A stretch of 64,000 nucleotides of DNA. Source: an uncultured Anaerolineae bacterium (lineage in GTDB: Bacteria; Chloroflexota; Anaerolineae; Anaerolineales; Villigracilaceae). Position numbers and translations under genes: made by a program. Of the stretch, positions 1-64,000 are shown in pieces (position 1 is the stretch's first letter; every line of letters begins with the position of its first letter). The notes under the pieces were generated by a model. It searched no databases, was not told where the DNA came from, and saw nothing but the letters and a program-made list of their open reading frames with translations. Where the stretch lies: assembly GCA_903822545.1 (NCBI GenBank), contig CAIJPN010000172.1:1-64000 (forward strand), in the 5' to 3' direction.

Positions 1-1
1 A

Positions 2-400
2 GAATTTGTCCGCGAGCGCGAAAAATGGGTCGTGCTTCCCACATCAGAAACACTTGAAAAACTAAGAAGCGATTTCGCAGGATTGCTCCCATTTTTCATC
101 AACGCCAATTATGGTGATTTCCCCGTCCCAGCCAGCAACAAACAAGAAAAAGTAGAAGAAACCCCCTACTGGCGCAAAATGGCCACCGGAATCCTGGGAT
201 TTATCGGGCTGGTAATCCCCATCTTCTCCCTGCTCAACATCTACATCTTCAACCCCAACATCGTTCCTGAAAAAGCCGACCTGAACACGCTTACAGTAAT
301 CCTGATAGCCTGGTTCTTACTGACTTTCGATAGCATTTTCAAAGTCGGCATCATCGAATCTTTCACAAAACTCGTTCAAACTGCGCGCCAACTGAAATAA
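2..400 (+). CDS. C-terminal part of a membrane protein (5' end outside window)
   Basis: The frame is open from the left edge with no stop, so the GTG at 32 is probably internal and the gene starts upstream. About 132 residues are visible. Two hydrophobic segments, encoded near 178-255 and 283-352, are separated by a short polar stretch with acidic residues, and a short Lys/Arg-containing tail follows. The part before the helices is soluble and charged. I recognise no family. The next gene starts about 125 bases further on the same strand, so co-transcription is possible but not shown. Confidence 0.55.
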   Translation, partial: EFVREREKWVVLPTSETLEKLRSDFAGLLPFFINANYGDFPVPASNKQEKVEETPYWRKMATGILGFIGLVIPIFSLLNIYIFNPNIVPEKADLNTLTVILIAWFLLTFDSIFKVGIIESFTKLVQTARQLK

Positions 401-525
401 CACACCAAAACAGTTCCACCTGCGGGGAAAGGCCAGGATCATTGGTTTGGTTGTACAATAAATATGGTTGGCAGGCGCTTGTAACGCCTGCCAACCTGGA
501 AAACCAACCCAAAGAGACCAATCCC

Positions 526-1794
526 ATGAAAATCTCACCCAAACGAGCGATCGTCATCATCTGGGGGGCCAGCGCATCACTATCCATCATCCTGTTGCTG
601 CAATATCTCATCGCCCCCAGCCCGCGCGTCGAACCCTGGGTGGCGGTCGTCACCTTCCCTGTATCCATGATACTGTGGATCATCTACTGGCGCGGCGGAG
701 ACTATGCCCGCTACCTGAACGTAATCTTCGCAACCCTGATGACCACCTTCATCGTCCCCTTAGGTGACCTGGGCAATCACCACCTGCTGCCACTCTTTAT
801 CATCGTCCCGCCCGTCATTGCCCTCATCTTCGCCGATGCCACCTGGATCTTCATCAGCAGCCTGCTCACCTGGGCCATCCTCATCTACCGCACCGGCGCA
901 AACGGCCTATACTTTGACCCCGAGGCCTTTGGAGCCTACCTCGTCGCCACCCTCGGGCTCATCCTGGCGCGCGCCCTGGCAGACGCCGCCCAACGTGAAG
1001 CCGAAGAAAATGCCCGCCTGGCCCACCAACAAGCCGACGAAATCCGCAAACTGAACGCCAGCCTGGAAGAACGTGTAACCGAACGCACCTCCCAACTCGA
1101 AACTGCCAACAAAGAACTGGAATCCTTCGCCTACAGCGTTTCACACGACCTGCGCGCCCCGCTGCGCGCCATCAGCGGCTTCACCCGCATCATCCTCCAA
1201 GATTACGCCCCCAACCTGCCCGCCGAAGGCACCAGCTACATCCAGCGGGTCAACGAAAGCGCCCTCAAAATGAACAGCCTCATCGATGACCTGCTAACCT
1301 TCTCGCGCACCACACGCCAGCCGCTCCACAAACAACCCATCCCCATCGGCGAACTGGCCCGGCTGGTCTTCAACGAACTGCGCCAATCCCAACCCGATGA
1401 CCGTCAAATCGAACTCACCATCGCCGAAATGCCCCAACCCGAAGCTGACCTGGCCCTGCTCAAACAGGCCCTGGCCAACATCATCGGCAACGCCATCAAA
1501 TACACCCGCCCCCGCCCCAATGCCCGCATCGAAATCGGCAGCCAGCTGAAAAACACCCAAAACATCTACCACATCAAAGACAACGGCATCGGCCTGGATA
1601 TGAAACACGCCGGCCGCATCTTCGAAGTCTTCCAGCGCCTGCACACCGAGGAAGAATACGAAGGCAGCGGCATCGGCCTCGCCATCGTCCAGCGCATCAT
1701 CCAGCGGCACGGCGGGCGCATCTGGGTAGAAAGCGCCCCCAACCAAGGCGCTACTTTCTACTTCACCCTCAGCGAAGAAGAAAAACCAGCATGA
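526..1794 (+). CDS. Membrane-anchored sensor histidine kinase
   Basis: Predicted 422 residues. About six hydrophobic segments fill the first 150 residues and form the likely sensing region. A coiled coil follows, then a HisKA domain with the phospho-acceptor His about residue 207 (SHDLRAPLR) and a HATPase_c domain with an N-box (NIIGNAIK), G1 (DNGIGLDM) and G2 (GSGIGLAIV). The frame is open back to 442, but ATG 526 is preferred because it begins just before the first membrane helix. The SYSVSHDLRAPLR core is of the kind found in phytochrome-like kinases. The stop overlaps the start of the next gene by 4 bases (ATGA), so the two are translationally coupled. No response regulator is adjacent; the signal is unknown. 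Confidence 0.85.
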   Translation: MKISPKRAIVIIWGASASLSIILLLQYLIAPSPRVEPWVAVVTFPVSMILWIIYWRGGDYARYLNVIFATLMTTFIVPLGDLGNHHLLPLFIIVPPVIALIFADATWIFISSLLTWAILIYRTGANGLYFDPEAFGAYLVATLGLILARALADAAQREAEENARLAHQQADEIRKLNASLEERVTERTSQLETANKELESFAYSVSHDLRAPLRAISGFTRIILQDYAPNLPAEGTSYIQRVNESALKMNSLIDDLLTFSRTTRQPLHKQPIPIGELARLVFNELRQSQPDDRQIELTIAEMPQPEADLALLKQALANIIGNAIKYTRPRPNARIEIGSQLKNTQNIYHIKDNGIGLDMKHAGRIFEVFQRLHTEEEYEGSGIGLAIVQRIIQRHGGRIWVESAPNQGATFYFTLSEEEKPA

Positions 1795-2612
1795 AAAATA
1801 ATTGGAAAATTCTCAACCTCCTTAGCCTGCTCCTAACCATCAGCCTGGTCGCCTGCTCCCAGCCAGTGCCAGCGCAACCGACCGCCCCGCCGCCTGCCAC
1901 CGTACCCCCAACCGAAACCGCCCCGCAACTCCCAACCCCCACCATCGAACCATCACCCACACCTGTCCCCCCCACCCAAACAGACACCCCGGCCCCAACC
2001 AAAACCGCCACCCCGCTCCCAACCGACACCCCCACAGCCAGCCCCGTTCCCACCTACACCATCCTGCGCGGAACCATCAACGTGGAACGCGCCAGTTGCC
2101 GTTACGGCCCCGGTAGTATCTACCTGTATCTCTACGGCCTGATCCAGGGCGCAAACCAGGATGTCATCGGACGCACCGACAGCGGCAAATGGCTGCTGAC
2201 CAAATCGCGCGGCGACAACAAAACCTGTTGGATCAAAAGCGACTACCTGATCCTGAACGGTGATATGCAAAGCCTCGAGATCGTCTATCCAGATAAATAC
2301 ACCATCCCCCCATCCAACCAGGGCTACAAAAAACCCTGGGATGTCGTCGCCATCCGCAGTGGCAGCAGCGTCACCATCACCTGGAAGAGCGAGGCCCTGC
2401 GCCCCGGCGATGAAGAAGACGCCAACATGCTCATCTATGTCATCGAAACCTGGATCTGCCAGGCCGGGCAGTTGACTTTCAACCCCATTGGCACCAACCT
2501 GGCCCAGGTCACCGTGACCGACGAACCCGGCTGCGCACAACCCTCGCATGGACGCATCTACTTCCAGGAAAAACACGGCTATACCGGCCCCAGCGAAATC
2601 CCCTGGCCGTAA
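1791..2612 (+). CDS. Lipoprotein with Pro/Thr linker and SH3-like domain
   Basis: Predicted 273 residues. The N-terminus is a lipoprotein signal with lipobox LVAC and Cys22 as the lipidated residue. A Pro/Thr-rich linker (about residues 23-85) leads to a bacterial SH3-like domain (about 88-150) and a C-terminal beta-rich part. It should sit on the outer face of the cytoplasmic membrane and reach into the wall. It starts inside the last codons of the histidine kinase gene, so it may be an accessory or sensor partner of that kinase; this is inference from the overlap only. Confidence 0.7.
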   Translation: MKNNWKILNLLSLLLTISLVACSQPVPAQPTAPPPATVPPTETAPQLPTPTIEPSPTPVPPTQTDTPAPTKTATPLPTDTPTASPVPTYTILRGTINVERASCRYGPGSIYLYLYGLIQGANQDVIGRTDSGKWLLTKSRGDNKTCWIKSDYLILNGDMQSLEIVYPDKYTIPPSNQGYKKPWDVVAIRSGSSVTITWKSEALRPGDEEDANMLIYVIETWICQAGQLTFNPIGTNLAQVTVTDEPGCAQPSHGRIYFQEKHGYTGPSEIPWP

Positions 2613-2687
2613 AAAACAGCCAGGGCGCAGAACCCCAGGTTACACAGTCAGCCACCGGGCCACCTGCGCAGAGATTCCCAAACAATA

Positions 2688-2716
2688 TTGTAAGGTTTGG
2701 ATACTGCCTGTATAAT
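2688..2716 (+). promoter_or_regulatory. Sigma70-type promoter for the 2782 gene
   Basis: TTGTAA at 2688-2693 and a consensus TATAAT at 2711-2716 are separated by 17 bases. The pair lies 66 bases before the GTG start at 2782 and in the only gap upstream of it. Confidence 0.6.
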
Positions 2717-2781
2717 ACCGCTATACGCCGCCAGCAAAGAAAACAAAACTTATCCAAATTACCTGATAAAGGCACCCCGCA

Positions 2782-3210
2782 GTGAAAACCCAAACCTATC
2801 TCGCAAAATTTGGCATCCAGGTGCTTTCCATCCTGTCCATGGGCTTACTGGGCGGGCTGATGGCCTTCCTGCTGGCCCAAGTTACCGGACGCCTAGGTAT
2901 TTTCCTGGCCCCCGGCTTTCATTTTCAAATAGTGGAGCGTTTTTTTTGCCCACCAGGCATAACCTCGCTGTCAGCCAATCATACCCAGATAATCGCCACA
3001 TCATTATCAGCAGCAGCCAACACCGCTGTCGCCACCTGCGTCAGCCCAGATGGCTTGGTAATGCCCGGCCTGGAGCGAGAAGCCACCAACGCTGTGATCA
3101 ACCTGTATTTTGCGCTCTTTTTCGTGCCATTTTTTATCCCCGGCTCTTACCTGATGTGGCGACTACTCAACAGGCTTTACCACATGCTCATGGAAGAGTC
3201 AGACGAATAA
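2782..3210 (+). CDS. Small membrane protein, unknown function
   Basis: Predicted 142 residues from a GTG start. One hydrophobic helix lies near residues 10-34 and a second near 108-128. The loop between them (about 75 residues) carries three cysteines and many Ser/Thr/Ala, and could be extracytoplasmic. The C-terminus is charged. It has its own promoter (2688-2716) and is followed at once by a strong terminator, so it is probably monocistronic. I do not recognise a family. Confidence 0.6.
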   Translation: MKTQTYLAKFGIQVLSILSMGLLGGLMAFLLAQVTGRLGIFLAPGFHFQIVERFFCPPGITSLSANHTQIIATSLSAAANTAVATCVSPDGLVMPGLEREATNAVINLYFALFFVPFFIPGSYLMWRLLNRLYHMLMEESDE

Positions 3211-3215
3211 CCAGC

Positions 3216-3245
3216 GCCCATCCCGCGCGGGATGGGCTTTTTTTT
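3216..3245 (+). terminator. Rho-independent terminator
   Basis: A perfect palindrome with arms GCCCATCCCGC / GCGGGATGGGC (3216-3237) is followed directly by eight T residues. It lies between the stop at 3210 and the next start at 3257. Confidence 0.9.
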
Positions 3246-3256
3246 GCCAAAAAATT

Positions 3257-3967
3257 ATGAACATCATCCATTCCGATCCTTCCATCATCGTCATCAATAA
3301 ACCCGCCGGGCTGCCCGTTTTGCCCGATGGCTGGGAGCCAGGCGCCCCCTATTTGTTGAAAATGCTCGAGATGCAGTTTGCCAGCCCCACGGTGGGCACC
3401 GGCCAGGGAATATGGGTTGTCCATCGCCTGGATAAAATCACCTCGGGGGTAATGGTGTTCGCCCTGAACGCTGATGCTCATCGCTCGCTCAGTTTGCAAT
3501 TTGAACATCACGAAACCCACAAGGTGTATCACGCGCTGGTGCAGGGCAACCCCAAATGGGATGAGCACACTGCCAGACACCCGCTGCGGGTGAATGTGGG
3601 CCACAAACATCGCACCGCCATTGATCATAATAAGGGCAAACCATCTGTGACACATTTTCGCGTGCTGGAGCGTTTTGCCAGCGCCGCACTGGTGGAAGCC
3701 ACCCCCGAAACGGGACGAACTCACCAGGTGCGGGCGCACGCATCAGCATTGGGCTACCCCCTTTTGGCCGATATACTATACGGGGCGGATAAATCCGCAG
3801 TGATACAACGCCCAGCGTTGCATGCTTTCTCTTTGCAATTTAAACATCCAGCCTCCGGTGAAATCGTCGATTTCCAGGCTCCCTACCCCGCTGATTTTTC
3901 GGCAGCGCTGAGATCGCTAAAAACACCTGCCCGAAATCTCCCGATTTCGGACTCCAACGTTTCCTGA
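3257..3967 (+). CDS. RluA-family pseudouridine synthase
   Basis: Predicted 236 residues. It contains the family signature HRLDKITSG, with the catalytic Asp at about residue 59, and the later segment GRTHQVRAH typical of RluA enzymes. It would isomerise uridine to pseudouridine in rRNA or tRNA. There is no N-terminal S4 RNA-binding domain, so it is the short form, closer in length to RluA/TruC than to RluC/RluD. The precise target cannot be read from the sequence. It sits alone behind a terminator. Confidence 0.88.
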   Translation: MNIIHSDPSIIVINKPAGLPVLPDGWEPGAPYLLKMLEMQFASPTVGTGQGIWVVHRLDKITSGVMVFALNADAHRSLSLQFEHHETHKVYHALVQGNPKWDEHTARHPLRVNVGHKHRTAIDHNKGKPSVTHFRVLERFASAALVEATPETGRTHQVRAHASALGYPLLADILYGADKSAVIQRPALHAFSLQFKHPASGEIVDFQAPYPADFSAALRSLKTPARNLPISDSNVS

Positions 3968-4019
3968 CGTTGGAATTGGGATGTTTACGGATTGTTGAAT
4001 TCATGGTATTTTTGCGCCC

Positions 4020-4853
4020 ATGGCTCCCGAAATTCCCACCCTACACATAGTTCCCCTGCCTTCGTTGATCTTACACGAAGACCACGACCGCCAGCGCACC
4101 CTGCCACTGGTGGACAAGCTGCGCGCCCAGGGCATTTTGCGCAATCCGCCCATTGTGATGCCGCTGCTAGACGGCACTGGCCGCTACATGGTGCTGGATG
4201 GCGCAAACCGTGTTACCAGCCTGCAAGAGATGGATTTCCCGCATGTGGTGGCCCAGGTAGTGCTGCCTGACGACCCCAATGTGGTGCTGGAAGTCTGGAA
4301 TCACGTTGTCTGGGGCATGAATCAGAGTGACCTGCTGGCCAACATCCACGAAGTGCCAGGGCTGAAGCTGATGTCCATTAAAAAAGGATCCACCAAACGC
4401 AAAGAATTATTGGAATGTATGCCGGTCGAAATCCAACTGGCAGATGAGACCCGCTACCTGACCTGCACCACCCGCGAGGGCATGCGCCTGGCGGCTTACC
4501 TGCATGGGATCGTGGATAGCTACAAAGATAAATCCTTCCTAGACCGCACCAGCCATACCGATGTATCGTTTTTCAAAGAGATCCACGCCGATCTGACGGC
4601 CCTGTTCGTTTTCCCCAAGTTCGATGTCAAAATGGTGCTCGACCTGGCATCTAAAGGCTCGATGCTGCCAACCGGCATCACCCGCTTCACCGCTTCGCCG
4701 CGCGCCCTGCACCTGAACTATCCGTTACACGAACTTTCCAGCGCCAAACCAATTGAGTACAAAGAAAACTACCTGCAACGCTGGATACAAGATCGCATCA
4801 AAAAGAAAAACGTGCGCTATTACGCCGAAGCCACCTTCCTTTTCGATGAATAG
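4020..4853 (+). CDS. ParB/SerK (SbnI)-like protein, possible free-serine kinase
   Basis: Predicted 277 residues. The N-terminal 90 residues resemble the ParB/sulfiredoxin fold: a HE..DHDR motif with Glu20, a segment on binding partners at 40-50, and DGANR at 60-64 in place of the usual G.HR box. The remainder has no DNA-binding helix-turn-helix. This layout resembles the SerK/SbnI group, in which a ParB-like fold phosphorylates free L-serine. There is no parA, plasmid or origin context to suggest segregation. The fold call is fairly sure; the serine-kinase function is inference. Confidence 0.5.
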   Translation: MAPEIPTLHIVPLPSLILHEDHDRQRTLPLVDKLRAQGILRNPPIVMPLLDGTGRYMVLDGANRVTSLQEMDFPHVVAQVVLPDDPNVVLEVWNHVVWGMNQSDLLANIHEVPGLKLMSIKKGSTKRKELLECMPVEIQLADETRYLTCTTREGMRLAAYLHGIVDSYKDKSFLDRTSHTDVSFFKEIHADLTALFVFPKFDVKMVLDLASKGSMLPTGITRFTASPRALHLNYPLHELSSAKPIEYKENYLQRWIQDRIKKKNVRYYAEATFLFDE

Positions 4854-4855
4854 CC

Positions 4856-4883
4856 GTAAAACAAATCTATAGATTTGTTTTAC
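4856..4883. repeat. Perfect 28-bp palindrome
   Basis: Two 14-base arms, GTAAAACAAATCTA and its exact complement, meet without a spacer between two plus-strand genes. The core CAAATCTAT/ATAGATTTG recurs at 12107-12129. It may act as a weak terminator for the gene ending at 4853 or as a protein-binding site. Confidence 0.75.
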
Positions 4884-4898
4884 ACACGAAAGCCCCCC

Positions 4899-5267
4899 AT
4901 GCCCGACGACTTTTTCTTCTTCCCCGAACTCAACCCCGCCGAGGAGGGCATCGTGCCCGTCCCGCCAGAGCAAATGCGCTTCCTGGAACTGCGCGCCGAG
5001 CCTGTCATCGACGATGGCCCGCTGCGCCTGCGCGTCTATGTAGAAACCACCGCCTTCCAAAAACGCCCCTACATCGAAGTCGCCCTGCTGGATGCCAACG
5101 ACAATGAAATCACCTCCGCAAGCGTCATCGAACCCATCCAGCGCAAAAACGTTTTCACCATGCACGTGCGCGGCGGCCAAAAAAGCGGAAAATTCAGCCT
5201 GCACGCCCGGCTGTACTACCCCGAAGGCCCCGAAAGTGACCAGGCGCACAGCAAATTTGAAATTTAG
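4899..5267 (+). CDS. Conserved-looking small protein, unknown function
   Basis: Predicted 122 residues from ATG 4899. The frame also opens at a TTG (4875), but that codon lies inside the palindrome 4856-4883, so the ATG is preferred. The protein is acidic at the N-terminus (DDFFFFPELNPAEEG) and has an alternating beta-strand pattern through the rest, with no signal peptide or membrane helix. I recognise no family. Its frame ends 4 bases before the next start, which suggests an operon with the M23 peptidase gene. Confidence 0.6.
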   Translation: MPDDFFFFPELNPAEEGIVPVPPEQMRFLELRAEPVIDDGPLRLRVYVETTAFQKRPYIEVALLDANDNEITSASVIEPIQRKNVFTMHVRGGQKSGKFSLHARLYYPEGPESDQAHSKFEI

Positions 5268-5270
5268 CCT

Positions 5271-6164
5271 GTGATACCAGCCTATCGAACCGCCAAGTTC
5301 GCCAGGAACGCAAAGAAAGTCTTAAATCTTAGCATCCTTCGCGCACTTCGCGGTTTATTTTTCTTCTGGTTAATCGGGATTTTTCTCTTAGCCCTGGCAG
5401 CCTGCGCAAGCCCCCAGCATTCCCCAACACCCCAACCTGCCCCAACCGAACACACCGCCCTGCCGCCTGCCACGCAGACCATCAAACCTCCCCCCACCCT
5501 GGAAGTCCTCCCCACCCCCGTCTTGAGCGAAATCAAAGGGCCAGAAACCGAAACCCCAACAGCCAGCCCCACCCCCAAACCTTGCCTATCTTCGCCCCTG
5601 GCCGTCCAACCGCTCGACAAAATCAGCGAAATCACCACCCAGCCCTTCAAAATGCCGCGCATCATGCCCAATGGCAGCTACAAAGATGATGCCCATCACG
5701 GTGTCGATCTTGGCTACTACACCCGCGACAAAAAACTCTTCACCGGCACCCCCGTCCTGGCCGCGCTGAATGGAGTCATCGCCGCCATCATCCACAACCG
5801 CCCGCCCTACGGCAACATGCTGATGATCGAAACGCCCCACAGCCAGATTCCCCAGCCGCTGCGCGAAAAAATCCCGGCCGAACACTCACTCTACAGCGTG
5901 TACGGCCACCTGCAAAACCTGCAACCACTCGCCCCTGGCGATGCAGTCACCTGCGGACAACAAATCGCCGAAACCGGCCTGACCGGCTTCACCAGCGGCC
6001 CGCACCTGCACTTCGAGACGCGTCACGGCCCCGCCGGGCAGAGCTTTGACTCGATTGCCTACTACCGCGCCGATGCCACCAAACCAGAACTCGCCAACTA
6101 CGAACGCTGGCGCATGAGCGGGGAATTTGTACTCTTCAACCCAATGGAACTGCTGGCCCCCTAA
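5271..6164 (+). CDS. M23 (LytM-type) peptidase lipoprotein
   Basis: Predicted 297 residues from GTG 5271. A lipobox LAAC gives Cys45, followed by a Pro/Thr linker (about 50-110) and an M23 metallopeptidase domain. Zinc ligands are visible: HHGVD (the H...D motif) and the HLH of SGPHLHFE near the C-terminus. It should cleave peptidoglycan cross-links or act as a regulator outside the membrane. No Shine-Dalgarno precedes the GTG, and the first 35 codons coincide with a dispersed repeat (5283-5354). No alternative ATG/GTG/TTG exists between the repeat and the lipobox, so the start is uncertain. Confidence 0.82.
   Translation: MIPAYRTAKFARNAKKVLNLSILRALRGLFFFWLIGIFLLALAACASPQHSPTPQPAPTEHTALPPATQTIKPPPTLEVLPTPVLSEIKGPETETPTASPTPKPCLSSPLAVQPLDKISEITTQPFKMPRIMPNGSYKDDAHHGVDLGYYTRDKKLFTGTPVLAALNGVIAAIIHNRPPYGNMLMIETPHSQIPQPLREKIPAEHSLYSVYGHLQNLQPLAPGDAVTCGQQIAETGLTGFTSGPHLHFETRHGPAGQSFDSIAYYRADATKPELANYERWRMSGEFVLFNPMELLAP
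5283..5354 (+). repeat. Dispersed repeat, copy 1 (inside M23 signal peptide)
   Basis: It starts with TATCGAACCGCCA, contains AACGCAAAG and ends CTTCGCGGTT. The same words occur in inverted orientation at 6221-6287, so two copies flank the M23 gene. Confidence 0.6.
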
Positions 6165-6220
6165 ATTACCAGGATGGGAAAATCATCAACGCAAAGTCGT
6201 TTGATAGCTTGATCCAGGAA

Positions 6221-6287
6221 AAAATCGCAAAGAACGCAAAGTTTTTACAATTTTCTTGGCATTCTTCGCGGCCCTGGCGGTTCGATA
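6221..6287 (-). repeat. Dispersed repeat, copy 2 (inverted relative to 5283-5354)
   Basis: Read on the minus strand it begins TATCGAACCGCCA and ends near CTTTGCGTTCTTTGCGAT. It occupies most of the gap between 6164 and 6363. Confidence 0.6.
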
Positions 6288-6362
6288 TTGAGACTTTGTG
6301 AAAGCCTTATCCGACACGCAAAAGTCATCATCCCCAGCCTGTTTTACAGGTAAAATAACTCC

Positions 6363-8336
6363 GTGACTGAGATTCCCGAAAGCCCCGCCCCCAGCGCACC
6401 GCCCAAAAACCGCCGGCCCATCATCCAGGCCATCGCCAGCCTGATGGGGCTGCTCTCTGCCATCGCGCTGGGACTCATCATCTGGCTGACCAACCCCGTT
6501 CCCAAAGTCATCGAAATCATCGTCGCCACCCACACCGTTACACCCACCTTCACCCCCAGCCCCACACAGACACCCACCATCACACCCTCGCCTACCATCA
6601 CACCCTCGCCGACTTTTACCCTGACACCCACCAACACCCTCACCCCCACCCTGACGCGCACGCCCACCAACACGCCCACCAACACCCCGCTCCCGGCAGG
6701 ATCCATCCCCGCTTATGTGCTCTCCCTCAACGACAGCGGATACCAGCACCTGTTCATCTACGCCCCCTCTGCGCTTAACCCACTGCGCCTGACCACCGGG
6801 CAATGGGATGACGTTTCACCCTCCTTCAGCCCCGATGGCACAAAAATCGCCTTCTCGTCCAACCGCAACAACTACTGGGACATCTACATCCTCGACCTGA
6901 AAACCGCCACCGTCAGCCGCTTTACCGACACCCGCGAATACGATGGCAACCCATCCTGGTCACCTGACAGCCAATGGATCATCTTTGAAACCTACCTCGA
7001 CCAGAATCTCGAAATCGTCATCCGCGCCGCTGCCAGCACCTCCGACCAGCCCTTCATCCGCCTGACGAACAACCCGGCCGTAGACCAGCAGCCCGTCTGG
7101 TCGCCGCAAGGACGCACCATCGCCTTCTCGTCCAACCGCAGCGGCGATGATGAAATCTGGCTTGCCAATCTCGACCAGACCGAAGACAAACGCTTCACCA
7201 ACCTCAGCCAGTTACACCACAGCAATGAAACCCGCCCGGCCTGGTCTCAGGATGGCGCCCGCCTGGCCTGGGCTTCCACCAGCAATAGCGAAGGGCCCGG
7301 CATCTACACCTGGAGCGTGAACAAACCCGAAGTCGGCGCAGCCCGCCTCGGGGCAGGCGATTGGCCCATCTGGTCAGACACCAACAGCGAGCTTTCCACC
7401 CGTCTCAGCGATGCCAACAACACCTACATCACCGGCTATACCACCAACAACCTGGTCAGGCTGCCTCCCCAGCCCTTCGATCTGATTCGCGGCCTGGATT
7501 GGCAAAACACCCAGTTAGCCAACCTGCCCTTCGTCTTTGCAGCCAGCAGCCAGTTCCAGCCTACCCCTGCCTGGCAGCCGGTGATAGAAATCTATACCGA
7601 CATCCCCAACGCCCGCAGCGCCATCATCCCCCTGACCGATGTGGACGCCCCACACCCCTTCCTGCACGACGCCCTGAACGAAGCCTACAACGCCCTGCGC
7701 CAGCGCACCAGCGCCGAAACCGGCTGGGACACCCTGGCCAGCCTGCAAGCCGCCTACACCCCGCTCACATCCACCCTCGACCCTGGCCGCACCGAAGATT
7801 GGCTCTACACAGGCCGCGCCTTTGCACTCAACCCATTGCTGCTCAACGCCGGCTGGATGCTCATCACCCGCGAAAGCGCCGAAGACCAGACCACCTGGCG
7901 CGTCTACCTGCGCGCCCTTGCCCAAGATGGCTCAATGGGCGAACCCCTGCGCCACTTGCCCTGGGACATGAACGCCCGCTACAGCCTAGACCCGCGCGCC
8001 TACGAACAGGGCGGCGCGCCCGCCAAAAGCATCCCACCCGGCTACTGGGTCGACTTCACCGAACTGGCGCGCAAATTTGGCTGGCAGCGCATCTCGGCCC
8101 GCACCAACTGGCGCAGCTATTTCAACGGCGCCAACTTCAACCAGTTTATCCAAACCGGCGGCCTGACCTGGCGCGAAGCCATGCTGCAACTCTACCCCAT
8201 CGACCTGCTCGTCACCGAAACACCCGTGCCCACACGCACACCCACCTTCACGCCCACCCCGCGCGGCTACTACTACAAAAGCCCCACCCCCACCATCACC
8301 AACACCCCCACCCCGCGCCCCACCTACACCCCATGA
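6363..8336 (+). CDS. Membrane-anchored PD40/TolB-like beta-propeller protein
   Basis: Predicted 657 residues from GTG 6363. The order is: a short cytoplasmic tail, one membrane helix (about 20-45), a Pro/Thr linker (about 55-115), then repeated PD40/WD40-like blades with motifs such as SFSPDGTKIAFSS, SWSPDSQWIIF and VWSPQGRTIAFSS. A less repetitive C-terminal domain and a second Pro/Thr-rich tail follow. It should be exposed outside the cell membrane as a binding or scaffold protein. Its stop overlaps the next start (ATGA), coupling it to a second M23 peptidase. The ligand is unknown. Confidence 0.75.
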   Translation: MTEIPESPAPSAPPKNRRPIIQAIASLMGLLSAIALGLIIWLTNPVPKVIEIIVATHTVTPTFTPSPTQTPTITPSPTITPSPTFTLTPTNTLTPTLTRTPTNTPTNTPLPAGSIPAYVLSLNDSGYQHLFIYAPSALNPLRLTTGQWDDVSPSFSPDGTKIAFSSNRNNYWDIYILDLKTATVSRFTDTREYDGNPSWSPDSQWIIFETYLDQNLEIVIRAAASTSDQPFIRLTNNPAVDQQPVWSPQGRTIAFSSNRSGDDEIWLANLDQTEDKRFTNLSQLHHSNETRPAWSQDGARLAWASTSNSEGPGIYTWSVNKPEVGAARLGAGDWPIWSDTNSELSTRLSDANNTYITGYTTNNLVRLPPQPFDLIRGLDWQNTQLANLPFVFAASSQFQPTPAWQPVIEIYTDIPNARSAIIPLTDVDAPHPFLHDALNEAYNALRQRTSAETGWDTLASLQAAYTPLTSTLDPGRTEDWLYTGRAFALNPLLLNAGWMLITRESAEDQTTWRVYLRALAQDGSMGEPLRHLPWDMNARYSLDPRAYEQGGAPAKSIPPGYWVDFTELARKFGWQRISARTNWRSYFNGANFNQFIQTGGLTWREAMLQLYPIDLLVTETPVPTRTPTFTPTPRGYYYKSPTPTITNTPTPRPTYTP

Positions 8337-9466
8337 AACCGCCACAACTCACCCGCTGGCAGCGAATTTTCGCCGCAGCGCTCATCTTTTTAGGATTATC
8401 GGGGATTTTATCTCGCTCCGCGCCATATACCGCACCCCAGCCGACTCCAACCCCCACGCCTGTCACCATCGAACTCATCCCGCCCCCAACCCTGCCCGCC
8501 GTTACCGAAATCGTTCCCACATCCATCCCCTGCCCCAACGCTGAATGTGTGATCGTGACCCCCGGGCCACAGCCAACACCCCTGCGATTCGCCCTGCCCA
8601 CCCCCGGCGACGAACCCGTCTCAGCCTGGAGGCCGCCGCTCTACCCGGTTCCCTGGGCCCTAAGCGAATTCGACCACTTCTACTTCGAGCGCCCCATCGC
8701 CGCCGACAACGTCAACTGGCCGCTGCCCACCTACCGCTACGGCGGAGTCTTCTTCGCCGATGTCACCCACTCCGGCGTCGATATTCCCGCCGACCCCGGC
8801 GTGCCCGTCATCGCCGCCGGGCCCGGGACAGTCATCTGGGCCGGTTGGGGCCTGTTTAGCGAAGACCCCACCAACGAAAAAGACGCCTACGGCATCGCCG
8901 TCGCCATCCGCCACGATTTTGGCTATCTCAGCGAACCGCTTTACACCATCTACGCCCACATGCGCTCCGAAAATGTCACCGTTGGTCAATTTGTAAGCAC
9001 CGGCGACCAGCTCGGCGAAGTTGGCGATACCGGCTACACCACCGGCCCGCACCTGCACTTCGAAATTCGTATCGGCAAAAACACCTACTTCCACACCCGC
9101 AACCCCGAGTTGTGGGTTGCGCCATCACAGGGATGGGGTGTCCTGGCCGGACGTATCATGGATTCCAGCCGCAAAGCCATGCACCAGGCACCGGTCTACA
9201 TCCGCGCCCTCGACACCACCCGCGAATGGACCGTTTACACCTACGGCCCCGAATCCGTCCGCCCGGATGATTATTACAACGAAAACATGGTCATTAGCGA
9301 CCTGCCCGCCGGGCGCTACCGCATCGCCATCCAATATGGCGATGCCAACAACTACCTCACCGTCCAGATTGTCCCCGGCCAGGTGACATACTTCAGCTTT
9401 CGCGGTGAACACGGCTACAGCCGCGACCTGCCCCTCGCACCCATTGTCCCGGTTCCCACCCCTTAA
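8333..9466 (+). CDS. M23 peptidase with N-terminal membrane anchor
   Basis: Predicted 377 residues from ATG 8333; the open frame extends far upstream but that part is only antiframe of the PD40 gene. A single N-terminal hydrophobic segment and a Pro/Thr linker precede the M23 domain, which shows HSGVD and TGPHLHFE zinc-binding motifs. About 120 residues follow the peptidase domain and look like a carboxypeptidase-regulatory/Ig-type beta-sandwich (GRYRIAIQYGD). It is coupled by a 4-base overlap to the propeller gene. A cell-wall hydrolase or its inactive regulator is likely. Confidence 0.83.
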   Translation: MKPPQLTRWQRIFAAALIFLGLSGILSRSAPYTAPQPTPTPTPVTIELIPPPTLPAVTEIVPTSIPCPNAECVIVTPGPQPTPLRFALPTPGDEPVSAWRPPLYPVPWALSEFDHFYFERPIAADNVNWPLPTYRYGGVFFADVTHSGVDIPADPGVPVIAAGPGTVIWAGWGLFSEDPTNEKDAYGIAVAIRHDFGYLSEPLYTIYAHMRSENVTVGQFVSTGDQLGEVGDTGYTTGPHLHFEIRIGKNTYFHTRNPELWVAPSQGWGVLAGRIMDSSRKAMHQAPVYIRALDTTREWTVYTYGPESVRPDDYYNENMVISDLPAGRYRIAIQYGDANNYLTVQIVPGQVTYFSFRGEHGYSRDLPLAPIVPVPTP

Positions 9467-9472
9467 CCCAAC

Positions 9473-9535
9473 GTGGCGCGAGGTGCTATCTCGCGTTGGC
9501 TGATGGAGATTACGCGAGATAACATCTCGCGCCAC
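9473..9535. repeat. Long inverted repeat before recA
   Basis: Two 23-base arms (9473-9495 and 9513-9535), starting GTGGCGCGAG and ending CTCGCGCCAC, match at 21 of 23 positions around a 17-base loop. There is no T-run. It may be a REP/MITE-like element, or it may terminate transcription from the M23 gene. Confidence 0.8.
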
Positions 9536-9546
9536 AGGAAACAGCC

Positions 9547-9574
9547 TTGACGAACCGAACAGATGTGCTATACT
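9547..9574 (+). promoter_or_regulatory. recA promoter with LexA (SOS) box
   Basis: TTGACG (9547-9552) and TATACT (9569-9574) are 16 bases apart. Between and overlapping them lies CGAACAGATGTGCT (9556-9569), which fits the Gram-positive type LexA box CGAACRNRYGTTYC at all but one base. Repressor bound there would cover the -10 element, so recA is probably SOS-controlled. Confidence 0.65.
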
Positions 9575-9628
9575 CTACTCATCCTGTCCAATTCGTTACC
9601 TTAAAACCTTTTTTGGAGAAACAAAAAC

Positions 9629-10729
9629 ATGGCTCGAAAATCCCAGCAGCACCAACAAGAACTCCCCCCTTCGTCCGGGCGTCCCGGCCTGGATGATGCC
9701 AAACGCGCAGTCCTCGATAAAGCCGTGGGGGATATCATCAAACGTTACGGTGACGGCTCCATCATGCGCCTGGGCGAAGCCCACAGCATGGTCGTAGATG
9801 CCATCCCAACTGGCTCCCTTTCGCTAGACATCGCCCTGGGCGTTGGCGGCATCCCACGCGGGCGTATCACCGAAATCTATGGCCCGGAATCATCCGGTAA
9901 AACCACGCTTTGCCAACATATCGTAGCCGAAGCCCAAAAACTGGGCGGCACCGCCGCTTACATCGATATGGAACACGCCCTCGACCCGGCTTACGCTGCC
10001 AAATGTGGTGTGGATATCGACAACCTGCTGGTTTCCCAGCCCGACACCGGCGAACAAGCTCTTGAAATCACCGAAACCCTGGTCCGCTCCGGCGCTGTGG
10101 ATATTGTCGTGGTGGACTCGGTCGCCGCGCTTGTCCCGCGCTCCGAACTGGAAGGTGACATGGGCGATGCCACCATGGGCGTCCAGGCCCGCCTGATGAG
10201 CCAGGCCCTGCGCAAACTCTCCGGGGCCATCAACCAGACCAAAACCATGGTCATCTTCACCAACCAACTGCGCCAAAAGATCGGCGTCATGTTCGGCAAC
10301 CCCGAAACCACCACCGGTGGCCAGGCGCTCAAATTCTACGCATCTGTGCGACTAGATGTGCGCCGAATCCAGAGCATCAAAGTCGGCGAGGAAGTCATCG
10401 GCAACCGCACCCGCGTGCGCATCATCAAAAACAAGGTTGCGCCGCCCTTCCGCACCGCCGAATTTGACATCATGTTCAACGAAGGCATTTCCAAGGCCGG
10501 TGATATGCTCGATCTTGCCACCAAGCTGGAAGTTATCACCAAACGCGGCGCATTCTTCTCTTATGGCGATGTGCGCCTGGGCCAGGGACGCGAAAACGCC
10601 AAAGAGTTCCTGCGCCAGAACCCTGAACTCGCCAACGACATCGAGACCGTCATTCGCCAGAAAGCGCTCGGCGGCGAACTGGTGCTGCCCATCGACATGA
10701 GCGGCGACGGTGGCGACACGGACGAATAA
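9629..10729 (+). CDS. recA: Recombinase RecA
   Basis: Predicted 366 residues, a normal length. Visible signatures are the Walker A loop GPESSGKTT, the Walker B region with [16 protein letters not shown], the loop following [15 protein letters not shown], and the [16 protein letters not shown] segment. It forms filaments on single-stranded DNA, drives homologous recombination and stimulates LexA self-cleavage. The start ATG 9629 follows TTTTTTGGAGAAAC, a good ribosome site. An SOS-type promoter lies upstream and an apparent terminator hairpin lies just downstream, inside the next gene. Confidence 0.98.
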
Positions 10730-10736
10730 AACAACC

Positions 10737-11327
10737 ATGCGCAACCACCTACGCAGCACAAGATATGCTTTTCGTATTTTGTGCTGCGTATTTTTATTTT
10801 CCATACTGGCCGCCTGCGCCCCGGTCAAAGTCACGCCGTTTATCCCGCCCACCCGGCCATACGTCCCGCCCACCGAAGTGACCAGCGTGGTTTTTGCCAC
10901 GCCCGTGCCAGAAGTGACACTGGAAATCCCCACCCCAACCCCCCGGCCCGCATTTACATCCACTCCCCAGCCGGCCTCCCCTACCCCGGTCTGTTTCAGC
11001 AACCTGCAATGGCTGGAAGACATTTCCTACCCCGATGGGACCCAGGTGTTGCCGGGACAAACCATCATCAAACAGTGGCGCGTACAAAACAACGGCACCT
11101 GCAACTGGGACAATCGCTTCGTTTTACGCTTCTCATCCGGTGACCAGTTGGGCGCTTTGAACAACAAATTCCCGCTTTACCCGGCGATGAACGGGGCCGA
11201 AGCCATCATCGAAATTGAATTCACCGCCCCGCAATTCCCCGGCCTGTACCGCACCACCTGGCAGGCTTACGACGCGCTCGGCCAGCCCTTCGGCCAGCCG
11301 ATTTACATGGAGATTGTGGTGCAGTAG
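10737..11327 (+). CDS. Lipoprotein with NBR1-type Ig-like domain
   Basis: Predicted 196 residues from ATG 10737. A lipobox LAAC gives Cys27. A Pro/Thr linker (about 30-85) is followed by a single domain of about 110 residues with the pattern WRVQNNGTCNW and a late LYRTTWQAYD strand, which is the NBR1 central (Ig-like) type seen in many Anaerolineae surface proteins. It is probably a surface adhesion or protein-binding module. The first 18 codons coincide with a stem-loop that looks like the recA terminator, and its TAG stop lies in the end of a dispersed repeat. Confidence 0.72.
   Translation: MRNHLRSTRYAFRILCCVFLFSILAACAPVKVTPFIPPTRPYVPPTEVTSVVFATPVPEVTLEIPTPTPRPAFTSTPQPASPTPVCFSNLQWLEDISYPDGTQVLPGQTIIKQWRVQNNGTCNWDNRFVLRFSSGDQLGALNNKFPLYPAMNGAEAIIEIEFTAPQFPGLYRTTWQAYDALGQPFGQPIYMEIVVQ
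10750..10800 (+). terminator. Terminator-like hairpin overlapping the next gene's signal peptide
   Basis: Perfect 12-bp arms TACGCAGCACAA (10750-10761) and TTGTGCTGCGTA (10779-10790) enclose a 17-base loop and are followed by TTTTTATTTT. It lies 20 bases after the recA stop but within codons 5-22 of the lipoprotein gene. Confidence 0.65.
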
Positions 11328-11417
11328 GGGCGACCCGCCCTGTGCCAAAAAGCGCCATTTTAAGCAAACTTGGCCTGCAAAAAACCTTCGTGTTATGCCT
11401 GGACAGTTCGCCCTTAC
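11324..11417 (+). repeat. MITE-like element, copy A (94 bp)
   Basis: It begins GTAGGGGCGACCCGCCC and ends TTCGCCCTTAC, i.e. with near-complementary ends. Internal words (AAAGCG, TTATGCC) match copy C at 56115-56208 on the other strand. The TAG inside its first bases is the stop codon of the preceding lipoprotein gene. Confidence 0.65.
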
Positions 11418-11480
11418 AACACAGCCACCCTTTGACAGCCAAAGTTTGATTTTTTTCCAAAATGGGTTATATTTGCGGGG

Positions 11481-12101
11481 ATGAAGCAAAAATACGTTAT
11501 CGACACCCACAAATTCCTGACATTTACCGTCGTTTTGGGCCTGATGGCCTGGTTCCATCAGTGGCAAAACACCACCGCCTGGGTATACCTGGGGATGCAC
11601 GGCACCTACGGGCTGCTGTGGCTAATGAAAAGCAACATTTTCCCCGATAAAAACTGGGAAAGGCCCGCCCCACTGTGGTTTAACCTGCTCTTGAGCGGCG
11701 GATTGCTCCTGTACTGGATCGCCCCCCTTATCATCACCTCCCAGGCTGTGGAAGCGCCCGCCTGGATGCTGGGCCTGACCGTCAGCATGTTCACGTTCGG
11801 GGTATTTTTCCACTACGTTTCAGACATGCAGAAAACCATCCAGATTCGCTACAACCCCGGGCACCTGATCACCGATGGGATGATGGGGCTTTCGCGCAAC
11901 ATCAACTACTTTGGCGAATTCCTGATCTACCTATCGCTAACCCTGCTTTCGATGACCTGGTGGCTGGTGCTGGCCTACCTCATCGGCGCGCTGGTTATTT
12001 TTGGCCTGTATATTTCGCGCAAAGAGAAGTCAATGCAGCGCTATCCCGAATTTGCAGAATATAAGAAAAAGGTCAGGCTGTTTATCCCATTTTTGTTCTA
12101 A
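11481..12101 (+). CDS. DUF1295-like integral membrane protein (ICMT/steroid-reductase fold)
   Basis: Predicted 206 residues with about five membrane helices. The C-terminal half holds the signature DGMMGLSRNINYFGEF, close to the R.PNYFGE motif of DUF1295 and of the isoprenylcysteine methyltransferase/steroid 5-alpha-reductase superfamily, and ends with the basic KEKSMQRYPEFAEYKKKV segment also typical of it. It probably acts on a lipid or isoprenoid, but reductase and methyltransferase functions cannot be told apart here. It is followed by a palindrome, so it is probably a single-gene unit. Confidence 0.65.
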   Translation: MKQKYVIDTHKFLTFTVVLGLMAWFHQWQNTTAWVYLGMHGTYGLLWLMKSNIFPDKNWERPAPLWFNLLLSGGLLLYWIAPLIITSQAVEAPAWMLGLTVSMFTFGVFFHYVSDMQKTIQIRYNPGHLITDGMMGLSRNINYFGEFLIYLSLTLLSMTWWLVLAYLIGALVIFGLYISRKEKSMQRYPEFAEYKKKVRLFIPFLF

Positions 12102-12106
12102 CGTAG

Positions 12107-12129
12107 AGCAAATCTATAATAGATTTGCT
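12107..12129. terminator. Palindrome, probable weak terminator
   Basis: Arms AGCAAATCTAT and ATAGATTTGCT flank one base. The core is the same as in the palindrome at 4856-4883. It lies between the stop at 12101 and the pepA start. Confidence 0.5.
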
Positions 12130-12162
12130 TCATGGTAAAAAAAACATTTTTGGAGGCAAAAC

Positions 12163-13575
12163 ATGAGCAACATTGTGACCCGGCTGGGCAAGGCTGCCGA
12201 TTTTGGCGGGGGGATGCGCGCTAGCTTTGCGCTGGCCCCCGAAACGGTCAGCGCGACCAGCGTTGGGAAGGATACCGGCGAAGTGCGCCTGTTGGATGGG
12301 AAAGCGGTCGTTTCATTGGGAGCACAGAAAAAGCTCAATGCCGAGGCCATCCGCCGGGCGGGCGGAGCGCTGATCAAGTGGCTGAAAAAGAATAATGTGG
12401 ATGCAGCGGGCATCGAGTTGGGCGGGTTGATCAGCCTGGGAATCCCCCCGCAAACGGCATTTAAAGCCCTGGTGGAGGGTATCTTGCTGGGTGATTTCGT
12501 TTTCGACGAGTTCAAGTCGGAGCGGAAGGCGGCAAAAACCATCAGCATTGACCTGCTTGTAGATGAGAACCAGGCCCCGGCTGAGTTTGAGCGCGCGCTG
12601 GAAATTGCCCGGGTGACGAGCGAAGCTGTCAACTTATCCCGCGCCTGGGCGCACCAGCCCCCGAACGTCATCAATCCGGTGACACTGGCCGAAAAAACCC
12701 AGGCATTGGCCGCCGAAGTGGGCCTGAAATGCACCGTGCTGGATGATAGGCAGTTGGACGAGATGGGCGCGGGCGCAATTGTGGCAGTCGGCAAAGGCTC
12801 GAACACCCCCAGCCGCCTGATTATCCTGGAACATGCCGGGACGGCGGGCGGCGACCCGGTGGTGCTGGTGGGCAAGGCGCTGACGATGGATACCGGCGGT
12901 TACAGCATTAAGAGCACCGAAGGCATCGTGGGCATGAAATATGACAAATCTGGCGGGATGACGGTGATAGCCACGCTGATGGCAGCTGCCAAACTGAAGC
13001 TGGATACGCCCGTGATCGGCGTGATCGCCGCCGCCGAAAATATGATCTCGGGCGGGGCTTACCGGCCGGATGACATTCTCAAGACGCTTTCGGGCAAAAC
13101 CGTGGAAATTATTTCAACCGACGCCGAGGGCCGCCTGGTGCTGGCCGATGCGCTGACTTACTCGCAGAAGGCCTTCAAGCCGCGTGCGCTGGTCAACATT
13201 GCCACGCTGACGGGTGCGGTGGTGGTTGCGCTCGGAACGGTGCGCGCCGGGCTGCTCTCGAACAATGATGAGCTTGCAAACGCGCTCTTCCAATCGGGTG
13301 AGCGCACGTTTGAGCGCCTGTGGCGGATGCCGCTGGATGAGGAATATTTCGACCAGATCAAGGGCGATGATGGCGACATTAAGAATTCTGGCGGGCGCAA
13401 GGCTGGGACGGTGATCGGCGGGATGTTCTTGAAGCAGTTTGTCAACGATGACACCGCCTGGGCGCACCTGGATGTGGCCGGGATGATGGAAGCCGAGCGA
13501 GAGATGTTGTACAGCCCCAAGGGCGGCACAGGCTTCGGCGTGCGATTGTTCCTGGATTATTTGCAGTCGTTGTAG
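12163..13575 (+). CDS. pepA: M17 leucyl aminopeptidase
   Basis: Predicted 470 residues. The C-terminal catalytic domain has the metal and active-site motifs of the family: VGKALTMDTGGYSIK (Lys and Asp), MKYDKSGG, and STDAEGRLVLADAL, which is the NTDAEGRL signature with Thr kept. The N-terminal third is the variable M17 domain. It removes N-terminal residues from peptides in the cytoplasm as a two-metal hexamer. The start follows a TTTTTGGAGGC ribosome site. It is alone on its strand and faces a convergent sulfotransferase gene. Confidence 0.93.
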   Translation: MSNIVTRLGKAADFGGGMRASFALAPETVSATSVGKDTGEVRLLDGKAVVSLGAQKKLNAEAIRRAGGALIKWLKKNNVDAAGIELGGLISLGIPPQTAFKALVEGILLGDFVFDEFKSERKAAKTISIDLLVDENQAPAEFERALEIARVTSEAVNLSRAWAHQPPNVINPVTLAEKTQALAAEVGLKCTVLDDRQLDEMGAGAIVAVGKGSNTPSRLIILEHAGTAGGDPVVLVGKALTMDTGGYSIKSTEGIVGMKYDKSGGMTVIATLMAAAKLKLDTPVIGVIAAAENMISGGAYRPDDILKTLSGKTVEIISTDAEGRLVLADALTYSQKAFKPRALVNIATLTGAVVVALGTVRAGLLSNNDELANALFQSGERTFERLWRMPLDEEYFDQIKGDDGDIKNSGGRKAGTVIGGMFLKQFVNDDTAWAHLDVAGMMEAEREMLYSPKGGTGFGVRLFLDYLQSL

Positions 13576-13578
13576 AAT

Positions 13579-13670
13579 TCCCCTCGCCCCGGCCTCTACC
13601 CTGGCGGGTACACGTCCCAAAGGGGGAGGGGCAACTCCCTTCCGCCGATGGGGGAAGGGTTGGGGATGAT
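13579..13670. repeat. CCCCTCRCCCC-type intergenic repeat
   Basis: A G/C-rich run of nested inverted repeats, beginning CCCCTCGCCCC and ending GGGTTGGGGATG. Related copies lie at 40062-40136, 43677-43714 and 55700-55774, always between genes. Confidence 0.6.
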
Positions 13671-13693
13671 GGCGAGAAATTGTTGTTTAACGG

Positions 13694-13725
13694 CATCGAC
13701 CGCCAGGGTTGGCGGTCGATGTTTT
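13694..13725. terminator. Terminator between pepA and the sulfotransferase gene
   Basis: Arms CATCGACCGCCA (13694-13705) and TGGCGGTCGATG (13710-13721) enclose GGGT and are followed by TTTTAT on the plus strand. The genes are convergent here. Confidence 0.8.
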
Positions 13726-13770
13726 ATACCAGGGTTATAGCGAAAAAAGGCGCGATAGCATCTGGCCCCA

Positions 13771-14991
13771 CTAATCGGCGGCGAAGGGTACTTCGGCAGA
13801 AATGCGCGGCAGGATAACAGGAGCAGATTCGGGGTGGGCCGGGTCACGGCGGTCAAAGTTGAAGCGAGTGAAAATGTCGTCGAATTCACGCACGATTTCA
13901 GCACGGGTGAAGCCCATTTGCTCATATTTGTAGACATGGTCGCTGCGATGAGCGCGGGTCTCTTCGATGGCCTGGTCGATGATCTTTTCCAGCGCATCGA
14001 CACTGCCGTAGCCAAACTGGGTGTAAAAGTGGCGCACCACCGCTTCCGGCTGCTGGATCAGGTCGTCGTAGCTGACAATCAAACGGTTGGGAGAAGGGTT
14101 GCGGTCGAGATATCCAAGTGGGTGGTGGTACCAAAATTTGGTCAGGGCCAGCACTTCGTCGCGGTAGATGTATTTTGTTTCGAGGGAGCTGAAAACCCCG
14201 TAGGCGTAGCTCAACCATGAGATGGTGGATGGCAGCATGTCGAGCGGATTGCGGGCAAGGTAGAGAATGCGCGCATCGGGGAAGAATTCCACCAGGGTTT
14301 CAATTTTGGCGCTGAACGCCGGGTTTTTGGCCACGAAATGCTTTTTCCCGCCGGTGGCGTAGATGTGACGCTGGAGCATGGAGCGGTAAAAGCTCATGAT
14401 GCGCTTTTTCTCATCCGCTGACAGGGCCGTGTCGAAGAACTGGTAAGGCGGCATTTCGTCGAGGAAGGGGAACATGAAGCTGACGAAGAAGGTCGACCAG
14501 GCGTGCAGCAGGATGTTTTCGTCTTCTTCTGGTTCGAACAGGCTGATCTTGTGGATGCGCACCTGGCCGAGGGAGCGCTTGTCGATGTTTTTCAGGAAGG
14601 TCACCAGCGGGCTGCCAAAGATACGGTCGATGCGCGCCAGGCCCCAGAAGATTTTGCGCTGGGTGATGGAGGGCATCAGGAAAATGTCCCAGGTGCGCAG
14701 GCTGGTGAAAGTTTCGGTGTCGCGGGAGAGCAGCCGGTGCAGGAAGGTGGAGCCTGAGCGGAAGTTGCCAATGATGAAGAGCGGTTTTTCCACAGGCTGC
14801 TGGCGATAGGCAGGGAAGAACAGGTCATCGAGCGAGAAACACAGCCAGGTGAAGAGCGACCATGCCGGCCATACGGTATAGAATAGCAGCACAAAACCAA
14901 GGCGTTTGCGAGTCAAGCGTCCATGGGTGTTTTTCGTATTAAAAAACGAACGAAAGGCCATGCGCCAGAATAAGCGGAGGTTGTAGGTCAT
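13771..14991 (-). CDS. Sulfotransferase family protein
   Basis: Predicted 406 residues from the ATG at 14991. The PAPS-binding 5' loop GNFRSGSTFLHRLL and the 3'-phosphate region YLARNPLDMLPST are both present, so it should bind PAPS. The acceptor is unknown: a carbohydrate, lipid or small molecule are all possible. A hydrophobic stretch near residues 25-50 may make it membrane-associated. Bacterial members often modify surface polysaccharides or secondary metabolites. Upstream frame extension to 15063 is rejected because no homology-like sequence or ribosome site supports it. Confidence 0.78.
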   Translation of the reverse strand: MTYNLRLFWRMAFRSFFNTKNTHGRLTRKRLGFVLLFYTVWPAWSLFTWLCFSLDDLFFPAYRQQPVEKPLFIIGNFRSGSTFLHRLLSRDTETFTSLRTWDIFLMPSITQRKIFWGLARIDRIFGSPLVTFLKNIDKRSLGQVRIHKISLFEPEEDENILLHAWSTFFVSFMFPFLDEMPPYQFFDTALSADEKKRIMSFYRSMLQRHIYATGGKKHFVAKNPAFSAKIETLVEFFPDARILYLARNPLDMLPSTISWLSYAYGVFSSLETKYIYRDEVLALTKFWYHHPLGYLDRNPSPNRLIVSYDDLIQQPEAVVRHFYTQFGYGSVDALEKIIDQAIEETRAHRSDHVYKYEQMGFTRAEIVREFDDIFTRFNFDRRDPAHPESAPVILPRISAEVPFAAD

Positions 14992-15022
14992 GCGTAAAAG
15001 TGGTCCTTTGGTCTGGAAAGTA

Positions 15023-15046
15023 CAATAAAAGGGCCGACACCGGCCC
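15023..15046 (-). terminator. Terminator after the phosphotransferase gene
   Basis: On the minus strand GGGCCG and CGGCCC form a stem around GTGT and are followed by TTTTATTGT. It lies 43 bases after the stop at 15089. Confidence 0.7.
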
Positions 15047-15088
15047 ATTGGCGATTGTACCACCAGAGGAGCGGGAGGCTCGGATTAT

Positions 15089-15883
15089 TTATTTCCCCAA
15101 TTTGGCGGCCTCGGCGAGCAGGAAGTCGTGCTGGCCGTCGATGTTTTCATCCAGCCGGGCGGCGGCGATAATGGGCAGCCAGGCGTAATATTCGGCGGGA
15201 GGGGTCTGGTTGTTGAAATAAGCCTTCAGGTAGCTGAAGTGGAACCAACGCAGGGCAATTTTGTTGAGCAGGTTGCTGAGGGTGTGGACTGCGCCAAGCA
15301 GCACTATCGAGGTACGGGCGACATCGGCCAGGGGGTTGCCGCTGGTGGCGTTGGGCCAGTCGATGATGGCGGCGCGAGGCCCATCAATGAGGATATTTTC
15401 GGTGTGAAAATCGCCATGGCACAGAGCTGCCCCGGCTGGCAGGCGCTGGAGCGCCAGGATGGCTTTGTGGCGCAGTTCGCGGGGCAGGTAGGCTTCGCGC
15501 AGGCGATCGGTGATCTGGGCTTTCAGGTGCGGGAATTTTTCTCCAGGGGAAAGGGTGTGGATCTGGCGATGCAGGCGAGCCATCAACTGTGCCATTGGAA
15601 GAAGGCGGCTGGCATCTTTTAGTACGATGGTGGTCATGGTTGCGCCGGGGATTTTTTCGTACAGCAAGCCGACGCGCGCATCGATTTCGATAATCTCACC
15701 AGGGTGTGGGGCGGGAGCGCCCAATGCGCAGATTACCTGGCTGATGGAGGCTTCGTGCTGGGCTTCGCGCTGGGCTTCGTGATACCCCACTGAATCGCGG
15801 AATAATTTCAGGATGTGCGTTTCATCCCAATCATAGATTTGGGCCATGCGGCCATGCGCGAGTGGTTCGCCGAGGGTTTTCAT
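15089..15883 (-). CDS. APH-like phosphotransferase (kinase fold)
   Basis: Predicted 264 residues. The catalytic loop CHGDFHTENIL (Asp and Asn) and the metal-binding IIDW segment place it in the aminoglycoside/choline kinase-like family. The N-terminal lobe has an ILKLF strand with the expected ATP-binding Lys. It probably phosphorylates a small molecule. ATG 15883 overlaps the stop of the methyltransferase gene (ATGA), which supports this start over the in-frame codon at 15904. Antibiotic resistance is not implied; most family members have other substrates. Confidence 0.75.
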   Translation of the reverse strand: MKTLGEPLAHGRMAQIYDWDETHILKLFRDSVGYHEAQREAQHEASISQVICALGAPAPHPGEIIEIDARVGLLYEKIPGATMTTIVLKDASRLLPMAQLMARLHRQIHTLSPGEKFPHLKAQITDRLREAYLPRELRHKAILALQRLPAGAALCHGDFHTENILIDGPRAAIIDWPNATSGNPLADVARTSIVLLGAVHTLSNLLNKIALRWFHFSYLKAYFNNQTPPAEYYAWLPIIAAARLDENIDGQHDFLLAEAAKLGK

Positions 15884-16665
15884 GACCTGGCTTTGACAGC
15901 CCATCCGATGTAGGAAGCGGAAATATCGGTGGTGGTGGTGAATTTGAGCTGGCGGCCAAGTTCGGCGTAGGTGATTTTCCGGGTTTTGTGGCGCAGCAGC
16001 AGGAGGGCCACACGCAGGGGGTGGATACCAGGCCCAATGCCGGTGATTTCACGCACCTGAAGGCCGAGACGTGCAAGCATCAGGGTCAGGTTGGTGGGGC
16101 GGATGAACTGGCTCCAGGCGTGGGTGTTTTTTGGGAAAAAGGAGGTCAAGGGGAAATCCTGGGCGATGAAGATGTTCTCAAAGTAGCTTTTGAACGTGCG
16201 GTTGATTGTATCAAACAGGAAAATCCCGCCCGGTTGCAGAACCCTTGCGCTCTCGGCAAGAACGGCGGGAAGGTTGTTGACGTGTTCGAGTACGTCGCAG
16301 CAGGTGAGAAGGTGGAATTGGGAGTTGTCGAAGGGCAGGGTTTCGCCGGGGCCGCAGAGGTAGTGGATGGCGAGGCCGCAGGCCAGGGCGTGGTTCCGCG
16401 CCGAGATCAGGGAGGCGGCTGAGGGGTCGATCCCGGTAACGCGGCAGCCGATTCGAGCAAATTCTTCGGCGAGCAGGCCGCCGCCACAGCCAAGGTCCAG
16501 CATCGAAACGGGTGCAGGCGGCAGGGCGGGGCGGTTGGCGCGCAGGATTTTCTGAAAGTAGGCAAAACGCGCGGGGTTCAGTCCCGTTTTGAGGGTGTGG
16601 AGGAAGTTGTTTTCATCCCACCAACCATGTGCGTTGTGGTTATATAGCTGGTTATCAACCGGCAT
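15880..16665 (-). CDS. UbiG-like SAM-dependent methyltransferase
   Basis: Predicted 261 residues. Motif I (MLDLGCGGGLLAEEFAR), an acidic residue after strand 2 (VTGIDPS) and the post-II segment CCDVLEHVNN mark a class I methyltransferase. The opening VDNQLYNHNAHGWWDENN resembles UbiG. The window has no other quinone genes, so the true acceptor is open. The start at 16665 overlaps the end of the histidine kinase gene by 11 bases and its stop overlaps the phosphotransferase start by 4, so it belongs to that operon. Confidence 0.8.
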   Translation of the reverse strand: MPVDNQLYNHNAHGWWDENNFLHTLKTGLNPARFAYFQKILRANRPALPPAPVSMLDLGCGGGLLAEEFARIGCRVTGIDPSAASLISARNHALACGLAIHYLCGPGETLPFDNSQFHLLTCCDVLEHVNNLPAVLAESARVLQPGGIFLFDTINRTFKSYFENIFIAQDFPLTSFFPKNTHAWSQFIRPTNLTLMLARLGLQVREITGIGPGIHPLRVALLLLRHKTRKITYAELGRQLKFTTTTDISASYIGWAVKARS

Positions 16666-18571
16666 GGTTTGGGATGGTGAAGTAGAAGGTGGCGCCTTTG
16701 TCGATTTCGGATTCGGCCCAGATGTCGCCACCGTGTTTGGCGATGATACGCTGGACGAAGGCCAGGCCAACCCCGGTTCCTCCCGATTCGCGCAGGCTGG
16801 GGGAGTGCAGGTGCTGGAAGATGGCAAAGAGTTTGGATGAGTAGCGCATGTCGAAGCCGATGCCGTTATCGCGGATGAAGTAAGCAACCCGGCCATCTAT
16901 TTGGGTGAAACCGATGTGGATTCGAGCAACTACGCGCGAGTGAGTGAATTTGAGGGCGTTAGAGATGAGGGCGGAGAGGGCCTGGCGCACCAGGTCTGTG
17001 TCGGCCTGGCAGGGGGGCAGGGCATCGCAGGTGAATTCGATGTTCCTTTCGGGGTTTTCGATGGAAAGCATGGCGGCAAAGGTGCGACGGGCCAGGGTTT
17101 CGATATCGATCGTTTGTTTTTTGAGTTGGATACGGTTAAGGCGCTGGAAGGCCAGCAGGCTATCAACAAGTGTGCCCATTGTCAGGGCATTTTCGCGGAC
17201 TTTTTCAAGATAGAGCACACTGCTGGAGGAGAGTCTGTAGCGGTCTTCTTCTAGCAATATGCTGATGTAGCCGTGAATGGCGCGCAAGGGGGCGCGCAAA
17301 TCGTGTGAGATGGTGTAGGAGGAAGTTTCCAGTTCGTTGACGGCGACTTCCAGTTCGGCGGTGCGCTGCCGGACGCGTTTTTCCAATTCGGCATTGAGTT
17401 TGCGAATCTCTTCTTCGGCAAGTTCACGCTCTTGCACCTGTACCTGTAAACGGGCGTTGGCATTTTCCAGGGCGATGGTGTGCTGGCGCACGGCTTCGGC
17501 CATGGCAAAGAAACTTTTCCCCAGGCGATGGAGTTCTTCTATTTGAAAATCTGGCAGGGTTTGTTCGAGGGGATAATCGCCTTCGGCAAGCTGGTCGGTG
17601 TAGCGGGCCAGGTGGGCAAGCGGTTCAGAGATAATGTGGCGGCTGTATGTTTGTACCCAGTGAAGGATGGCGGCGCTCAGGAAAGCCAGCAGCAGTGAGA
17701 TGCCTCCCAGTACGATGAGCGGCCCCATGGCCTGGCTGAGCGGTTGGGATGTGACAATAATCCAGCCTTGATCAGAAATGGAGGCGCTGCCGATCACATA
17801 GGTTTGCTGGTTTTCGTCGTAATAGAAGCTGGATGTGGTAAAGGCCAGCTGGCTTTTCCGGACAATCGGCAGGCTGCCCAGGTTGCGCTGTTCTTCAACC
17901 CAGATTGTGTTGGGATGGGCAATGATATTGCCAACGCGGTCAACAATGAAGGATTGGGTTCCGGGTTTTAAATTGACCGTCTCAATGACTTTTTGGAGAT
18001 AGGCCAGGTCAAGTTCACCAACCAGGATGCCGATCATTTGCCCATCGGATATCACCGGGGTGGCTGCGGTGATGGTGAGCAAGCCCGTTTCTAGCGAGAT
18101 AAAAGTTTCAGAAACGTATGAGTCTTTGGTGTTAATAACTGCCTTGTAAAAAGGTTCGCCCGAAAGGTCGAGGCCTAGCATGTTGACCATGCTGCCATTT
18201 TCCAGAACAATTTTCCCATTTCGATCTAAAAAATAAACGGTGGTAAAGCGCGGATAATCCTCGCGGATATTTTTGAGCATCTCGGTGCGATGCACACCTT
18301 CATTATCGCTACTAAACATATGTCCCAGGGTGTGGATCAGGTTGGAGGTATCATCAATATACTGGTCAGTGATCTGGGTCAATGAGTTGATGCGAGTTTG
18401 CTGTTCGTGCCTGATTTCATCGAGCAAGGTGCTGGCATGGTAAACCGTCATCCCAATCAGGATCAGCGAAATTCCCACCATCGGCACAAAGAACAGGCGA
18501 AACAACAAAACCCGCAATGGGCTCAGATGCCTGGTGTGCCTGATTTCATCATTGACCACTGGTTTTATCAT
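16655..18571 (-). CDS. Sensor histidine kinase with Cache domain and HAMP
   Basis: Predicted 638 residues. A first membrane helix (about 20-45), an extracytoplasmic dCache-type region (about 50-275), a second helix (about 283-307), a HAMP linker, a coiled coil and then HisKA with His423 (SHDLRAPLR) and HATPase_c (DNGIGFDMRYSSKLF, GTGVGLAFV). It should sense a small extracellular ligand. It starts 19 bases after the stop of a ligand-binding lipoprotein gene and shares a closely similar catalytic core with the kinase at 19745-22351, so these three genes form a cassette. No response regulator is adjacent. Confidence 0.88.
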   Translation of the reverse strand: MIKPVVNDEIRHTRHLSPLRVLLFRLFFVPMVGISLILIGMTVYHASTLLDEIRHEQQTRINSLTQITDQYIDDTSNLIHTLGHMFSSDNEGVHRTEMLKNIREDYPRFTTVYFLDRNGKIVLENGSMVNMLGLDLSGEPFYKAVINTKDSYVSETFISLETGLLTITAATPVISDGQMIGILVGELDLAYLQKVIETVNLKPGTQSFIVDRVGNIIAHPNTIWVEEQRNLGSLPIVRKSQLAFTTSSFYYDENQQTYVIGSASISDQGWIIVTSQPLSQAMGPLIVLGGISLLLAFLSAAILHWVQTYSRHIISEPLAHLARYTDQLAEGDYPLEQTLPDFQIEELHRLGKSFFAMAEAVRQHTIALENANARLQVQVQERELAEEEIRKLNAELEKRVRQRTAELEVAVNELETSSYTISHDLRAPLRAIHGYISILLEEDRYRLSSSSVLYLEKVRENALTMGTLVDSLLAFQRLNRIQLKKQTIDIETLARRTFAAMLSIENPERNIEFTCDALPPCQADTDLVRQALSALISNALKFTHSRVVARIHIGFTQIDGRVAYFIRDNGIGFDMRYSSKLFAIFQHLHSPSLRESGGTGVGLAFVQRIIAKHGGDIWAESEIDKGATFYFTIPNHAG

Positions 18572-18590
18572 GGGGTAGCCTTGTCAAGCA

Positions 18591-19721
18591 TTATTCGTTT
18601 GGACTAACGATTTCGACGATATTAAAGTTTCCATCTTCCACGCGCACAATATACACTTCTCTCACCACATCGCCAAATTCGTCGATGGAAATATTGCCCT
18701 GCAACCCAGGGAAGTTACTGGTTTGTTTAAGCGCATCTGCCAGGCCAGCAGCCTGTCCGCCGGTCTGCTTGAGGGCATCTGCCAGGACCTTAACCGCCTC
18801 GTAGCTGTGTGAAGCCCCCAGTGTGGGAGCGCGCCCGAAGCGTTCACTAAACTGGCTGGTAAACTGCACGTACGCAGTTGAAGGGTGCGAAGGATTATAC
18901 ACAGCCACAATTTCCAAACCATTGACAGATTTGCCGCCTTTTTCAATCAACTCACGGGTTTGTCCCCAGGGAGATGAAAACAGGCGACCTTCAAAACCGA
19001 GCTGCCTGACGTACTGGCTCATCAGGGCTACATCCACCGCGGCAGCCATAAAAACAATCGCATCTGGTTTTTGGGCCACAATTTCACCGGCCAGGGTCTG
19101 CAAATCGGTTTTCCCCGATCCAAAAGCAAAATCAACCCGGGCATCCCCCCCCTCAGACACAAACTCGTTTTGTATGATAAACCAAAGCGTCTCGGTGAAA
19201 GCCTTATTATTCAGGTCGTACACCCCCACAATTTTTTGGATGCCCGGCTGCCCGGCAATATAACGGGCCAGGGCTTTCCCGATGAATTCATTGCTGGGGA
19301 TGACGCGAAAGAAAAGATCATCCTGCCCTGTAAATTTCGAGCTGGACGATGTGGAACTGAGCAAAACCACCCCAGATTGATTCATCTGTTCAAAAACTGC
19401 CGAGGTTTGCTCACTGGTGGGATGACCGATAATCGCCACCACGCCCTGTTTCACAAGTTCGGCATCCACCCGGCGGGCTGTCTCCGGTTCACCCTGGTCA
19501 TCCATCACAATCAATTGGATTGGACGACCATCGATGCCACCCCTGGCATTGATCTGCTCCACAGCCAGTTCTGCCCCGTTGCGTGATGCCACCCCCAGTT
19601 CACCCTGCCGCCCTGTCAATTGGGCCGAAAAACCCACCAGGATGGGGCTGGTGTCAGCGCAGCCGCCGAGCCCAAGCGCTGCGATTACAAATAGTATGGT
19701 GAGTTTGTATGCTACAGGCAT
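18591..19721 (-). CDS. Branched-chain amino acid-type ligand-binding lipoprotein
   Basis: Predicted 376 residues. Lipobox LGGC gives Cys21, followed by a Peripla_BP_6 (Leu/Ile/Val-binding) fold: ILVGFSAQLTG, NGAELAVEQINARGGI and the later SHSYEAVKVLADALKQTGG. No permease or ATPase gene is next to it. It lies between two histidine kinase genes on the same strand with gaps of 23 and 19 bases. I infer that it feeds ligand information to one or both kinases rather than serving transport, although an unlinked ABC permease cannot be excluded. Confidence 0.82.
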   Translation of the reverse strand: MPVAYKLTILFVIAALGLGGCADTSPILVGFSAQLTGRQGELGVASRNGAELAVEQINARGGIDGRPIQLIVMDDQGEPETARRVDAELVKQGVVAIIGHPTSEQTSAVFEQMNQSGVVLLSSTSSSSKFTGQDDLFFRVIPSNEFIGKALARYIAGQPGIQKIVGVYDLNNKAFTETLWFIIQNEFVSEGGDARVDFAFGSGKTDLQTLAGEIVAQKPDAIVFMAAAVDVALMSQYVRQLGFEGRLFSSPWGQTRELIEKGGKSVNGLEIVAVYNPSHPSTAYVQFTSQFSERFGRAPTLGASHSYEAVKVLADALKQTGGQAAGLADALKQTSNFPGLQGNISIDEFGDVVREVYIVRVEDGNFNIVEIVSPNE

Positions 19722-19744
19722 AAGAAAGCTCCAGGTGTTGGAAT

Positions 19745-22351
19745 TTATCCAATTGTGAAGAAAAATGTTGCACCCTTGTCCACTTCAGCCTCTGCCCAAA
19801 TACGCCCATTATGACGCTGGATGACACGTTGGGCAATGGCCAGGCCTACCCCGGTGCCTTCAAAAGCTACCTGGGTATCAGGAGCATGCAATCGCTGGAA
19901 AACGCCGAACAATTTAGAATAATAGCGCATATCAAACCCAATCCCATTATCGCGGATGAAATAGGCTGTCTTTCCATCCTGCTCCATCGATCCAAAATGG
20001 ATAATGGTATGCTCACGCGCGCGCGTAAATTTGAGCGCATTCGAGATCAGGTCAGTCAGGGCTTGGGCAATCAGTTCGGGGTCACCAACGCAACTCGGCA
20101 AAGGATCACAAATAAACTCGATCGTACGCTGGGGCAGTTCCCCGGCACGCAGGGTACCGTAAACACGCATCACGGTCTGTTCGATGCTGAAGGAAACTTT
20201 ACGGATTTCTTTGCGGTTTAAGCGCAAGAAAGCCAGCAAATCATCCACCAGTTCACCCATGGTGTGGGCATTGCGGCGCACTTTATCGAGGTACGTTTTG
20301 GCCTGGTAGGGCAGGTCATCACCCACTTCTTCCAGCATGATGCTGAGATAGCCATGTATCCCGCGCAGTGGCGCACGCAGATCATGCGAAATGGTATAAG
20401 AAAATCCTTCCAACTCGTTTACCACCATCTCCAATTCAGCGGTGCGTTGGGCCACGCGTTGTTCCAGGCTGGTATTCATGCGCGCATTCTCAATCGCCAG
20501 CCCGGCATAACCGACAAAAAGCTGCAAAGCTTCGATATTTTCTCGCAAAATGGGCCGCCCACTAATCAAGTTATCCACTGCAATCAGCCCGATAGGTTTT
20601 TCCCCAACCCAGGCTGCCAGCGTAACGTGCTGCTTTACACCGTACATTTCATTATCGGCTGAATGCTGGTGCAACTGCTGGTAATCATCCACCAGGTTGA
20701 AACCATGCGGGTTTTCAATGGCAACTTTCCACCCGGCAAAATCTTCAACCGATTGTTCAAACCAGTCTGTATTCTCGATATTTCCATTCCGGTCGGTGCC
20801 ATAGGTACCTTTTATATTTTTTGTTGCGGGATCGTACAGGAAGATCCCAACCCGGTCAAATTCCAGGCCTTTTTGCACGCTCTGGTGAATGGCACGCAGG
20901 CATGCATCCAGGTCCTTGATCGCGGTGACGTTCTTCCCAAGGGCCAGCACCCGTTCGAGCATCTTACGCTGCCGGGCTTCACGCTCTTCGGCAATCTTTT
21001 GAATGGTAATGTTCTGAACCGCGCCATAAATACCCACCAGGCAGTTTTGGGCATCGTCCCAAACCGGATGCGCATAAATCCGCACCCAACGCGTACTGCC
21101 GTCTTTGTGAATGATACGCATTTCGGAGGTTGTGCGCTGGTTCTGCCTGAGCAATTCCATGTCTTGCTGGTCTTTCAAGATATCGTCTGGATGCAGGTGC
21201 GCAAGCCAACCGCCCGTGGCGATAAATTCATCGAAAGCGTAACCACTGATCGCTTCAAACGCGCCCGCCACCCATTCCTGTCGTGGCGAGCCATCTGGGT
21301 TAATACGTGTGGCAAAGGAATAATCAGAAATGACAGAAGAGATCAGGCGATAACGTTCTTCACTGGCGCGTAATTCGTTCTCTATTTTTTGCTGGATAGT
21401 ATTATCGCGCGCCACCCATAAAACCAATTTTTCCCCTTCATTTTCATAAGAGGCCACCCGCGCATGAAACCAGCGCCGGCCAATTTTCGTGACCATTTCA
21501 TAATGATAGGCCTGCACTTCCCCGGTTTGCAAGGCCCGCTCAACCACAGCCCAGGTTTTTTCGGCGGCCTGGGGGGGCATTACATCCTGCATTTTTTTGC
21601 CGATAAAGTTTTCAAAACCATCATTCAACAGGTTTGGGTTGCCAGTGAAAATATCACGGTAAGTTCCTGATGCATCAATTACCAGGGCCAGGTCTGGCAG
21701 GGCGTTCAAGAGCAGGCTCAGGCGAGATTCGCTGGCTCGCAAAGCAGATTCGACCCGCTGGCGCTCAGCCAACTCGTGCCGGGCGGCATTGATCGAATCC
21801 CGCACTGTTCCAAACCACAGGTACATCACCACCGTGCCGCCAAGCATGATGGAGATGAAGGTGATCCAGTTCCCAATCGGATTGGATATGCTGGTTTGCA
21901 GCAACAAGCCGTGAATTTGCAGGTATAAGATCAGTAGTGTGGAAAAACCCGCCAGGATCGAAACAAAAAGCACCCCAAATTGCCCAAGCAATGTACCACC
22001 GATCAGCACAAGCACGATGTACATACTCAGGAGCGAATTACTGATGCCATCCGAAATGTAAAGGCCAATGCTGATATAAACTACAAAGGTAAACAACATA
22101 AAGATACTGGACAGGCGCAATTGCCCCTTTTGTACCAGGAACCACATCACAACTTCAAGGAATAACAGCGAACCGTTAAGCGCTATGACGATTGGCTGCC
22201 AGGCCACAAAAACCAACAGCCCCATAGTGGAAACGATGGTTGTTACAATACCAAAAGTCAAGGTACCGCGCAAAAAACGGGCTATGCGCGCTTTTTCACG
22301 CTCATCATATAAGAAGGGTGCAAATAAAGTATCAAGCCAGTGGCGAAGCAT
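19745..22351 (-). CDS. PAS/GAF histidine kinase with multi-helix N-terminus
   Basis: Predicted 868 residues from ATG 22351, which has GGAGAG seven bases upstream; a TTG at 22366 is in frame but less likely. About six membrane helices (residues 25-185), PAS (about 205-320), PAS (about 325-450 with RIIHKDGSTRWVRIYAHP), GAF (about 465-620), then HisKA with His656 and HATPase_c (DNGIGFDMRYYSKLFG, GTGVGLAIA). The catalytic core is a paralogue of the kinase at 16655-18571. It is the first gene of the kinase/lipoprotein/kinase cassette. Confidence 0.88.
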   Translation of the reverse strand: MLRHWLDTLFAPFLYDEREKARIARFLRGTLTFGIVTTIVSTMGLLVFVAWQPIVIALNGSLLFLEVVMWFLVQKGQLRLSSIFMLFTFVVYISIGLYISDGISNSLLSMYIVLVLIGGTLLGQFGVLFVSILAGFSTLLILYLQIHGLLLQTSISNPIGNWITFISIMLGGTVVMYLWFGTVRDSINAARHELAERQRVESALRASESRLSLLLNALPDLALVIDASGTYRDIFTGNPNLLNDGFENFIGKKMQDVMPPQAAEKTWAVVERALQTGEVQAYHYEMVTKIGRRWFHARVASYENEGEKLVLWVARDNTIQQKIENELRASEERYRLISSVISDYSFATRINPDGSPRQEWVAGAFEAISGYAFDEFIATGGWLAHLHPDDILKDQQDMELLRQNQRTTSEMRIIHKDGSTRWVRIYAHPVWDDAQNCLVGIYGAVQNITIQKIAEEREARQRKMLERVLALGKNVTAIKDLDACLRAIHQSVQKGLEFDRVGIFLYDPATKNIKGTYGTDRNGNIENTDWFEQSVEDFAGWKVAIENPHGFNLVDDYQQLHQHSADNEMYGVKQHVTLAAWVGEKPIGLIAVDNLISGRPILRENIEALQLFVGYAGLAIENARMNTSLEQRVAQRTAELEMVVNELEGFSYTISHDLRAPLRGIHGYLSIMLEEVGDDLPYQAKTYLDKVRRNAHTMGELVDDLLAFLRLNRKEIRKVSFSIEQTVMRVYGTLRAGELPQRTIEFICDPLPSCVGDPELIAQALTDLISNALKFTRAREHTIIHFGSMEQDGKTAYFIRDNGIGFDMRYYSKLFGVFQRLHAPDTQVAFEGTGVGLAIAQRVIQRHNGRIWAEAEVDKGATFFFTIG

Positions 22352-22476
22352 GAGGCATCTCTCCAAAGCTATTTTACTTTACAGGAATGCATCCTACCCC
22401 CAAAATATAGGAGGTATTCATGTAGTAAATACGCTCAATCCCCTCTTTGTCAGAGAAAGATGGTGGGAGAGCGAAA

Positions 22477-23358
22477 TCAATTTTTCTTTAGGGAGATGAA
22501 GTAGCGGTTGGGAATATTCAACTTGAAGGGCAGCTTCACCCACCCCAGGCGGGCAGCCAGCAACAGGCCGCCGCAAACCGCCATCAGCAGGGCCACAAGT
22601 TGGGTGGTGGTCATCCAAAAATCGCCAATTTTAGGTTGGTCTGGGCGGAAAAATTCAATCCAAAAACGCCCGGCGCCTGCCAGGACAAGCCAGCCAAAGA
22701 ATACAGTGCCTGGTTTGGCTTTTTCGGGGAATTTTCGCCAGAGGTAGATGATCAGGCCAAATGCCAGGAAGTTCCACAGCATTTCGTAAGCAAAGGTGGG
22801 GTGGAAACGGGTGGTTTCAACCGGGAAGATGTTCAGGTTGGAGTAAGCACCCACACGGTGGTCAGCGTCGATGGGTATGCCCCAGGGGAGTGTGGTTGGG
22901 GGGCCGTAGAGTTCCTGGTTGATGAAGTTGGCCGGGCGCGCCAAGGCCTGTCCCAGGAGGGTGACAGGAGCAATAACATCGAGGAACAGCCAGGGGTCGA
23001 GATGATTCTTCCGCATGTAGATGAACAGTGCTACTGCGCCGAACAACAGTCCACCATAAAAATGCAGCCCGCCTTCGGTGATAAGCAGGATTTTAAGCGG
23101 TTGGGCGGTGTAATGGGTACTGCCACCCAGGGTGGCATTGACAACATACCATAGACGCGCACCTACAATGCCAGCCGGGACAACCCACAGCATGGAATCC
23201 CAGATACGTTCTCCATCTTCGCCCAGGCGGGTCACCAGGCGGTCAGCCACCCACGCTCCTGTTGCGACGCCAAGCATTACTAAAACGCCATACCAATGCA
23301 GTGTCAATGTGATTGCGCCAATCTTGTAAGAGAAGATGATCGGGTTGATGATGTGCAT
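22477..23358 (-). CDS. lgt: Prolipoprotein diacylglyceryl transferase
   Basis: Predicted 293 residues with about seven membrane helices. The family signature is present as ARPANFINQELYGPPT, and an HWYGVLVMLG segment near the N-terminus carries the conserved His-Trp-Tyr. It transfers diacylglycerol from phosphatidylglycerol to the lipobox cysteine, the first step for all the lipoproteins predicted in this window. The Gly-Arg usually opening the signature is Ala-Arg here. ATG 23358 has GGAGAAAT upstream. Confidence 0.93.
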   Translation of the reverse strand: MHIINPIIFSYKIGAITLTLHWYGVLVMLGVATGAWVADRLVTRLGEDGERIWDSMLWVVPAGIVGARLWYVVNATLGGSTHYTAQPLKILLITEGGLHFYGGLLFGAVALFIYMRKNHLDPWLFLDVIAPVTLLGQALARPANFINQELYGPPTTLPWGIPIDADHRVGAYSNLNIFPVETTRFHPTFAYEMLWNFLAFGLIIYLWRKFPEKAKPGTVFFGWLVLAGAGRFWIEFFRPDQPKIGDFWMTTTQLVALLMAVCGGLLLAARLGWVKLPFKLNIPNRYFISLKKN

Positions 23359-23399
23359 ATTTCTCCTGTTAGAGTGTTGCCGGGCAAATGCAGCGTGTG

Positions 23400-24527
23400 T
23401 TATCCCATCCAGACTTTGCCTGCCTGTACGATCCCTTTATCAGGGACATCTGCCAGCAGAATGGCGCCATTGCCGATACGCGCGCGTGAACCTATTTTAA
23501 CACCAATCGCGGTGGTAACGCCCATCCCCACCAAAGCTTGTTCGCCAACGTGAACATGCCCGGCCAGCATGGCTCCGGGGGCGATGTGGGTGTAGGCGCC
23601 GATCTCGCAATCGTGTGAGACGATGGCGCCGGTGTTGATCATGCACTTTTCGTGCAGGATGGTGGATGAGCCAACATAGGCGTTGGCGAAAACCTGGACA
23701 CCAGCGTAGATTTCGGCAGAATTTTCGATGGTGGCGCGGGGGTGCTGCAAAATAGGGAATGCAAATCCAAAATTTGCCAGGAACTCGAAAATTTTGATGC
23801 GGACTTCAATGTTGATGATGCCGCCGACGCCGTTGGCCGCCATCAGGATGCCTTTTGCGGCCAGTTCGGGCAGTACCTGGCGCGTGCCGAGCACAGGGAT
23901 GCCCAAAACACTGGTGCCGGTGAGGGCCGGGTTGTCATCGACGATTCCGGCGATGCGGAAGGCGCCGATGGCGCGCGCCATTTCCATGACAGCTTTGGCG
24001 TGCCCGCCCGCGCCGTAGATGAGCAGGCCAGCGGAGGCATTGGGCTGGGGAGCGGATTCTGGCGTGGGGGCAGGGCTCCCGGCCAGTTGGCGGATGACTG
24101 CTTCGGTGATGAGTCGGTCTTGGGGCAGCGCGGAAAGGTTGAGGCCGAGGGATTCTGCCAGGGCGCGGGCCGGTTTGGTGATGCGCAATCCAGCCGGGGC
24201 TGGAGGTTGGGAAGTGGCATCTGCCGGTGTATCGGTGGCAGGCGGCAGGGCGGGGTTGTCAACACCTGGAATTTCCAGTGTTTCATCGGCTGTGCCGGTG
24301 ATGGCGGCCAGCAATCCACCGACGGGCAGGGTGTCTCCCTGGCTGGCGATCCTCCGCAGGAAGCCGCTGGCCGGGGATTCTATATCGGAGGCGGCTTTGG
24401 TGGTTTCGATGGTGAAGAGCAGGTCGCCTTTTTGGACAGGCTGGCCGTCTGGGACGTGAACGCCTACCAGGCGCGCTTCCGGTTCGTTGGCGTTGAGCAT
24501 GGGGACAAGAATGGGTGTTTGGGTCAC
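23400..24527 (-). CDS. Lipoyl domain / E3-binding domain / NeuD-PglD acyltransferase fusion
   Basis: Predicted 375 residues in three parts. Residues 1-80 form a lipoyl domain with Lys44 in the lipoylation motif ETTKA. Residues 115-148 look like a peripheral subunit-binding domain (RITKPARALAESLGLNL...). Residues 165-375 are a NeuD/PglD-type acyltransferase: a Rossmann-like start LLIYGAGGHAKAV, then a left-handed beta-helix of hexapeptides with His305 in VSHDC at the position of the PglD catalytic His. The normal E2 catalytic domain (H...DG) is absent. Pro/Ala-rich linkers separate the parts, as in E2 proteins. An E1 fusion gene lies 0.9 kb upstream on the same strand. See findings for the proposed reaction. 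Confidence 0.8.
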   Translation of the reverse strand: MTQTPILVPMLNANEPEARLVGVHVPDGQPVQKGDLLFTIETTKAASDIESPASGFLRRIASQGDTLPVGGLLAAITGTADETLEIPGVDNPALPPATDTPADATSQPPAPAGLRITKPARALAESLGLNLSALPQDRLITEAVIRQLAGSPAPTPESAPQPNASAGLLIYGAGGHAKAVMEMARAIGAFRIAGIVDDNPALTGTSVLGIPVLGTRQVLPELAAKGILMAANGVGGIINIEVRIKIFEFLANFGFAFPILQHPRATIENSAEIYAGVQVFANAYVGSSTILHEKCMINTGAIVSHDCEIGAYTHIAPGAMLAGHVHVGEQALVGMGVTTAIGVKIGSRARIGNGAILLADVPDKGIVQAGKVWMG

Positions 24528-24543
24528 AATTTCTCCAAAGATA

Positions 24544-24573
24544 TTGCAATTTTACCTGTTTTCATCCTATAAT
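24544..24573 (+). promoter_or_regulatory. Promoter for the DUF4013 gene
   Basis: TTGCAA (24544-24549) and TATAAT (24568-24573) are 18 bases apart. The ribosome site AAAGGAG follows before ATG 24611. Confidence 0.6.
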
Positions 24574-24610
24574 CTTATAGTTGTCTACTCACCATTCAAA
24601 GGAGTTTGCC

Positions 24611-25300
24611 ATGGATTTCGGTCGCGCTTTTTCGTATGTATTTGAAGATTCGGATTGGATGAAGAAGGTGGGCATTGCGGCGCTGGCAATGCTCGTACCC
24701 ATTCTGGGCCAAATTGCTGTGCTGGGTTGGAGTTTGGAAATCACCCGGCGGCTGATTATGGGCCAGGTAACTGACCTGCTACCTGACTGGACTGATTTTA
24801 TGGATCATTTCATGCGCGGGGTGAAGGCCTTTGTGATTGGGCTGGTGTTTGCACTGCCATCGATTTTCATCTCAATCTGCCAGGGTATTTTCAATGTGCT
24901 GGCAACCAACCCTGATTTTTCCAGCAGTGATGCTGGTGGGGCGTTTGTAGCCGGCGTTGGGATTGTTTCAATGTGTATTGGATGCTTTTCGTTCCTTTAC
25001 AGCATTTTCCTGGGAGTGGTGATGCCTGCTGCTTATGCCAATTTTGTTGTCAGTGGCGAAATTGGGGCTGGGTTACGCTTTGGTGAAATCTTTGGCCTGG
25101 TGCGCGCTGCACCTGGGCCATACCTGATGGCATTGCTGGGTGGTATTGTTACTGGCATTATTGCCATGCTGGGCATGATCGCCTGTTTTATCGGCGTTGT
25201 TTTCACTGCTGCGCTGGCCATGGCGATGAATGCTCACCTGTATGGGCAGGCATATAATGCTGCCAAAACCGCGCAAGCGAATGCGCCGGTTGGAATATAG
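24611..25300 (+). CDS. DUF4013-family membrane protein
   Basis: Predicted 229 residues from ATG 24611, which is preceded by AAAGGAG. About five to six membrane helices with a GRAFSYVFEDSDW-type N-terminus followed by a basic residue pair and LEITRRLI, as in the DUF4013 family. Function is unknown. It is the only plus-strand gene between the two minus-strand acyl-transfer genes, with its own promoter and a strong terminator, so it interrupts any operon there. Confidence 0.7.
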   Translation: MDFGRAFSYVFEDSDWMKKVGIAALAMLVPILGQIAVLGWSLEITRRLIMGQVTDLLPDWTDFMDHFMRGVKAFVIGLVFALPSIFISICQGIFNVLATNPDFSSSDAGGAFVAGVGIVSMCIGCFSFLYSIFLGVVMPAAYANFVVSGEIGAGLRFGEIFGLVRAAPGPYLMALLGGIVTGIIAMLGMIACFIGVVFTAALAMAMNAHLYGQAYNAAKTAQANAPVGI

Positions 25301-25312
25301 TTTTACCTGTAA

Positions 25313-25349
25313 AACAGCCCCTTCCTTACCTGGAAGGGGCTGTTTTTTT
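25313..25349 (+). terminator. Rho-independent terminator
   Basis: Perfect 13-bp arms AACAGCCCCTTCC (25313-25325) and GGAAGGGGCTGTT (25332-25344) are followed by a T-run to 25349. Confidence 0.92.
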
Positions 25350-25360
25350 GTGGTTGAGTG

Positions 25361-25434
25361 GTAGGGGCAAGCCGTCCAGGGCACAACCAGGTGTGTACAG
25401 GGTTAATTTCTCATGCGCAACGGGTCGCCCTTGC
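25361..25434 (-). repeat. MITE-like element, copy B (shortened)
   Basis: Plus-strand ends GTAGGGGCAAGCC and GGGTCGCCCTTGC. The minus-strand reading aligns with copies A and C, including GTGCCCTGGACGG near the end, but the middle is shorter. Confidence 0.5.
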
Positions 25435-25449
25435 AGGTTTTTACAGCAT

Positions 25450-27384
25450 CTATTTCACCAATTCCAGCGCAAGCTGGATGATTTTCTGGTGCGAAGGCAG
25501 GATCGCTTCTTCGAGGGTTTTGGAGTTGGCGATGGGCAGGTCGAGGGCGGCGGCGCGGCGCAGGTGGATGTGGCCCAGTTCTTCGCTGGCGCGGGCGGCA
25601 ACTTCGGCGGCCCAGCCGAGGGTGATGGTGCCTTCTTCGATGGTGAGGAGTTTGCGAGTGTGGCGAAGAGAGTCAAAGAGCGGGGAAAGATTGAAGGGGC
25701 TGAGCTGGCTGAAAAGCGCAATATCGGCGAAAATCTCGTGTTCGTAGAGTAGTTCGCGGGCGGCGGCGCGCGCCAGCTCGAAGTTGTAGCCGTAGGTGGC
25801 GATGGTGATCTGCGGCGGGAGGCCATCGGCATTGCGGAGGATGTGCCAGGGGAATGGTTCGCCGCCGCTTTCCACTTTCCAGTCCGTTAAATCGGATTTT
25901 TCCAGCAGCGGACGGGTATACAGGATTTTATGCTCCACAAACAGCACGGGATCATCATCGGCGATGGCGGCCAGCAGCAGGTCGGTGGGATTGCCGAGGC
26001 TGTTGGGGGCCACCATTTTCAGGCCGGGGACGCCCAGGAAGTGTTTTTCTAGCGATTGGGAGTGGGTGGGGCCGTATCCGCGCCGCCCACCCATCGGAAG
26101 ACGCAAAACTATCGGTACGCGCACGTTGTCGTTATACATCCAGCGGAATTTGGCGGCGTGGTTGATAAGCTGGTCGGCGGTCAGGGTGACGAAGTCGCCG
26201 AACATGACTTCGGCGACGGGGCGCAGCCCGCGCAGGGCCAGCCCGTTGCAGATTCCCATGATGGCGGCCTCAGAGATGGGTGTGGTCAGGACACGTTCTG
26301 GGAAGCGCGAGGATAGCCCGCGTGTGACTTTGAACGCGCCGCCATACGGGTCGAGGATGTCTTCGCCGAGGAGGTAGACGCGCTGATCGGTTTCGAGGGC
26401 GGTGAGGAGGGCGGAGTTGATGGATTCTAAGACGGTTTTTCGGTTTTCCGGTTGAGCGGTGGGATGGTTGGATGTTTGAACTGGAGAACTGGAAAACTGG
26501 AAAACCGGGAAACTATCCCCCGCCGCGCGGGTGAAGGCGTCTTCGATGAGGGCAGAAACTTCGGCTTCGGCGGCGGTCCGTTGGGCGGAATCCAGCCGGG
26601 GGGCGTGGATTTGCAGCGGGTCGCGTTCGGCGCGGATTTTTGCAACCAGTTCGCGGGGGCGGGTATCGTCGCCTTTGCTGTGGGCGGAGAAGCGGTGCGT
26701 GTGCAGGATCAAGGCGGCAGGGCGGGAATTTCCGCGCACCTGCTCAAGGGCCGATCCTGCCTGGGAGCGGATTTCCAGCACGTCGCTTGAGTCCACTTCC
26801 CAATTTTGTATCCCAAAAGCGTCAAAGCGGGCCGCGATCGAGCCAGAAACGCCGATTTCGACCGGGGTGGTCTGGGCGTAGCGGTTGTTTTCGACGATGT
26901 AGAGCACTGGGATTTGCCACAGGGCGGCGATGTTGAGGCTTTCGTAGAGCGCGCCTTCGCCCAGGGTGCCATCCCCGAGGAATACCAGGGCGATTTTGCC
27001 GGTTTTTTGCAGCTTTTCCGCCAGCGCCATGCCGGTGGCAACCGGCGCGATGCCGCCCTGGATGCCGTTGGAGTAGAAGTTGCGCCACTGGATGTGCTGG
27101 CTGCCGCCGCGCCCACCCACCAGGCCGGTGGCTTTGCCCATCAATTCGGCGGCCAGGCGGTAAGGTTCCCCACCATAAGCGATGAAGTGCCCGTGGCAGC
27201 GGTGGTTGCTGAAAACCACATCGCCGGGGTCGGTGAGCGAGAAGATGGCGGCGGCGTTGGCTTCCTGGCCGATGTAGGCATGGGTGGTGCCGAAGAGCCT
27301 GCCGGTGGAAAACTCATCCAGCGCGCGCTCTTCAAAGCGCCGGATGGTGAGCATGGTTTTGTAAAGGGCATAATTATCAGGCAT
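25450..27384 (-). CDS. 2-oxoacid dehydrogenase E1, alpha-beta fusion (ThDP-dependent)
   Basis: Predicted 644 residues. The alpha half (1-285) has HRCHGHFIAYG, and the ThDP/Mg motif GDGTLGEGALYESLN ending in ENN (Asp138, Asn166-167). The beta half (about 316-644) has YLLGEDILDPYGGAFKVT with the ThDP-activating Glu341 and ends in a normal transketolase C-terminal domain. The halves are joined by a low-complexity linker (about 290-315). It should decarboxylate a 2-oxo acid and acylate a lipoyl domain. No standard E2 or E3 gene is in the window; the lipoyl/NeuD fusion at 23400-24527 is the obvious partner. Substrate (pyruvate, branched or other) is not clear. Confidence 0.85.
   Translation of the reverse strand: MPDNYALYKTMLTIRRFEERALDEFSTGRLFGTTHAYIGQEANAAAIFSLTDPGDVVFSNHRCHGHFIAYGGEPYRLAAELMGKATGLVGGRGGSQHIQWRNFYSNGIQGGIAPVATGMALAEKLQKTGKIALVFLGDGTLGEGALYESLNIAALWQIPVLYIVENNRYAQTTPVEIGVSGSIAARFDAFGIQNWEVDSSDVLEIRSQAGSALEQVRGNSRPAALILHTHRFSAHSKGDDTRPRELVAKIRAERDPLQIHAPRLDSAQRTAAEAEVSALIEDAFTRAAGDSFPVFQFSSSPVQTSNHPTAQPENRKTVLESINSALLTALETDQRVYLLGEDILDPYGGAFKVTRGLSSRFPERVLTTPISEAAIMGICNGLALRGLRPVAEVMFGDFVTLTADQLINHAAKFRWMYNDNVRVPIVLRLPMGGRRGYGPTHSQSLEKHFLGVPGLKMVAPNSLGNPTDLLLAAIADDDPVLFVEHKILYTRPLLEKSDLTDWKVESGGEPFPWHILRNADGLPPQITIATYGYNFELARAAARELLYEHEIFADIALFSQLSPFNLSPLFDSLRHTRKLLTIEEGTITLGWAAEVAARASEELGHIHLRRAAALDLPIANSKTLEEAILPSHQKIIQLALELVK
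26436..26515. repeat. Low-complexity repeat inside the E1 fusion linker
   Basis: Plus strand shows near-tandem CTGGAGAA / CTGGAAAA / CTGGAAAA units (26481-26513) and an inverted CGGTTTTCCGG word near 26451. This is intergenic-type repeat DNA translated as the alpha-beta linker. Confidence 0.5.
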
Positions 27385-27391
27385 GGAGGGG

Positions 27392-27418
27392 ATTATAGCA
27401 GATTCGGCATGGTATAAT
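27392..27418. promoter_or_regulatory. Divergent promoters of E1 and LysM genes, probably leaderless
   Basis: On the minus strand TGCTATAAT ends 7 bases before the E1 ATG at 27384. On the plus strand TATAAT (27413-27418) ends 10 bases before ATG 27429. Initiation at the usual distance would fall on or next to both start codons. Confidence 0.55.
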
Positions 27419-27428
27419 TTTCTCCCGT

Positions 27429-28592
27429 ATGAGTCCAGAAACCACCCCTACCACATCAAAAATTTGCCCAACCTGCGGAACGCGACTGGCCGAAAACGCC
27501 ACGCGCTGCCTGGTCTGCGGCACAGAATTAGCCCAGGCGGCAGAAGCCAAAAAGCCCGCTGCCATCCAGGCCGGACGCCTGCCCGAAATCACCCTGAGCC
27601 TGCCCGCGGCGCTTGGCCTGCTGGCACTCTTCCTGGTTGTCGGCGCAGCGCTGGTCTTTGTGGTGATGCGCTTTACAGGCCTGGGGGCAGCAGCCACCGC
27701 CAATGGGAGCGTGCCTACCGCCACCATCACGCTGACGCCCACCGTCACAGCCACGCCCACCGAGATGGCAACCAATACCCCAATTCCAACCGATACACCG
27801 ATGCCGCCACAGGAATACACGGTCGCGGCAGGCGATAACTGTATCACCATCGCAGTGGCGTTCAAAGTATCGGTGCAAAGCATCATCGTGTTGAACAACC
27901 TGCCAGTGGCCTGCAATACCCTGTTTGTGGGCCAAAAGCTGAAGGTTCCCTTCCCCACGCCCACCCCGCTGCCAATCGCCACTGCCACACTGGATTCTGC
28001 CCAGGCCACCCTGCAAGCCTGTGACCGGGTGGGTTACACCGTCCAGGCCAACGACACACTCTCGAGCATCGCCGCCAACTATGCCGTGCCGCAGGAGGCC
28101 ATCCGGGCCTATAACCAACTGCCCACAGACACGGTTTATTTGGGGATGAATTTGATCATCCCACTCTGCCAGCGGGCCGCCACACCCGGGCCATCACCGA
28201 CCCCCACCATCCCGCCGCCATACACCGCCCCGAATCTGTTGCTGCCGCCCGATGGGACTTCCTTCACCCTGGCAAACGACACCATCACCCTGCAATGGGC
28301 CTCCATCGGTACCCTGCGCGAAAACGAAGCCTACCAGGTCATCATCGAAGATGTGACCGATGGTCAGGGCCGCCGTATCGTGGATTATGTGACCGATACC
28401 AAGTACATCGTCCCGGCCTCCTTCCGGCCCAAAGACAATATCCCGCACATCTTCCGCTGGTGGGTAACCACTGCCCGGCAGGCCGGCGCAGACGACCAGG
28501 GACAGCCCATCTGGACGAATGCAGGCGCCAACTCTCTACAAAGAGTCTTCTCCTGGCAGGGGATTGCCCCAGCGGTGACACCAACACCATAA
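27429..28592 (+). CDS. Zinc-ribbon / transmembrane / double LysM protein
   Basis: Predicted 387 residues. A cytoplasmic zinc ribbon (CPTC...CLVC, residues 14-35), one membrane helix (about 55-80), a Pro/Thr linker, LysM 1 ([16 protein letters not shown]...) and LysM 2 ([16 protein letters not shown]...), a second linker and a C-terminal beta-sandwich with W...T strands. The LysM domains should bind peptidoglycan. It would link the inside of the cell to the wall. It diverges from the E1 gene with a 44-base shared gap and ends at a strong terminator. Confidence 0.78.
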
Positions 28593-28600
28593 AATTATCA

Positions 28601-28637
28601 AAAAACCCTCCTGCGCAGCCAAGCGGGAGGGTTTTTT
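28601..28637 (+). terminator. Rho-independent terminator
   Basis: Arms AAAAACCCTCCTGC and GCGGGAGGGTTTTT form a 14-bp stem with one G-T pair and an 8-base loop, with T6 at the end. Confidence 0.9.
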
Positions 28638-28650
28638 GTCGGGAGACATC

Positions 28651-29127
28651 ATGAAACCCACCATCCCCACCATCCAGGCGCGCAAACGCATCGCCCTGGT
28701 GGCCCACGATAACAAGAAAAACGACCTGCTGGAATGGGCCAGGTACAACCGCGAAACACTTTCGCGCCATCACCTGTTTGGCACCGGCACCACCGGCCGC
28801 CTGCTGGAAAAAGAACTGGACCTGCCCCTGACCCGTTTCAAAAGCGGCCCGATCGGCGGCGACCAGCAAATCGGCGCAAAAATTGCCGAAGGCGAGATTG
28901 ACTTCCTGATCTTTTTTTGGGACCCTCTCGAACCGCAGCCCCACGACCCCGATATCAAGGCGCTGCTGCGGCTGGCCGTACTATACAACATCCCAACGGC
29001 ATCCAACCGCGCCACTGCCGACTTTATCATCTCATCCCCGCTGATGGCGCGCGAATACGAGCACAAAACCCCCGACCTGGAACGGTACAACGCCGGGCGG
29101 CAGAAAATGCTTGGGGAAAAATCATAA
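28651..29127 (+). CDS. mgsA: Methylglyoxal synthase
   Basis: Predicted 158 residues from ATG 28651. Visible are [10 protein letters not shown] with the conserved His-Asp-Asn, the phosphate loop [24 protein letters not shown] with the catalytic Asp, and [22 protein letters not shown]. It converts dihydroxyacetone phosphate to methylglyoxal, a bypass used when sugar phosphate accumulates. Length matches the family. It is followed after 100 bases by oligopeptidase B on the same strand but shows no functional link to it. Confidence 0.95.
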
Positions 29128-29227
29128 CCCGGCTAAAACCTGTCTGCACACCATCCGCGAAGTTAGAAAACTAACCGGCCTGCCTCGCGGGCTGGATAGC
29201 ATAATGAAATTCTAAAAGGAAAATGCC

Positions 29228-31279
29228 ATGCCATCCTTCCCGCTTGCCCCCAAACACCCCAAAGAGATCACCCAGCACGGCCAGACGCGCATCGACAACT
29301 ACTTCTGGATGCGCTACCGCGAAGACCCCGAAGTGCTGACCTACCTGCACGCCGAAAGCGACTATCTCGACGAGATCATGCAGCACACCCAGCCGCTGCA
29401 AGAAACGCTCTTCGTCGAGATGAAAGCCCGCATCAAAGAAGACGATGCCTCTGCCCCGGAGAAAAACGGCGACTATGACTACTACACCCGCAACGAAGCC
29501 GGCAAACAATACCCGCTCTACTGCCGCAAAAACGTCCCGGATGGCCCCGAAGAACTCCTGCTCGACCAGAATGCCCTGGCCGAAGGCAAAACCTTCTGCC
29601 GCATCGGCTCCTTCTCGGTCAGCCCAGATGCCAGCAAACTGGCCTACTCCATCGACCCCGACGGCTCGGAAAAATGCGAAATCTTCGTCAAAAACCTATC
29701 CACCGGCCAGCTCCTGGCCGAAAAAATCACCAACACCTTCGGCGATGTCTACGGGCACAGCGGCATCGAGTGGAGCAATGACAGCCAGGGATTCCTGTAC
29801 GCCAGCCTGGACGCATCCCAGCGCCCCTATCGCATCCATCACCACCTGCTCGGCAGCGACCCGGCCTCCGACCGCCTGCTATACGAAGAACGCGACGAAA
29901 CTTTCAGCCTGTGGCTGGCAAAATCGCGCAGCAGCGCCTATTTCATGGTCTGGGCGCGCTCCTTCACCAGCGACGAATGGCACATCCTATCCGCCGACCA
30001 GCCCCAGGGCGACTTCCAGGTATTCGACACGCGCCGTCCCAACATCGAATACAACATCGAACACCACAGCGATATTTTCTTCATCTCCACCAACGAAAAC
30101 GCCCAAAACTTCAAGCTGATGAAAACTCCCGCCAGCACCACCAGCCACGAAAATTGGGTGGAAGTCATTCCCCATCGCCAGGATGTGACCATCGAGGGGC
30201 TGGATGCTTTTTCCAGCCATCTAGTTATCGCCGAACGCCAGGGCGGATTCCGCCAACTAAGAATCTCCGCCCCAGATGCGGTTAGCAACATTCGCTACAT
30301 TTCCTTCCCCGAACCAGTCTACAGCTTCTACGCCCACAAAAACCCCGAATTTGACAGCGACACCTACCGCATCACTTACTCATCCCTCGTCACCCCCAAC
30401 TCCGTAATCGACTACCACATCCCCACCGGCCAGTGGCAAGTCAAGAAACAGGACGAAATCCCCAGCGGCTACGACCCCAGCCAGTTCACATCCGAGCGGG
30501 TGTACGCCACTGCCCCGGATGGAGTACAAGTCCCCATGTCCATCGTTTACAAAAAAGGATTGGCGCTCAACGGGGAAAACCCAACCCTGCTCTATGGCTA
30601 CGGTTCCTACGGGGCCAGCATCGACCCGACTTTCAACGCCAATCGCCTGAGCCTGATGGAGCGCGGATTCGTCTACGTTATCGGCCACATTCGCGGCGGC
30701 TCTGAGATGGGCCGCAACTGGTACGATAACGGCAAAATGCTCCACAAGCGCAACACCTTCACCGATTTCATCGCCTGCGCCGAAACCCTGATCGAAAAAG
30801 GCTACACGTCCAGCGCCAAACTCGCCATCATGGGCCGCTCGGCTGGCGGGCTGCTGGTCGGCGCCTGCCTGGCGATGCGCCCCGACCTGTTCCAGGCGGT
30901 TGTGGCGAGCGTCCCGTTTGTGGATGTCATCAACACCATGAGCGACCCGACCATCCCTCTCACCACCATGGAATATGACCAGTGGGGAAACCCCGAAAAC
31001 AAAGAATATTTCGACTATATGTATAGCTACTCGCCCTACGACAACATCCGCCCTGCCGCTTATCCCCACATCCTCATCACCACCGGGCTGAATGATCCGC
31101 GCGTGGCTTACTGGGAACCGGCCAAATTCACCGCCAAACTGCGCGAACTCAAAACCAACGACAACCTGGTGTTACTCAAAACCAATTATGATGCCGGTCA
31201 CGCAGGCGCATCCGGACGATACGACTACCTGAAAGAAGTAGCCTTTGAGTATGCCTTCCTGATAGACCGCCTGGCGTAA
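29228..31279 (+). CDS. ptrB: Oligopeptidase B (S9A prolyl oligopeptidase family)
   Basis: Predicted 683 residues, the family length. An N-terminal seven-bladed propeller is followed by an alpha/beta hydrolase domain with the catalytic Ser in GRSAGGLL, Asp in NDPRVAYWEP and His in DAGHAGASGRYD. The GHIRGGSEMGRNWYDNGK segment is typical of oligopeptidase B. It cleaves short peptides after basic residues in the cytoplasm. No signal peptide is present. The ribosome site AAAGGAAA precedes ATG 29228. Confidence 0.92.
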   Translation: MPSFPLAPKHPKEITQHGQTRIDNYFWMRYREDPEVLTYLHAESDYLDEIMQHTQPLQETLFVEMKARIKEDDASAPEKNGDYDYYTRNEAGKQYPLYCRKNVPDGPEELLLDQNALAEGKTFCRIGSFSVSPDASKLAYSIDPDGSEKCEIFVKNLSTGQLLAEKITNTFGDVYGHSGIEWSNDSQGFLYASLDASQRPYRIHHHLLGSDPASDRLLYEERDETFSLWLAKSRSSAYFMVWARSFTSDEWHILSADQPQGDFQVFDTRRPNIEYNIEHHSDIFFISTNENAQNFKLMKTPASTTSHENWVEVIPHRQDVTIEGLDAFSSHLVIAERQGGFRQLRISAPDAVSNIRYISFPEPVYSFYAHKNPEFDSDTYRITYSSLVTPNSVIDYHIPTGQWQVKKQDEIPSGYDPSQFTSERVYATAPDGVQVPMSIVYKKGLALNGENPTLLYGYGSYGASIDPTFNANRLSLMERGFVYVIGHIRGGSEMGRNWYDNGKMLHKRNTFTDFIACAETLIEKGYTSSAKLAIMGRSAGGLLVGACLAMRPDLFQAVVASVPFVDVINTMSDPTIPLTTMEYDQWGNPENKEYFDYMYSYSPYDNIRPAAYPHILITTGLNDPRVAYWEPAKFTAKLRELKTNDNLVLLKTNYDAGHAGASGRYDYLKEVAFEYAFLIDRLA

Positions 31280-31423
31280 CAAGCGCTCATCGAAAAGCAT
31301 TTTATGATGCGTTTTTGTCGGTTTTTGAGATTTTTAATGCTTTTTCAGCATCAATAAAAGGCAGCTTTTGCTGATTTGCGCGATACCCAACAAGATTGAA
31401 AACCATCGGATTTTTATCCATGC

Positions 31424-31429
31424 TATACT
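31424..31429 (+). promoter_or_regulatory. Extended -10 element before the response regulator
   Basis: TGCTATACT (31421-31429) is a TGn-extended -10 sequence 26 bases before the ATG. No -35 element is at the proper distance. Confidence 0.4.
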
Positions 31430-31454
31430 ACACGCCCGTTGGAGACACCCATAC

Positions 31455-31898
31455 ATGATCAATGCCCCTCTTGAAATATTACTTGTCGAGGACAATCCAG
31501 ACGACCTGGAATTGACCATGCACGCTTTTAAGAAGCACAAGCTTGGCAACCAGGTGCGCGTTGCCCGTGATGGACAGGAAGCTCTCGACTTCATCTTCGG
31601 TGAAGGCGCTTATGCTGGCCGCAACGTGCTCGACCACCCCAAAGTTGTGCTGCTTGATTTGAAACTGCCCAAGGTCAATGGCATGGAAGTGCTGCGCAAG
31701 ATCCGCGGCGATGAACGCACCCGCACCATCCCCGTTGTTGTGCTGACATCGTCCAAAGAAGACCGCGACATCATCGACAGCTACAAGCTGGGCGTCAACA
31801 GCTACATCGTCAAACCGGTGGATTTTGACAAATTCATCGAAGCCGCCCGCTTGCTGGGGATGTACTGGCTGCTGTATAACGAACCCCCCAGGCTTTAA
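31455..31898 (+). CDS. Single-domain response regulator (Rcp1-like)
   Basis: Predicted 147 residues from ATG 31455, consisting only of a receiver domain: acidic pair Glu12-Asp13, phospho-acceptor Asp68 in [13 protein letters not shown], Thr in VVVLTSS and Lys in SYIVKPV. The insertion after alpha2 and the [12 protein letters not shown] end resemble Rcp1, the partner of phytochrome-like kinases. It has no output domain, so it acts by protein contact. It is not next to any kinase gene. The three SHDLRAPLR kinases of this window are plausible partners, by inference only. Confidence 0.9.
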
Positions 31899-31985
31899 TC
31901 ATCCCCTGAACCCGGGAAAATGCATCGCGCCAGAGTTAAGGGGAAAGTTACCAACAAAAAAACACCCCTTTAAACGGAGTTTTCC

Positions 31986-32034
31986 AGAATCAAAAATCCC
32001 CGTCGCTTTGAAAGCGACGGGGATTTTTGATTCT
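31986..32034. terminator. Bidirectional terminator between convergent genes
   Basis: Two perfect 23-base arms (31986-32008 and 32012-32034) meet around TGA. Each ends in an A/T-rich run (AAAAATCC / GGATTTTT), so it works for both the response regulator and the citrate synthase gene. Confidence 0.93.
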
Positions 32035-32046
32035 GTGCCTGATAAA

Positions 32047-33369
32047 TTACCCGGCTGAGGCCGCGTTAGCCTTCGCCACAATATCTTCGAGCATCTTGGT
32101 GGTCAGCGACTTCGGGCGTTCGATCGGCTGTCCGAGAGCGCGCGCCCAAACGTAGTTGGGGGTCACGCCCAGGGCGCGGCCAACACCAAACAGCACGGTG
32201 TAGAAGTCGAATTCGCGCACGCCGTAATAGTACTGGAGCGTGCCAGAGATGGCATCGACGTTCGGGGCAGGATTCTTGGCCTTGCCCTGTTCCTTGAGCA
32301 CCGCTGGAACCACATCGAAAACCAGGTCGGCCAGGCGAACGAGTTCATCTTCGGGGAAACGTTCTTTGGCAAATTTCATCTGCGCAGTGAAGCGCGGATC
32401 GGGCACGCGCAAAACAGCATGTCCGTAACCAGGGATGACTTTGCCGCCATTGAGCGTATCCCAGGCGAACTTGTATAGTTCGTCGCGCGAGGGTACGCCG
32501 CCCATCTTCTTGTGAACATCCAACAGCCAGCCCAGGCATTCCTGGTTGGCCAGGCCGTGCAGTGGGCCAGCCAAGCCACTCAGGCCAGCCGAAAAGGCAT
32601 AATACACATCAGCCAGCGATGAGCCGACCAGGTGGGTGGCGTGGGCACTGACGTTGCCAGATTCATGGTCAGAGTGCAGGATAAAATACAGGCGGGAAAG
32701 ATCCGCGTAACCTTTCTGATCCTTCACACCCAGCATCTGGGCAAAATTCGCACCGAAATCCAGTTTTGGATCGATTTTAACTTCGCGTCCATCGCGATAT
32801 TTCAGGCTGTAGATAAAAGCCGCCAAAACGGGCAGTTTGGCCGTCAGGTTGAGAGCATCTTCCAGCGCGGGTTCCCAGTAGGCATCTTTTTTCATGCCTT
32901 CGTGGTACTTGCGGGCAAATTGGGACTGGGTCTGCAAAGCCTGGACGCCCAGGGTGAGCAGCGTCATTGGATGGGTGTCTTTGGGCATGGCGCGCAGCAT
33001 GTCAAAGACATGCGAGGGCACATTGCTGCGGGTGATCCATTCAGCTTCAACGGCTTCGGCCTGCTCGGCAGTGGGAACTTCGCCAACCATCAACAGGTAG
33101 TACAGACCGCCAACGTAGGGCATGTCAGCACCTGCGGGTTTGGGCAGAGCTTCCAAAACTTCCGGGATGGACATGCCGCGGAAACGGATGCCCTCAGCCG
33201 GGTCGACAAAAGAAATGTCAGTGACGAGCGATTTGATGTCGCGCATCCCGCCGACAATCTGGCCGATGGTAACTTTATCCACCACGACTTCGGCATGTTC
33301 TTTGTTAAGAGCCTTGTAGCGTTCACGCCAGGCGGGCAATTGGGCAGAAATTTGTTCGTGCAGGATCAT
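32047..33369 (-). CDS. gltA: Citrate synthase
   Basis: Predicted 440 residues from ATG 33369; the in-frame extension to 33423 runs through a palindromic repeat and is rejected. Active-site regions are visible: HSDHESGNVSAHATHLVG, SGLAGPLHGLANQ with the catalytic His, GYGHAVLRVPDPR, and NVDAISG with the catalytic Asp. It condenses acetyl-CoA with oxaloacetate. The malate dehydrogenase gene lies 67 bases upstream on the same strand, so oxaloacetate production and use are encoded together. Confidence 0.95.
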   Translation of the reverse strand: MILHEQISAQLPAWRERYKALNKEHAEVVVDKVTIGQIVGGMRDIKSLVTDISFVDPAEGIRFRGMSIPEVLEALPKPAGADMPYVGGLYYLLMVGEVPTAEQAEAVEAEWITRSNVPSHVFDMLRAMPKDTHPMTLLTLGVQALQTQSQFARKYHEGMKKDAYWEPALEDALNLTAKLPVLAAFIYSLKYRDGREVKIDPKLDFGANFAQMLGVKDQKGYADLSRLYFILHSDHESGNVSAHATHLVGSSLADVYYAFSAGLSGLAGPLHGLANQECLGWLLDVHKKMGGVPSRDELYKFAWDTLNGGKVIPGYGHAVLRVPDPRFTAQMKFAKERFPEDELVRLADLVFDVVPAVLKEQGKAKNPAPNVDAISGTLQYYYGVREFDFYTVLFGVGRALGVTPNYVWARALGQPIERPKSLTTKMLEDIVAKANAASAG

Positions 33370-33394
33370 CTTTAGTCTCCTTGGGTATGAAGCT

Positions 33395-33423
33395 GTGGGG
33401 GCGCAGCGATGCTGCGCCCCCAC
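33395..33423. repeat. GTRGGGGCG palindrome between mdh and gltA
   Basis: 13-base arms GTGGGGGCGCAGC and GCTGCGCCCCCAC around GAT. Related to the palindromes at 50501-50529 and 56074-56102. Confidence 0.75.
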
Positions 33424-33436
33424 AAAATGTATCAGG

Positions 33437-34447
<1,011 letters not shown>

Positions 34448-34563
34448 TCACAAAAGGCTCGCCGGATTGTAACAAAAGGAGTAATTCCTTTTTGGGAAAA
34501 ACACCAGCCGCCCTGGCGCCTGCCACCGTTAAACCAGCAGCCGCCCAGCCGGGGAATCTCCCA

Positions 34564-35547
34564 TTAAGCACCCGCTTCGGCCATTTCCTTTTGCAAGAAG
34601 TGTGTGGCCTGGATGGCTGCGGCCGCGCCCATCCCTGCCGAAGTCACCACCTGACGGAAATGATTATCAGCCACCTCGCCCGCCACAAACACACCGGGGA
34701 CATTGGTTTCCATGCGGTTGTTGGCAGTCACATAACCATCCTCGCTCATCTCAAGCTGGCCGCGGAACATCTGCGTATTGGGCACATGCCCAATGAAGAT
34801 GAATACGCCATCCGTCTCCAGCGTGGATTCTGCGCCGGTAACGGTATCCTTCAGCTTGAGAGCGGTTACTTTATCGGTTCCCACCACATTGGTCACAACC
34901 GTATTCCAAACAAAGTTAATCTTGGGGTTGTCAAAGGCGCGTTTCTGGAGCACCTTGCCCGCCCGCAGCGTATCGCGGCGGTGAACAATCGTCACCGATG
35001 TGGCGAAACGGGTCAGGAAAATGGCTTCTTCCAGCGCTGAATCCCCTCCACCGACCACCACAACCTTCTTTTCTTTAAAGAACCAGCCATCGCAGGTAGC
35101 GCAATAGGAGACGCCTTTGCCGGTCAGTTCGTATTCGCCGGGCACTTCCAGGTGAGTGGGGCGCGCGCCTGTGGCGGCGATCAATGTATCAGCCAGGATC
35201 ACGCCGCTATCGGTGGTGACTTTGAAGGGGCGGCTGGATAAATCCACAGCCTGGGCCGTGTCAAATTCCACCGTCGCGCCGAAGCGTTCGGCCTGTTTCT
35301 GCATCAATTCGCCCAACTGCGCCCCACCGACGCCTTCCGGGAAACCCGGATAATTCTCGATGGTGTGAGTCAGGGCTGCCTGGCCGCCAAGTTCCATGCC
35401 GGTCAGCACGACCGGCTCGAGTTCGGCGCGCGCGGCATACAGCGCGGCTGAAAGTCCCGCCGGGCCGGATCCCAGCACCAGCACTTTGACATGTCGTTCG
35501 CCGCCAGAATTCGACGACGGGGGTGTTAGATTACCAAGATTGAACAT
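34564..35547 (-). CDS. trxB: Thioredoxin reductase
   Basis: Predicted 327 residues from ATG 35547, which has GAGG ten bases upstream; GTG 35553 is in frame but lies in that ribosome site. FAD-binding LVLGSGPAGLSAALYAA, redox pair C149-A-T-C152 (SYCATCDGWFF), NADPH-binding VVVGGGDSALEEA and the C-terminal GVFVAGEVADNHFRQ are present. It reduces thioredoxin with NADPH. The N-terminal ten residues are an extra low-complexity stretch. No thioredoxin gene is adjacent. Confidence 0.94.
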   Translation of the reverse strand: MFNLGNLTPPSSNSGGERHVKVLVLGSGPAGLSAALYAARAELEPVVLTGMELGGQAALTHTIENYPGFPEGVGGAQLGELMQKQAERFGATVEFDTAQAVDLSSRPFKVTTDSGVILADTLIAATGARPTHLEVPGEYELTGKGVSYCATCDGWFFKEKKVVVVGGGDSALEEAIFLTRFATSVTIVHRRDTLRAGKVLQKRAFDNPKINFVWNTVVTNVVGTDKVTALKLKDTVTGAESTLETDGVFIFIGHVPNTQMFRGQLEMSEDGYVTANNRMETNVPGVFVAGEVADNHFRQVVTSAGMGAAAAIQATHFLQKEMAEAGA

Positions 35548-35849
35548 TTTCACCTCGTAAAATTAGATCGCAGTCCATTTTATCAGATGCAAAAACCAAC
35601 TAAAAGTTACATTCTCCGGTGTTCCTGGATATTAAGGTTGCCAGCGCAATGACTCACAGGCAGCCAGGAATCACCTGTTTTCATGCTTCAACGAACCCGC
35701 CAAGCCCCGCGCAACTGCGCCCAGGCCAAAACCTGGCACTGTCAAGGTAAAAAAAAACGGAGAGATCGGCTACAAATCTTTCGATTTCTGCTCACGAAAA
35801 CCCAGGAATTCACGTAAAATACACGCTGTTCTCTCTCCAAAAGGATTCC
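35548..35849. other. Intergenic region between divergent trxB and MFS genes
   Basis: About 300 bases without a supported gene. It contains the trxB ribosome site at its left end and a TAAAAT element (35815-35820) that could be the -10 box of the MFS gene. A short CCAGG/CCTGG inverted repeat sits near 35721-35736. I see no RNA gene or conserved riboswitch motif. Confidence 0.5.
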
Positions 35850-37040
35850 ATGAAAAATCGTAATTTGCAAATTCTCTCGTTCACGCTTGTTGTTGTCATG
35901 CTCGGCTTTGGCATCATCATCCCCATCCTGCCGTTCTATGTAGAACATTTTGGCGGGGGTGGGATGGCAATGGGCTTGCTTATGTCGGCCTTTTCCATCG
36001 CCCAGTTCATCTTTTCGCCCATCTGGGGCGGGCTGTCTGACCGCTACGGGCGCAAACCCATCCTGATGATCGGCATCCTGGGCAACGCTATCTCGCACAT
36101 CATGTTTGCCGTGTCCACCCAACTATGGATGCTGGTGGCGGCCCGTTTCATTGGTGGGATACTTTCCTCGGCCACACTGCCCACCGCGATGGCTTTCATC
36201 AGCGACAGCACCAGCGAAAAAGAGCGCGGCGGCGGCATGGGCATCATCGGCGCGGCCATGGGGGTTGGAATGGTACTTGGCCCCGGCATCGGCGGGATGA
36301 TGGGTGGAATGTCTCTCTCGGCCCCATTCTACCTGGCTGCCGCCCTGTCGGTGGTATCACTGCTTCTCATTTGGGTTTTCCTACCCGAATCCCACGCCGC
36401 CGAAAATCGTACCAGTCACGAAGTGCGCATCAAAGGCCCGCAAATTGGGGAAATGTTCCGGGCGCTAACTGGGCCGATCGGCTTTTTACTCATCCTGGCC
36501 TTCCTGCATAACTTCGCCCTGACCAACTTCGAGGGCATCTACGGCTTCTACGCCCAAAAACGCTATGACTACGATGAGCAAACCGTCGGCCTGATCTTAA
36601 CCATCATTGGGCTGGTCTCTGCCATCGTTCAGGGTGGGCTGACCGGCATGTTGAGCAAACGCCTGGGCGATGAGTGGATCATCCAAGGCTCGCTATTTTT
36701 CAGCGTTTTCGGCTTCGCCGCAATGATTTTCCCCGAAACCCTGCCGATGGTCATTTCAGCCGCCGGGTTTTTCATGCTGACCAATGCCATGCTGCGCCCG
36801 GGCGTTTCATCCCTCATCTCCAAAAAGACCGATATCGGCCAGGGAGCCGCCATGGGATTGAACAACGCCTTTATGAGCCTGGGGCGCATCGTCGGGCCAT
36901 TGTGGGCCGGGGCAGCGCTCGACTGGAATCTCAACTATCCCTTCATCACCGGCGCAGTCATCATGCTGATCGGCTTTGTCGCCAGCCTGTTCTTCCTGCC
37001 ACAGGCCAGCCCGCCACAAACCAACCCCCAAAACCAATAA
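35850..37040 (+). CDS. MFS drug/proton antiporter (TetA-like, DHA1)
   Basis: Predicted 396 residues with about twelve membrane helices. The loop 2-3 signature GGLSDRYGRKPIL and the helix 5 motif GAAMGVGMVLGPGIGGMMGG identify the DHA1 group of proton-driven exporters, close to TetA/Bmr in layout. The substrate cannot be read from sequence, so resistance is only a possibility. AAAGGATTCC precedes the ATG. It is a single gene facing the convergent glycine dehydrogenase genes. Confidence 0.85.
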   Translation: MKNRNLQILSFTLVVVMLGFGIIIPILPFYVEHFGGGGMAMGLLMSAFSIAQFIFSPIWGGLSDRYGRKPILMIGILGNAISHIMFAVSTQLWMLVAARFIGGILSSATLPTAMAFISDSTSEKERGGGMGIIGAAMGVGMVLGPGIGGMMGGMSLSAPFYLAAALSVVSLLLIWVFLPESHAAENRTSHEVRIKGPQIGEMFRALTGPIGFLLILAFLHNFALTNFEGIYGFYAQKRYDYDEQTVGLILTIIGLVSAIVQGGLTGMLSKRLGDEWIIQGSLFFSVFGFAAMIFPETLPMVISAAGFFMLTNAMLRPGVSSLISKKTDIGQGAAMGLNNAFMSLGRIVGPLWAGAALDWNLNYPFITGAVIMLIGFVASLFFLPQASPPQTNPQNQ

Positions 37041-37137
37041 ATTTGCGCTCTTTTCGATCACTGCTGCCCTTCTCCCGCAGGATGTGTGCCTGGACACGGA
37101 GAAGGGCTTTGCTTTGCTCAAGGCGCTGCCGCCAAAA

Positions 37138-38667
37138 TTACTCGCTGTGCTTTTTCCGATATGCCCGCCAGGTTGGCGACCACTTCTCCGGGTCGGTAAG
37201 ATAGGTGGGGTCGCTCATCTGGTGGATGGGCGCGTTGTGCGGGGCAGAGCGCACCAGCTCGGGCTGGGTGCGGGCTTCATCGGCGATCTGCGCCCAGGAG
37301 GAAACGTAGGTGTCGATGTCGCGGCGCGAATACGATTCAGTCGGCTCCAGTGTGGCGGGGTCAGAAACCACATACGGGTGGTGGCTAAAGAAGAAGTGCA
37401 TCCCCAAATCTGCTGACCGGTTTGAGATGTCGGTGATTTTCAGGCCGGTTTCCTGCAAAAGCTCCGTCCAGCTATAGCGCACCTGGTCGAGGCGCGGCTG
37501 GTTGGGCTGGTAAGGCGCAGTCACGCCGGGGATTTCGAGCACTTTTTTGAGCAGGTAATTGTTGTTGAGCACCGCCAGGTTGGCGGCTTCCCGCAGCCCG
37601 TCCGCGCCCATCGACATGATCCAGGCGTAGGCGCGCAGGAAGTTGGCCGTCACACCGTAAAAACTGCCGATTTTGCCAATCGAATCGGGCCGGTCGTGGT
37701 CGAGATAATACTTTTCGCCGTCGAATTCCACCGTCGGGGCCGGCAGGAAGGGCGCAAGCGCCTCCGTCACGCAGCTTGCGCCCGCGCCAGGGCCGCCCGA
37801 AGCGTGCGGCGTGGAAAAAGTCTTGTGCAGGTTGAACTGGCAGGCGTCGAACCCGGCCTCGCGCGCGCGCAGCACCCCCAACAGCCCGTTGGCGTTGGCC
37901 TGGTCATAGACACACAGCCCGCCCGCCGCATGCACCAAATCGGTAAACTCGCGGATGCGCGGGTTGAAAATGCCGGTGTCATCCGGGTTGGTCACGATCA
38001 GGCCCGCCGTGCGCTCTGACAAAACCGCCTTGAGCGCGCCCAGGCCGGGGTAGCCGCTCTCTTCCGGGTAGAGCGTGATCACTTTGCAGCCAGCCACATT
38101 CGGGGCGGCAGCGTCGGAGGGGTGCGAAAAAATCGTGGTGATAAACTCGTCGCGCTGCGTCTCCCCGCGCCGGGCGTGAAAAGCCCGCACCATCGAGACG
38201 TTGGCATAAATAGCCTGCGAGCCGCCGCGTGGTTGCAGCGAAACCCGGTCGAGGCCCGAAATTTCCTGCAAAAAACGCTCCAGCCGGTACATCACTTCCA
38301 AAAGGCCCTGCACCGTGCGCTCGTCTTGCAGCGGGTGCAGTTCCGCCAGCCGCGCATCGCGCGCCAACTGCTCATTGACCGGCGGATTGTACTTGACCGT
38401 GGATGTCGCCATGCCAAAATCGGCCACCAGCCCGGCCCCCAGCGTTTCTTGCGAGAGCCGCAGGAAATGGCGGAGGGTTTCCACCTGCGAGATTTCTGGC
38501 AAATGGGGCGGATTCTGCCGCCGCATACTTTCCGGCACAGAATTTTCCGCCCTGCCGCCTGCTTCCGTTTCGAAAGGCGGGATCAACATCCCGCGCTCGC
38601 CCTCGCTGCCCAGCTCGAAGAGCAATTTCTCGTTCCAGCGCGCCTGTTGGAAAATTCGCTTCGTCAT
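37138..38667 (-). CDS. gcvPB: Glycine dehydrogenase (decarboxylating) subunit 2
   Basis: Predicted 509 residues. The PLP lysine is visible in FNLHKTFSTPHASGGPGAG, and the MGADGLREAANLAVLNNNY segment is typical. With subunit 1 it decarboxylates glycine and passes the aminomethyl group to the lipoyl protein GcvH. ATG 38667 overlaps the stop of gcvPA by 4 bases, so the two are coupled. gcvT, gcvH and lpd are not in the window. Confidence 0.94.
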   Translation of the reverse strand: MTKRIFQQARWNEKLLFELGSEGERGMLIPPFETEAGGRAENSVPESMRRQNPPHLPEISQVETLRHFLRLSQETLGAGLVADFGMATSTVKYNPPVNEQLARDARLAELHPLQDERTVQGLLEVMYRLERFLQEISGLDRVSLQPRGGSQAIYANVSMVRAFHARRGETQRDEFITTIFSHPSDAAAPNVAGCKVITLYPEESGYPGLGALKAVLSERTAGLIVTNPDDTGIFNPRIREFTDLVHAAGGLCVYDQANANGLLGVLRAREAGFDACQFNLHKTFSTPHASGGPGAGASCVTEALAPFLPAPTVEFDGEKYYLDHDRPDSIGKIGSFYGVTANFLRAYAWIMSMGADGLREAANLAVLNNNYLLKKVLEIPGVTAPYQPNQPRLDQVRYSWTELLQETGLKITDISNRSADLGMHFFFSHHPYVVSDPATLEPTESYSRRDIDTYVSSWAQIADEARTQPELVRSAPHNAPIHQMSDPTYLTDPEKWSPTWRAYRKKHSE

Positions 38668-40043
38668 GACAGCACCTCCGTCAGCGACTGCGCCAGCAGG
38701 TCAATATCGGCGCGAGCGTGGATTTCGGTCACGCAGTACAGGGCGTGGTTTGCAAACTGCGGGAATTTTCCGCCCAGGTCATAGCCGCCGAAAATGCCGC
38801 GCTCCAGCAGGGCGTGGTTCACCTGGCTGACGGTTTTGCCGCTGCCCGAAAAATCGACCAGGAACTCGCGGAAATGTCCCGCCGCTGAATGTGGGGCGCT
38901 GATCCCCGGCACTTGCGCCAGCCTTTGCATGGCATAGCGTCCGCGCTGGAGGATGCCCTGCCCGATTTCAGTCATGCCCTGCGGCCCCATCACCGCCAGG
39001 TAAACCGCCGCGGTGATGGCCCACAGGTTGGCGGTGGTGGCGACCCATTCCTTGCCTTTTTCGCGCTTCGAGAAGGAGGTGCGCTCGGAGGCCACTTCGC
39101 CAAAACCGTATTCGCCCTCCACGCGGGTTGGCACAAAACCAACGACTCGGATGGGAATTTCCATGATGAAGCGCCGGTCGTCGTGGGTGGCGATGTAGCC
39201 AGCGTGCCCGCCGCCAAACTGCATGTGAATTCCGAGCGATTGGATGTCGCCGCAGGTAATATCCGCGCCGTAATCTGCCGGGGGCTTGAGCACGCCCAAT
39301 GAGATGGGGTCAGCCCCGACGATGAGCAGCGCACCGGCCTTGTGGGCCATTTCGGCCACCATCGCCCCATCGGTTTCGATGATGCCGAAGAAGTTGGGGT
39401 TGTCGAAGTACACGGCGGCGGTCTGGGGTGAGAGCAATTCTTCCAGCCGGGAGAGATTCAGTTTCCCGGTGGCAGGCTCAAAGTCGAGGGGTTTTAGCGC
39501 CAGGTGGCGGTTGTATTCCCTCGCTTTGGTAAATTTATCGGGCTGGATGGATGTCGCCACGATGATTTCCCGCCGCCCGGTGATGCTGGCGGCCATCCGC
39601 ATGGCGCTGGCGGCGGCTTGCAGGCCGTCGTAGGTTGGCAGGCTGACCACATCCATGTTGAGCAGTTCGGCCATCAGGCTGCTGTACTCGAAGAGCGCCT
39701 GCCAGCGTCCATGTTCCTCGTAGGCTTTGCCCGAGTAGGCGGTCAGGAATTCGTTGCGGCCGTTGATCTCGTCGCAGGCAGCCGGGACGAAATGCTGGTA
39801 GCAGCCCGCGCCGAGGAAGTTGAGTGCCTGGCTGGCGGGTGTGTTCTTCGCCAGCAGGCTTTCCACGTGGCGGCGCAGGGCGAATTCAGAGAGCAGCGGC
39901 GCGGGCAGATCAAGCGGGCGATGGAGGCGCAGTTCGGGCGGAATGGCAGAGAAAAGCGCTTCGATGCTCTCGAAGCCCAGTTCGCGCAGCATATCGGCTT
40001 TGGTTTGGGGTGCGGAGTTGGGGATGTAGGGGTAGGTGATCAT
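38664..40043 (-). CDS. gcvPA: Glycine dehydrogenase (decarboxylating) subunit 1
   Basis: Predicted 459 residues. N-terminal segment YIPNSAPQTKADMLRELG and the conserved FLGAGCYQHFVPAACDEINGRNEFLTAYS stretch (given here in part) are typical of the GcvPA subunit. It forms the P-protein of the glycine cleavage system with gcvPB. It starts the two-gene unit. No glycine riboswitch motif is visible in the 285 bases upstream, which hold a G/C-rich repeat and small hairpins. Confidence 0.94.
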   Translation of the reverse strand: MITYPYIPNSAPQTKADMLRELGFESIEALFSAIPPELRLHRPLDLPAPLLSEFALRRHVESLLAKNTPASQALNFLGAGCYQHFVPAACDEINGRNEFLTAYSGKAYEEHGRWQALFEYSSLMAELLNMDVVSLPTYDGLQAAASAMRMAASITGRREIIVATSIQPDKFTKAREYNRHLALKPLDFEPATGKLNLSRLEELLSPQTAAVYFDNPNFFGIIETDGAMVAEMAHKAGALLIVGADPISLGVLKPPADYGADITCGDIQSLGIHMQFGGGHAGYIATHDDRRFIMEIPIRVVGFVPTRVEGEYGFGEVASERTSFSKREKGKEWVATTANLWAITAAVYLAVMGPQGMTEIGQGILQRGRYAMQRLAQVPGISAPHSAAGHFREFLVDFSGSGKTVSQVNHALLERGIFGGYDLGGKFPQFANHALYCVTEIHARADIDLLAQSLTEVLS

Positions 40044-40061
40044 GGGAACTCCAGTCTTTGG

Positions 40062-40136
40062 CTCTCATTCCCGGCCCTTCCCCCGGCGGGGAAGGGAGTT
40101 GCCCCCTCTCCCTTTGGGAGAGGGCTGGGGTGAGGG
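40062..40136. repeat. CCCTCACCC-type intergenic repeat
   Basis: Nested arms CCCGGCCCTTCCCC / GGGGAAGGG and CCCTCTCCC / GGGAGAGGG, ending GGCTGGGGTGAGGG. Same family as 55700-55774. Confidence 0.7.
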
Positions 40137-40148
40137 TGTTTGCAAATT

Positions 40149-40303
40149 AGCCCGGCGGTTTTAGCGCCGGGCATAGTTGGGGTGGTAAATGCTCAGTTGG
40201 AAGATGCAATTTGCAGGGCGGGCTGCGCGCGGCTGGGAGAAGGCCCATTTAATGGGCAATGTAATCGTTTCGATTCCGCCCGGTGTGAACATCGGGTGGA
40301 ATC
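40149..40303. other. Hairpin-rich spacer between livF and gcvPA
   Basis: Three small inverted repeats: GCCCGGCG/CGCCGGGC (about 40150-40173), GCCCATT/AATGGGC (40243-40257) and GATTCCGCCCG/CGGGTGGAATC (40272-40303). None has a T-run on the minus strand. No gene is visible. Confidence 0.5.
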
Positions 40304-40328
40304 ACACAAAATCGTCTCAAGATGACTC

Positions 40329-41033
40329 TCAGATGCCCAAATACGCGGCGCGGGTGTGTTCGTTGGCCAGCACTTCCTGGCCGCTGCCCTGAATGACAAC
40401 CCGGCCGGTTTCAAGTACGTAGGCGTAATCGGAGATTTGCAGGCTCTGGCGGACATTCTGTTCGACCAGCATGATGGTCAGTCCGGCGGCTTTCAGGCGC
40501 AGGATGACTTCAAAGATGCTCTGGACGATTTTAGGAGCCAGGCCCAGCGAGGGTTCGTCGAACATCATCAGGCGCGGACACATCATCACGGCGCGGCCAA
40601 TTGCCAGCATTTGCTGTTCGCCGCCAGAGAGAGTGCGCGCAAGCTGCTTGTCGCGCGCTTTCAGGATTGGGAACAGTTCGTAAACCATTTCCAGTTGTTT
40701 TTGGCGCTGCGGCCGGGCGTGTTTCGAGTAACTGCCCATCAACAGGTTTTCGTAGACGGTCATATCGCTAAACAGTTTTCGGCCTTCAGGAACCTGGGCA
40801 ATACCCATGCTGGCGATGTTGTGGCCTTCCATTTGGAGCAAATCCTTGCCATCGAAGCTGATCTGCCCCGAAACCGGACGCAGCAACCCCGAAATGGTGT
40901 TGATCAAGGTGGTTTTCCCGGCCCCGTTTGCGCCAACGATGCTGACCACCTGCCCGTCGTTGATGGAAAGCGAGACATCCTGTAATGCGGCAAAAGCGCC
41001 ATATTGCACGCGGAGGTTTTTGATTTCCAACAT
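40329..41033 (-). CDS. livF: Liv-type ABC transporter ATPase (LivF)
   Basis: Predicted 234 residues. Walker A GANGAGKTTL, signature LSGGEQQMLAIGRA and Walker B LMMFDEPSLGLAP are intact, and the LVEQNVRQSL segment is typical of LivF. It powers uptake with livG. Its ATG lies one base after the livG stop. It is the last gene of the IclR-to-livF unit. Confidence 0.92.
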   Translation of the reverse strand: MLEIKNLRVQYGAFAALQDVSLSINDGQVVSIVGANGAGKTTLINTISGLLRPVSGQISFDGKDLLQMEGHNIASMGIAQVPEGRKLFSDMTVYENLLMGSYSKHARPQRQKQLEMVYELFPILKARDKQLARTLSGGEQQMLAIGRAVMMCPRLMMFDEPSLGLAPKIVQSIFEVILRLKAAGLTIMLVEQNVRQSLQISDYAYVLETGRVVIQGSGQEVLANEHTRAAYLGI

Positions 41034-41034
41034 T

Positions 41035-41751
41035 TCAGGCTTCCTTTCCAAGGTAGGCTTCCAGCACGGCCGGGTCCTTGGTAATCTCATCCGGTGTGCC
41101 CTGCGCGATCATCTGGCCGAAATCGAGCACGATAACGCGATGCGACAGGTTCATGATGACCTTCATCAGGTGTTCAACGATCAGGAAGGTGATACCTTCC
41201 TTGTTAAGCTGACGCACCAGCACCAGGATGTTATCCACTTCTGCGTCTTTCAGCCCGGCTGCCACTTCATCGAGCAGCAGCAGGCTGGGTTCGGTAGCCA
41301 GGGCTTTGCCAATTTCCAGGCGTTTGAGTTCCAGCAGGTTCAGGTTTTTGCCCAGGGTATTGGCTTTGTGCGCCAGGTTTACGCGCTCCAGCACTTCCAG
41401 CGCTTTGCGGCGCGCATCAACGGTGCCGGTGTAGCGTGCATAGGCCCCGACCATCACATTTTCCAGAATAGTCATATCAGGGAAGGGCTGCACAATCTGG
41501 AAGGTGCGCGTTACCCCCAGCTTGCAGACCTGGTGGGGTTTGAGTCCGAGGATGCTTTTACCCTGGAAAACAATATCGCCAGAAGTGGGCGGGATGAAGC
41601 CTGCCAGCATCGAGAACGTGGTGGTTTTCCCGGCACCATTGGGCCCGATCAACCCGACAATTTCACCGGCTTCGACTTTGAAAGTCAGGTCGTGGACAGC
41701 GGTCAACCCGCCAAAATCACGCCGGAGTTTGGAAACTTCAAGCATGCTCAT
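41035..41751 (-). CDS. livG: Liv-type ABC transporter ATPase (LivG)
   Basis: Predicted 238 residues. Walker A GPNGAGKTT, the degenerate-looking LELKRLEIGKAL in place of LSGGQ, and Walker B LLLLDEVAAGL are seen; the LGVTRTFQIVQPFP segment is typical of LivG. The signature here lacks the usual LS(Y/G)G(Q/E)QR start, reading NLLELKRLEIGKALA, which is a common LivG variant. It overlaps livM by 4 bases. Confidence 0.9.
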   Translation of the reverse strand: MSMLEVSKLRRDFGGLTAVHDLTFKVEAGEIVGLIGPNGAGKTTTFSMLAGFIPPTSGDIVFQGKSILGLKPHQVCKLGVTRTFQIVQPFPDMTILENVMVGAYARYTGTVDARRKALEVLERVNLAHKANTLGKNLNLLELKRLEIGKALATEPSLLLLDEVAAGLKDAEVDNILVLVRQLNKEGITFLIVEHLMKVIMNLSHRVIVLDFGQMIAQGTPDEITKDPAVLEAYLGKEA

Positions 41752-42740
41752 GCGACCTCGCTTTTCTCGTTGCGGTTTTGAATCCGCTGCCGGATCTTTT
41801 CATACAGGCCGACAATCCCATTCGGCATGAACAACATCACCAGCACCATGACCGTGCCATAAAGCAGGATGTGCGCGCCCGAGAAGGAGCCGCCCAGCCA
41901 GCCGCGCGAAAGCTCCGCCACCGGGACAAGCACCAGCGCACCCACCACCGGCCCCCAAACCGTCCCCAACCCGCCGATAATGGCGAATAACAGGATTTGG
42001 ATGGAAGGCCCTTCACCGAAAACGTTGCGCGGGTTGATGTAGGTAAAATACTGGGCAAAGAACGTCCCACCCAGAGCAGTCAGCATGGCGCTGATAATGG
42101 AAGCCTGCACCTTGACGCGCAGCGTATCCACACCCAGGGCTTCGGCGGCGTCTTCGTTTTCGCGCACCGCCAACAACTGGTAGCCAAAACGCCGCCGGAT
42201 GATCCAGGTGGATAACACAATCGCCGCGACAGTCATGACCAGGATAACGTAGTAGTAGCCGCCTTTACCGTTGAACTGCATCATTTCGGGCGCATTCCCG
42301 GTCCAGGCCACGCTCAGACCCTGTGCGCCGCCAATCCCTTCGGCATTGGTGGCAATGTAAACTGCCGCCTCGGCCAACGCGATGGTAACGAGCGCAAAAT
42401 ACGGGCCTTTCAAGCCATACCGGAAGCACAGGTAGCCAACAAACAGCCCCATCACCCCGGCCAGCGCACCGCCGACCCACATCCCCAGCCAGGGGGTGAT
42501 CCCCATCACGCTGAAAAGGTAGGTGGATGTGTAGGCACCGATGCCCATGAACAGGCTGTGCCCCAGCGAGTGCTGGCCGGCATATCCGCCCAGAATATTC
42601 CAGGCCACCGCCATGTAGGCATAAAACAAAACCATCACGCCAATGTGAATGTAGTATTCACCCGCATACAGCGGCAGGGTCAGCGCCACCAGTAAAATTA
42701 CCGCCAGCAGGATGGAAGAATTCTTCAACAGTGGTTTCAT
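41748..42740 (-). CDS. livM: Liv-type ABC transporter permease (LivM)
   Basis: Predicted 330 residues with about nine membrane helices. The GYAGQHSLGHSLFMGIGAYTS and ENEDAAEALGVDT segments are typical of LivM permeases. It forms the membrane channel with livH. Overlaps of 4 bases on both sides show a tightly coupled operon. Confidence 0.92.
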   Translation of the reverse strand: MKPLLKNSSILLAVILLVALTLPLYAGEYYIHIGVMVLFYAYMAVAWNILGGYAGQHSLGHSLFMGIGAYTSTYLFSVMGITPWLGMWVGGALAGVMGLFVGYLCFRYGLKGPYFALVTIALAEAAVYIATNAEGIGGAQGLSVAWTGNAPEMMQFNGKGGYYYVILVMTVAAIVLSTWIIRRRFGYQLLAVRENEDAAEALGVDTLRVKVQASIISAMLTALGGTFFAQYFTYINPRNVFGEGPSIQILLFAIIGGLGTVWGPVVGALVLVPVAELSRGWLGGSFSGAHILLYGTVMVLVMLFMPNGIVGLYEKIRQRIQNRNEKSEVA

Positions 42741-43615
42741 TTCTGTTTTCCTCCAAAGATGCCCTGCGGCTTAAACAGCAGCACCACGATGAAAATGCCA
42801 AAGGTCAGGACGCGCGCCAGCGAACCCGGCAGCAGCGAGGCCCCAACCGACTCGGTCAACCCGATAATTAATCCGGCTACCAGCGCGCCGGGAAAGCTGC
42901 CCAAACCACCAAGCACCACCACCACGTAGGCAATCAGCCCAAAGAACAGACCCACCGTTGGGGATGTGTAATAAAACGGGATCATGAGCGAGGCGGCAAC
43001 ACCCAGCGAAGCGGAACCAATCCCAAAGGCCAGCAGGTATGTATTCCGCACGTTAATCCCCACCAGCGTGGCGGCATCCCGATTCAGCGAAGCGGCCCGG
43101 ATGGCGCGCCCGGTCTCGGTCTTTTGCAGGAACCAGTACAACAGGAAAGCCGTCAGTGCCGAACCGGCAAAAGCGATCAGCTGCGAGCCACGCACAACCA
43201 CCGGCCCCAGCATAAAGTTAAGCCGGGTATAGGTTGTGTTGGCAGTCAGCACATCTGCTTTGAAAAAAACCAGCGCCAGGTTCTGCATGATCAGCGACAG
43301 GCCCACCGTTAGCATGATCTGGTTCATCGATGGGTCTTTCAGGATTGGCCGGATGGTGGTTTGGAAAATAAGGATCCCGATCAGGAACAGCGCCGGGGCA
43401 GTGATCAAAATCGTCAGGTAAGGATCCCAGCCGCCTTTTACCACCAGATAATATGCGATATACATCGCAATCATCAGGAATTCGCCATGGGCAAAGTTGA
43501 CGATGCGCATCACGCCCCAGATCAGGCTCAGGCCAACGGAAATCAGGGCGAAAATTCCGCCGAGCAACACGCCTGTGATCAAGGCTTGCAAAAGCAATTC
43601 AGGTGAAAATACCAT
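42737..43615 (-). CDS. livH: Liv-type ABC transporter permease (LivH)
   Basis: Predicted 292 residues with about eight membrane helices. The early GVLLGGIFALISVGLSLIWG and RIVNFAHGEFLMIAMY stretches are the LivH hallmark. It pairs with livM. It begins 154 bases after the binding-protein gene, and that gap contains a repeat and a strong hairpin. Confidence 0.92.
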   Translation of the reverse strand: MVFSPELLLQALITGVLLGGIFALISVGLSLIWGVMRIVNFAHGEFLMIAMYIAYYLVVKGGWDPYLTILITAPALFLIGILIFQTTIRPILKDPSMNQIMLTVGLSLIMQNLALVFFKADVLTANTTYTRLNFMLGPVVVRGSQLIAFAGSALTAFLLYWFLQKTETGRAIRAASLNRDAATLVGINVRNTYLLAFGIGSASLGVAASLMIPFYYTSPTVGLFFGLIAYVVVVLGGLGSFPGALVAGLIIGLTESVGASLLPGSLARVLTFGIFIVVLLFKPQGIFGGKQK

Positions 43616-43676
43616 GCGGCCTCCGTTACGATGAAGGAGAGCTGTCGTTGTTCAGGCTGGCGCCAGGTTGCGCGCC

Positions 43677-43714
43677 CACCTTCTCCCCTTGCGGAGAAAG
43701 GGATGGAGTGAGGG
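43677..43714. repeat. Short CACC...GTGAGGG intergenic repeat
   Basis: CACCTTCTCCCCTTGCGGAG with a complementary CTCCGC/GCGGAG-like core and terminal GGAGTGAGGG. A short member of the 40062-40136 family. Confidence 0.5.
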
Positions 43715-43723
43715 CGGATAGTA

Positions 43724-43759
43724 TTGCTCCAGGGACGCAGGCTTGCGCCCCTGGAGCAA
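43724..43759 (-). promoter_or_regulatory. Stem-loop between the binding-protein gene and livH
   Basis: 11-bp arms TTGCTCCAGGG and CCCTGGAGCAA enclose a loop that can form a further CGCA/TGCG stem. No T-run follows on the minus strand, so RNA stabilisation after the highly needed binding-protein message is more likely than full termination. Confidence 0.6.
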
Positions 43760-43769
43760 ATTTACAACC

Positions 43770-45020
43770 CTACTTATTGAGCTGCACCGGTTTGGCCGCA
43801 TATTTGGCAGGCCAGACGGGGATCAACTCACCGTTTTGCACCTGCACCACAAACAGCGGAGCATTCGGGTTCTGGCCATCTTCGCCAAAAAAGATATGGT
43901 CGGTGGGCAACACCATGTGCGGGCCGGAGGCCATGTCGGTTTTGGCAATGGCATCGCGCACGGCCGTGCGATCGGTGGATGCGGCACGCTCGAGCGAATC
44001 CGCGATCACATAACCGGCCTGGTAGGCATACGCACCGTTACCGGTGATGTCATTGCCATACTTGGCCTTGAAAGCGTTGTTGAGCACATCGGCACCAGCG
44101 GCGTACTTGGTGAACTCGATTTCAGTGAACCAACCTTCAGCGGCAGGCCCAAGCTGCTTGATAAATTCCGGGTCAACGGTGCCACCAGCAGCATCAATGA
44201 AGGGAATGTTCATCATGCCAAGGGCTTCGCGAGCGCGGGCAATCAACACAGAGTCGTTCAGGTACGTCACCGTCAGGACAGCATCGGGGTTGGTAGCCTT
44301 AACCTTAGCCACTTCCGTGGTCAGATCGGCAGCGCTGGCCGAATATTTGACTTCGATCAGCATCTCGATCCCGGCTTCCTGGAGGTACTTCTTCTGTCCG
44401 GCAGCAGTCGATTCACCGAAATCGGTATCTTCATGCAGCAACGCAACTTTCTTCACATCCAACCCGGCCAGCTCTTTCAGGTCCTTGGTAAACGTGACCT
44501 GATCCTTGGCATACCAGCTGGCTTTCGGGCAAATACGGAAGGTGTACTTGAAACCGCGCTCGGTGATCTTATCTGAAACGGCCATGCTGACGATGAACGG
44601 CACGCCCAGGCGCTCGGCTTCCTGCGTGGCTGGGGTGGTCACACCCGATTGATACGCACCGATGATGGCGACGACTTTTTCCTGTTCCACCAGGCGGGTA
44701 ACCTCGCTGATGCCAATTTCCGGCTTACCCTGGGAATCGCCCCAGACCAGCTCAATCTTAGCGCCGCCCAGCGACTTAATGCCGCCCGCAGCGTTGATTT
44801 CATCGATGGCCAGTTGCAGGCCGTTTTTATTCTCTTCACCCAGCTTGGCCAGATCGCCAGTCAGCGGGTAGAGCGCACCCACTTTAACGGTTCCACCAGC
44901 CGGGGCAGCGCCGCCACCACCAGCAGGTGCCTGCGTGGCAGCAGGCGCACCACAGGCAGCCAGGATCAACGAAAGTGCGACTACCAGGGTCAGCAGTGTG
45001 AGTTTAAGGTTGTTTTTCAT
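43770..45020 (-). CDS. Liv-type substrate-binding lipoprotein
   Basis: Predicted 416 residues from ATG 45020 with GGAGGAAG upstream. Lipobox LAAC, a Gly/Ala/Pro linker, then a Peripla_BP_6 domain (VKVGALYPLTGDLAKLGEEN, LAIDEINAAGGI, GAYQSGVTTPATQEAERL). It captures the substrate for the livHMGF permease downstream. The neighbouring CoA-transferase and IclR genes point to an organic acid rather than an amino acid; that is inference. Confidence 0.9.
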   Translation of the reverse strand: MKNNLKLTLLTLVVALSLILAACGAPAATQAPAGGGGAAPAGGTVKVGALYPLTGDLAKLGEENKNGLQLAIDEINAAGGIKSLGGAKIELVWGDSQGKPEIGISEVTRLVEQEKVVAIIGAYQSGVTTPATQEAERLGVPFIVSMAVSDKITERGFKYTFRICPKASWYAKDQVTFTKDLKELAGLDVKKVALLHEDTDFGESTAAGQKKYLQEAGIEMLIEVKYSASAADLTTEVAKVKATNPDAVLTVTYLNDSVLIARAREALGMMNIPFIDAAGGTVDPEFIKQLGPAAEGWFTEIEFTKYAAGADVLNNAFKAKYGNDITGNGAYAYQAGYVIADSLERAASTDRTAVRDAIAKTDMASGPHMVLPTDHIFFGEDGQNPNAPLFVVQVQNGELIPVWPAKYAAKPVQLNK

Positions 45021-45110
45021 TCTTCCTCCAATGGCTTTTTTGAATTGGTTTATTAGCGATCCTCTGACATTCACGTGCATTGAGTTTATTTTTCTCTCCA
45101 GCACCTCCTT

Positions 45111-46313
45111 TCAATCTCTTGCGCCGATAACTTTTTCCCTGAGCAGGGAATCAATCTCCGCCGGGCTTAGCGCCAGCTCGACAGCGAGAATTTCGCGGGT
45201 ATTTTCGCCCAAACGAGGCGGGGCGCTGTGAATTTGCGCGGGAGTATGTGAAAGCTGCGCCACCGGGCCAACCATTTTGATGGATTCACCATCCACCCGA
45301 GGCACTTCCCTGACCATCTGGCGGGCCTGCGCCTGCGGGTGCGCCAGCGCCGCCGGGATGTCGTTAATCGGCCCGATGGGAATTCCCAACTGGCTGAGAG
45401 TCTCGATCCAACTGGCAGTACTGCGGGTGAGAAAAATCTCCTGCAATAGCGGGATCAACACCCCTCGATTAACCACCCTGCCGGGGTTGGTCTGAAAGCG
45501 TTCATCCTGCCACAAATCAGCGCGCCCCACAGTTTCACACAACAGCTGGTACTGGCGATCATTGCCCACCGCCAACGCCAGGTAACCATCTGCGGACTGG
45601 AAAACTTCGTAAGGGACGATATTGGCATGGGCGTTACCATAACGCTGCGGCGGTTTGCCGCTCACCAGATAGTTTTGGCCCACGTTAGCCAGCCAGCCAA
45701 GCTGCGCATCGAACAGGGCCACATCGATCCACTGCCCCTGCCCGGTTTTCTCGCGGTGATGCAGCGCCGCCAGGATGGCGTGACTGGCATACATCCCGGC
45801 AGTAATATCCACAATCGCCACACCCACTTTATAGGGCGGCCCTTCCACCGGCCCGGTGATCGACATCAGCCCGGCCTCGGCCTGGATCATAAAATCATAA
45901 CCGGCCAGCGCGTTATACGGCCCGGTCTGGCCGTAGCCGGTGATGCTGCAATAAATCATTCCGGGGTTGGTTTTAGAAAGTGTGGCGTAATCCAGACCAA
46001 ACTTTGCCATGCCGCCGACTTTGAAATTTTCCACCACAATATCGGCTTTTTCGACCAGGCGGCGAGCAATGGCGCGGCCCTGGGGGTGTTTCAGATCCAG
46101 CGCCAGGCTACGCTTGTTGCGGTTAACGCTCAGGTAGTAGGCGCTTTCGCCTTCCTGCCAGGGCGGCCCCCACTGACGGGTGTCGTCGCCATCCAGGCTC
46201 TCGATTTTGATGACATCCGCGCCAAAATCGGCCAGCAGCATGGTGCAATATGGCCCCGCCAGTACCCTGGAAAAATCGACCACTCGTATGCCTGAAAGCG
46301 CAGAAACGGACAT
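45111..46313 (-). CDS. Class III CoA-transferase (CaiB/BaiF family)
   Basis: Predicted 400 residues from ATG 46313. The opening LSGIRVVDFSRVLAGPYCTMLLADFGADVIKIE (given in part), the GDDTRQWGPPW stretch, and GYDFMIQAEAGLMSITG are typical. The family moves CoA between carboxylic acids through an aspartyl-CoA intermediate (Asp in IVDITAGMYA is a candidate). It lies between IclR and the Liv importer on the same strand. It may activate the imported acid. The acid itself is unknown. Confidence 0.88.
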   Translation of the reverse strand: MSVSALSGIRVVDFSRVLAGPYCTMLLADFGADVIKIESLDGDDTRQWGPPWQEGESAYYLSVNRNKRSLALDLKHPQGRAIARRLVEKADIVVENFKVGGMAKFGLDYATLSKTNPGMIYCSITGYGQTGPYNALAGYDFMIQAEAGLMSITGPVEGPPYKVGVAIVDITAGMYASHAILAALHHREKTGQGQWIDVALFDAQLGWLANVGQNYLVSGKPPQRYGNAHANIVPYEVFQSADGYLALAVGNDRQYQLLCETVGRADLWQDERFQTNPGRVVNRGVLIPLLQEIFLTRSTASWIETLSQLGIPIGPINDIPAALAHPQAQARQMVREVPRVDGESIKMVGPVAQLSHTPAQIHSAPPRLGENTREILAVELALSPAEIDSLLREKVIGARD

Positions 46314-46343
46314 AATCCATCCTTTTCGGGCAAACAAAAACGA

Positions 46344-47138
46344 TCAGCCTGAGAAAACTCCCAGGGCGTTGGAAATCTGGTTGGTGGTGCTAAGCAAGGC
46401 CGGGAGGATCTCTTCGAACAGGCGTTCCTGGGTAATATTGAGGGTAGTACCTGTGACATTAACGGAAGCAACCGTCTGCTTGGAAAGATTGCGCACAGGA
46501 GCAGCAATCGCTCTCAGGCCGGAGGCCAATTCTTCATCATCAAGCGCATATCCCTGTTCACGAATGGTTTGCAACTCAGCCAGCAGGGTTTCTTTGGTTG
46601 CGATGGTTTTTGGGGTGTAAACGCTTAAATCTTGTGATGCAAGCAGGGTGCGCAGTTCATCATCTGGAAGCCCGGCCAGGAGGACTTTACCAAGGGCAGT
46701 GCAGTGCGCCGGGAGACTGGAACCCACCCCGAGCACCACACCAACGATGGCCTGGTTGCGGATGCGGTCAACATAGATGGTGCGAAAACCATCCAGCACG
46801 GCCAGACTGACCGTTTCCCCAATTTGCTGTGAGAGTTTTTCGAGAAAAGGGCGGGTGACCTGGCGCAACTCAAGCGTGTTGATGGCGGTGAATCCAAGCT
46901 GGAGCACCTTCAGCCCAGGGCGGTACAACCGCGTGCTGGAACTTTGCTCCAGGTAGCCCATCGACTGCAATGTGGATAGCACCCGGTAGGCGGTGCTTTT
47001 GTTGATCTGGAGCAGATCCACAACCTGGGAGAGTGAGAGCGCCGGGGTTTCGTATGAAAATAGCGACAGGATTTCCAACCCGCGCGCCAGGGCTTCTATG
47101 TTGTACCGCGATTTGGGAGGGATGACATCTTGTTTCAT
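46344..47138 (-). CDS. IclR-family transcriptional regulator
   Basis: Predicted 264 residues from ATG 47138. The N-terminal winged helix (about 14-75) has ARGLEILSLFSYETPALSLSQVV and NKSTAYRVLSTLQSMGYL. The C-terminal effector domain follows with ALGKVLLAGLPDDELRTLL. It probably senses an organic acid and controls the downstream CoA-transferase and importer. A palindrome overlaps its start codon and suggests autoregulation. Confidence 0.9.
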   Translation of the reverse strand: MKQDVIPPKSRYNIEALARGLEILSLFSYETPALSLSQVVDLLQINKSTAYRVLSTLQSMGYLEQSSSTRLYRPGLKVLQLGFTAINTLELRQVTRPFLEKLSQQIGETVSLAVLDGFRTIYVDRIRNQAIVGVVLGVGSSLPAHCTALGKVLLAGLPDDELRTLLASQDLSVYTPKTIATKETLLAELQTIREQGYALDDEELASGLRAIAAPVRNLSKQTVASVNVTGTTLNITQERLFEEILPALLSTTNQISNALGVFSG

Positions 47139-47155
47139 ACAGTAAAACTCTGTAT
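47137..47155 (-). promoter_or_regulatory. Candidate IclR operator
   Basis: An inverted repeat ATACAG-N7-CTGTAT overlaps the IclR start codon. Binding there would block initiation of its own unit. Confidence 0.4.
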
Positions 47156-47277
47156 CTTTAGATAAAACTATTCTAGTGATTGCCCAGGGGTTTGTCAAGA
47201 AGCAAATTTGCATAATTGAAATGTTATTCTCAAATTATGCTAAAATACTTTTATATCGAAAGTGAAAGGATGAGCAA

Positions 47278-47643
47278 ATGAAATCATATTGGGTGATTCA
47301 TAAGGGAAAGCGAGTGTTTGTTGCCAATTTTTCAAACTTTGATATGGATTCTGCCGCGCTCCAGCGGGAATGTGACGATATCATCCGCGAGTTGGAACGT
47401 GAGCCGCGCAACTCAGTCCTTTCCATTTCGAATGCCGAAGGGACTGTTGCCAGCCCCAGCAATTTGAATGTGCTAAAGAACATGCTGCCACGCTCCAATC
47501 GATATGTCCGCCGCCGGGCAGTCATCGGCGTAGCCGGGGCGCGCCGCGCTTTCATCGAGCTGATTAACAAACTCACCGGCGGCACACGCTTCAGCACTTT
47601 TGACAATCTTGACCAGGCGCTGGAGTGGATCACCACCGAATAA
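47278..47643 (+). CDS. STAS/SpoIIAA-like small protein
   Basis: Predicted 121 residues. Secondary-structure pattern (strand-rich start KGKRVFVANFSN, a helix with two acidic residues, LSISNAEGTVASPSN, and an end FDNLDQALEWITTE) resembles STAS/SpoIIAA-like proteins of unknown function. No phosphorylatable Ser motif is clear. It is preceded by AAAGGATGAG and followed by a strong terminator, so it is a single-gene unit diverging from IclR. Confidence 0.55.
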   Translation: MKSYWVIHKGKRVFVANFSNFDMDSAALQRECDDIIRELEREPRNSVLSISNAEGTVASPSNLNVLKNMLPRSNRYVRRRAVIGVAGARRAFIELINKLTGGTRFSTFDNLDQALEWITTE

Positions 47644-47661
47644 ACCAGTTTGAAACCGTCA

Positions 47662-47697
47662 GGCCCCTTGAGCATGCTGCTTGAGGGGCTTTTTTTA
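47662..47697 (+). terminator. Rho-independent terminator
   Basis: Arms GGCCCCTTGAGC (47662-47673) and GCTTGAGGGGCT (47679-47690) with a 5-base loop and a T-run to 47696. Confidence 0.92.
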
Positions 47698-47776
47698 TCG
47701 CTCCAGCCTGATTCGAAATTGCGCTATTTGTGGCTGTGACGGGTATAATTTACGTGTAATTTTATAAGGAGCCTTT

Positions 47777-48622
47777 ATGAGTTTATTCTTGCAGGGAAAA
47801 ACCGTGCTCGTTACCGGCGCTACTTCAGGGATCGGGATGATCACAGCGCGCGAACTGGCCCGCAAAGGCGCGCGCACCATCATCATCAGCCGCAACCAGC
47901 AGAAATGCGTCACCGTGGCGGAACAAATCAAAGGCCAGACAGGCAACCAAAACGTCGAATACATTACAGCCGATTTATCGACCAAAACCGGCATCAGCCA
48001 GGCGGCCTTTGAATTCAAAAAACGCTGTTCGCGGCTGGATGTGCTGGTTAACAACGCCGGGGCTATCTTCATGGAGCGGCAGGTTTCACCCGAAGGCATT
48101 GAGATGACACTGGCGCTCAACCATCTCAATTATTTTTACCTGACCATGCTGCTGCTGGATGTGTTGAAGGCCAGCGCCCCTGCGCGGATTGTCAATGTCT
48201 CATCAGATGCCCATCGCGGGCAAAAAATCGATTTTGATGATTTGCAAACCGAGAAAAACTACAGCGGTTTCGGGGCCTATGGGCGCTCGAAAATGATGAA
48301 TGTGCTCTTCACCTACGAGTTGGCGCGCAAGCTGGAAGGCAGCAAAGTCACCGTTAATGCCCTGCACCCGGGGTTTGTAGCCACCGATTTCGCCAAAAAC
48401 AACAGCGGAGTGGTACAAATGGGCATGAAAGTGGTCGGTCTTTTTGCGCGCAAACCCGAAAAAGGCGCAGAAACAGCCATCTACCTGGCCTCCTCGCGCG
48501 AGGTGGATGGCGTCAGCGGCGGCTATTTTTACGATATGCAGTCGATTGAATCAGACCCGGCCACCTACAAAAAAGCCGATGCTGAAAAACTCTGGAACAT
48601 CAGCCTGGAAATGATGCTGTAA
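47777..48622 (+). CDS. Short-chain dehydrogenase/reductase (retinol dehydrogenase-like)
   Basis: Predicted 281 residues. Cofactor loop TGATSGIG, NNAG, and the catalytic pair in AYGRSKMMN (Tyr and Lys) with an upstream Ser in VNVSSDAH are all present. Arg in IISRN after strand 2 suggests NADP(H). The layout is that of retinol dehydrogenase/WWOX-type SDRs, but the substrate is unknown. It has its own ribosome site TAAGGAG. Confidence 0.88.
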   Translation: MSLFLQGKTVLVTGATSGIGMITARELARKGARTIIISRNQQKCVTVAEQIKGQTGNQNVEYITADLSTKTGISQAAFEFKKRCSRLDVLVNNAGAIFMERQVSPEGIEMTLALNHLNYFYLTMLLLDVLKASAPARIVNVSSDAHRGQKIDFDDLQTEKNYSGFGAYGRSKMMNVLFTYELARKLEGSKVTVNALHPGFVATDFAKNNSGVVQMGMKVVGLFARKPEKGAETAIYLASSREVDGVSGGYFYDMQSIESDPATYKKADAEKLWNISLEMML

Positions 48623-48700
48623 ACGTTCTTCTCCAACCCCTAAAGGCCTCCGCTGGAGAATCCCGCCGGGGGTCTTTTTGTCCCACCAAATAAATACCCT

Positions 48701-50497
48701 ATGACCCAACTTGCCATACCCGCAGAATTTACCCTTACCCGTCCTACATTCAATCGCGGCGGCCCTGTCCGCTGGATTGCTTCCCACGCCATCCGTCACT
48801 GGTGGATCATCGTCATATTATTCATCGGCGCGTTCGGCAACGCCGCGCTGGCGGCAGTCGTGCCGCTGCTGGTTGGTGACGCGTTTAACGCCATGTTGCA
48901 GGAAGTGCCTGATACCAGTGTGCTGCTGCCGCTGGCGCTGTTGATCGGCGGCACGCAAGTGCTGCGCGGGGTGCTCCAGCTTGGGCGCAACTTTGGCGCG
49001 GAATTGCTCGGCCAGCGCCTGGAGCGCGAGATCCGCGATGAAATCTACATCTCGCTGCTGGGCAAGAGCATGACCTTTCACAGCCTGCAACCGGTTGGCG
49101 ATACGATGGCGCGCGCCACCAATGATGTGCGCGAAGTCAACTTTATGTTCAGCCCCGGCATCAACCTGGTAATCGGCTCGGGATTTTTCCTGTTGATGCC
49201 GATCCTTGCTGCGCCACGCTATCACCCAAGCTTGCTGGCCATACCGGTGATTTTTGCCATCGCTTACTTCGTCGCCCTGGCAACTTATCTCAAGAACCTG
49301 TCACCCATCTCAGACGAGGTGCGCAGCAGCTTCGGGGAGATGAATTCCCATTTATCGGAATCACTGGATGGCGTGGAAACGGTCAAAGGCGCAGCGCAAG
49401 AAGATGCCGAGGTGGAAAAGTTCAGCGTCAACGCCAGACGGGTGCGGGATGCCTTTGTCAAACAAGGGGATACTGAAGCCCGATTTGTGGCCTTCCTCTT
49501 GTATGGGATCGCCATCGCGGCTGGGCTGACCCACGCTTTGATCCTGTTTCGAGAGGGTTTGCTCAACACCGGGCAGGTGATCGGCTACTTCGGCCTGCTG
49601 CGAATGCTGGATTTTCCAACTTTTACTTCCACCTGGGCCTATACGCAGGTTTCGCTGGGGCTGGCGGGCGCGCGCCGCATTCTGGAGCTGGTCAACCGCG
49701 AAACCGACCTCGACCAGAACACGGCGGGCTACAGCGGTGAAATGAAAGGCGAGATAGAGTTTCGGAATGTCAATTTTGGTTATCCAAATGAGAAGAAAGA
49801 AGAAAATGGAAAGAAGGATGCCTCCCCCGAAAATGTTTTGGATGGGATTTCCTTCAAAGTCAAACCCGGACAAACGGTAGCCATCGTCGGGCAGACCGGG
49901 GCCGGGAAAACTTCGCTGGTGCGGCTGGTCAACCGGACGTATGACATCACCAGCGGGCAGATATTGGTGGATGGTGTGGATGTGCGCGAGTGGAACCTGG
50001 CATCGCTGCGCTCGCAAATTTCGATGATCGAGCAGGATATTTTCCTGTTCTCACGCTCCATCAGCGACAATATTGCCTTTGGCAAGCCCGGCGCAACGCA
50101 GGATGTGGTTGAAAAAGCCGCTGAAGCAGCCCAGGCGCACGAATTCATCCAGACTTTTGATAAAAGCTATGAAACTGTCATCGGTGAGCGCGGGGTGACG
50201 CTTTCGGGCGGTCAGCGCCAGCGCCTGGCCCTGGCGCGAGCTTTCCTGACCGATCCGCGCATTCTCATCCTGGATGACTCAACCAGCGCGATTGATTCGG
50301 CTACCGAGGATAAAATCCAGCGAGCGATCTCTGCCGCCGCGAAGGGCCGCACCACGCTGTTGATCACCCACCGCCTGAGCCAGATCCGCTGGGCCGACCT
50401 GATCATCGTCATCCGCAAAGGCAAAATCGCCGCGATGGGCAACCATGACGAGCTAATGAAAACGTCAGAAGCGTATGGACGGATTTTTAGGGAATAA
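48701..50497 (+). CDS. ABC exporter half, degenerate-site subunit
   Basis: Predicted 598 residues: a six-helix transmembrane domain (about 25-320) and an ATPase domain (about 345-598). Walker A GQTGAGKTS and the signature LSGGQRQRLALARA are canonical, but the residue after Walker B is Asp, not Glu (LILDDSTSAID). With the neighbour's altered signature this makes one nucleotide site non-catalytic, as in TM287/288 or BmrCD type exporters. It probably exports a lipid or drug-like compound. Confidence 0.88.
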   Translation: MTQLAIPAEFTLTRPTFNRGGPVRWIASHAIRHWWIIVILFIGAFGNAALAAVVPLLVGDAFNAMLQEVPDTSVLLPLALLIGGTQVLRGVLQLGRNFGAELLGQRLEREIRDEIYISLLGKSMTFHSLQPVGDTMARATNDVREVNFMFSPGINLVIGSGFFLLMPILAAPRYHPSLLAIPVIFAIAYFVALATYLKNLSPISDEVRSSFGEMNSHLSESLDGVETVKGAAQEDAEVEKFSVNARRVRDAFVKQGDTEARFVAFLLYGIAIAAGLTHALILFREGLLNTGQVIGYFGLLRMLDFPTFTSTWAYTQVSLGLAGARRILELVNRETDLDQNTAGYSGEMKGEIEFRNVNFGYPNEKKEENGKKDASPENVLDGISFKVKPGQTVAIVGQTGAGKTSLVRLVNRTYDITSGQILVDGVDVREWNLASLRSQISMIEQDIFLFSRSISDNIAFGKPGATQDVVEKAAEAAQAHEFIQTFDKSYETVIGERGVTLSGGQRQRLALARAFLTDPRILILDDSTSAIDSATEDKIQRAISAAAKGRTTLLITHRLSQIRWADLIIVIRKGKIAAMGNHDELMKTSEAYGRIFRE

Positions 50498-50500
50498 TTT

Positions 50501-50529
50501 GTAGGGGCGAAGCAATGCTTCGCCCCTAC
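50501..50529. repeat. GTAGGGGCG palindrome between the ABC genes
   Basis: 14-base arms GTAGGGGCGAAGCA and TGCTTCGCCCCTAC around a single A, placed between the two exporter genes. Confidence 0.8.
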
Positions 50530-50541
50530 CGGAGACATTTT

Positions 50542-52356
50542 ATGGGTTTCTTTGCCGGATTAAACAACGAAAAATACGACCGCCAGTACACGGACCGCGA
50601 GTTGGTGCGGCGCATGGTGGAGTATTTTGCCCCGCAGAAAAAACGCATCGCGAGCATTGTGATACTGGTGCTGGTGATGGCCGGGTTGGGTGCCGCCCTG
50701 CCGGTCATCGTCAGCAATATCATGGATTTGATGAAAAACCAGCCCACCCCGCAGGCCATCGCCATCGTGGGGGTTGGGATGACCTTTATCGCTTTCGCCA
50801 ACTGGGGATTGAACTGGCTGCGACGATCACTCACCGTCCGCGCGGTGGGTGATGTGGTACTGGAACTGCGCACCCGCGCCTTCGCCGCCGCCGCTGAACA
50901 CGACCTGTCGTTCTACGACCAGTTTTCCAGCGGGCGCATCGTCAGCCGCATCACCAGCGACACCAACGACTTCGGCCAACTGGTCGTCATCGTCACCGAC
51001 GTGGCCTCGCAAATCGTCCAAACGGTCATCCTGGGAATCATCCTGGCGCGCACCGAATGGAAATTGTTCACGGTCATGCTGGCTTTCATGCCGGTGATTT
51101 TCATCATCGCCATGGGCTTTCGCAGCCTGGCGCGCGTCGTCACCAAAAACGGGATGAAAGCGATGGCGGATGTCAACGCCGCCATCAAAGAGACCGTCAG
51201 CGGCATCGCCGTCGCCAAGAACTTCCGCCAGGAACACAGCATTTTCGAGACCTTCGACACTGCCAACCAGCAGTCGTACCGCGTCAATGTGCGGCGCGGC
51301 TTCGTGCTCTCGCTGGTTTTCCCCACGCTCAACGCCACCAGCGGCATCTTCATCGGCGTGCTGGTCTACGCGGGCGGATGGAGCGCCGCGGCTGGCCTCA
51401 TCACCGTGGGCGCGTGGTATTTGTTCATCAATTCGCTGGATTATTTCATGTTCCCGATCATGAACCTGACCTCCTTCTGGGCACAAATCCAATCGGGACT
51501 TTCTGCTGCCGAGCGCGCCTTCGCATTGATCGATGCCGACCCGAATGTAGTGCAGAAGGACAACCACAGGGTACCGCCGCTTAAGGGGGAAATCCGCTTC
51601 GAGAATCTGCAATTCCGTTATACGGATAAAGAACCCATTCTCCGCGACTTCAGCCTGCACATCCAGCCTGGAGAGAACCTGGCGCTGGTAGGTCATACCG
51701 GCGCTGGAAAATCCTCCATTGCCAAGCTGATTGCCCGCTTCTACGAGTTCCAAAGCGGCGAGCTGACCATCGACGGTCACGACATCCGCACCTTTGACCT
51801 GCAACAATACCGCCGCCAGTTGGGCATCGTCTCACAGGTGCCATTCCTGTTCTCTGGCACGGTGGCAGAAAATATCCGTTACGCAGCCCCAAACGCCACC
51901 GAAGCCGAGATAACGGCCATGGCTCGCAGGATTGGGGATGGCGAATGGCTGGAAACCCTGCCCAATGGCCTGGAAACACAAGTGGGGGAGCGTGGTGGCA
52001 GGTTAAGCATGGGCCAGCGCCAACTCGTCGCGCTGATGAGAGTCCTGGTGCAGAAACCGGCCATTTTCATCCTGGATGAAGCCACCGCCAGCATCGACCC
52101 GTTCACCGAATGGCAGATCCAACAGGCGCTCAACCTGATCCTGGCGAATTCGACCAGCATCCTGATCGCCCACCGCCTTTCGACGGTGAAGGCCGCCGAC
52201 CGGATCGTGGTGATGAAACAGGGTACGATCATCGAACAGGGCAACCATAACGACCTGCTGTCTCAGGGCGGGCACTACGCGGAGCTTTACAATACTTATT
52301 TCCGTCACCAAAGCCTGGCATATATTGAAAAGATAAAGGAATTGAAGGAGCGATAA
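50542..52356 (+). CDS. ABC exporter half, catalytic-site subunit
   Basis: Predicted 604 residues from ATG 50542 (CCGGAGAC upstream). Six-helix membrane domain, then an ATPase domain with Walker A GHTGAGKSS and a normal Walker B plus catalytic Glu (IFILDEATASID). Its signature is altered to LSMGQRQLVAL. It therefore complements the other half: one site is catalytic, the other is not. The two genes are 44 bases apart with a palindrome between. The frame upstream of the ATG reads through that palindrome and is rejected as start. Confidence 0.88.
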   Translation: MGFFAGLNNEKYDRQYTDRELVRRMVEYFAPQKKRIASIVILVLVMAGLGAALPVIVSNIMDLMKNQPTPQAIAIVGVGMTFIAFANWGLNWLRRSLTVRAVGDVVLELRTRAFAAAAEHDLSFYDQFSSGRIVSRITSDTNDFGQLVVIVTDVASQIVQTVILGIILARTEWKLFTVMLAFMPVIFIIAMGFRSLARVVTKNGMKAMADVNAAIKETVSGIAVAKNFRQEHSIFETFDTANQQSYRVNVRRGFVLSLVFPTLNATSGIFIGVLVYAGGWSAAAGLITVGAWYLFINSLDYFMFPIMNLTSFWAQIQSGLSAAERAFALIDADPNVVQKDNHRVPPLKGEIRFENLQFRYTDKEPILRDFSLHIQPGENLALVGHTGAGKSSIAKLIARFYEFQSGELTIDGHDIRTFDLQQYRRQLGIVSQVPFLFSGTVAENIRYAAPNATEAEITAMARRIGDGEWLETLPNGLETQVGERGGRLSMGQRQLVALMRVLVQKPAIFILDEATASIDPFTEWQIQQALNLILANSTSILIAHRLSTVKAADRIVVMKQGTIIEQGNHNDLLSQGGHYAELYNTYFRHQSLAYIEKIKELKER

Positions 52357-52358
52357 CC

Positions 52359-52826
52359 ATGCCACGTTACCAGGCCGCCATCCTGCGCGGCGATGAAATC
52401 CTGCTCATCCAACACCGTGAACACGCCGGGCGCGCTTATTGGACGTTTCCCGGCGGAGGCCGGGAAGCTGGCGAGAGCGAAGAAGACTGTGTCCGCCGCG
52501 AAATGCGCGAGGAAACCGGGCTGGAAGTTGAAGTGCTGGGCTTGCTGTTGGATGACCACATCAGCGACCCGTTTGACGGTTCCCCGCGCCATTTCAAGAC
52601 TTACCTGTGCCACATCCTGTCAGGCGAAGCCGCGCCCGGCTACGAGCCCGAGCCAGAAGCCTCCGAATTTTACGCAATCGTCAAAGTCGGTTGGTTCACA
52701 CTCCACGATGAAAGCGACTGGGGCGAACTGCTGATGAAAGACCCGCTGACTTACCCCACCCTGCTGAAAGTCCGCGCGGCGCTGGATGGTTGGCAAAAAA
52801 AACCTGGCAAGGATCGTCTGGAGTAA
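52359..52826 (+). CDS. Nudix hydrolase
   Basis: Predicted 155 residues. A full Nudix box is seen: GGGREAGESEEDCVRREM then REETGLEVE, with the metal-binding Glu residues in place. It hydrolyses a nucleoside diphosphate derivative; the substrate is not predictable. Its ATG lies two bases after the exporter stop, so it is probably part of that transcript. Confidence 0.9.
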   Translation: MPRYQAAILRGDEILLIQHREHAGRAYWTFPGGGREAGESEEDCVRREMREETGLEVEVLGLLLDDHISDPFDGSPRHFKTYLCHILSGEAAPGYEPEPEASEFYAIVKVGWFTLHDESDWGELLMKDPLTYPTLLKVRAALDGWQKKPGKDRLE

Positions 52827-52842
52827 AGGAACGATTTTAATC

Positions 52843-53670
52843 ATGAAATATGGCCTGGCTTTTCCTTACAACCAAACCCGTTTCGTTGCAGAAGCTGCCC
52901 ACATGGCCGAAGAGTTTGGCTGGGATGGCTGTTTCCTGGGCGATGCAATCTGGTGCGAAGACCCGATGATTGCGCTGGCCGGGGCCGCCATGACCACCAA
53001 ACACATCCGGCTGGGCACAATGATCGTCCCGGCCCCGCTCAGGCGGCCGTGGAAAATTGCCAGCGAGTCGCTGGCGCTGGATCAACTATCAGGGGGCCGC
53101 CTGATCCTGGGTCTGGGCACCGGCGCAGTCTGGATGGGCTGGCAGGGATTCCCCGGTGAAGTGGTGGATGCCAGGGCGCGGGCCGAAATGCTCGATGAAA
53201 CGATCGACATCCTGGATAAGCTGTACCAGGGCCGGCAGTTTGATTACGACGGAAAGCACTATCCGGTGAAGCTGACTTTGCTGGACGAGCAGCATTTCCC
53301 GCCCCGGCCCGTCCAGCAGCCGCGCATTCCGCTTTGGGCTCCCCTGATCTGGCCGCTCGCAAAATCGAAAGAGCGTATTCTCAAGTGTGATGGCCTGTTT
53401 GCCGAAAAATGGGGCCACGGGAAGCCCGGAGAAGTCACCCCGCAGGATGTGCGCGAGATGAAAACTTACGTGGAAGCGAACCGCACCCTGTCCACCCCCT
53501 TTGAGATTGTCATTAGCGGCCGGACGTTTGGCCTGGATACTGCCGCGCAAAAAGATAAAATCATGCCCTGGGTGGAGGCAGGCGCGACCTGGTGGGTGGA
53601 AGAATTATGGGATGCGCCCAAAGAAAAGGTTCTTGAACGCATCCGGCAGGGGCCACCAGTTGTGGAATGA
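52843..53670 (+). CDS. Luciferase-like (LLM) flavin-dependent oxidoreductase
   Basis: Predicted 275 residues from ATG 52843. The opening KYGLAFPYNQTRFVAEAAHMAEEFGWDGCFLGD, given in part, and the RLGTMIVPAPLRRPWKIASE segment mark the LLM family (F420- or FMN-dependent). The RLILGLGTGAVWMGWQGF stretch is also typical. It is shorter than most members (about 300-340), with a reduced middle. It starts 16 bases after the Nudix gene. Substrate unknown. Confidence 0.85.
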   Translation: MKYGLAFPYNQTRFVAEAAHMAEEFGWDGCFLGDAIWCEDPMIALAGAAMTTKHIRLGTMIVPAPLRRPWKIASESLALDQLSGGRLILGLGTGAVWMGWQGFPGEVVDARARAEMLDETIDILDKLYQGRQFDYDGKHYPVKLTLLDEQHFPPRPVQQPRIPLWAPLIWPLAKSKERILKCDGLFAEKWGHGKPGEVTPQDVREMKTYVEANRTLSTPFEIVISGRTFGLDTAAQKDKIMPWVEAGATWWVEELWDAPKEKVLERIRQGPPVVE

Positions 53671-53724
53671 AATAACAACCGGCAAAATCCATGGCTCTGC
53701 TGAAATTTGTGGGGTTGCCGCGCC

Positions 53725-53773
53725 GCCCGGTGATAAATCACCGGGCTAATGTACGAAGCCCCGTAAACGGGGC
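53725..53773. repeat. Two adjacent small hairpins
   Basis: GCCCGGTGAT/ATCACCGGGC (53725-53746) and GCCCCGT/ACGGGGC (53758-53773), each with a two-base loop. They may end the exporter/Nudix/LLM transcript, but no T-run follows. Confidence 0.6.
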
Positions 53774-53789
53774 CGGAAAGCCCCATTTA

Positions 53790-53817
53790 TTGGCCGCTTG
53801 CCTGGCAGATGTATAAT
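53790..53817 (+). promoter_or_regulatory. Promoter for the aminotransferase gene
   Basis: TTGGCC (53790-53795) and TATAAT (53812-53817) are 16 bases apart and 34 bases before ATG 53851. Confidence 0.5.
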
Positions 53818-53850
53818 ACCCATCCCAAACAAAATTTCCCCGGAGGATCC

Positions 53851-55203
53851 ATGTTCAACCTGCCCGATGATGAAATCATGCCGCTCACCCGAGAGCATGT
53901 CTTTTTTACCTGGTCTGCCCAGGCCAAAGTCAACCCGATTGCCGTTAAACGCGCCAAAGGCGTCTATTTTTGGGATACCGCCGACAAACGCTATCTCGAC
54001 TTCAACTCGATGACCATGTGCGTCAATGTGGGGCATGGCAATGAGCGCATCATCCAGGCCATGCAGCAGCAGGTGGCCGAACTGCCCTACGCCGCGCCAT
54101 CCATGACCAACAAAATCCGCGCGCTGGCCTCCAAAGCGGTGGCCGAAATCACCCCCGGCGGCGCGCTGACCAAAATCCTGTTCACCCTGGGCGGGGCGGA
54201 TGCCAACGAGAACGCCATCAAGCTGGCGCGCGGCTACACCGGACGCCACAAAATCCTGGCGCGCTATCGCTCCTATCACGGCGCATCTGCCGGGGCGATG
54301 GCCGCCACCGGCGACCCGCGCCGCACTGCCTGGGAACCGAACCTGATGACCGGCGTGGTGCACTTCCTCGACCCATATCGCTATCGCTCCACCTTCCACC
54401 GCACCAACCCGAATATTTCCGACGCCGATTTCGCCCAGGATTACCTCAACCACCTGGAAGAAATCATCCTATACGAAGGCCCCGAAACCATCGCCGCCAT
54501 CCTGATGGAATCCGTCACCGGCACCAACGGCATCATCATCCCGCCGGATGGGTACATGCAGGGCGTGCGCCGCCTGTGCGACAAATACGGCATCGTCATG
54601 ATCGCCGACGAAGTCATGGCCGGGTTCGGGCGCACCGGCAAATGGTTCGCCATCCAAAACTGGGATGTCGTCCCCGACATCATGACGATGGCCAAGGGCC
54701 TGACCTCCGCCTACGCCCCGCTCGGCGCAGTGGCGATGAAGCCCGAGATCGCGGCGCACTTCGACAACGTGGCCTTCAAATCGGGGTTGACCTACACCTC
54801 GCACCCGGTATCGCTGGCGGCGGCGGTGGCAAACATCCAGGTGATGAAAGATGAAAAAGTGGTGGAAAATGCCGCGGCGATGGGCCAAATCCTCCACAAA
54901 AAACTGGCAGATTTGGGCGAATCGCATCCCTCGGTGGGGGATGTGCGCTCGATTGGCCTGTTCGGCATCCTGGAACTGGTCAAGGATCGAAAAACGAAGG
55001 AACCGATGGCCCCCTTCAACGGTTCCAGCCCCGAAATGACCGCTTTCAAGAAATATTGCTTCGATCACGGTCTGTACCTGGATGTGCACTGGCACACCGG
55101 CCTGATCATCCCGCCGCTGATCATCACCGAAGAGCAGCTTGCAGAAGGTTTCGACGTGCTGGATAAGGCCCTGGAGATTACGGATAAGGCGGTGACGGCG
55201 TGA
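53851..55203 (+). CDS. Class III (PLP) aminotransferase
   Basis: Predicted 450 residues from ATG 53851 with CGGAGG upstream. Visible are the FTLGGADANENAIKLARGYTGR region, the aspartate motif IADEVMAGFGRTG, and the PLP lysine in MTMAKGLTSAYAPLGAV. It belongs to the omega-amino-acid group (beta-alanine, taurine, GABA or similar). The exact donor cannot be told. Its last codon overlaps the start of a PPOX-family gene by 4 bases (GTGA). Confidence 0.9.
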   Translation: MFNLPDDEIMPLTREHVFFTWSAQAKVNPIAVKRAKGVYFWDTADKRYLDFNSMTMCVNVGHGNERIIQAMQQQVAELPYAAPSMTNKIRALASKAVAEITPGGALTKILFTLGGADANENAIKLARGYTGRHKILARYRSYHGASAGAMAATGDPRRTAWEPNLMTGVVHFLDPYRYRSTFHRTNPNISDADFAQDYLNHLEEIILYEGPETIAAILMESVTGTNGIIIPPDGYMQGVRRLCDKYGIVMIADEVMAGFGRTGKWFAIQNWDVVPDIMTMAKGLTSAYAPLGAVAMKPEIAAHFDNVAFKSGLTYTSHPVSLAAAVANIQVMKDEKVVENAAAMGQILHKKLADLGESHPSVGDVRSIGLFGILELVKDRKTKEPMAPFNGSSPEMTAFKKYCFDHGLYLDVHWHTGLIIPPLIITEEQLAEGFDVLDKALEITDKAVTA

Positions 55204-55694
55204 CCCGCGTCACGGTCACCCGCCCCGCCCTGCCGCCTGGTTACGTGGATGCCCCAACCGGGTTCGTCAGCTGGGAGTATGTTGCCCAGCGTTTGGCTGA
55301 GGCTAAAAACTACTGGCTGGCCTCCACCCGGCCAGATGGCCGCCCGCATGTTGTCCCGCGCTGGGGCGTCTTTCTCGACGACAAGTTTTACTACGACGGC
55401 AGCCCCGAAACGCGCCACGCCATCAACATCGGCGCCAACCCGCACGTCACCCTGCACCTGGAAAGTGGCGACCAGGCCATCATTGCCGATGGAACCAGCG
55501 CTCCCGCCGGGAAACCCTCCGCCGCGCTGGCCGAAAGGCTCTCGGCGGCCTTCTGCGCCAAATACGAGCCGCACGGCTACGCCCCCAAACCCGACCAATG
55601 GAACGAAGGCGGCCTGTTCGTCTTCTCCCCGCGCCAAATCCTGGCCTGGACGGTGTTCTTCGAGAACCCGACCAAGTTTGTGATTGAAGAGTAG
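55200..55694 (+). CDS. Pyridoxamine-5'-phosphate oxidase-like flavoprotein
   Basis: Predicted 164 residues from GTG 55200. A split-barrel flavin-binding pattern is visible: NYWLASTRPDGRPHVVPRWGVF and FYYDGSPETRHAINIGANPHVTLHLE (given in part). It is a member of the broad PPOX/F420-binding family rather than true PdxH. The 4-base overlap with the PLP aminotransferase suggests related function, for instance on the same substrate or in PLP supply, but this is inference. Confidence 0.82.
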   Translation: MTRVTVTRPALPPGYVDAPTGFVSWEYVAQRLAEAKNYWLASTRPDGRPHVVPRWGVFLDDKFYYDGSPETRHAINIGANPHVTLHLESGDQAIIADGTSAPAGKPSAALAERLSAAFCAKYEPHGYAPKPDQWNEGGLFVFSPRQILAWTVFFENPTKFVIEE

Positions 55695-55699
55695 TTTTA

Positions 55700-55774
55700 C
55701 CCTCACCCCAGCCCTCTCCCGATGGGAGAGGGGGAAATCCCCTTCCCCTCCGGGGGAAGGGCCAGGGATGAGGG
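55700..55774. repeat. CCCTCACCC-type intergenic repeat
   Basis: CCCTCACCCCAGCCCTCTCCC at one end and GGGATGAGGG at the other, with GGGAGAGGG and CTTCCCC/GGGGAAG arms inside. Same family as 40062-40136. Confidence 0.75.
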
Positions 55775-55844
55775 CAAATTCTCTACTACAGGTAGCAACC
55801 TGGGTTACTTATAGATCATCCTGGCAGGCTGATTGAAGAGTGAT

Positions 55845-56069
55845 ATGAGCGATGAAAGAATCCCCATCCAACCCGGCGACAGTGTGCAGGTGTACCTGGA
55901 TGCCAGCCGCGCCCGCAGCCCCGGCTGGTACCCCGGAACTGTGGTGCGCATCGACCCGTATTCAGCGCACCGCAGCTTCTACTGGGTGCGTTTCGACGAT
56001 GACGTGCGCGCCATCCTGGGCTTTGACACGATTTCGGTGTTCAACCCCAAGAACATCCGCAAATCTTGA
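55845..56069 (+). CDS. Small SH3/Tudor-like protein, unknown function
   Basis: Predicted 74 residues from ATG 55845. An acidic/basic beta-rich pattern (PGDSVQVYLD, GWYPGTVVRID, YWVRFDDDVRA, FDTISVFNPKNIRK) resembles a single SH3- or Tudor-like barrel. There is no signal peptide. It is isolated between two repeats and its function is unknown. It could be a spurious frame, but the residue pattern is protein-like. Confidence 0.5.
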   Translation: MSDERIPIQPGDSVQVYLDASRARSPGWYPGTVVRIDPYSAHRSFYWVRFDDDVRAILGFDTISVFNPKNIRKS

Positions 56070-56073
56070 AATT

Positions 56074-56102
56074 GTAGGGGCGCAGCACTGCTGCGCCCCC
56101 AC
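56074..56102. repeat. GTAGGGGCG palindrome
   Basis: Arms GTAGGGGCGCAGCA and GCTGCGCCCCCAC, like 33395-33423. It is directly followed by MITE-like copy C. Confidence 0.7.
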
Positions 56103-56114
56103 TTGTCATCAGTC

Positions 56115-56208
56115 GTAAGGACGACCCTTCAGGGCATAAACTGGGGCAAATTCACAGGGCAACCTGACGGAAAACCTCGCTTTCCTGCGCCGGGCGGGTC
56201 GCCCCTTA
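56115..56208 (-). repeat. MITE-like element, copy C (94 bp)
   Basis: On the minus strand it reads TAAGGGGCGACCCGCCC ... GGTCGTCCTTAC, aligned end to end with copy A at 11324-11417. The first three bases of the minus reading are the TAA stop of the P-type ATPase gene. Confidence 0.65.
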
Positions 56209-58914
56209 TTTCCTCACCATCTTCTCAATCTCAATCGCGGCAAAGACCAGCAGCCCGGCCAGCACACAAATACCCAGGTCGGCCAGCCCCAGCGGGGTCA
56301 CAGAAAAGAATTCAGCCACAGGGGCAATGTAGATCACAGCCAGTTGCAGCACCAGCACCAGCGCCGACATCCCCAAAAGCAGCGGGTTGGTCACCAGCCC
56401 CAATTCCCACAGCGATTCACGGCTGGAGCGGCTGGCCAGCGCCTGGCCCACCTGTGCAAACGCCAGCGCAGTGAAAATCATCGTCTGCCAGGCCGGGGAA
56501 CCGCCAAAATAGTACCAGGAACCGATCCCCAGCCCCAGCACACCCACCAGCGCACCAACCCATATCGTCTGCGCGCCCGCCCCGCGCGAAAAAATGCCCT
56601 CGCCTGGCGCATACGGCGGGCGACGCATCGTATCGCGTTCAGGCTGTTCCACGCCCATGCCCAGCCCTAGCAGACCATCCGTCAACAGGTTTAGCCACAG
56701 CAATTGCAGCGGCAGCAGCGGGATCGGCTTGCCCAGGAACGGCGCGATCAACATCACCAGCACCTTGCCGATATTCCCAGCCACGCTAAAACGCACAAAC
56801 TTGCGGATGTTGTCATAAATTGTGCGGCCTTCCTTCACCGCCGCCACGATCGTCGCAAAATTATCATCCAGCAGCACCAGGTCGCTGGCTTCCTTCGAAA
56901 CATCCGTGCCGGTAATGCCCATCGCCACGCCAATATCGGCGCGCCGCAGCGCCGGGGCATCGTTCACCCCATCACCGGTCATCGAGACGATGTGCCCGCG
57001 CGCCTGGAGCGCCTGCACAATGCGGATTTTATGCTCCGGCGAAACCCGCGCGAACACATTGACACTTTCCACCAGCGATTGCAGCGTCTCATCTGACATG
57101 CGCTCAATCTCCGTGCCGGTCAACGCCAGCCCGTTTTCCGAAATACCCAGCTGCCGCGCAATCTCAACCGCGGTCAGCGGGTGATCGCCGGTGATCATCA
57201 CCGTGCGCATCCCGGCGGTACGGGTGGTCGCCACAGCATCCTTCACTTCAGCGCGCGGCGGGTCGATCATGCCGAACAGGCCCACAAACGTCAGGTTTTG
57301 TTCAATTTCAGGTGAATTAGGGATCGATTCCAACACCCGGAAGGCCACTCCCAGCACGCGCATTCCCCGCGCTGCCAGTTTTTCATTGGACGATTCGATC
57401 CGGCCCTGCCAGTTTGCATCCATTATCTCGGCTTTCCCATCCACCCAAACATGCGACGAGATCGCTGCCAACCCATCCACCGAGCCTTTGGTGAACGCGA
57501 TCAACTGCGCGCCATCCGCAACACCATCCAAAGCCGGATAACGAGATACCAGGCCAGCCGATAAACTGTGAACCGTGGTCATGCGTTTGCGGTCACTATC
57601 AAATGGCACCTCCCCCACGCGCGGGAAATCCGAATCGAGCGTATCCTTCCAAAAACCGAGCCGCAGCCCGGCCCCCACCAGCGCCCCTTCGGTGGGGTCG
57701 CCCAGGGTGTGATAGCGGCCCTCGTTCTGTTCCACCAACCTGGCATCATTGCACAACGCCCCACCGATAGCCAGCAGCGATAACGCGCCACCACGCACCT
57801 CCGCACCATCCGGGCGAGGAGTGGGTGGGATGGTAATCCCTCCATCGCGCTTCATCTCTTCTGTCAAATCCACCTGGTGCCCGGCCACATCCAGCACCAG
57901 CACGGTCATCTTGTTCTCAGTCAGCGTGCCGGTTTTATCCGAGCAAATGACCGTCACCGAGCCGAGCGTTTCCACAGCCGGCAGTTTGCGGATGAGCGCC
58001 TTGCGCTTGAGCATGCGCTGCGCGCCCAACGCCAGGGTAATGGTCACCACCGCTGGCAATCCTTCCGGGACGATGGCAACGGCCACGCTGACAGCTGTCA
58101 GCAGCATGTGGCGGATTTCGTCGCCGCGCAGCAGCCCCAGGATGAAGATCAACCCGGCGATGGCGACCCCGATCACCGCCAGGGTTTTGCCCAGGCTGTC
58201 GAGACGCTTTTGCAGCGGGGTTTCCTCCTGCGGCACCTGTTGGATCAAATCGGCGATCTTGCCCAGCTCGGTTTTCATGCCGGTGGCTATCACCAGGGCA
58301 AGCCCGCGCCCCTGCGTGACGGTAGTACCCAGGTAACCCATATTGCGACGATCACCCAAAGGCAGGTCGGAGCCGGCCAGGGCATGGGTATGTTTTTCGA
58401 TGGCTTCGGATTCACCTGTCAGGGCAGATTCCTGGATCCGCAGGTTGAACGCTTCCAGCAGGCGCACATCCGCCGGGAGCAGGTTGCCGGTCTCCAGTTG
58501 GATGACATCCCCCGGAACCAGTTCCCGCGCTGAGATTTCGCTCCATTTCCCATCACGCAGCGCCCGAACATTGGGCACCGAGAGCTTTTTCAGCGCAGCA
58601 ATGGCCTGTTCGGCGCGATATTCCTGCACAAACCCGAGAATGGCATACAGCAGGACAATTGCGCCGATGGCCACGGCATTCTTGGTATCGCCCAACAGCG
58701 CAGAGACAATTGCCGCGCCGATGAGAATCAGCACCATGGTGGCGGTCAGCTGCTCCCACAGGATTTGCAGCGGGGTGCGCCCGCCTTTTTCGGTCAGTTC
58801 GTTGGGGCCATATTCGGCCAGGCGGCGGGCCGATTCAACGGTAGCCAGCCCCAGGGCGGGGTCGGCACGCAAAGTTTGCAGCGCAGAATTTGTATCCAGG
58901 GTGTGCCAGTTCAT
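56206..58914 (-). CDS. P2-type cation ATPase, probable Mn2+/Ca2+ exporter
   Basis: Predicted 902 residues from ATG 58914; frame beyond it runs into the riboswitch leader. SALTGESEAIEK (actuator), PEGLPAVV (M4), ICSDKTGTLTENK (phosphorylation Asp), MTGDGVNDAPALR (hinge) and WLNLLTDG (M6) are present, all typical of SERCA/PMR1-type P2A pumps. It should export Ca2+ or Mn2+. The leader carries a yybP-ykoY element, which in other bacteria senses Mn2+ and controls pumps of this type, so Mn2+ export is favoured. Confidence 0.9.
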   Translation of the reverse strand: MNWHTLDTNSALQTLRADPALGLATVESARRLAEYGPNELTEKGGRTPLQILWEQLTATMVLILIGAAIVSALLGDTKNAVAIGAIVLLYAILGFVQEYRAEQAIAALKKLSVPNVRALRDGKWSEISARELVPGDVIQLETGNLLPADVRLLEAFNLRIQESALTGESEAIEKHTHALAGSDLPLGDRRNMGYLGTTVTQGRGLALVIATGMKTELGKIADLIQQVPQEETPLQKRLDSLGKTLAVIGVAIAGLIFILGLLRGDEIRHMLLTAVSVAVAIVPEGLPAVVTITLALGAQRMLKRKALIRKLPAVETLGSVTVICSDKTGTLTENKMTVLVLDVAGHQVDLTEEMKRDGGITIPPTPRPDGAEVRGGALSLLAIGGALCNDARLVEQNEGRYHTLGDPTEGALVGAGLRLGFWKDTLDSDFPRVGEVPFDSDRKRMTTVHSLSAGLVSRYPALDGVADGAQLIAFTKGSVDGLAAISSHVWVDGKAEIMDANWQGRIESSNEKLAARGMRVLGVAFRVLESIPNSPEIEQNLTFVGLFGMIDPPRAEVKDAVATTRTAGMRTVMITGDHPLTAVEIARQLGISENGLALTGTEIERMSDETLQSLVESVNVFARVSPEHKIRIVQALQARGHIVSMTGDGVNDAPALRRADIGVAMGITGTDVSKEASDLVLLDDNFATIVAAVKEGRTIYDNIRKFVRFSVAGNIGKVLVMLIAPFLGKPIPLLPLQLLWLNLLTDGLLGLGMGVEQPERDTMRRPPYAPGEGIFSRGAGAQTIWVGALVGVLGLGIGSWYYFGGSPAWQTMIFTALAFAQVGQALASRSSRESLWELGLVTNPLLLGMSALVLVLQLAVIYIAPVAEFFSVTPLGLADLGICVLAGLLVFAAIEIEKMVRK

Positions 58915-58992
58915 CAGGTTAAAAATTCCTTTCTTTTTTGGAGTGCATTCCGTAAGCAGGGCTCCCAGACTCCAAGACGGGTGGCTGCGGCG

Positions 58993-59027
58993 AAAAAAAA
59001 GACCACCGCCAGGTTTGGCGATGGTCT
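58993..59027 (-). terminator. Riboswitch expression-platform terminator
   Basis: On the minus strand GACCATCGCC and GGCGGTGGTC form a 10-bp stem with one G-T pair, followed by eight T. It overlaps the aptamer's 3' end (the AGACC part), so terminator and aptamer should be exclusive. Confidence 0.8.
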
Positions 59028-59112
59028 GGCCTTTTAACTGGACAGCCGGGAAAAATCCGTATTGACGGCTGCGCATCCCGTTGCCGGGCGGCTACTCCCC
59101 ACCGGAGTTATA
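59017..59112 (-). ncRNA. yybP-ykoY (Mn2+) riboswitch aptamer
   Basis: The minus-strand transcript has the conserved GGGGAGTAGC (59100-59091), then GTCAATACGGA (59066-59056), CGGCTGT and GCCAGACC, in the order and spacing of the yybP-ykoY family. The terminator 58993-59027 follows at once. In this family Mn2+ binding stabilises the aptamer and prevents termination, turning on the exporter gene. The boundaries are approximate; a covariance-model search would confirm. Confidence 0.85.
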
Positions 59113-59116
59113 AGGT

Positions 59117-59145
59117 AGTATACGAAATCGCAGGGAGATTGTCAA
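59117..59145 (-). promoter_or_regulatory. Consensus promoter for the riboswitch leader
   Basis: On the minus strand TTGACA (59145-59140) and TATACT (59122-59117) are exactly 17 bases apart. Initiation near 59110 gives an RNA that begins just before the aptamer. Confidence 0.85.
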
Positions 59146-59168
59146 ATAAGAGATTCGTAAGAGGCTGT

Positions 59169-60260
59169 TTACACTGCCAGAGCAGGCATTTTCATCGCCG
59201 AGCGGATCATCAAGTATTCGGTGATGTTTTCTGCGGTCAACAGGCCAACCATCTGACCGTTGTGCAACACTGGCAGGACGGGTGTACCAGCTTCTTGGAG
59301 ACGCGCGATGGCGATTTCTACCATTTCGTAGCTATCCACGGTGGGCAGCCCACTGCGCATGATGCTGGAAACCATTACATTCTGGCCGTGCCGGGTAAGG
59401 GCGGCAAGGAAATCATCACGTGTAACGACGCCAACGATGCGGCTTTCATCGATAACCGGGAAATCATGCTGTGAGCCAGCCAGGATCAGCTGCACCATAC
59501 GCGAAATGGAATCGCGCGGCGAAAGCACCTGGTAATCGGTCAGCATGGCGTTGCGCACGGGGATACCGCCGAGCGCATTTTTCATCTGTACCATGCTGGC
59601 TTCCTGGGCGGCGCCCATCCAGACGAAGAAAGCGATGAACACCAGCATGGGGTTGCCAAACAGCCCGGCCAGCCCAAACAAGAGGGCCGCGCCCTGGCCG
59701 ATGATGGCAGCGATGTTGGTGGCTTTGACATAATCCATGTTCATGGCGAGGATGGCGCGCAACACGCGGCCACCATCCATGGGGAAGGCCGGGATCAGGT
59801 TGAAGAGCACCAGCGAAATGTTGACAATCATCAAGCGCTCGATGAATGAGCCGGTGGTCAGCGTCAATTGATTGAGCGGCACGAGCGCGTTACTCACCAG
59901 CAGGTAGGCGAACAAAACCGCCGCGATGACTACGTTCACCGCCGGGCCGGCCAGGGCCACCCACAATTCCTGGATGGGCTTTTCGGGCATCCGCTCGAGC
60001 CGCGCTACCCCTCCGATGGGGTAAAGGGTAATATCGCGGGTGCGAATGCCAAATTTGCGAGCGGTCAGGGCGTGCCCATACTCGTGCAACGTAACGGCCG
60101 CAAACAACAGCAAGATAAACGCCACACCTTCGATCACTGCGCCGATGGTGCGGCTTTCCAGCCAGTAGGTCAGCCCATACCAACCCACGATCAGCAAAAA
60201 GGTGGCGTGAATGAATACGTCAATGCCCGCAAAGGTTCCAAGTTTCCACTGCCATTTCAT
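59169..60260 (-). CDS. M50 site-2-type zinc metalloprotease with CBS domains
   Basis: Predicted 363 residues. Six or so membrane helices carry the zinc motif HEYGH in LHEYGHALTARKFGIR and the third ligand in NLIPAFPMDGGRVL. Two CBS domains follow (about 240-350), which would sense nucleotides. This is the CBS-type intramembrane protease group (SpoIVFB/MJ0392 type). The substrate is unknown. It ends 24 bases before the P-type ATPase promoter. Confidence 0.9.
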   Translation of the reverse strand: MKWQWKLGTFAGIDVFIHATFLLIVGWYGLTYWLESRTIGAVIEGVAFILLLFAAVTLHEYGHALTARKFGIRTRDITLYPIGGVARLERMPEKPIQELWVALAGPAVNVVIAAVLFAYLLVSNALVPLNQLTLTTGSFIERLMIVNISLVLFNLIPAFPMDGGRVLRAILAMNMDYVKATNIAAIIGQGAALLFGLAGLFGNPMLVFIAFFVWMGAAQEASMVQMKNALGGIPVRNAMLTDYQVLSPRDSISRMVQLILAGSQHDFPVIDESRIVGVVTRDDFLAALTRHGQNVMVSSIMRSGLPTVDSYEMVEIAIARLQEAGTPVLPVLHNGQMVGLLTAENITEYLMIRSAMKMPALAV

Positions 60261-60284
60261 TTCTGTCTCTCCTCGCTACAAAAT

Positions 60285-60313
60285 AAAATCTGGACTTAAT
60301 TTGTCCAGATTTT
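60285..60313 (-). terminator. Terminator after the subtilase gene
   Basis: 11-bp arms AAAATCTGGAC and GTCCAGATTTT, followed on the minus strand by TATTTTG. It lies between the subtilase stop (60380) and the M50 start (60260); it could also serve as an operator for the M50 gene. Confidence 0.6.
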
Positions 60314-60379
60314 AACAGGAATATATTAGAAAGATGTTATAAAAATTAAAGAATGATATCAACACAAGTTGCGGTGGTG

Positions 60380-62149
60380 TCAGTTGCGAGAATGCTGTTC
60401 CAGGCGTTGGTGCAGCAGGATGGCCAGGATCAGCAGCCCCAGGCCAGGAATAAGCAGGCATAGACCGTTATAAAGCAGTGAATTATCCCGGCTGGCCGGG
60501 GGCCGGGCTGCCGTTGGCGTGGACAGGGGGAAGCGCGGTTCGGGGGTTGGCGTTGGGGTGTCTGTGGCGGGCACAAAAGCCGCAGTAACGGTTGATGTTG
60601 GGGTCACACTGGACGGAAGCAGCGTGAAGAAGGCCATCACGGTGGCGGATGGGCCAGGGTAAGGTGGCAGGATTGGCGGCAGGGTGGCGCTGGCGTCCGC
60701 TTTCCTGCGGGCAGGCGTCTGGGTGGGCGTTTTTGTGGGGGTGAGCGTTTTTGTGGGGGTGGGCGTGTATGTAAAGGTGGCGGTAGGAGTCGGGGTGGCG
60801 GTAGGCGGGTTTGACAGGCGCAAAGCTGCATCCATCTGGAGCAGGCCGTAGCCGGTGTAGATGTCCCAGCCAGGGGAGCCAATGTCGAGGGCGGTGGATT
60901 TCATCTGGAACTCGACCAGCGCCGGGGAGTTGTTACCGGGAATACCCAGCAGGATGGCCGCCAACCCGGCCACGTGCGGGGCCGACATGGATGTGCCGGT
61001 GCGCGTGAGATAGCTGCCACCCAGCCCCAGGCTGTAAACCTGGTCGCCGGGGGCCATCAAATCCAGGTCAGGGCCGTAGGCTGAGAGCGACAGGCGGGCA
61101 TTGGCGGCATCTGTAGCGCCGACGGCGATCACCGGGCCATAGCGCGCGGGGAAGTAAACCTGGCTGCCGCCATTGTTGCCCGCCGAGGCCACAATGATCA
61201 CGCCTTTGGCGATGGCATAGTCGATGGCGGAAATGAGGGTCTGGCTGGAATTTGAGCCGCCCAGGCTGAGATTGATCACCTGCGCGCCCTGGTCGGCGGC
61301 CCAGGTGATGCCCTGTGCAACCACTGACATGCTGCCTCCACCACCAGAATTTAGCACCTTCACAGGCAGGATGCGGGCACCCCATGAAACACCTGCCACG
61401 CCGATGCCATTATTGGCGGAGGCGGCAGCGATGCCCGCCACATGTGTGCCATGACCAAAATCGTCCTGCGGGAGGCTGTCTGTGTTGACGAAATCGTAGC
61501 CGGGCAGCAGTTTGCCGGCCAGGTCGGGGTGTGAAAGGTCTACGCCGCTATCGAGGATGGCGATGGTGATGGCGCTGGAGCCGGTGGCATAGTCCCAGCC
61601 TTGCGGGGCGTGAATGGCACGCAGGTTGTATTGCAAATCCCAAGTGGGGTCGTTGGGAATGGTATCAAGGGCGCTGAGGGTGTAATCGGGTTCGGCATAG
61701 AGCACTTCGGGGCGGGTGCGCAGCGCGGCGAGGGTGTCGAGGATGTGTCCGGGGGGGACGCGGACGAGGAGTACGCCCAAATCGTCCAGGCGGGTGATGA
61801 GTTGGGAGTTGGAATCGGCCAGGGCGGCGCTGACCTGCCCGGATGCGGCGGTGCGCCGGAATTTGACCAGCAGTCTATCGGGAAGGTATTCGGAGGAGAA
61901 TTGGGGCGGGGTGGTGGATGTGGCGGTAACGGTAGGCAGCGCCAGGGCGGTATCTGTCGCGCCAGGGGTTGGTTCGAGGGTGGAAAATGCCGGGGTTGGG
62001 CTGGCCGGTTCGGGGGCAGGTGAAAGTGTCGATTCTTCTAAAAATATGGTTGGGGTGTCTGTGGGAAGCACTGCCTGGCCGGGATTTTTGAGCGGCTGGG
62101 TGATGAGTATCAGTAAAATGGAGAGGATGGCAATCATACGGGCAGGCAT
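60380..62149 (-). CDS. Secreted, membrane-anchored subtilisin-like protease (S8)
   Basis: Predicted 589 residues. A signal-like N-terminal helix, a Pro/Thr linker, an inhibitor-type prodomain (RLLVKFRRTA...), then the S8 domain with the catalytic Asp in ILDSGVDLSHPDL, His in DFGHGTHVAGI, Asn in ASAGNNGG and Ser in GTSMSAPHVAG. A second Pro/Thr/Lys linker and a C-terminal membrane helix with a basic tail follow. It is probably processed and displayed at the cell surface to degrade proteins. All catalytic residues are intact. Confidence 0.92.
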   Translation of the reverse strand: MPARMIAILSILLILITQPLKNPGQAVLPTDTPTIFLEESTLSPAPEPASPTPAFSTLEPTPGATDTALALPTVTATSTTPPQFSSEYLPDRLLVKFRRTAASGQVSAALADSNSQLITRLDDLGVLLVRVPPGHILDTLAALRTRPEVLYAEPDYTLSALDTIPNDPTWDLQYNLRAIHAPQGWDYATGSSAITIAILDSGVDLSHPDLAGKLLPGYDFVNTDSLPQDDFGHGTHVAGIAAASANNGIGVAGVSWGARILPVKVLNSGGGGSMSVVAQGITWAADQGAQVINLSLGGSNSSQTLISAIDYAIAKGVIIVASAGNNGGSQVYFPARYGPVIAVGATDAANARLSLSAYGPDLDLMAPGDQVYSLGLGGSYLTRTGTSMSAPHVAGLAAILLGIPGNNSPALVEFQMKSTALDIGSPGWDIYTGYGLLQMDAALRLSNPPTATPTPTATFTYTPTPTKTLTPTKTPTQTPARRKADASATLPPILPPYPGPSATVMAFFTLLPSSVTPTSTVTAAFVPATDTPTPTPEPRFPLSTPTAARPPASRDNSLLYNGLCLLIPGLGLLILAILLHQRLEQHSRN

Positions 62150-62183
62150 GAAATGATTATACGGTTTTTGCGCGCAAGAATGA

Positions 62184-62227
62184 TTGTCATTTGAACTTTT
62201 ACAGTATAATCATATATGAGCATATAT
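62184..62227 (+). promoter_or_regulatory. ArsR/VIT promoter with palindromic operator
   Basis: TTGTCA (62184-62189), TATAAT (62205-62210) with 15 bases between, and ATATATG-AG-CATATAT (62212-62227) directly after the -10. The palindrome resembles ArsR/SmtB sites in base content and would block initiation until metal binds the repressor. Confidence 0.55.
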
Positions 62228-62241
62228 TCAGGTGTTCTCTT

Positions 62242-62553
62242 ATGACAAATAATAATCCATTCCCTGTTCTTGATGAGCACACTGCGGCGCATGTGGCTGA
62301 GCTTTTCCGTTCGTTCAGCGATACCAGCCGGGTGCGCATCTTATCCGCCATTGTTGAGCGCGAACTCAACGTAGGCACACTCGCCGCGCTTGTGGGCGTA
62401 ACCGAATCGGCTGTTTCACATCATATGCGCGGGCTGCGGCAAATGCGCCTGGTTGCCGCCCGGCGTGAAGGTAAAGAAGTTTTTTACCGAATCGAAGACC
62501 CGCATATCATCACGCTGTTCCAACAAGGCGTGGCTCACATTCAGGATAAGTAA
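62242..62553 (+). CDS. ArsR/SmtB-family transcriptional regulator
   Basis: Predicted 103 residues from ATG 62242; upstream in-frame start 62191 lies before the -10 box and is rejected. The winged helix-turn-helix shows VAELFRSFSDTSRVRILSAI, VTESAVSHHMRGLRQM and REGKEVFYRIEDPH. The alpha3N cysteine box (ELCVCD) is absent, but the C-terminal helix has DPHIITLFQQGVAHIQ, like alpha5-type sites. It probably represses its own operon and is released by a metal. It ends 2 bases before the transporter gene. Confidence 0.88.
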   Translation: MTNNNPFPVLDEHTAAHVAELFRSFSDTSRVRILSAIVERELNVGTLAALVGVTESAVSHHMRGLRQMRLVAARREGKEVFYRIEDPHIITLFQQGVAHIQDK

Positions 62554-62555
62554 CG

Positions 62556-63296
62556 ATGAGTATTGAAACATCGCTCCATCATTCCGAACAAATCCGTTTT
62601 CACGGCAGTATCGATCCGCACAAACGTGCTTCGGGGCTGTCGGATATTATTCTCGGTGGGCAGGATGGTCTGGTGAATGTTCTGGGCGTTATCCTGGGGG
62701 TGGCTGCGGCTACCAGCGATACGCAGATTGTGCTGGTGGCGGGGCTGGCGGCCACTTTTGCTGAATCGGTTTCGATGGGCGCTGTGGCTTATACTTCTAC
62801 CCTGGCCGATGCAGATTTTTATGAAAGTGAACGCGCCCGCGAGTACCGGCATATCCAGGAAGTGCCGCAATTAGAGCGGGCCGAAATCCGCGAGATTTAT
62901 GCGCGGAAGGGTTTCAGCGGTGAACTACTGGATCGCATTGTGGAAACGATCACCACCAACCAGGATATCTGGGTGGCGGTGATGATGGCGGAGGAGCACC
63001 AGCTCATTCCCACCGACCGTTCACAGGCCATCCGCGCGGCGCTGATCGTGGGGTTTTCTGCCATTGTCGGGTCGCTCATCCCGCTTGTCCCGTTCATGTT
63101 CCTGGCGGTGGATGCCAGTATCTGGGCATCCATCATTGTGACGGCGCTGGTGTTGTTCTTTGTGGGGGCCTACAAGGCCCGCATCACAATCGGACGTCCG
63201 TGGAAGAGCGGGCTGGAAATGGCCGCGATCGGAACCATCAGCGCGCTGGCGGGTTACCTGGTTGGATACCTGCTCAAGATCCCGAGTGTGCCGTAA
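62556..63296 (+). CDS. VIT1/CCC1-family Fe2+/Mn2+ transporter
   Basis: Predicted 246 residues with four to five membrane helices. The family signature is seen in SDIILGGQDGLVNVLGVILG and AESVSMGAVAYTS. A central charged helix region (about 90-150) is the expected metal-binding domain with Glu residues (HIQEVPQLERAEIREIY). It should move Fe2+ or Mn2+ out of the cytoplasm. It is in one operon with ArsR, so its expression is probably metal-induced. Confidence 0.9.
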   Translation: MSIETSLHHSEQIRFHGSIDPHKRASGLSDIILGGQDGLVNVLGVILGVAAATSDTQIVLVAGLAATFAESVSMGAVAYTSTLADADFYESERAREYRHIQEVPQLERAEIREIYARKGFSGELLDRIVETITTNQDIWVAVMMAEEHQLIPTDRSQAIRAALIVGFSAIVGSLIPLVPFMFLAVDASIWASIIVTALVLFFVGAYKARITIGRPWKSGLEMAAIGTISALAGYLVGYLLKIPSVP

Positions 63297-63325
63297 AAAC
63301 TCGCGGCTGTGAAAAAACTGACAAA

Positions 63326-63359
63326 ACGCCCCCGAATTTTGATCAAAATTCGGGGGCGT
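63326..63359. terminator. Terminator between convergent genes
   Basis: Perfect 17-base arms ACGCCCCCGAATTTTGA and its complement, without a spacer. Minus-strand continuation TTTTGTCAGTTTTTT suits the serine hydrolase gene; on the plus strand it follows the VIT gene by 30 bases. Confidence 0.85.
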
Positions 63360-63384
63360 GTGCTGGCGGGTTGTGATTCTGGCG

Positions 63385-63999
63385 CTATTTGACTTGCAAG
63401 TTGAAGTAGTTATACACCGCTTCTGTGATCCTGGCGATCATACCAGAAACCGGTTCCCAAACTGCCTGGTCGGGGTGGTAAACGTAGATGACCAGCACAA
63501 AATTCCCGCCGGGTGTGTATATGATGCCAACATCGCTGATGTTCTGGATAATACCCGATGGGCCGCTGATCCAGCCATGTTTGTGCGCCACAGCAGTGCC
63601 TTCGGGAACTCCGGCCTCGATCAATACGCCAATTTTGTCGCGTTTGAGATAATCGATGATCTGCTGGCAGACCGGCGCGCTGAATTTATCTGGAAAAGCG
63701 GCCACCAGGCCGCCACCGCTGTTTTGGGCGCACTGGTAAATATCAGATAGCAGCGTGCCCATTTCAGATGGTGTGGTCTGGTTATACATATCGGGGCTGG
63801 TGTTGATGTCGATTCGCTCGTTGGAAGGGGTGCGGTACACCTGTAGCAGCGGAGCGCCATCGAAGAAGTATCCAGCCAGGAAGGTGTTTCCCAGCCCCAG
63901 GGCGCGCATATCCTCCGTCACCTGGATCGGCCCGCGGTTGTAGGCAATCAGGTCCATCAAGGCATCAGATGCCGGGTTTTCAGACTTGGTGATCATCTC
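63385..63999 (-). CDS. Class A beta-lactamase-like serine hydrolase (5' end outside window)
   Basis: The frame is open to the right edge; ATG 63996 is probably internal, because the family's active-site Ser (S..K) should lie upstream and is not in view. About 205 residues are visible. SEN in ITKSENPASDAL corresponds to the SDN motif and HKHGWISG to the KTG motif. GPSGIIQNISDVGIIYTPGG is as in this family. It may be a true beta-lactamase or a PBP-related hydrolase; the middle residue of KTG is His here, which argues against a standard lactamase. Confidence 0.75.
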   Translation of the reverse strand, partial: EMITKSENPASDALMDLIAYNRGPIQVTEDMRALGLGNTFLAGYFFDGAPLLQVYRTPSNERIDINTSPDMYNQTTPSEMGTLLSDIYQCAQNSGGGLVAAFPDKFSAPVCQQIIDYLKRDKIGVLIEAGVPEGTAVAHKHGWISGPSGIIQNISDVGIIYTPGGNFVLVIYVYHPDQAVWEPVSGMIARITEAVYNYFNLQVK

Positions 64000-64000
64000 C

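Follow-up and report, generated by a model that had tools for sequence, protein, structure and literature searches.

We analyzed a 64,000-nucleotide stretch of a contig from an uncultured Anaerolineae bacterium (Chloroflexota), referred to here as the window, in which a gene for a P2A-type cation-transporting ATPase is preceded on the minus strand by a structured leader. The order of elements from 59145 to 58914 is promoter, GGGGAGTAGC, GTCAATACGG, AGACC running into a terminator, AAAGGA, and the ATG of the ATPase gene. The individual features are as follows.

59117..59145 (minus): sigma-70-type promoter, TTGACA-17-TATACT, 11 of 12 consensus bases matched
59094..59108 (minus): candidate 5′ hairpin ACUCC/GGAGU, overlapping P1.1 and the L1 strand and alternative to the aptamer
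59104-59019 (minus): compact yybP-ykoY aptamer
59099..59104 (minus): 5′ strand of the P1.1 switch helix, CGGUGG, with covariation in the Firmicutes copies
59091..59100 (minus): L1 metal-binding strand and 5′ strand of P1.2, block GGGGAGTAGC / GGGGAGUAGC
59077..59088 (minus): P2 hairpin, CCC/GGG
59042..59072 (minus): P3 (P3.1, L3, P3.2), with compensatory changes
59057..59066 (minus): L3 block GTCAATACGG / GUCAAUACGG, including A59063
59029..59041 (minus): 13-base junction linker CCAGUUAAAAGGC, replacing P4 and ending in the 3′ strand of P1.2
59019..59024 (minus): 3′ strand of P1.1, CCAUCG, contained completely in the terminator's 5′ arm (59027-59016)
59027-59000 (minus): intrinsic terminator stem-loop with a 12-pair stem and 4-nt loop, with the T tract reaching 58993
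58927..58932 (minus): Shine-Dalgarno-like AAAGGA, from direct reading of the sequence
56206..58914 (minus): P2A-type cation-transporting ATPase of 902 aa, ATG at 58914, the controlled gene

Anatomy of the leader

The original prediction had described a consensus promoter with 17-base spacing, two conserved blocks and a terminator that shares the AGACC end of the aptamer, and all of these are in place: the promoter at 59145-59117, GGGGAGTAGC at 59100-59091 and GTCAATACGG at 59066-59057, with AGACC running into the 12-pair stem at 59027-59000, which is followed directly by seven T residues. Shuffling leads one to expect 0.2 promoter-like and 0.5 terminator-like sites per 400-base stretch, and the real promoter and terminator exceed these. 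The fold energy of the leader is beaten by only one of 200 dinucleotide shuffles (z -3.9).

The family features of the aptamer are present, including L1 (GGGGAGUAG) and L3 (GUCA, with the liganding adenosine). In published structures the ligands of Mn2+ are L1 and L3 phosphates together with the N7 atom of an L3 adenosine that does not vary, A41 in L. lactis (PMC6754395), and A59063 is its counterpart in the window. The window copy has P1.2 pairs GC/GC, P3.1 pairs GCAGCCG/CGGCUGU and P3.2 pairs GGA/UCC, and its linker CCAGUUAAAAGGC connects P3 with CAGACC. The P4 helix is absent from the window and from most Anaerolineales copies in the aptamer alignments inspected. A four-way junction with P4 is typical of yybP-ykoY aptamers, although not universal. 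We do not treat P4 as defining because the S. pneumoniae mgtA switch is reported to have a three-way junction (PMC9495176).

The six bases of the 3′ strand of P1.1 (59024-59019) lie wholly inside the terminator arm 59027-59016, and the P1.1 and terminator folds are mutually exclusive, as in L. lactis, where Mn2+ stabilizes P1.1 and termination is averted (PMC11087558). From energies alone, with no ligand, the terminated fold (-43.8 kcal/mol) is far stabler than the aptamer fold (-23.1 kcal/mol), which is the expectation for a ligand-free attenuator, and the energies by themselves show no switching.

Covariance models and family membership

At the Rfam cut-offs there is no match in the window. 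With relaxed thresholds the best Rfam match is RF02617 SSRC10 (18.3 bits), and RF00080, whose cut-off is 45, gives 10.6 bits. The alx and mntP leaders of E. coli are Mn2+-responsive and served as positive controls: RF00080 did not report alx (L131) up to an E value of 10, and mntP (L132) scored 41.6 bits, also below the cut-off, as do Bacillus-type and Tissierellia-type copies. Because RF00080 at its cut-off recovers neither of the two E. coli leaders, its low score is no evidence against membership of the window leader, and since the Rfam 15 Manganese model misses real members, the E. coli leaders included, annotation at Rfam cut-offs undercounts this riboswitch.

Two further models were built, R1 from 19 Chloroflexota copies with the window left out, and R2 from 28 Firmicutes copies only. 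R1 scores the window at 82.1 bits (E 3e-21) and also recognizes Firmicutes copies. The R2 matches run from end to end, with 39.1 bits (E 1.1e-8) for the window, 33.6 bits for E. coli alx and 16.9 bits for mntP. They connect the window with leaders whose Mn2+ response is known, with no Chloroflexota sequences used. The absence of a covariance-model hit, named by the original prediction as a refuting result, fails as a test with RF00080, and R1 and R2 do find the window. R1 also gives a weak match elsewhere in the window (38828-38911, 14.4 bits, E 0.24), which was taken as chance.

Standard pairs fill 97.5% of the pair cells in the 19 Chloroflexota copies and 96.1% in the 28 Firmicutes copies, with changes on both sides in eight and ten pairs respectively, and covariation in both alignments is greater than in any of the 500 shuffles or any slid control. 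P1.1 is nearly invariant in the Chloroflexota set and changes on both sides in the Firmicutes, and the pairing of P3.1 and P3.2, with L3 between them, is backed by covariation. The two-block pattern matches once in the 5.5-Mb genome that contains the window (reversed control, 0) and in seven of 400 genomes of the phylum (reversed control, 1). The R1 and R2 matches, the covariation and the P1.1-terminator overlap together bear out the central proposal of a yybP-ykoY riboswitch with a transcription-termination platform ahead of a P2A ATPase.

Distribution and gene neighborhoods

A scan with GGGGAGTAGCN{10,40}CGTCAATACGG matched at least 119 DNA stretches, and among the matches listed there are Firmicutes, Proteobacteria, Deinococcales and Chloroflexota. 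For 96 among the matches listed, the first gene behind the block pair mostly encodes TerC (34), a P-type ATPase (20), a VTT/DedA protein (10) or a Na/Ca exchanger (3), and the downstream genes of these listed relatives are mostly Mn2+/cation transporters. In a survey of ATPase loci drawing on 41 genomes, including that of the window, 30 loci were examined (the window's included) and 16 carry a switch in the 1.5 kb preceding the ATPase; these 16 are dispersed across the ATPase tree. The association with P2A ATPases is a repeated one, and Mn2+ switches precede several deep P2A branches in the Anaerolineae. No switch was found within 1.5 kb of the close ATPase orthologues L135-L137. The riboswitch was considered as a marker of one ATPase subclade and rejected as such, with 10 changes on the tree versus a shuffled mean of 10.2. 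We note that aptamers with an altered L3 lie ahead of orthologous ATPases at L138:4299-4384 and L145:625-713 (GUCAUGUC; AUCAACCC), and these are candidates for altered metal specificity.

A covariance search of the whole genome identified a second copy at C73:4375-4464 (L002; 90.7 bits), behind which are a small ORF, a VTT/DedA protein, a small membrane ORF and a second P2A ATPase that is 48% identical to that of the window. DedA followed by a P2A ATPase is also present behind the switch in L037, L049, L079 and L120; in the window the switch leads to the ATPase without an intervening DedA. A full-text literature search for a link between DedA and the manganese riboswitch found nothing on the subject. 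Directly before the riboswitch is a gene for an M50 protease with CBS domains, at 59169-60260 in the window and at L079:2740-3831 (both minus strand), the two products being 72% identical. The L079 ATPase is 68% identical to that of the window over the 628 aligned columns available, and since both protease and ATPase are shared, the locus is conserved.

Predicted switching, the transported ion and a candidate 5′ hairpin

From homology and anatomy, we consider it highly probable that this leader is a yybP-ykoY switch that turns transcription on in response to Mn2+. At low Mn2+, the CCAUCG strand of P1.1 would pair into the terminator hairpin, and transcription would end ahead of the ATPase gene. 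Mn2+ bridging L1 and L3 would dock the two legs of the aptamer, which would stabilize P1.1 (CGGUGG/CCAUCG) and prevent the terminator from forming; the P2A ATPase would then be transcribed and would lower cytoplasmic Mn2+, and perhaps Ca2+ too.

Control of a P-type ATPase by such a switch is already known, for L. lactis YoaB and C. difficile CD2503 (PMC11477304) and for S. pneumoniae MgtA, a failsafe Mn2+ exporter whose leader senses Mn2+/Ca2+ (PMC11434433). The window leader is a genuine but ordinary member of the Mn2+ switch class, built like a streptococcal one. The Streptococcus mgtA switch shares the three-way junction and the predicted activation by metal, and controls a Mn2+/Ca2+ ATPase (PMC9495176, PMC11434433); the host phylum differs, being Chloroflexota (Anaerolineae) here. 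L. lactis yoaB has the same type of aptamer, a P1.1 strand common to the terminator and a P-type ATPase as the controlled gene (PMC11087558, PMC11477304), but has a four-way junction with P4, which the window lacks. The aptamers of E. coli alx and mntP are matched by the same models, although their P4 is longer and their controlled genes are different. A further relative is SSRC10 of Streptococcus pyogenes, whose match spans window positions 59107-58994 and which has GGGAGUAG, CGUCAAUACGG and GAGACC followed by a terminator. Unlike the window leader it is catalogued as a trans-acting sRNA candidate, and the gene that follows it is described as a ‘putative calcium transporter’ (PMC3675131). SSRC10 probably represents the terminated form of an mgtA-type Mn2+ riboswitch leader.

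The ATPase is of the P2A (SERCA/PMR1-like) type by its Pfam domains, DKTGT, PEGLP in M4 and N..D in M6. Both equivalog models score below cut-off, the PMR1-type (699 bits, cut-off 798) being nearest and the SERCA-type giving 612 (cut-off 703), and among solved structures Listeria LMCA1 (Ca2+) and human SPCA1 come closest. Ion site II is kept (M4 PEGLP, M6 N..D), and a lysine in M5 (AGNIGK) stands where site I of SERCA has Glu, which suggests that one ion is likely transported. When the site I and II residues are compared they favour neither Ca2+ nor Mn2+. Export of Mn2+, offered by the original prediction as a refinement of the usual Ca2+-ATPase annotation, is likely as a best guess from the switch. 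It is compatible with Ca2+ too, because the closest characterized case, Streptococcus mgtA, senses both ions and controls a Mn2+/Ca2+ ATPase. This gives a usable prediction for a vaguely annotated ‘calcium’ ATPase in Chloroflexota.

Within the same riboswitch class, both the signal and the pump substrate could be Ca2+ as much as Mn2+, with dual sensing and export. The three-way-junction form and the ATPase family are shared with Streptococcus mgtA, whose aptamer binds Ca2+ and Mn2+ (PMC9495176, PMC11434433), and the kinship of the pump with LMCA1 and SPCA1 points the same way. However, the window keeps the L3 adenosine that confers Mn2+ preference, and Mn2+ activates Streptococcus transcription in vitro more strongly than Ca2+ does (PMC9495176), and we regard dual use as a serious but rather unlikely reading. 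That another divalent ion is the ligand is improbable: altered-ligand variants of the yybP motif have been suspected by Breaker's group (PMC7266159), but L1 and L3 here equal the common consensus letter for letter, where differences in the pocket would be expected. A chance likeness, in which a terminator between two genes happens to carry look-alike words, would fit the low RF00080 score and is rejected because of the match to a window-free model (genome-wide E ~1e-19), the covariation and the same layout in relatives.

With a Mn2+-responsive ON switch as the preferred reading, the side findings (the 5′ hairpin, the DedA operon, the narrow RF00080 model and SSRC10) carry more interest than the switch itself. 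The motif (A/G)CTCC is preserved among Anaerolineales relatives directly 5′ of P1.1, with a one-base overlap, and because it lies ~6 bases past the -10 box (8 in the window) it probably represents the first transcribed bases. An RNAalifold consensus of 12 leaders consists of ACUCC/GGAGU and the terminator. For the 5′ hairpin stretch, the 25 Chloroflexota copies have a mean of -7.6 versus -3.9 kcal/mol with the upstream bases shuffled, 12 of them being singly at ≤0.05, and other copies have a mean of -4.1 versus -2.9 kcal/mol; the sequences are related. Covariation cannot test this hairpin because the aptamer itself dictates the GGAGU partner. Some copies from elsewhere in the class (L171 and L175, of other families) lack the 5′ element. 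Extension of P1 by the 5′ CUCC was also considered and rejected, as it has no partner 3′ of P1.1.

We regard ACUCC/GGAGU as a candidate anti-aptamer hairpin, which could occlude the metal-binding loop. We suggest, as a tentative and on balance doubtful model, that in the P4-less switch of the Anaerolineales transcription would begin at (A/G)CUCC or close to it and the 5′ hairpin would exclude L1 and P1.1 as a second lock, that Mn2+ would have two tasks, to open this anti-aptamer and to block the terminator, and that DedA would take part in Mn2+ homeostasis. If true, the conserved DedA-ATPase operon behind the switch would be what places DedA proteins there.

Elsewhere in the window, 3-4 kb from the riboswitch, an ArsR/SmtB-type regulator gene is closely followed by one for a VIT1-family (Fe2+/Mn2+ transporter-like) protein (62191-63296, plus strand), and this pair is possibly a second metal-homeostasis unit.
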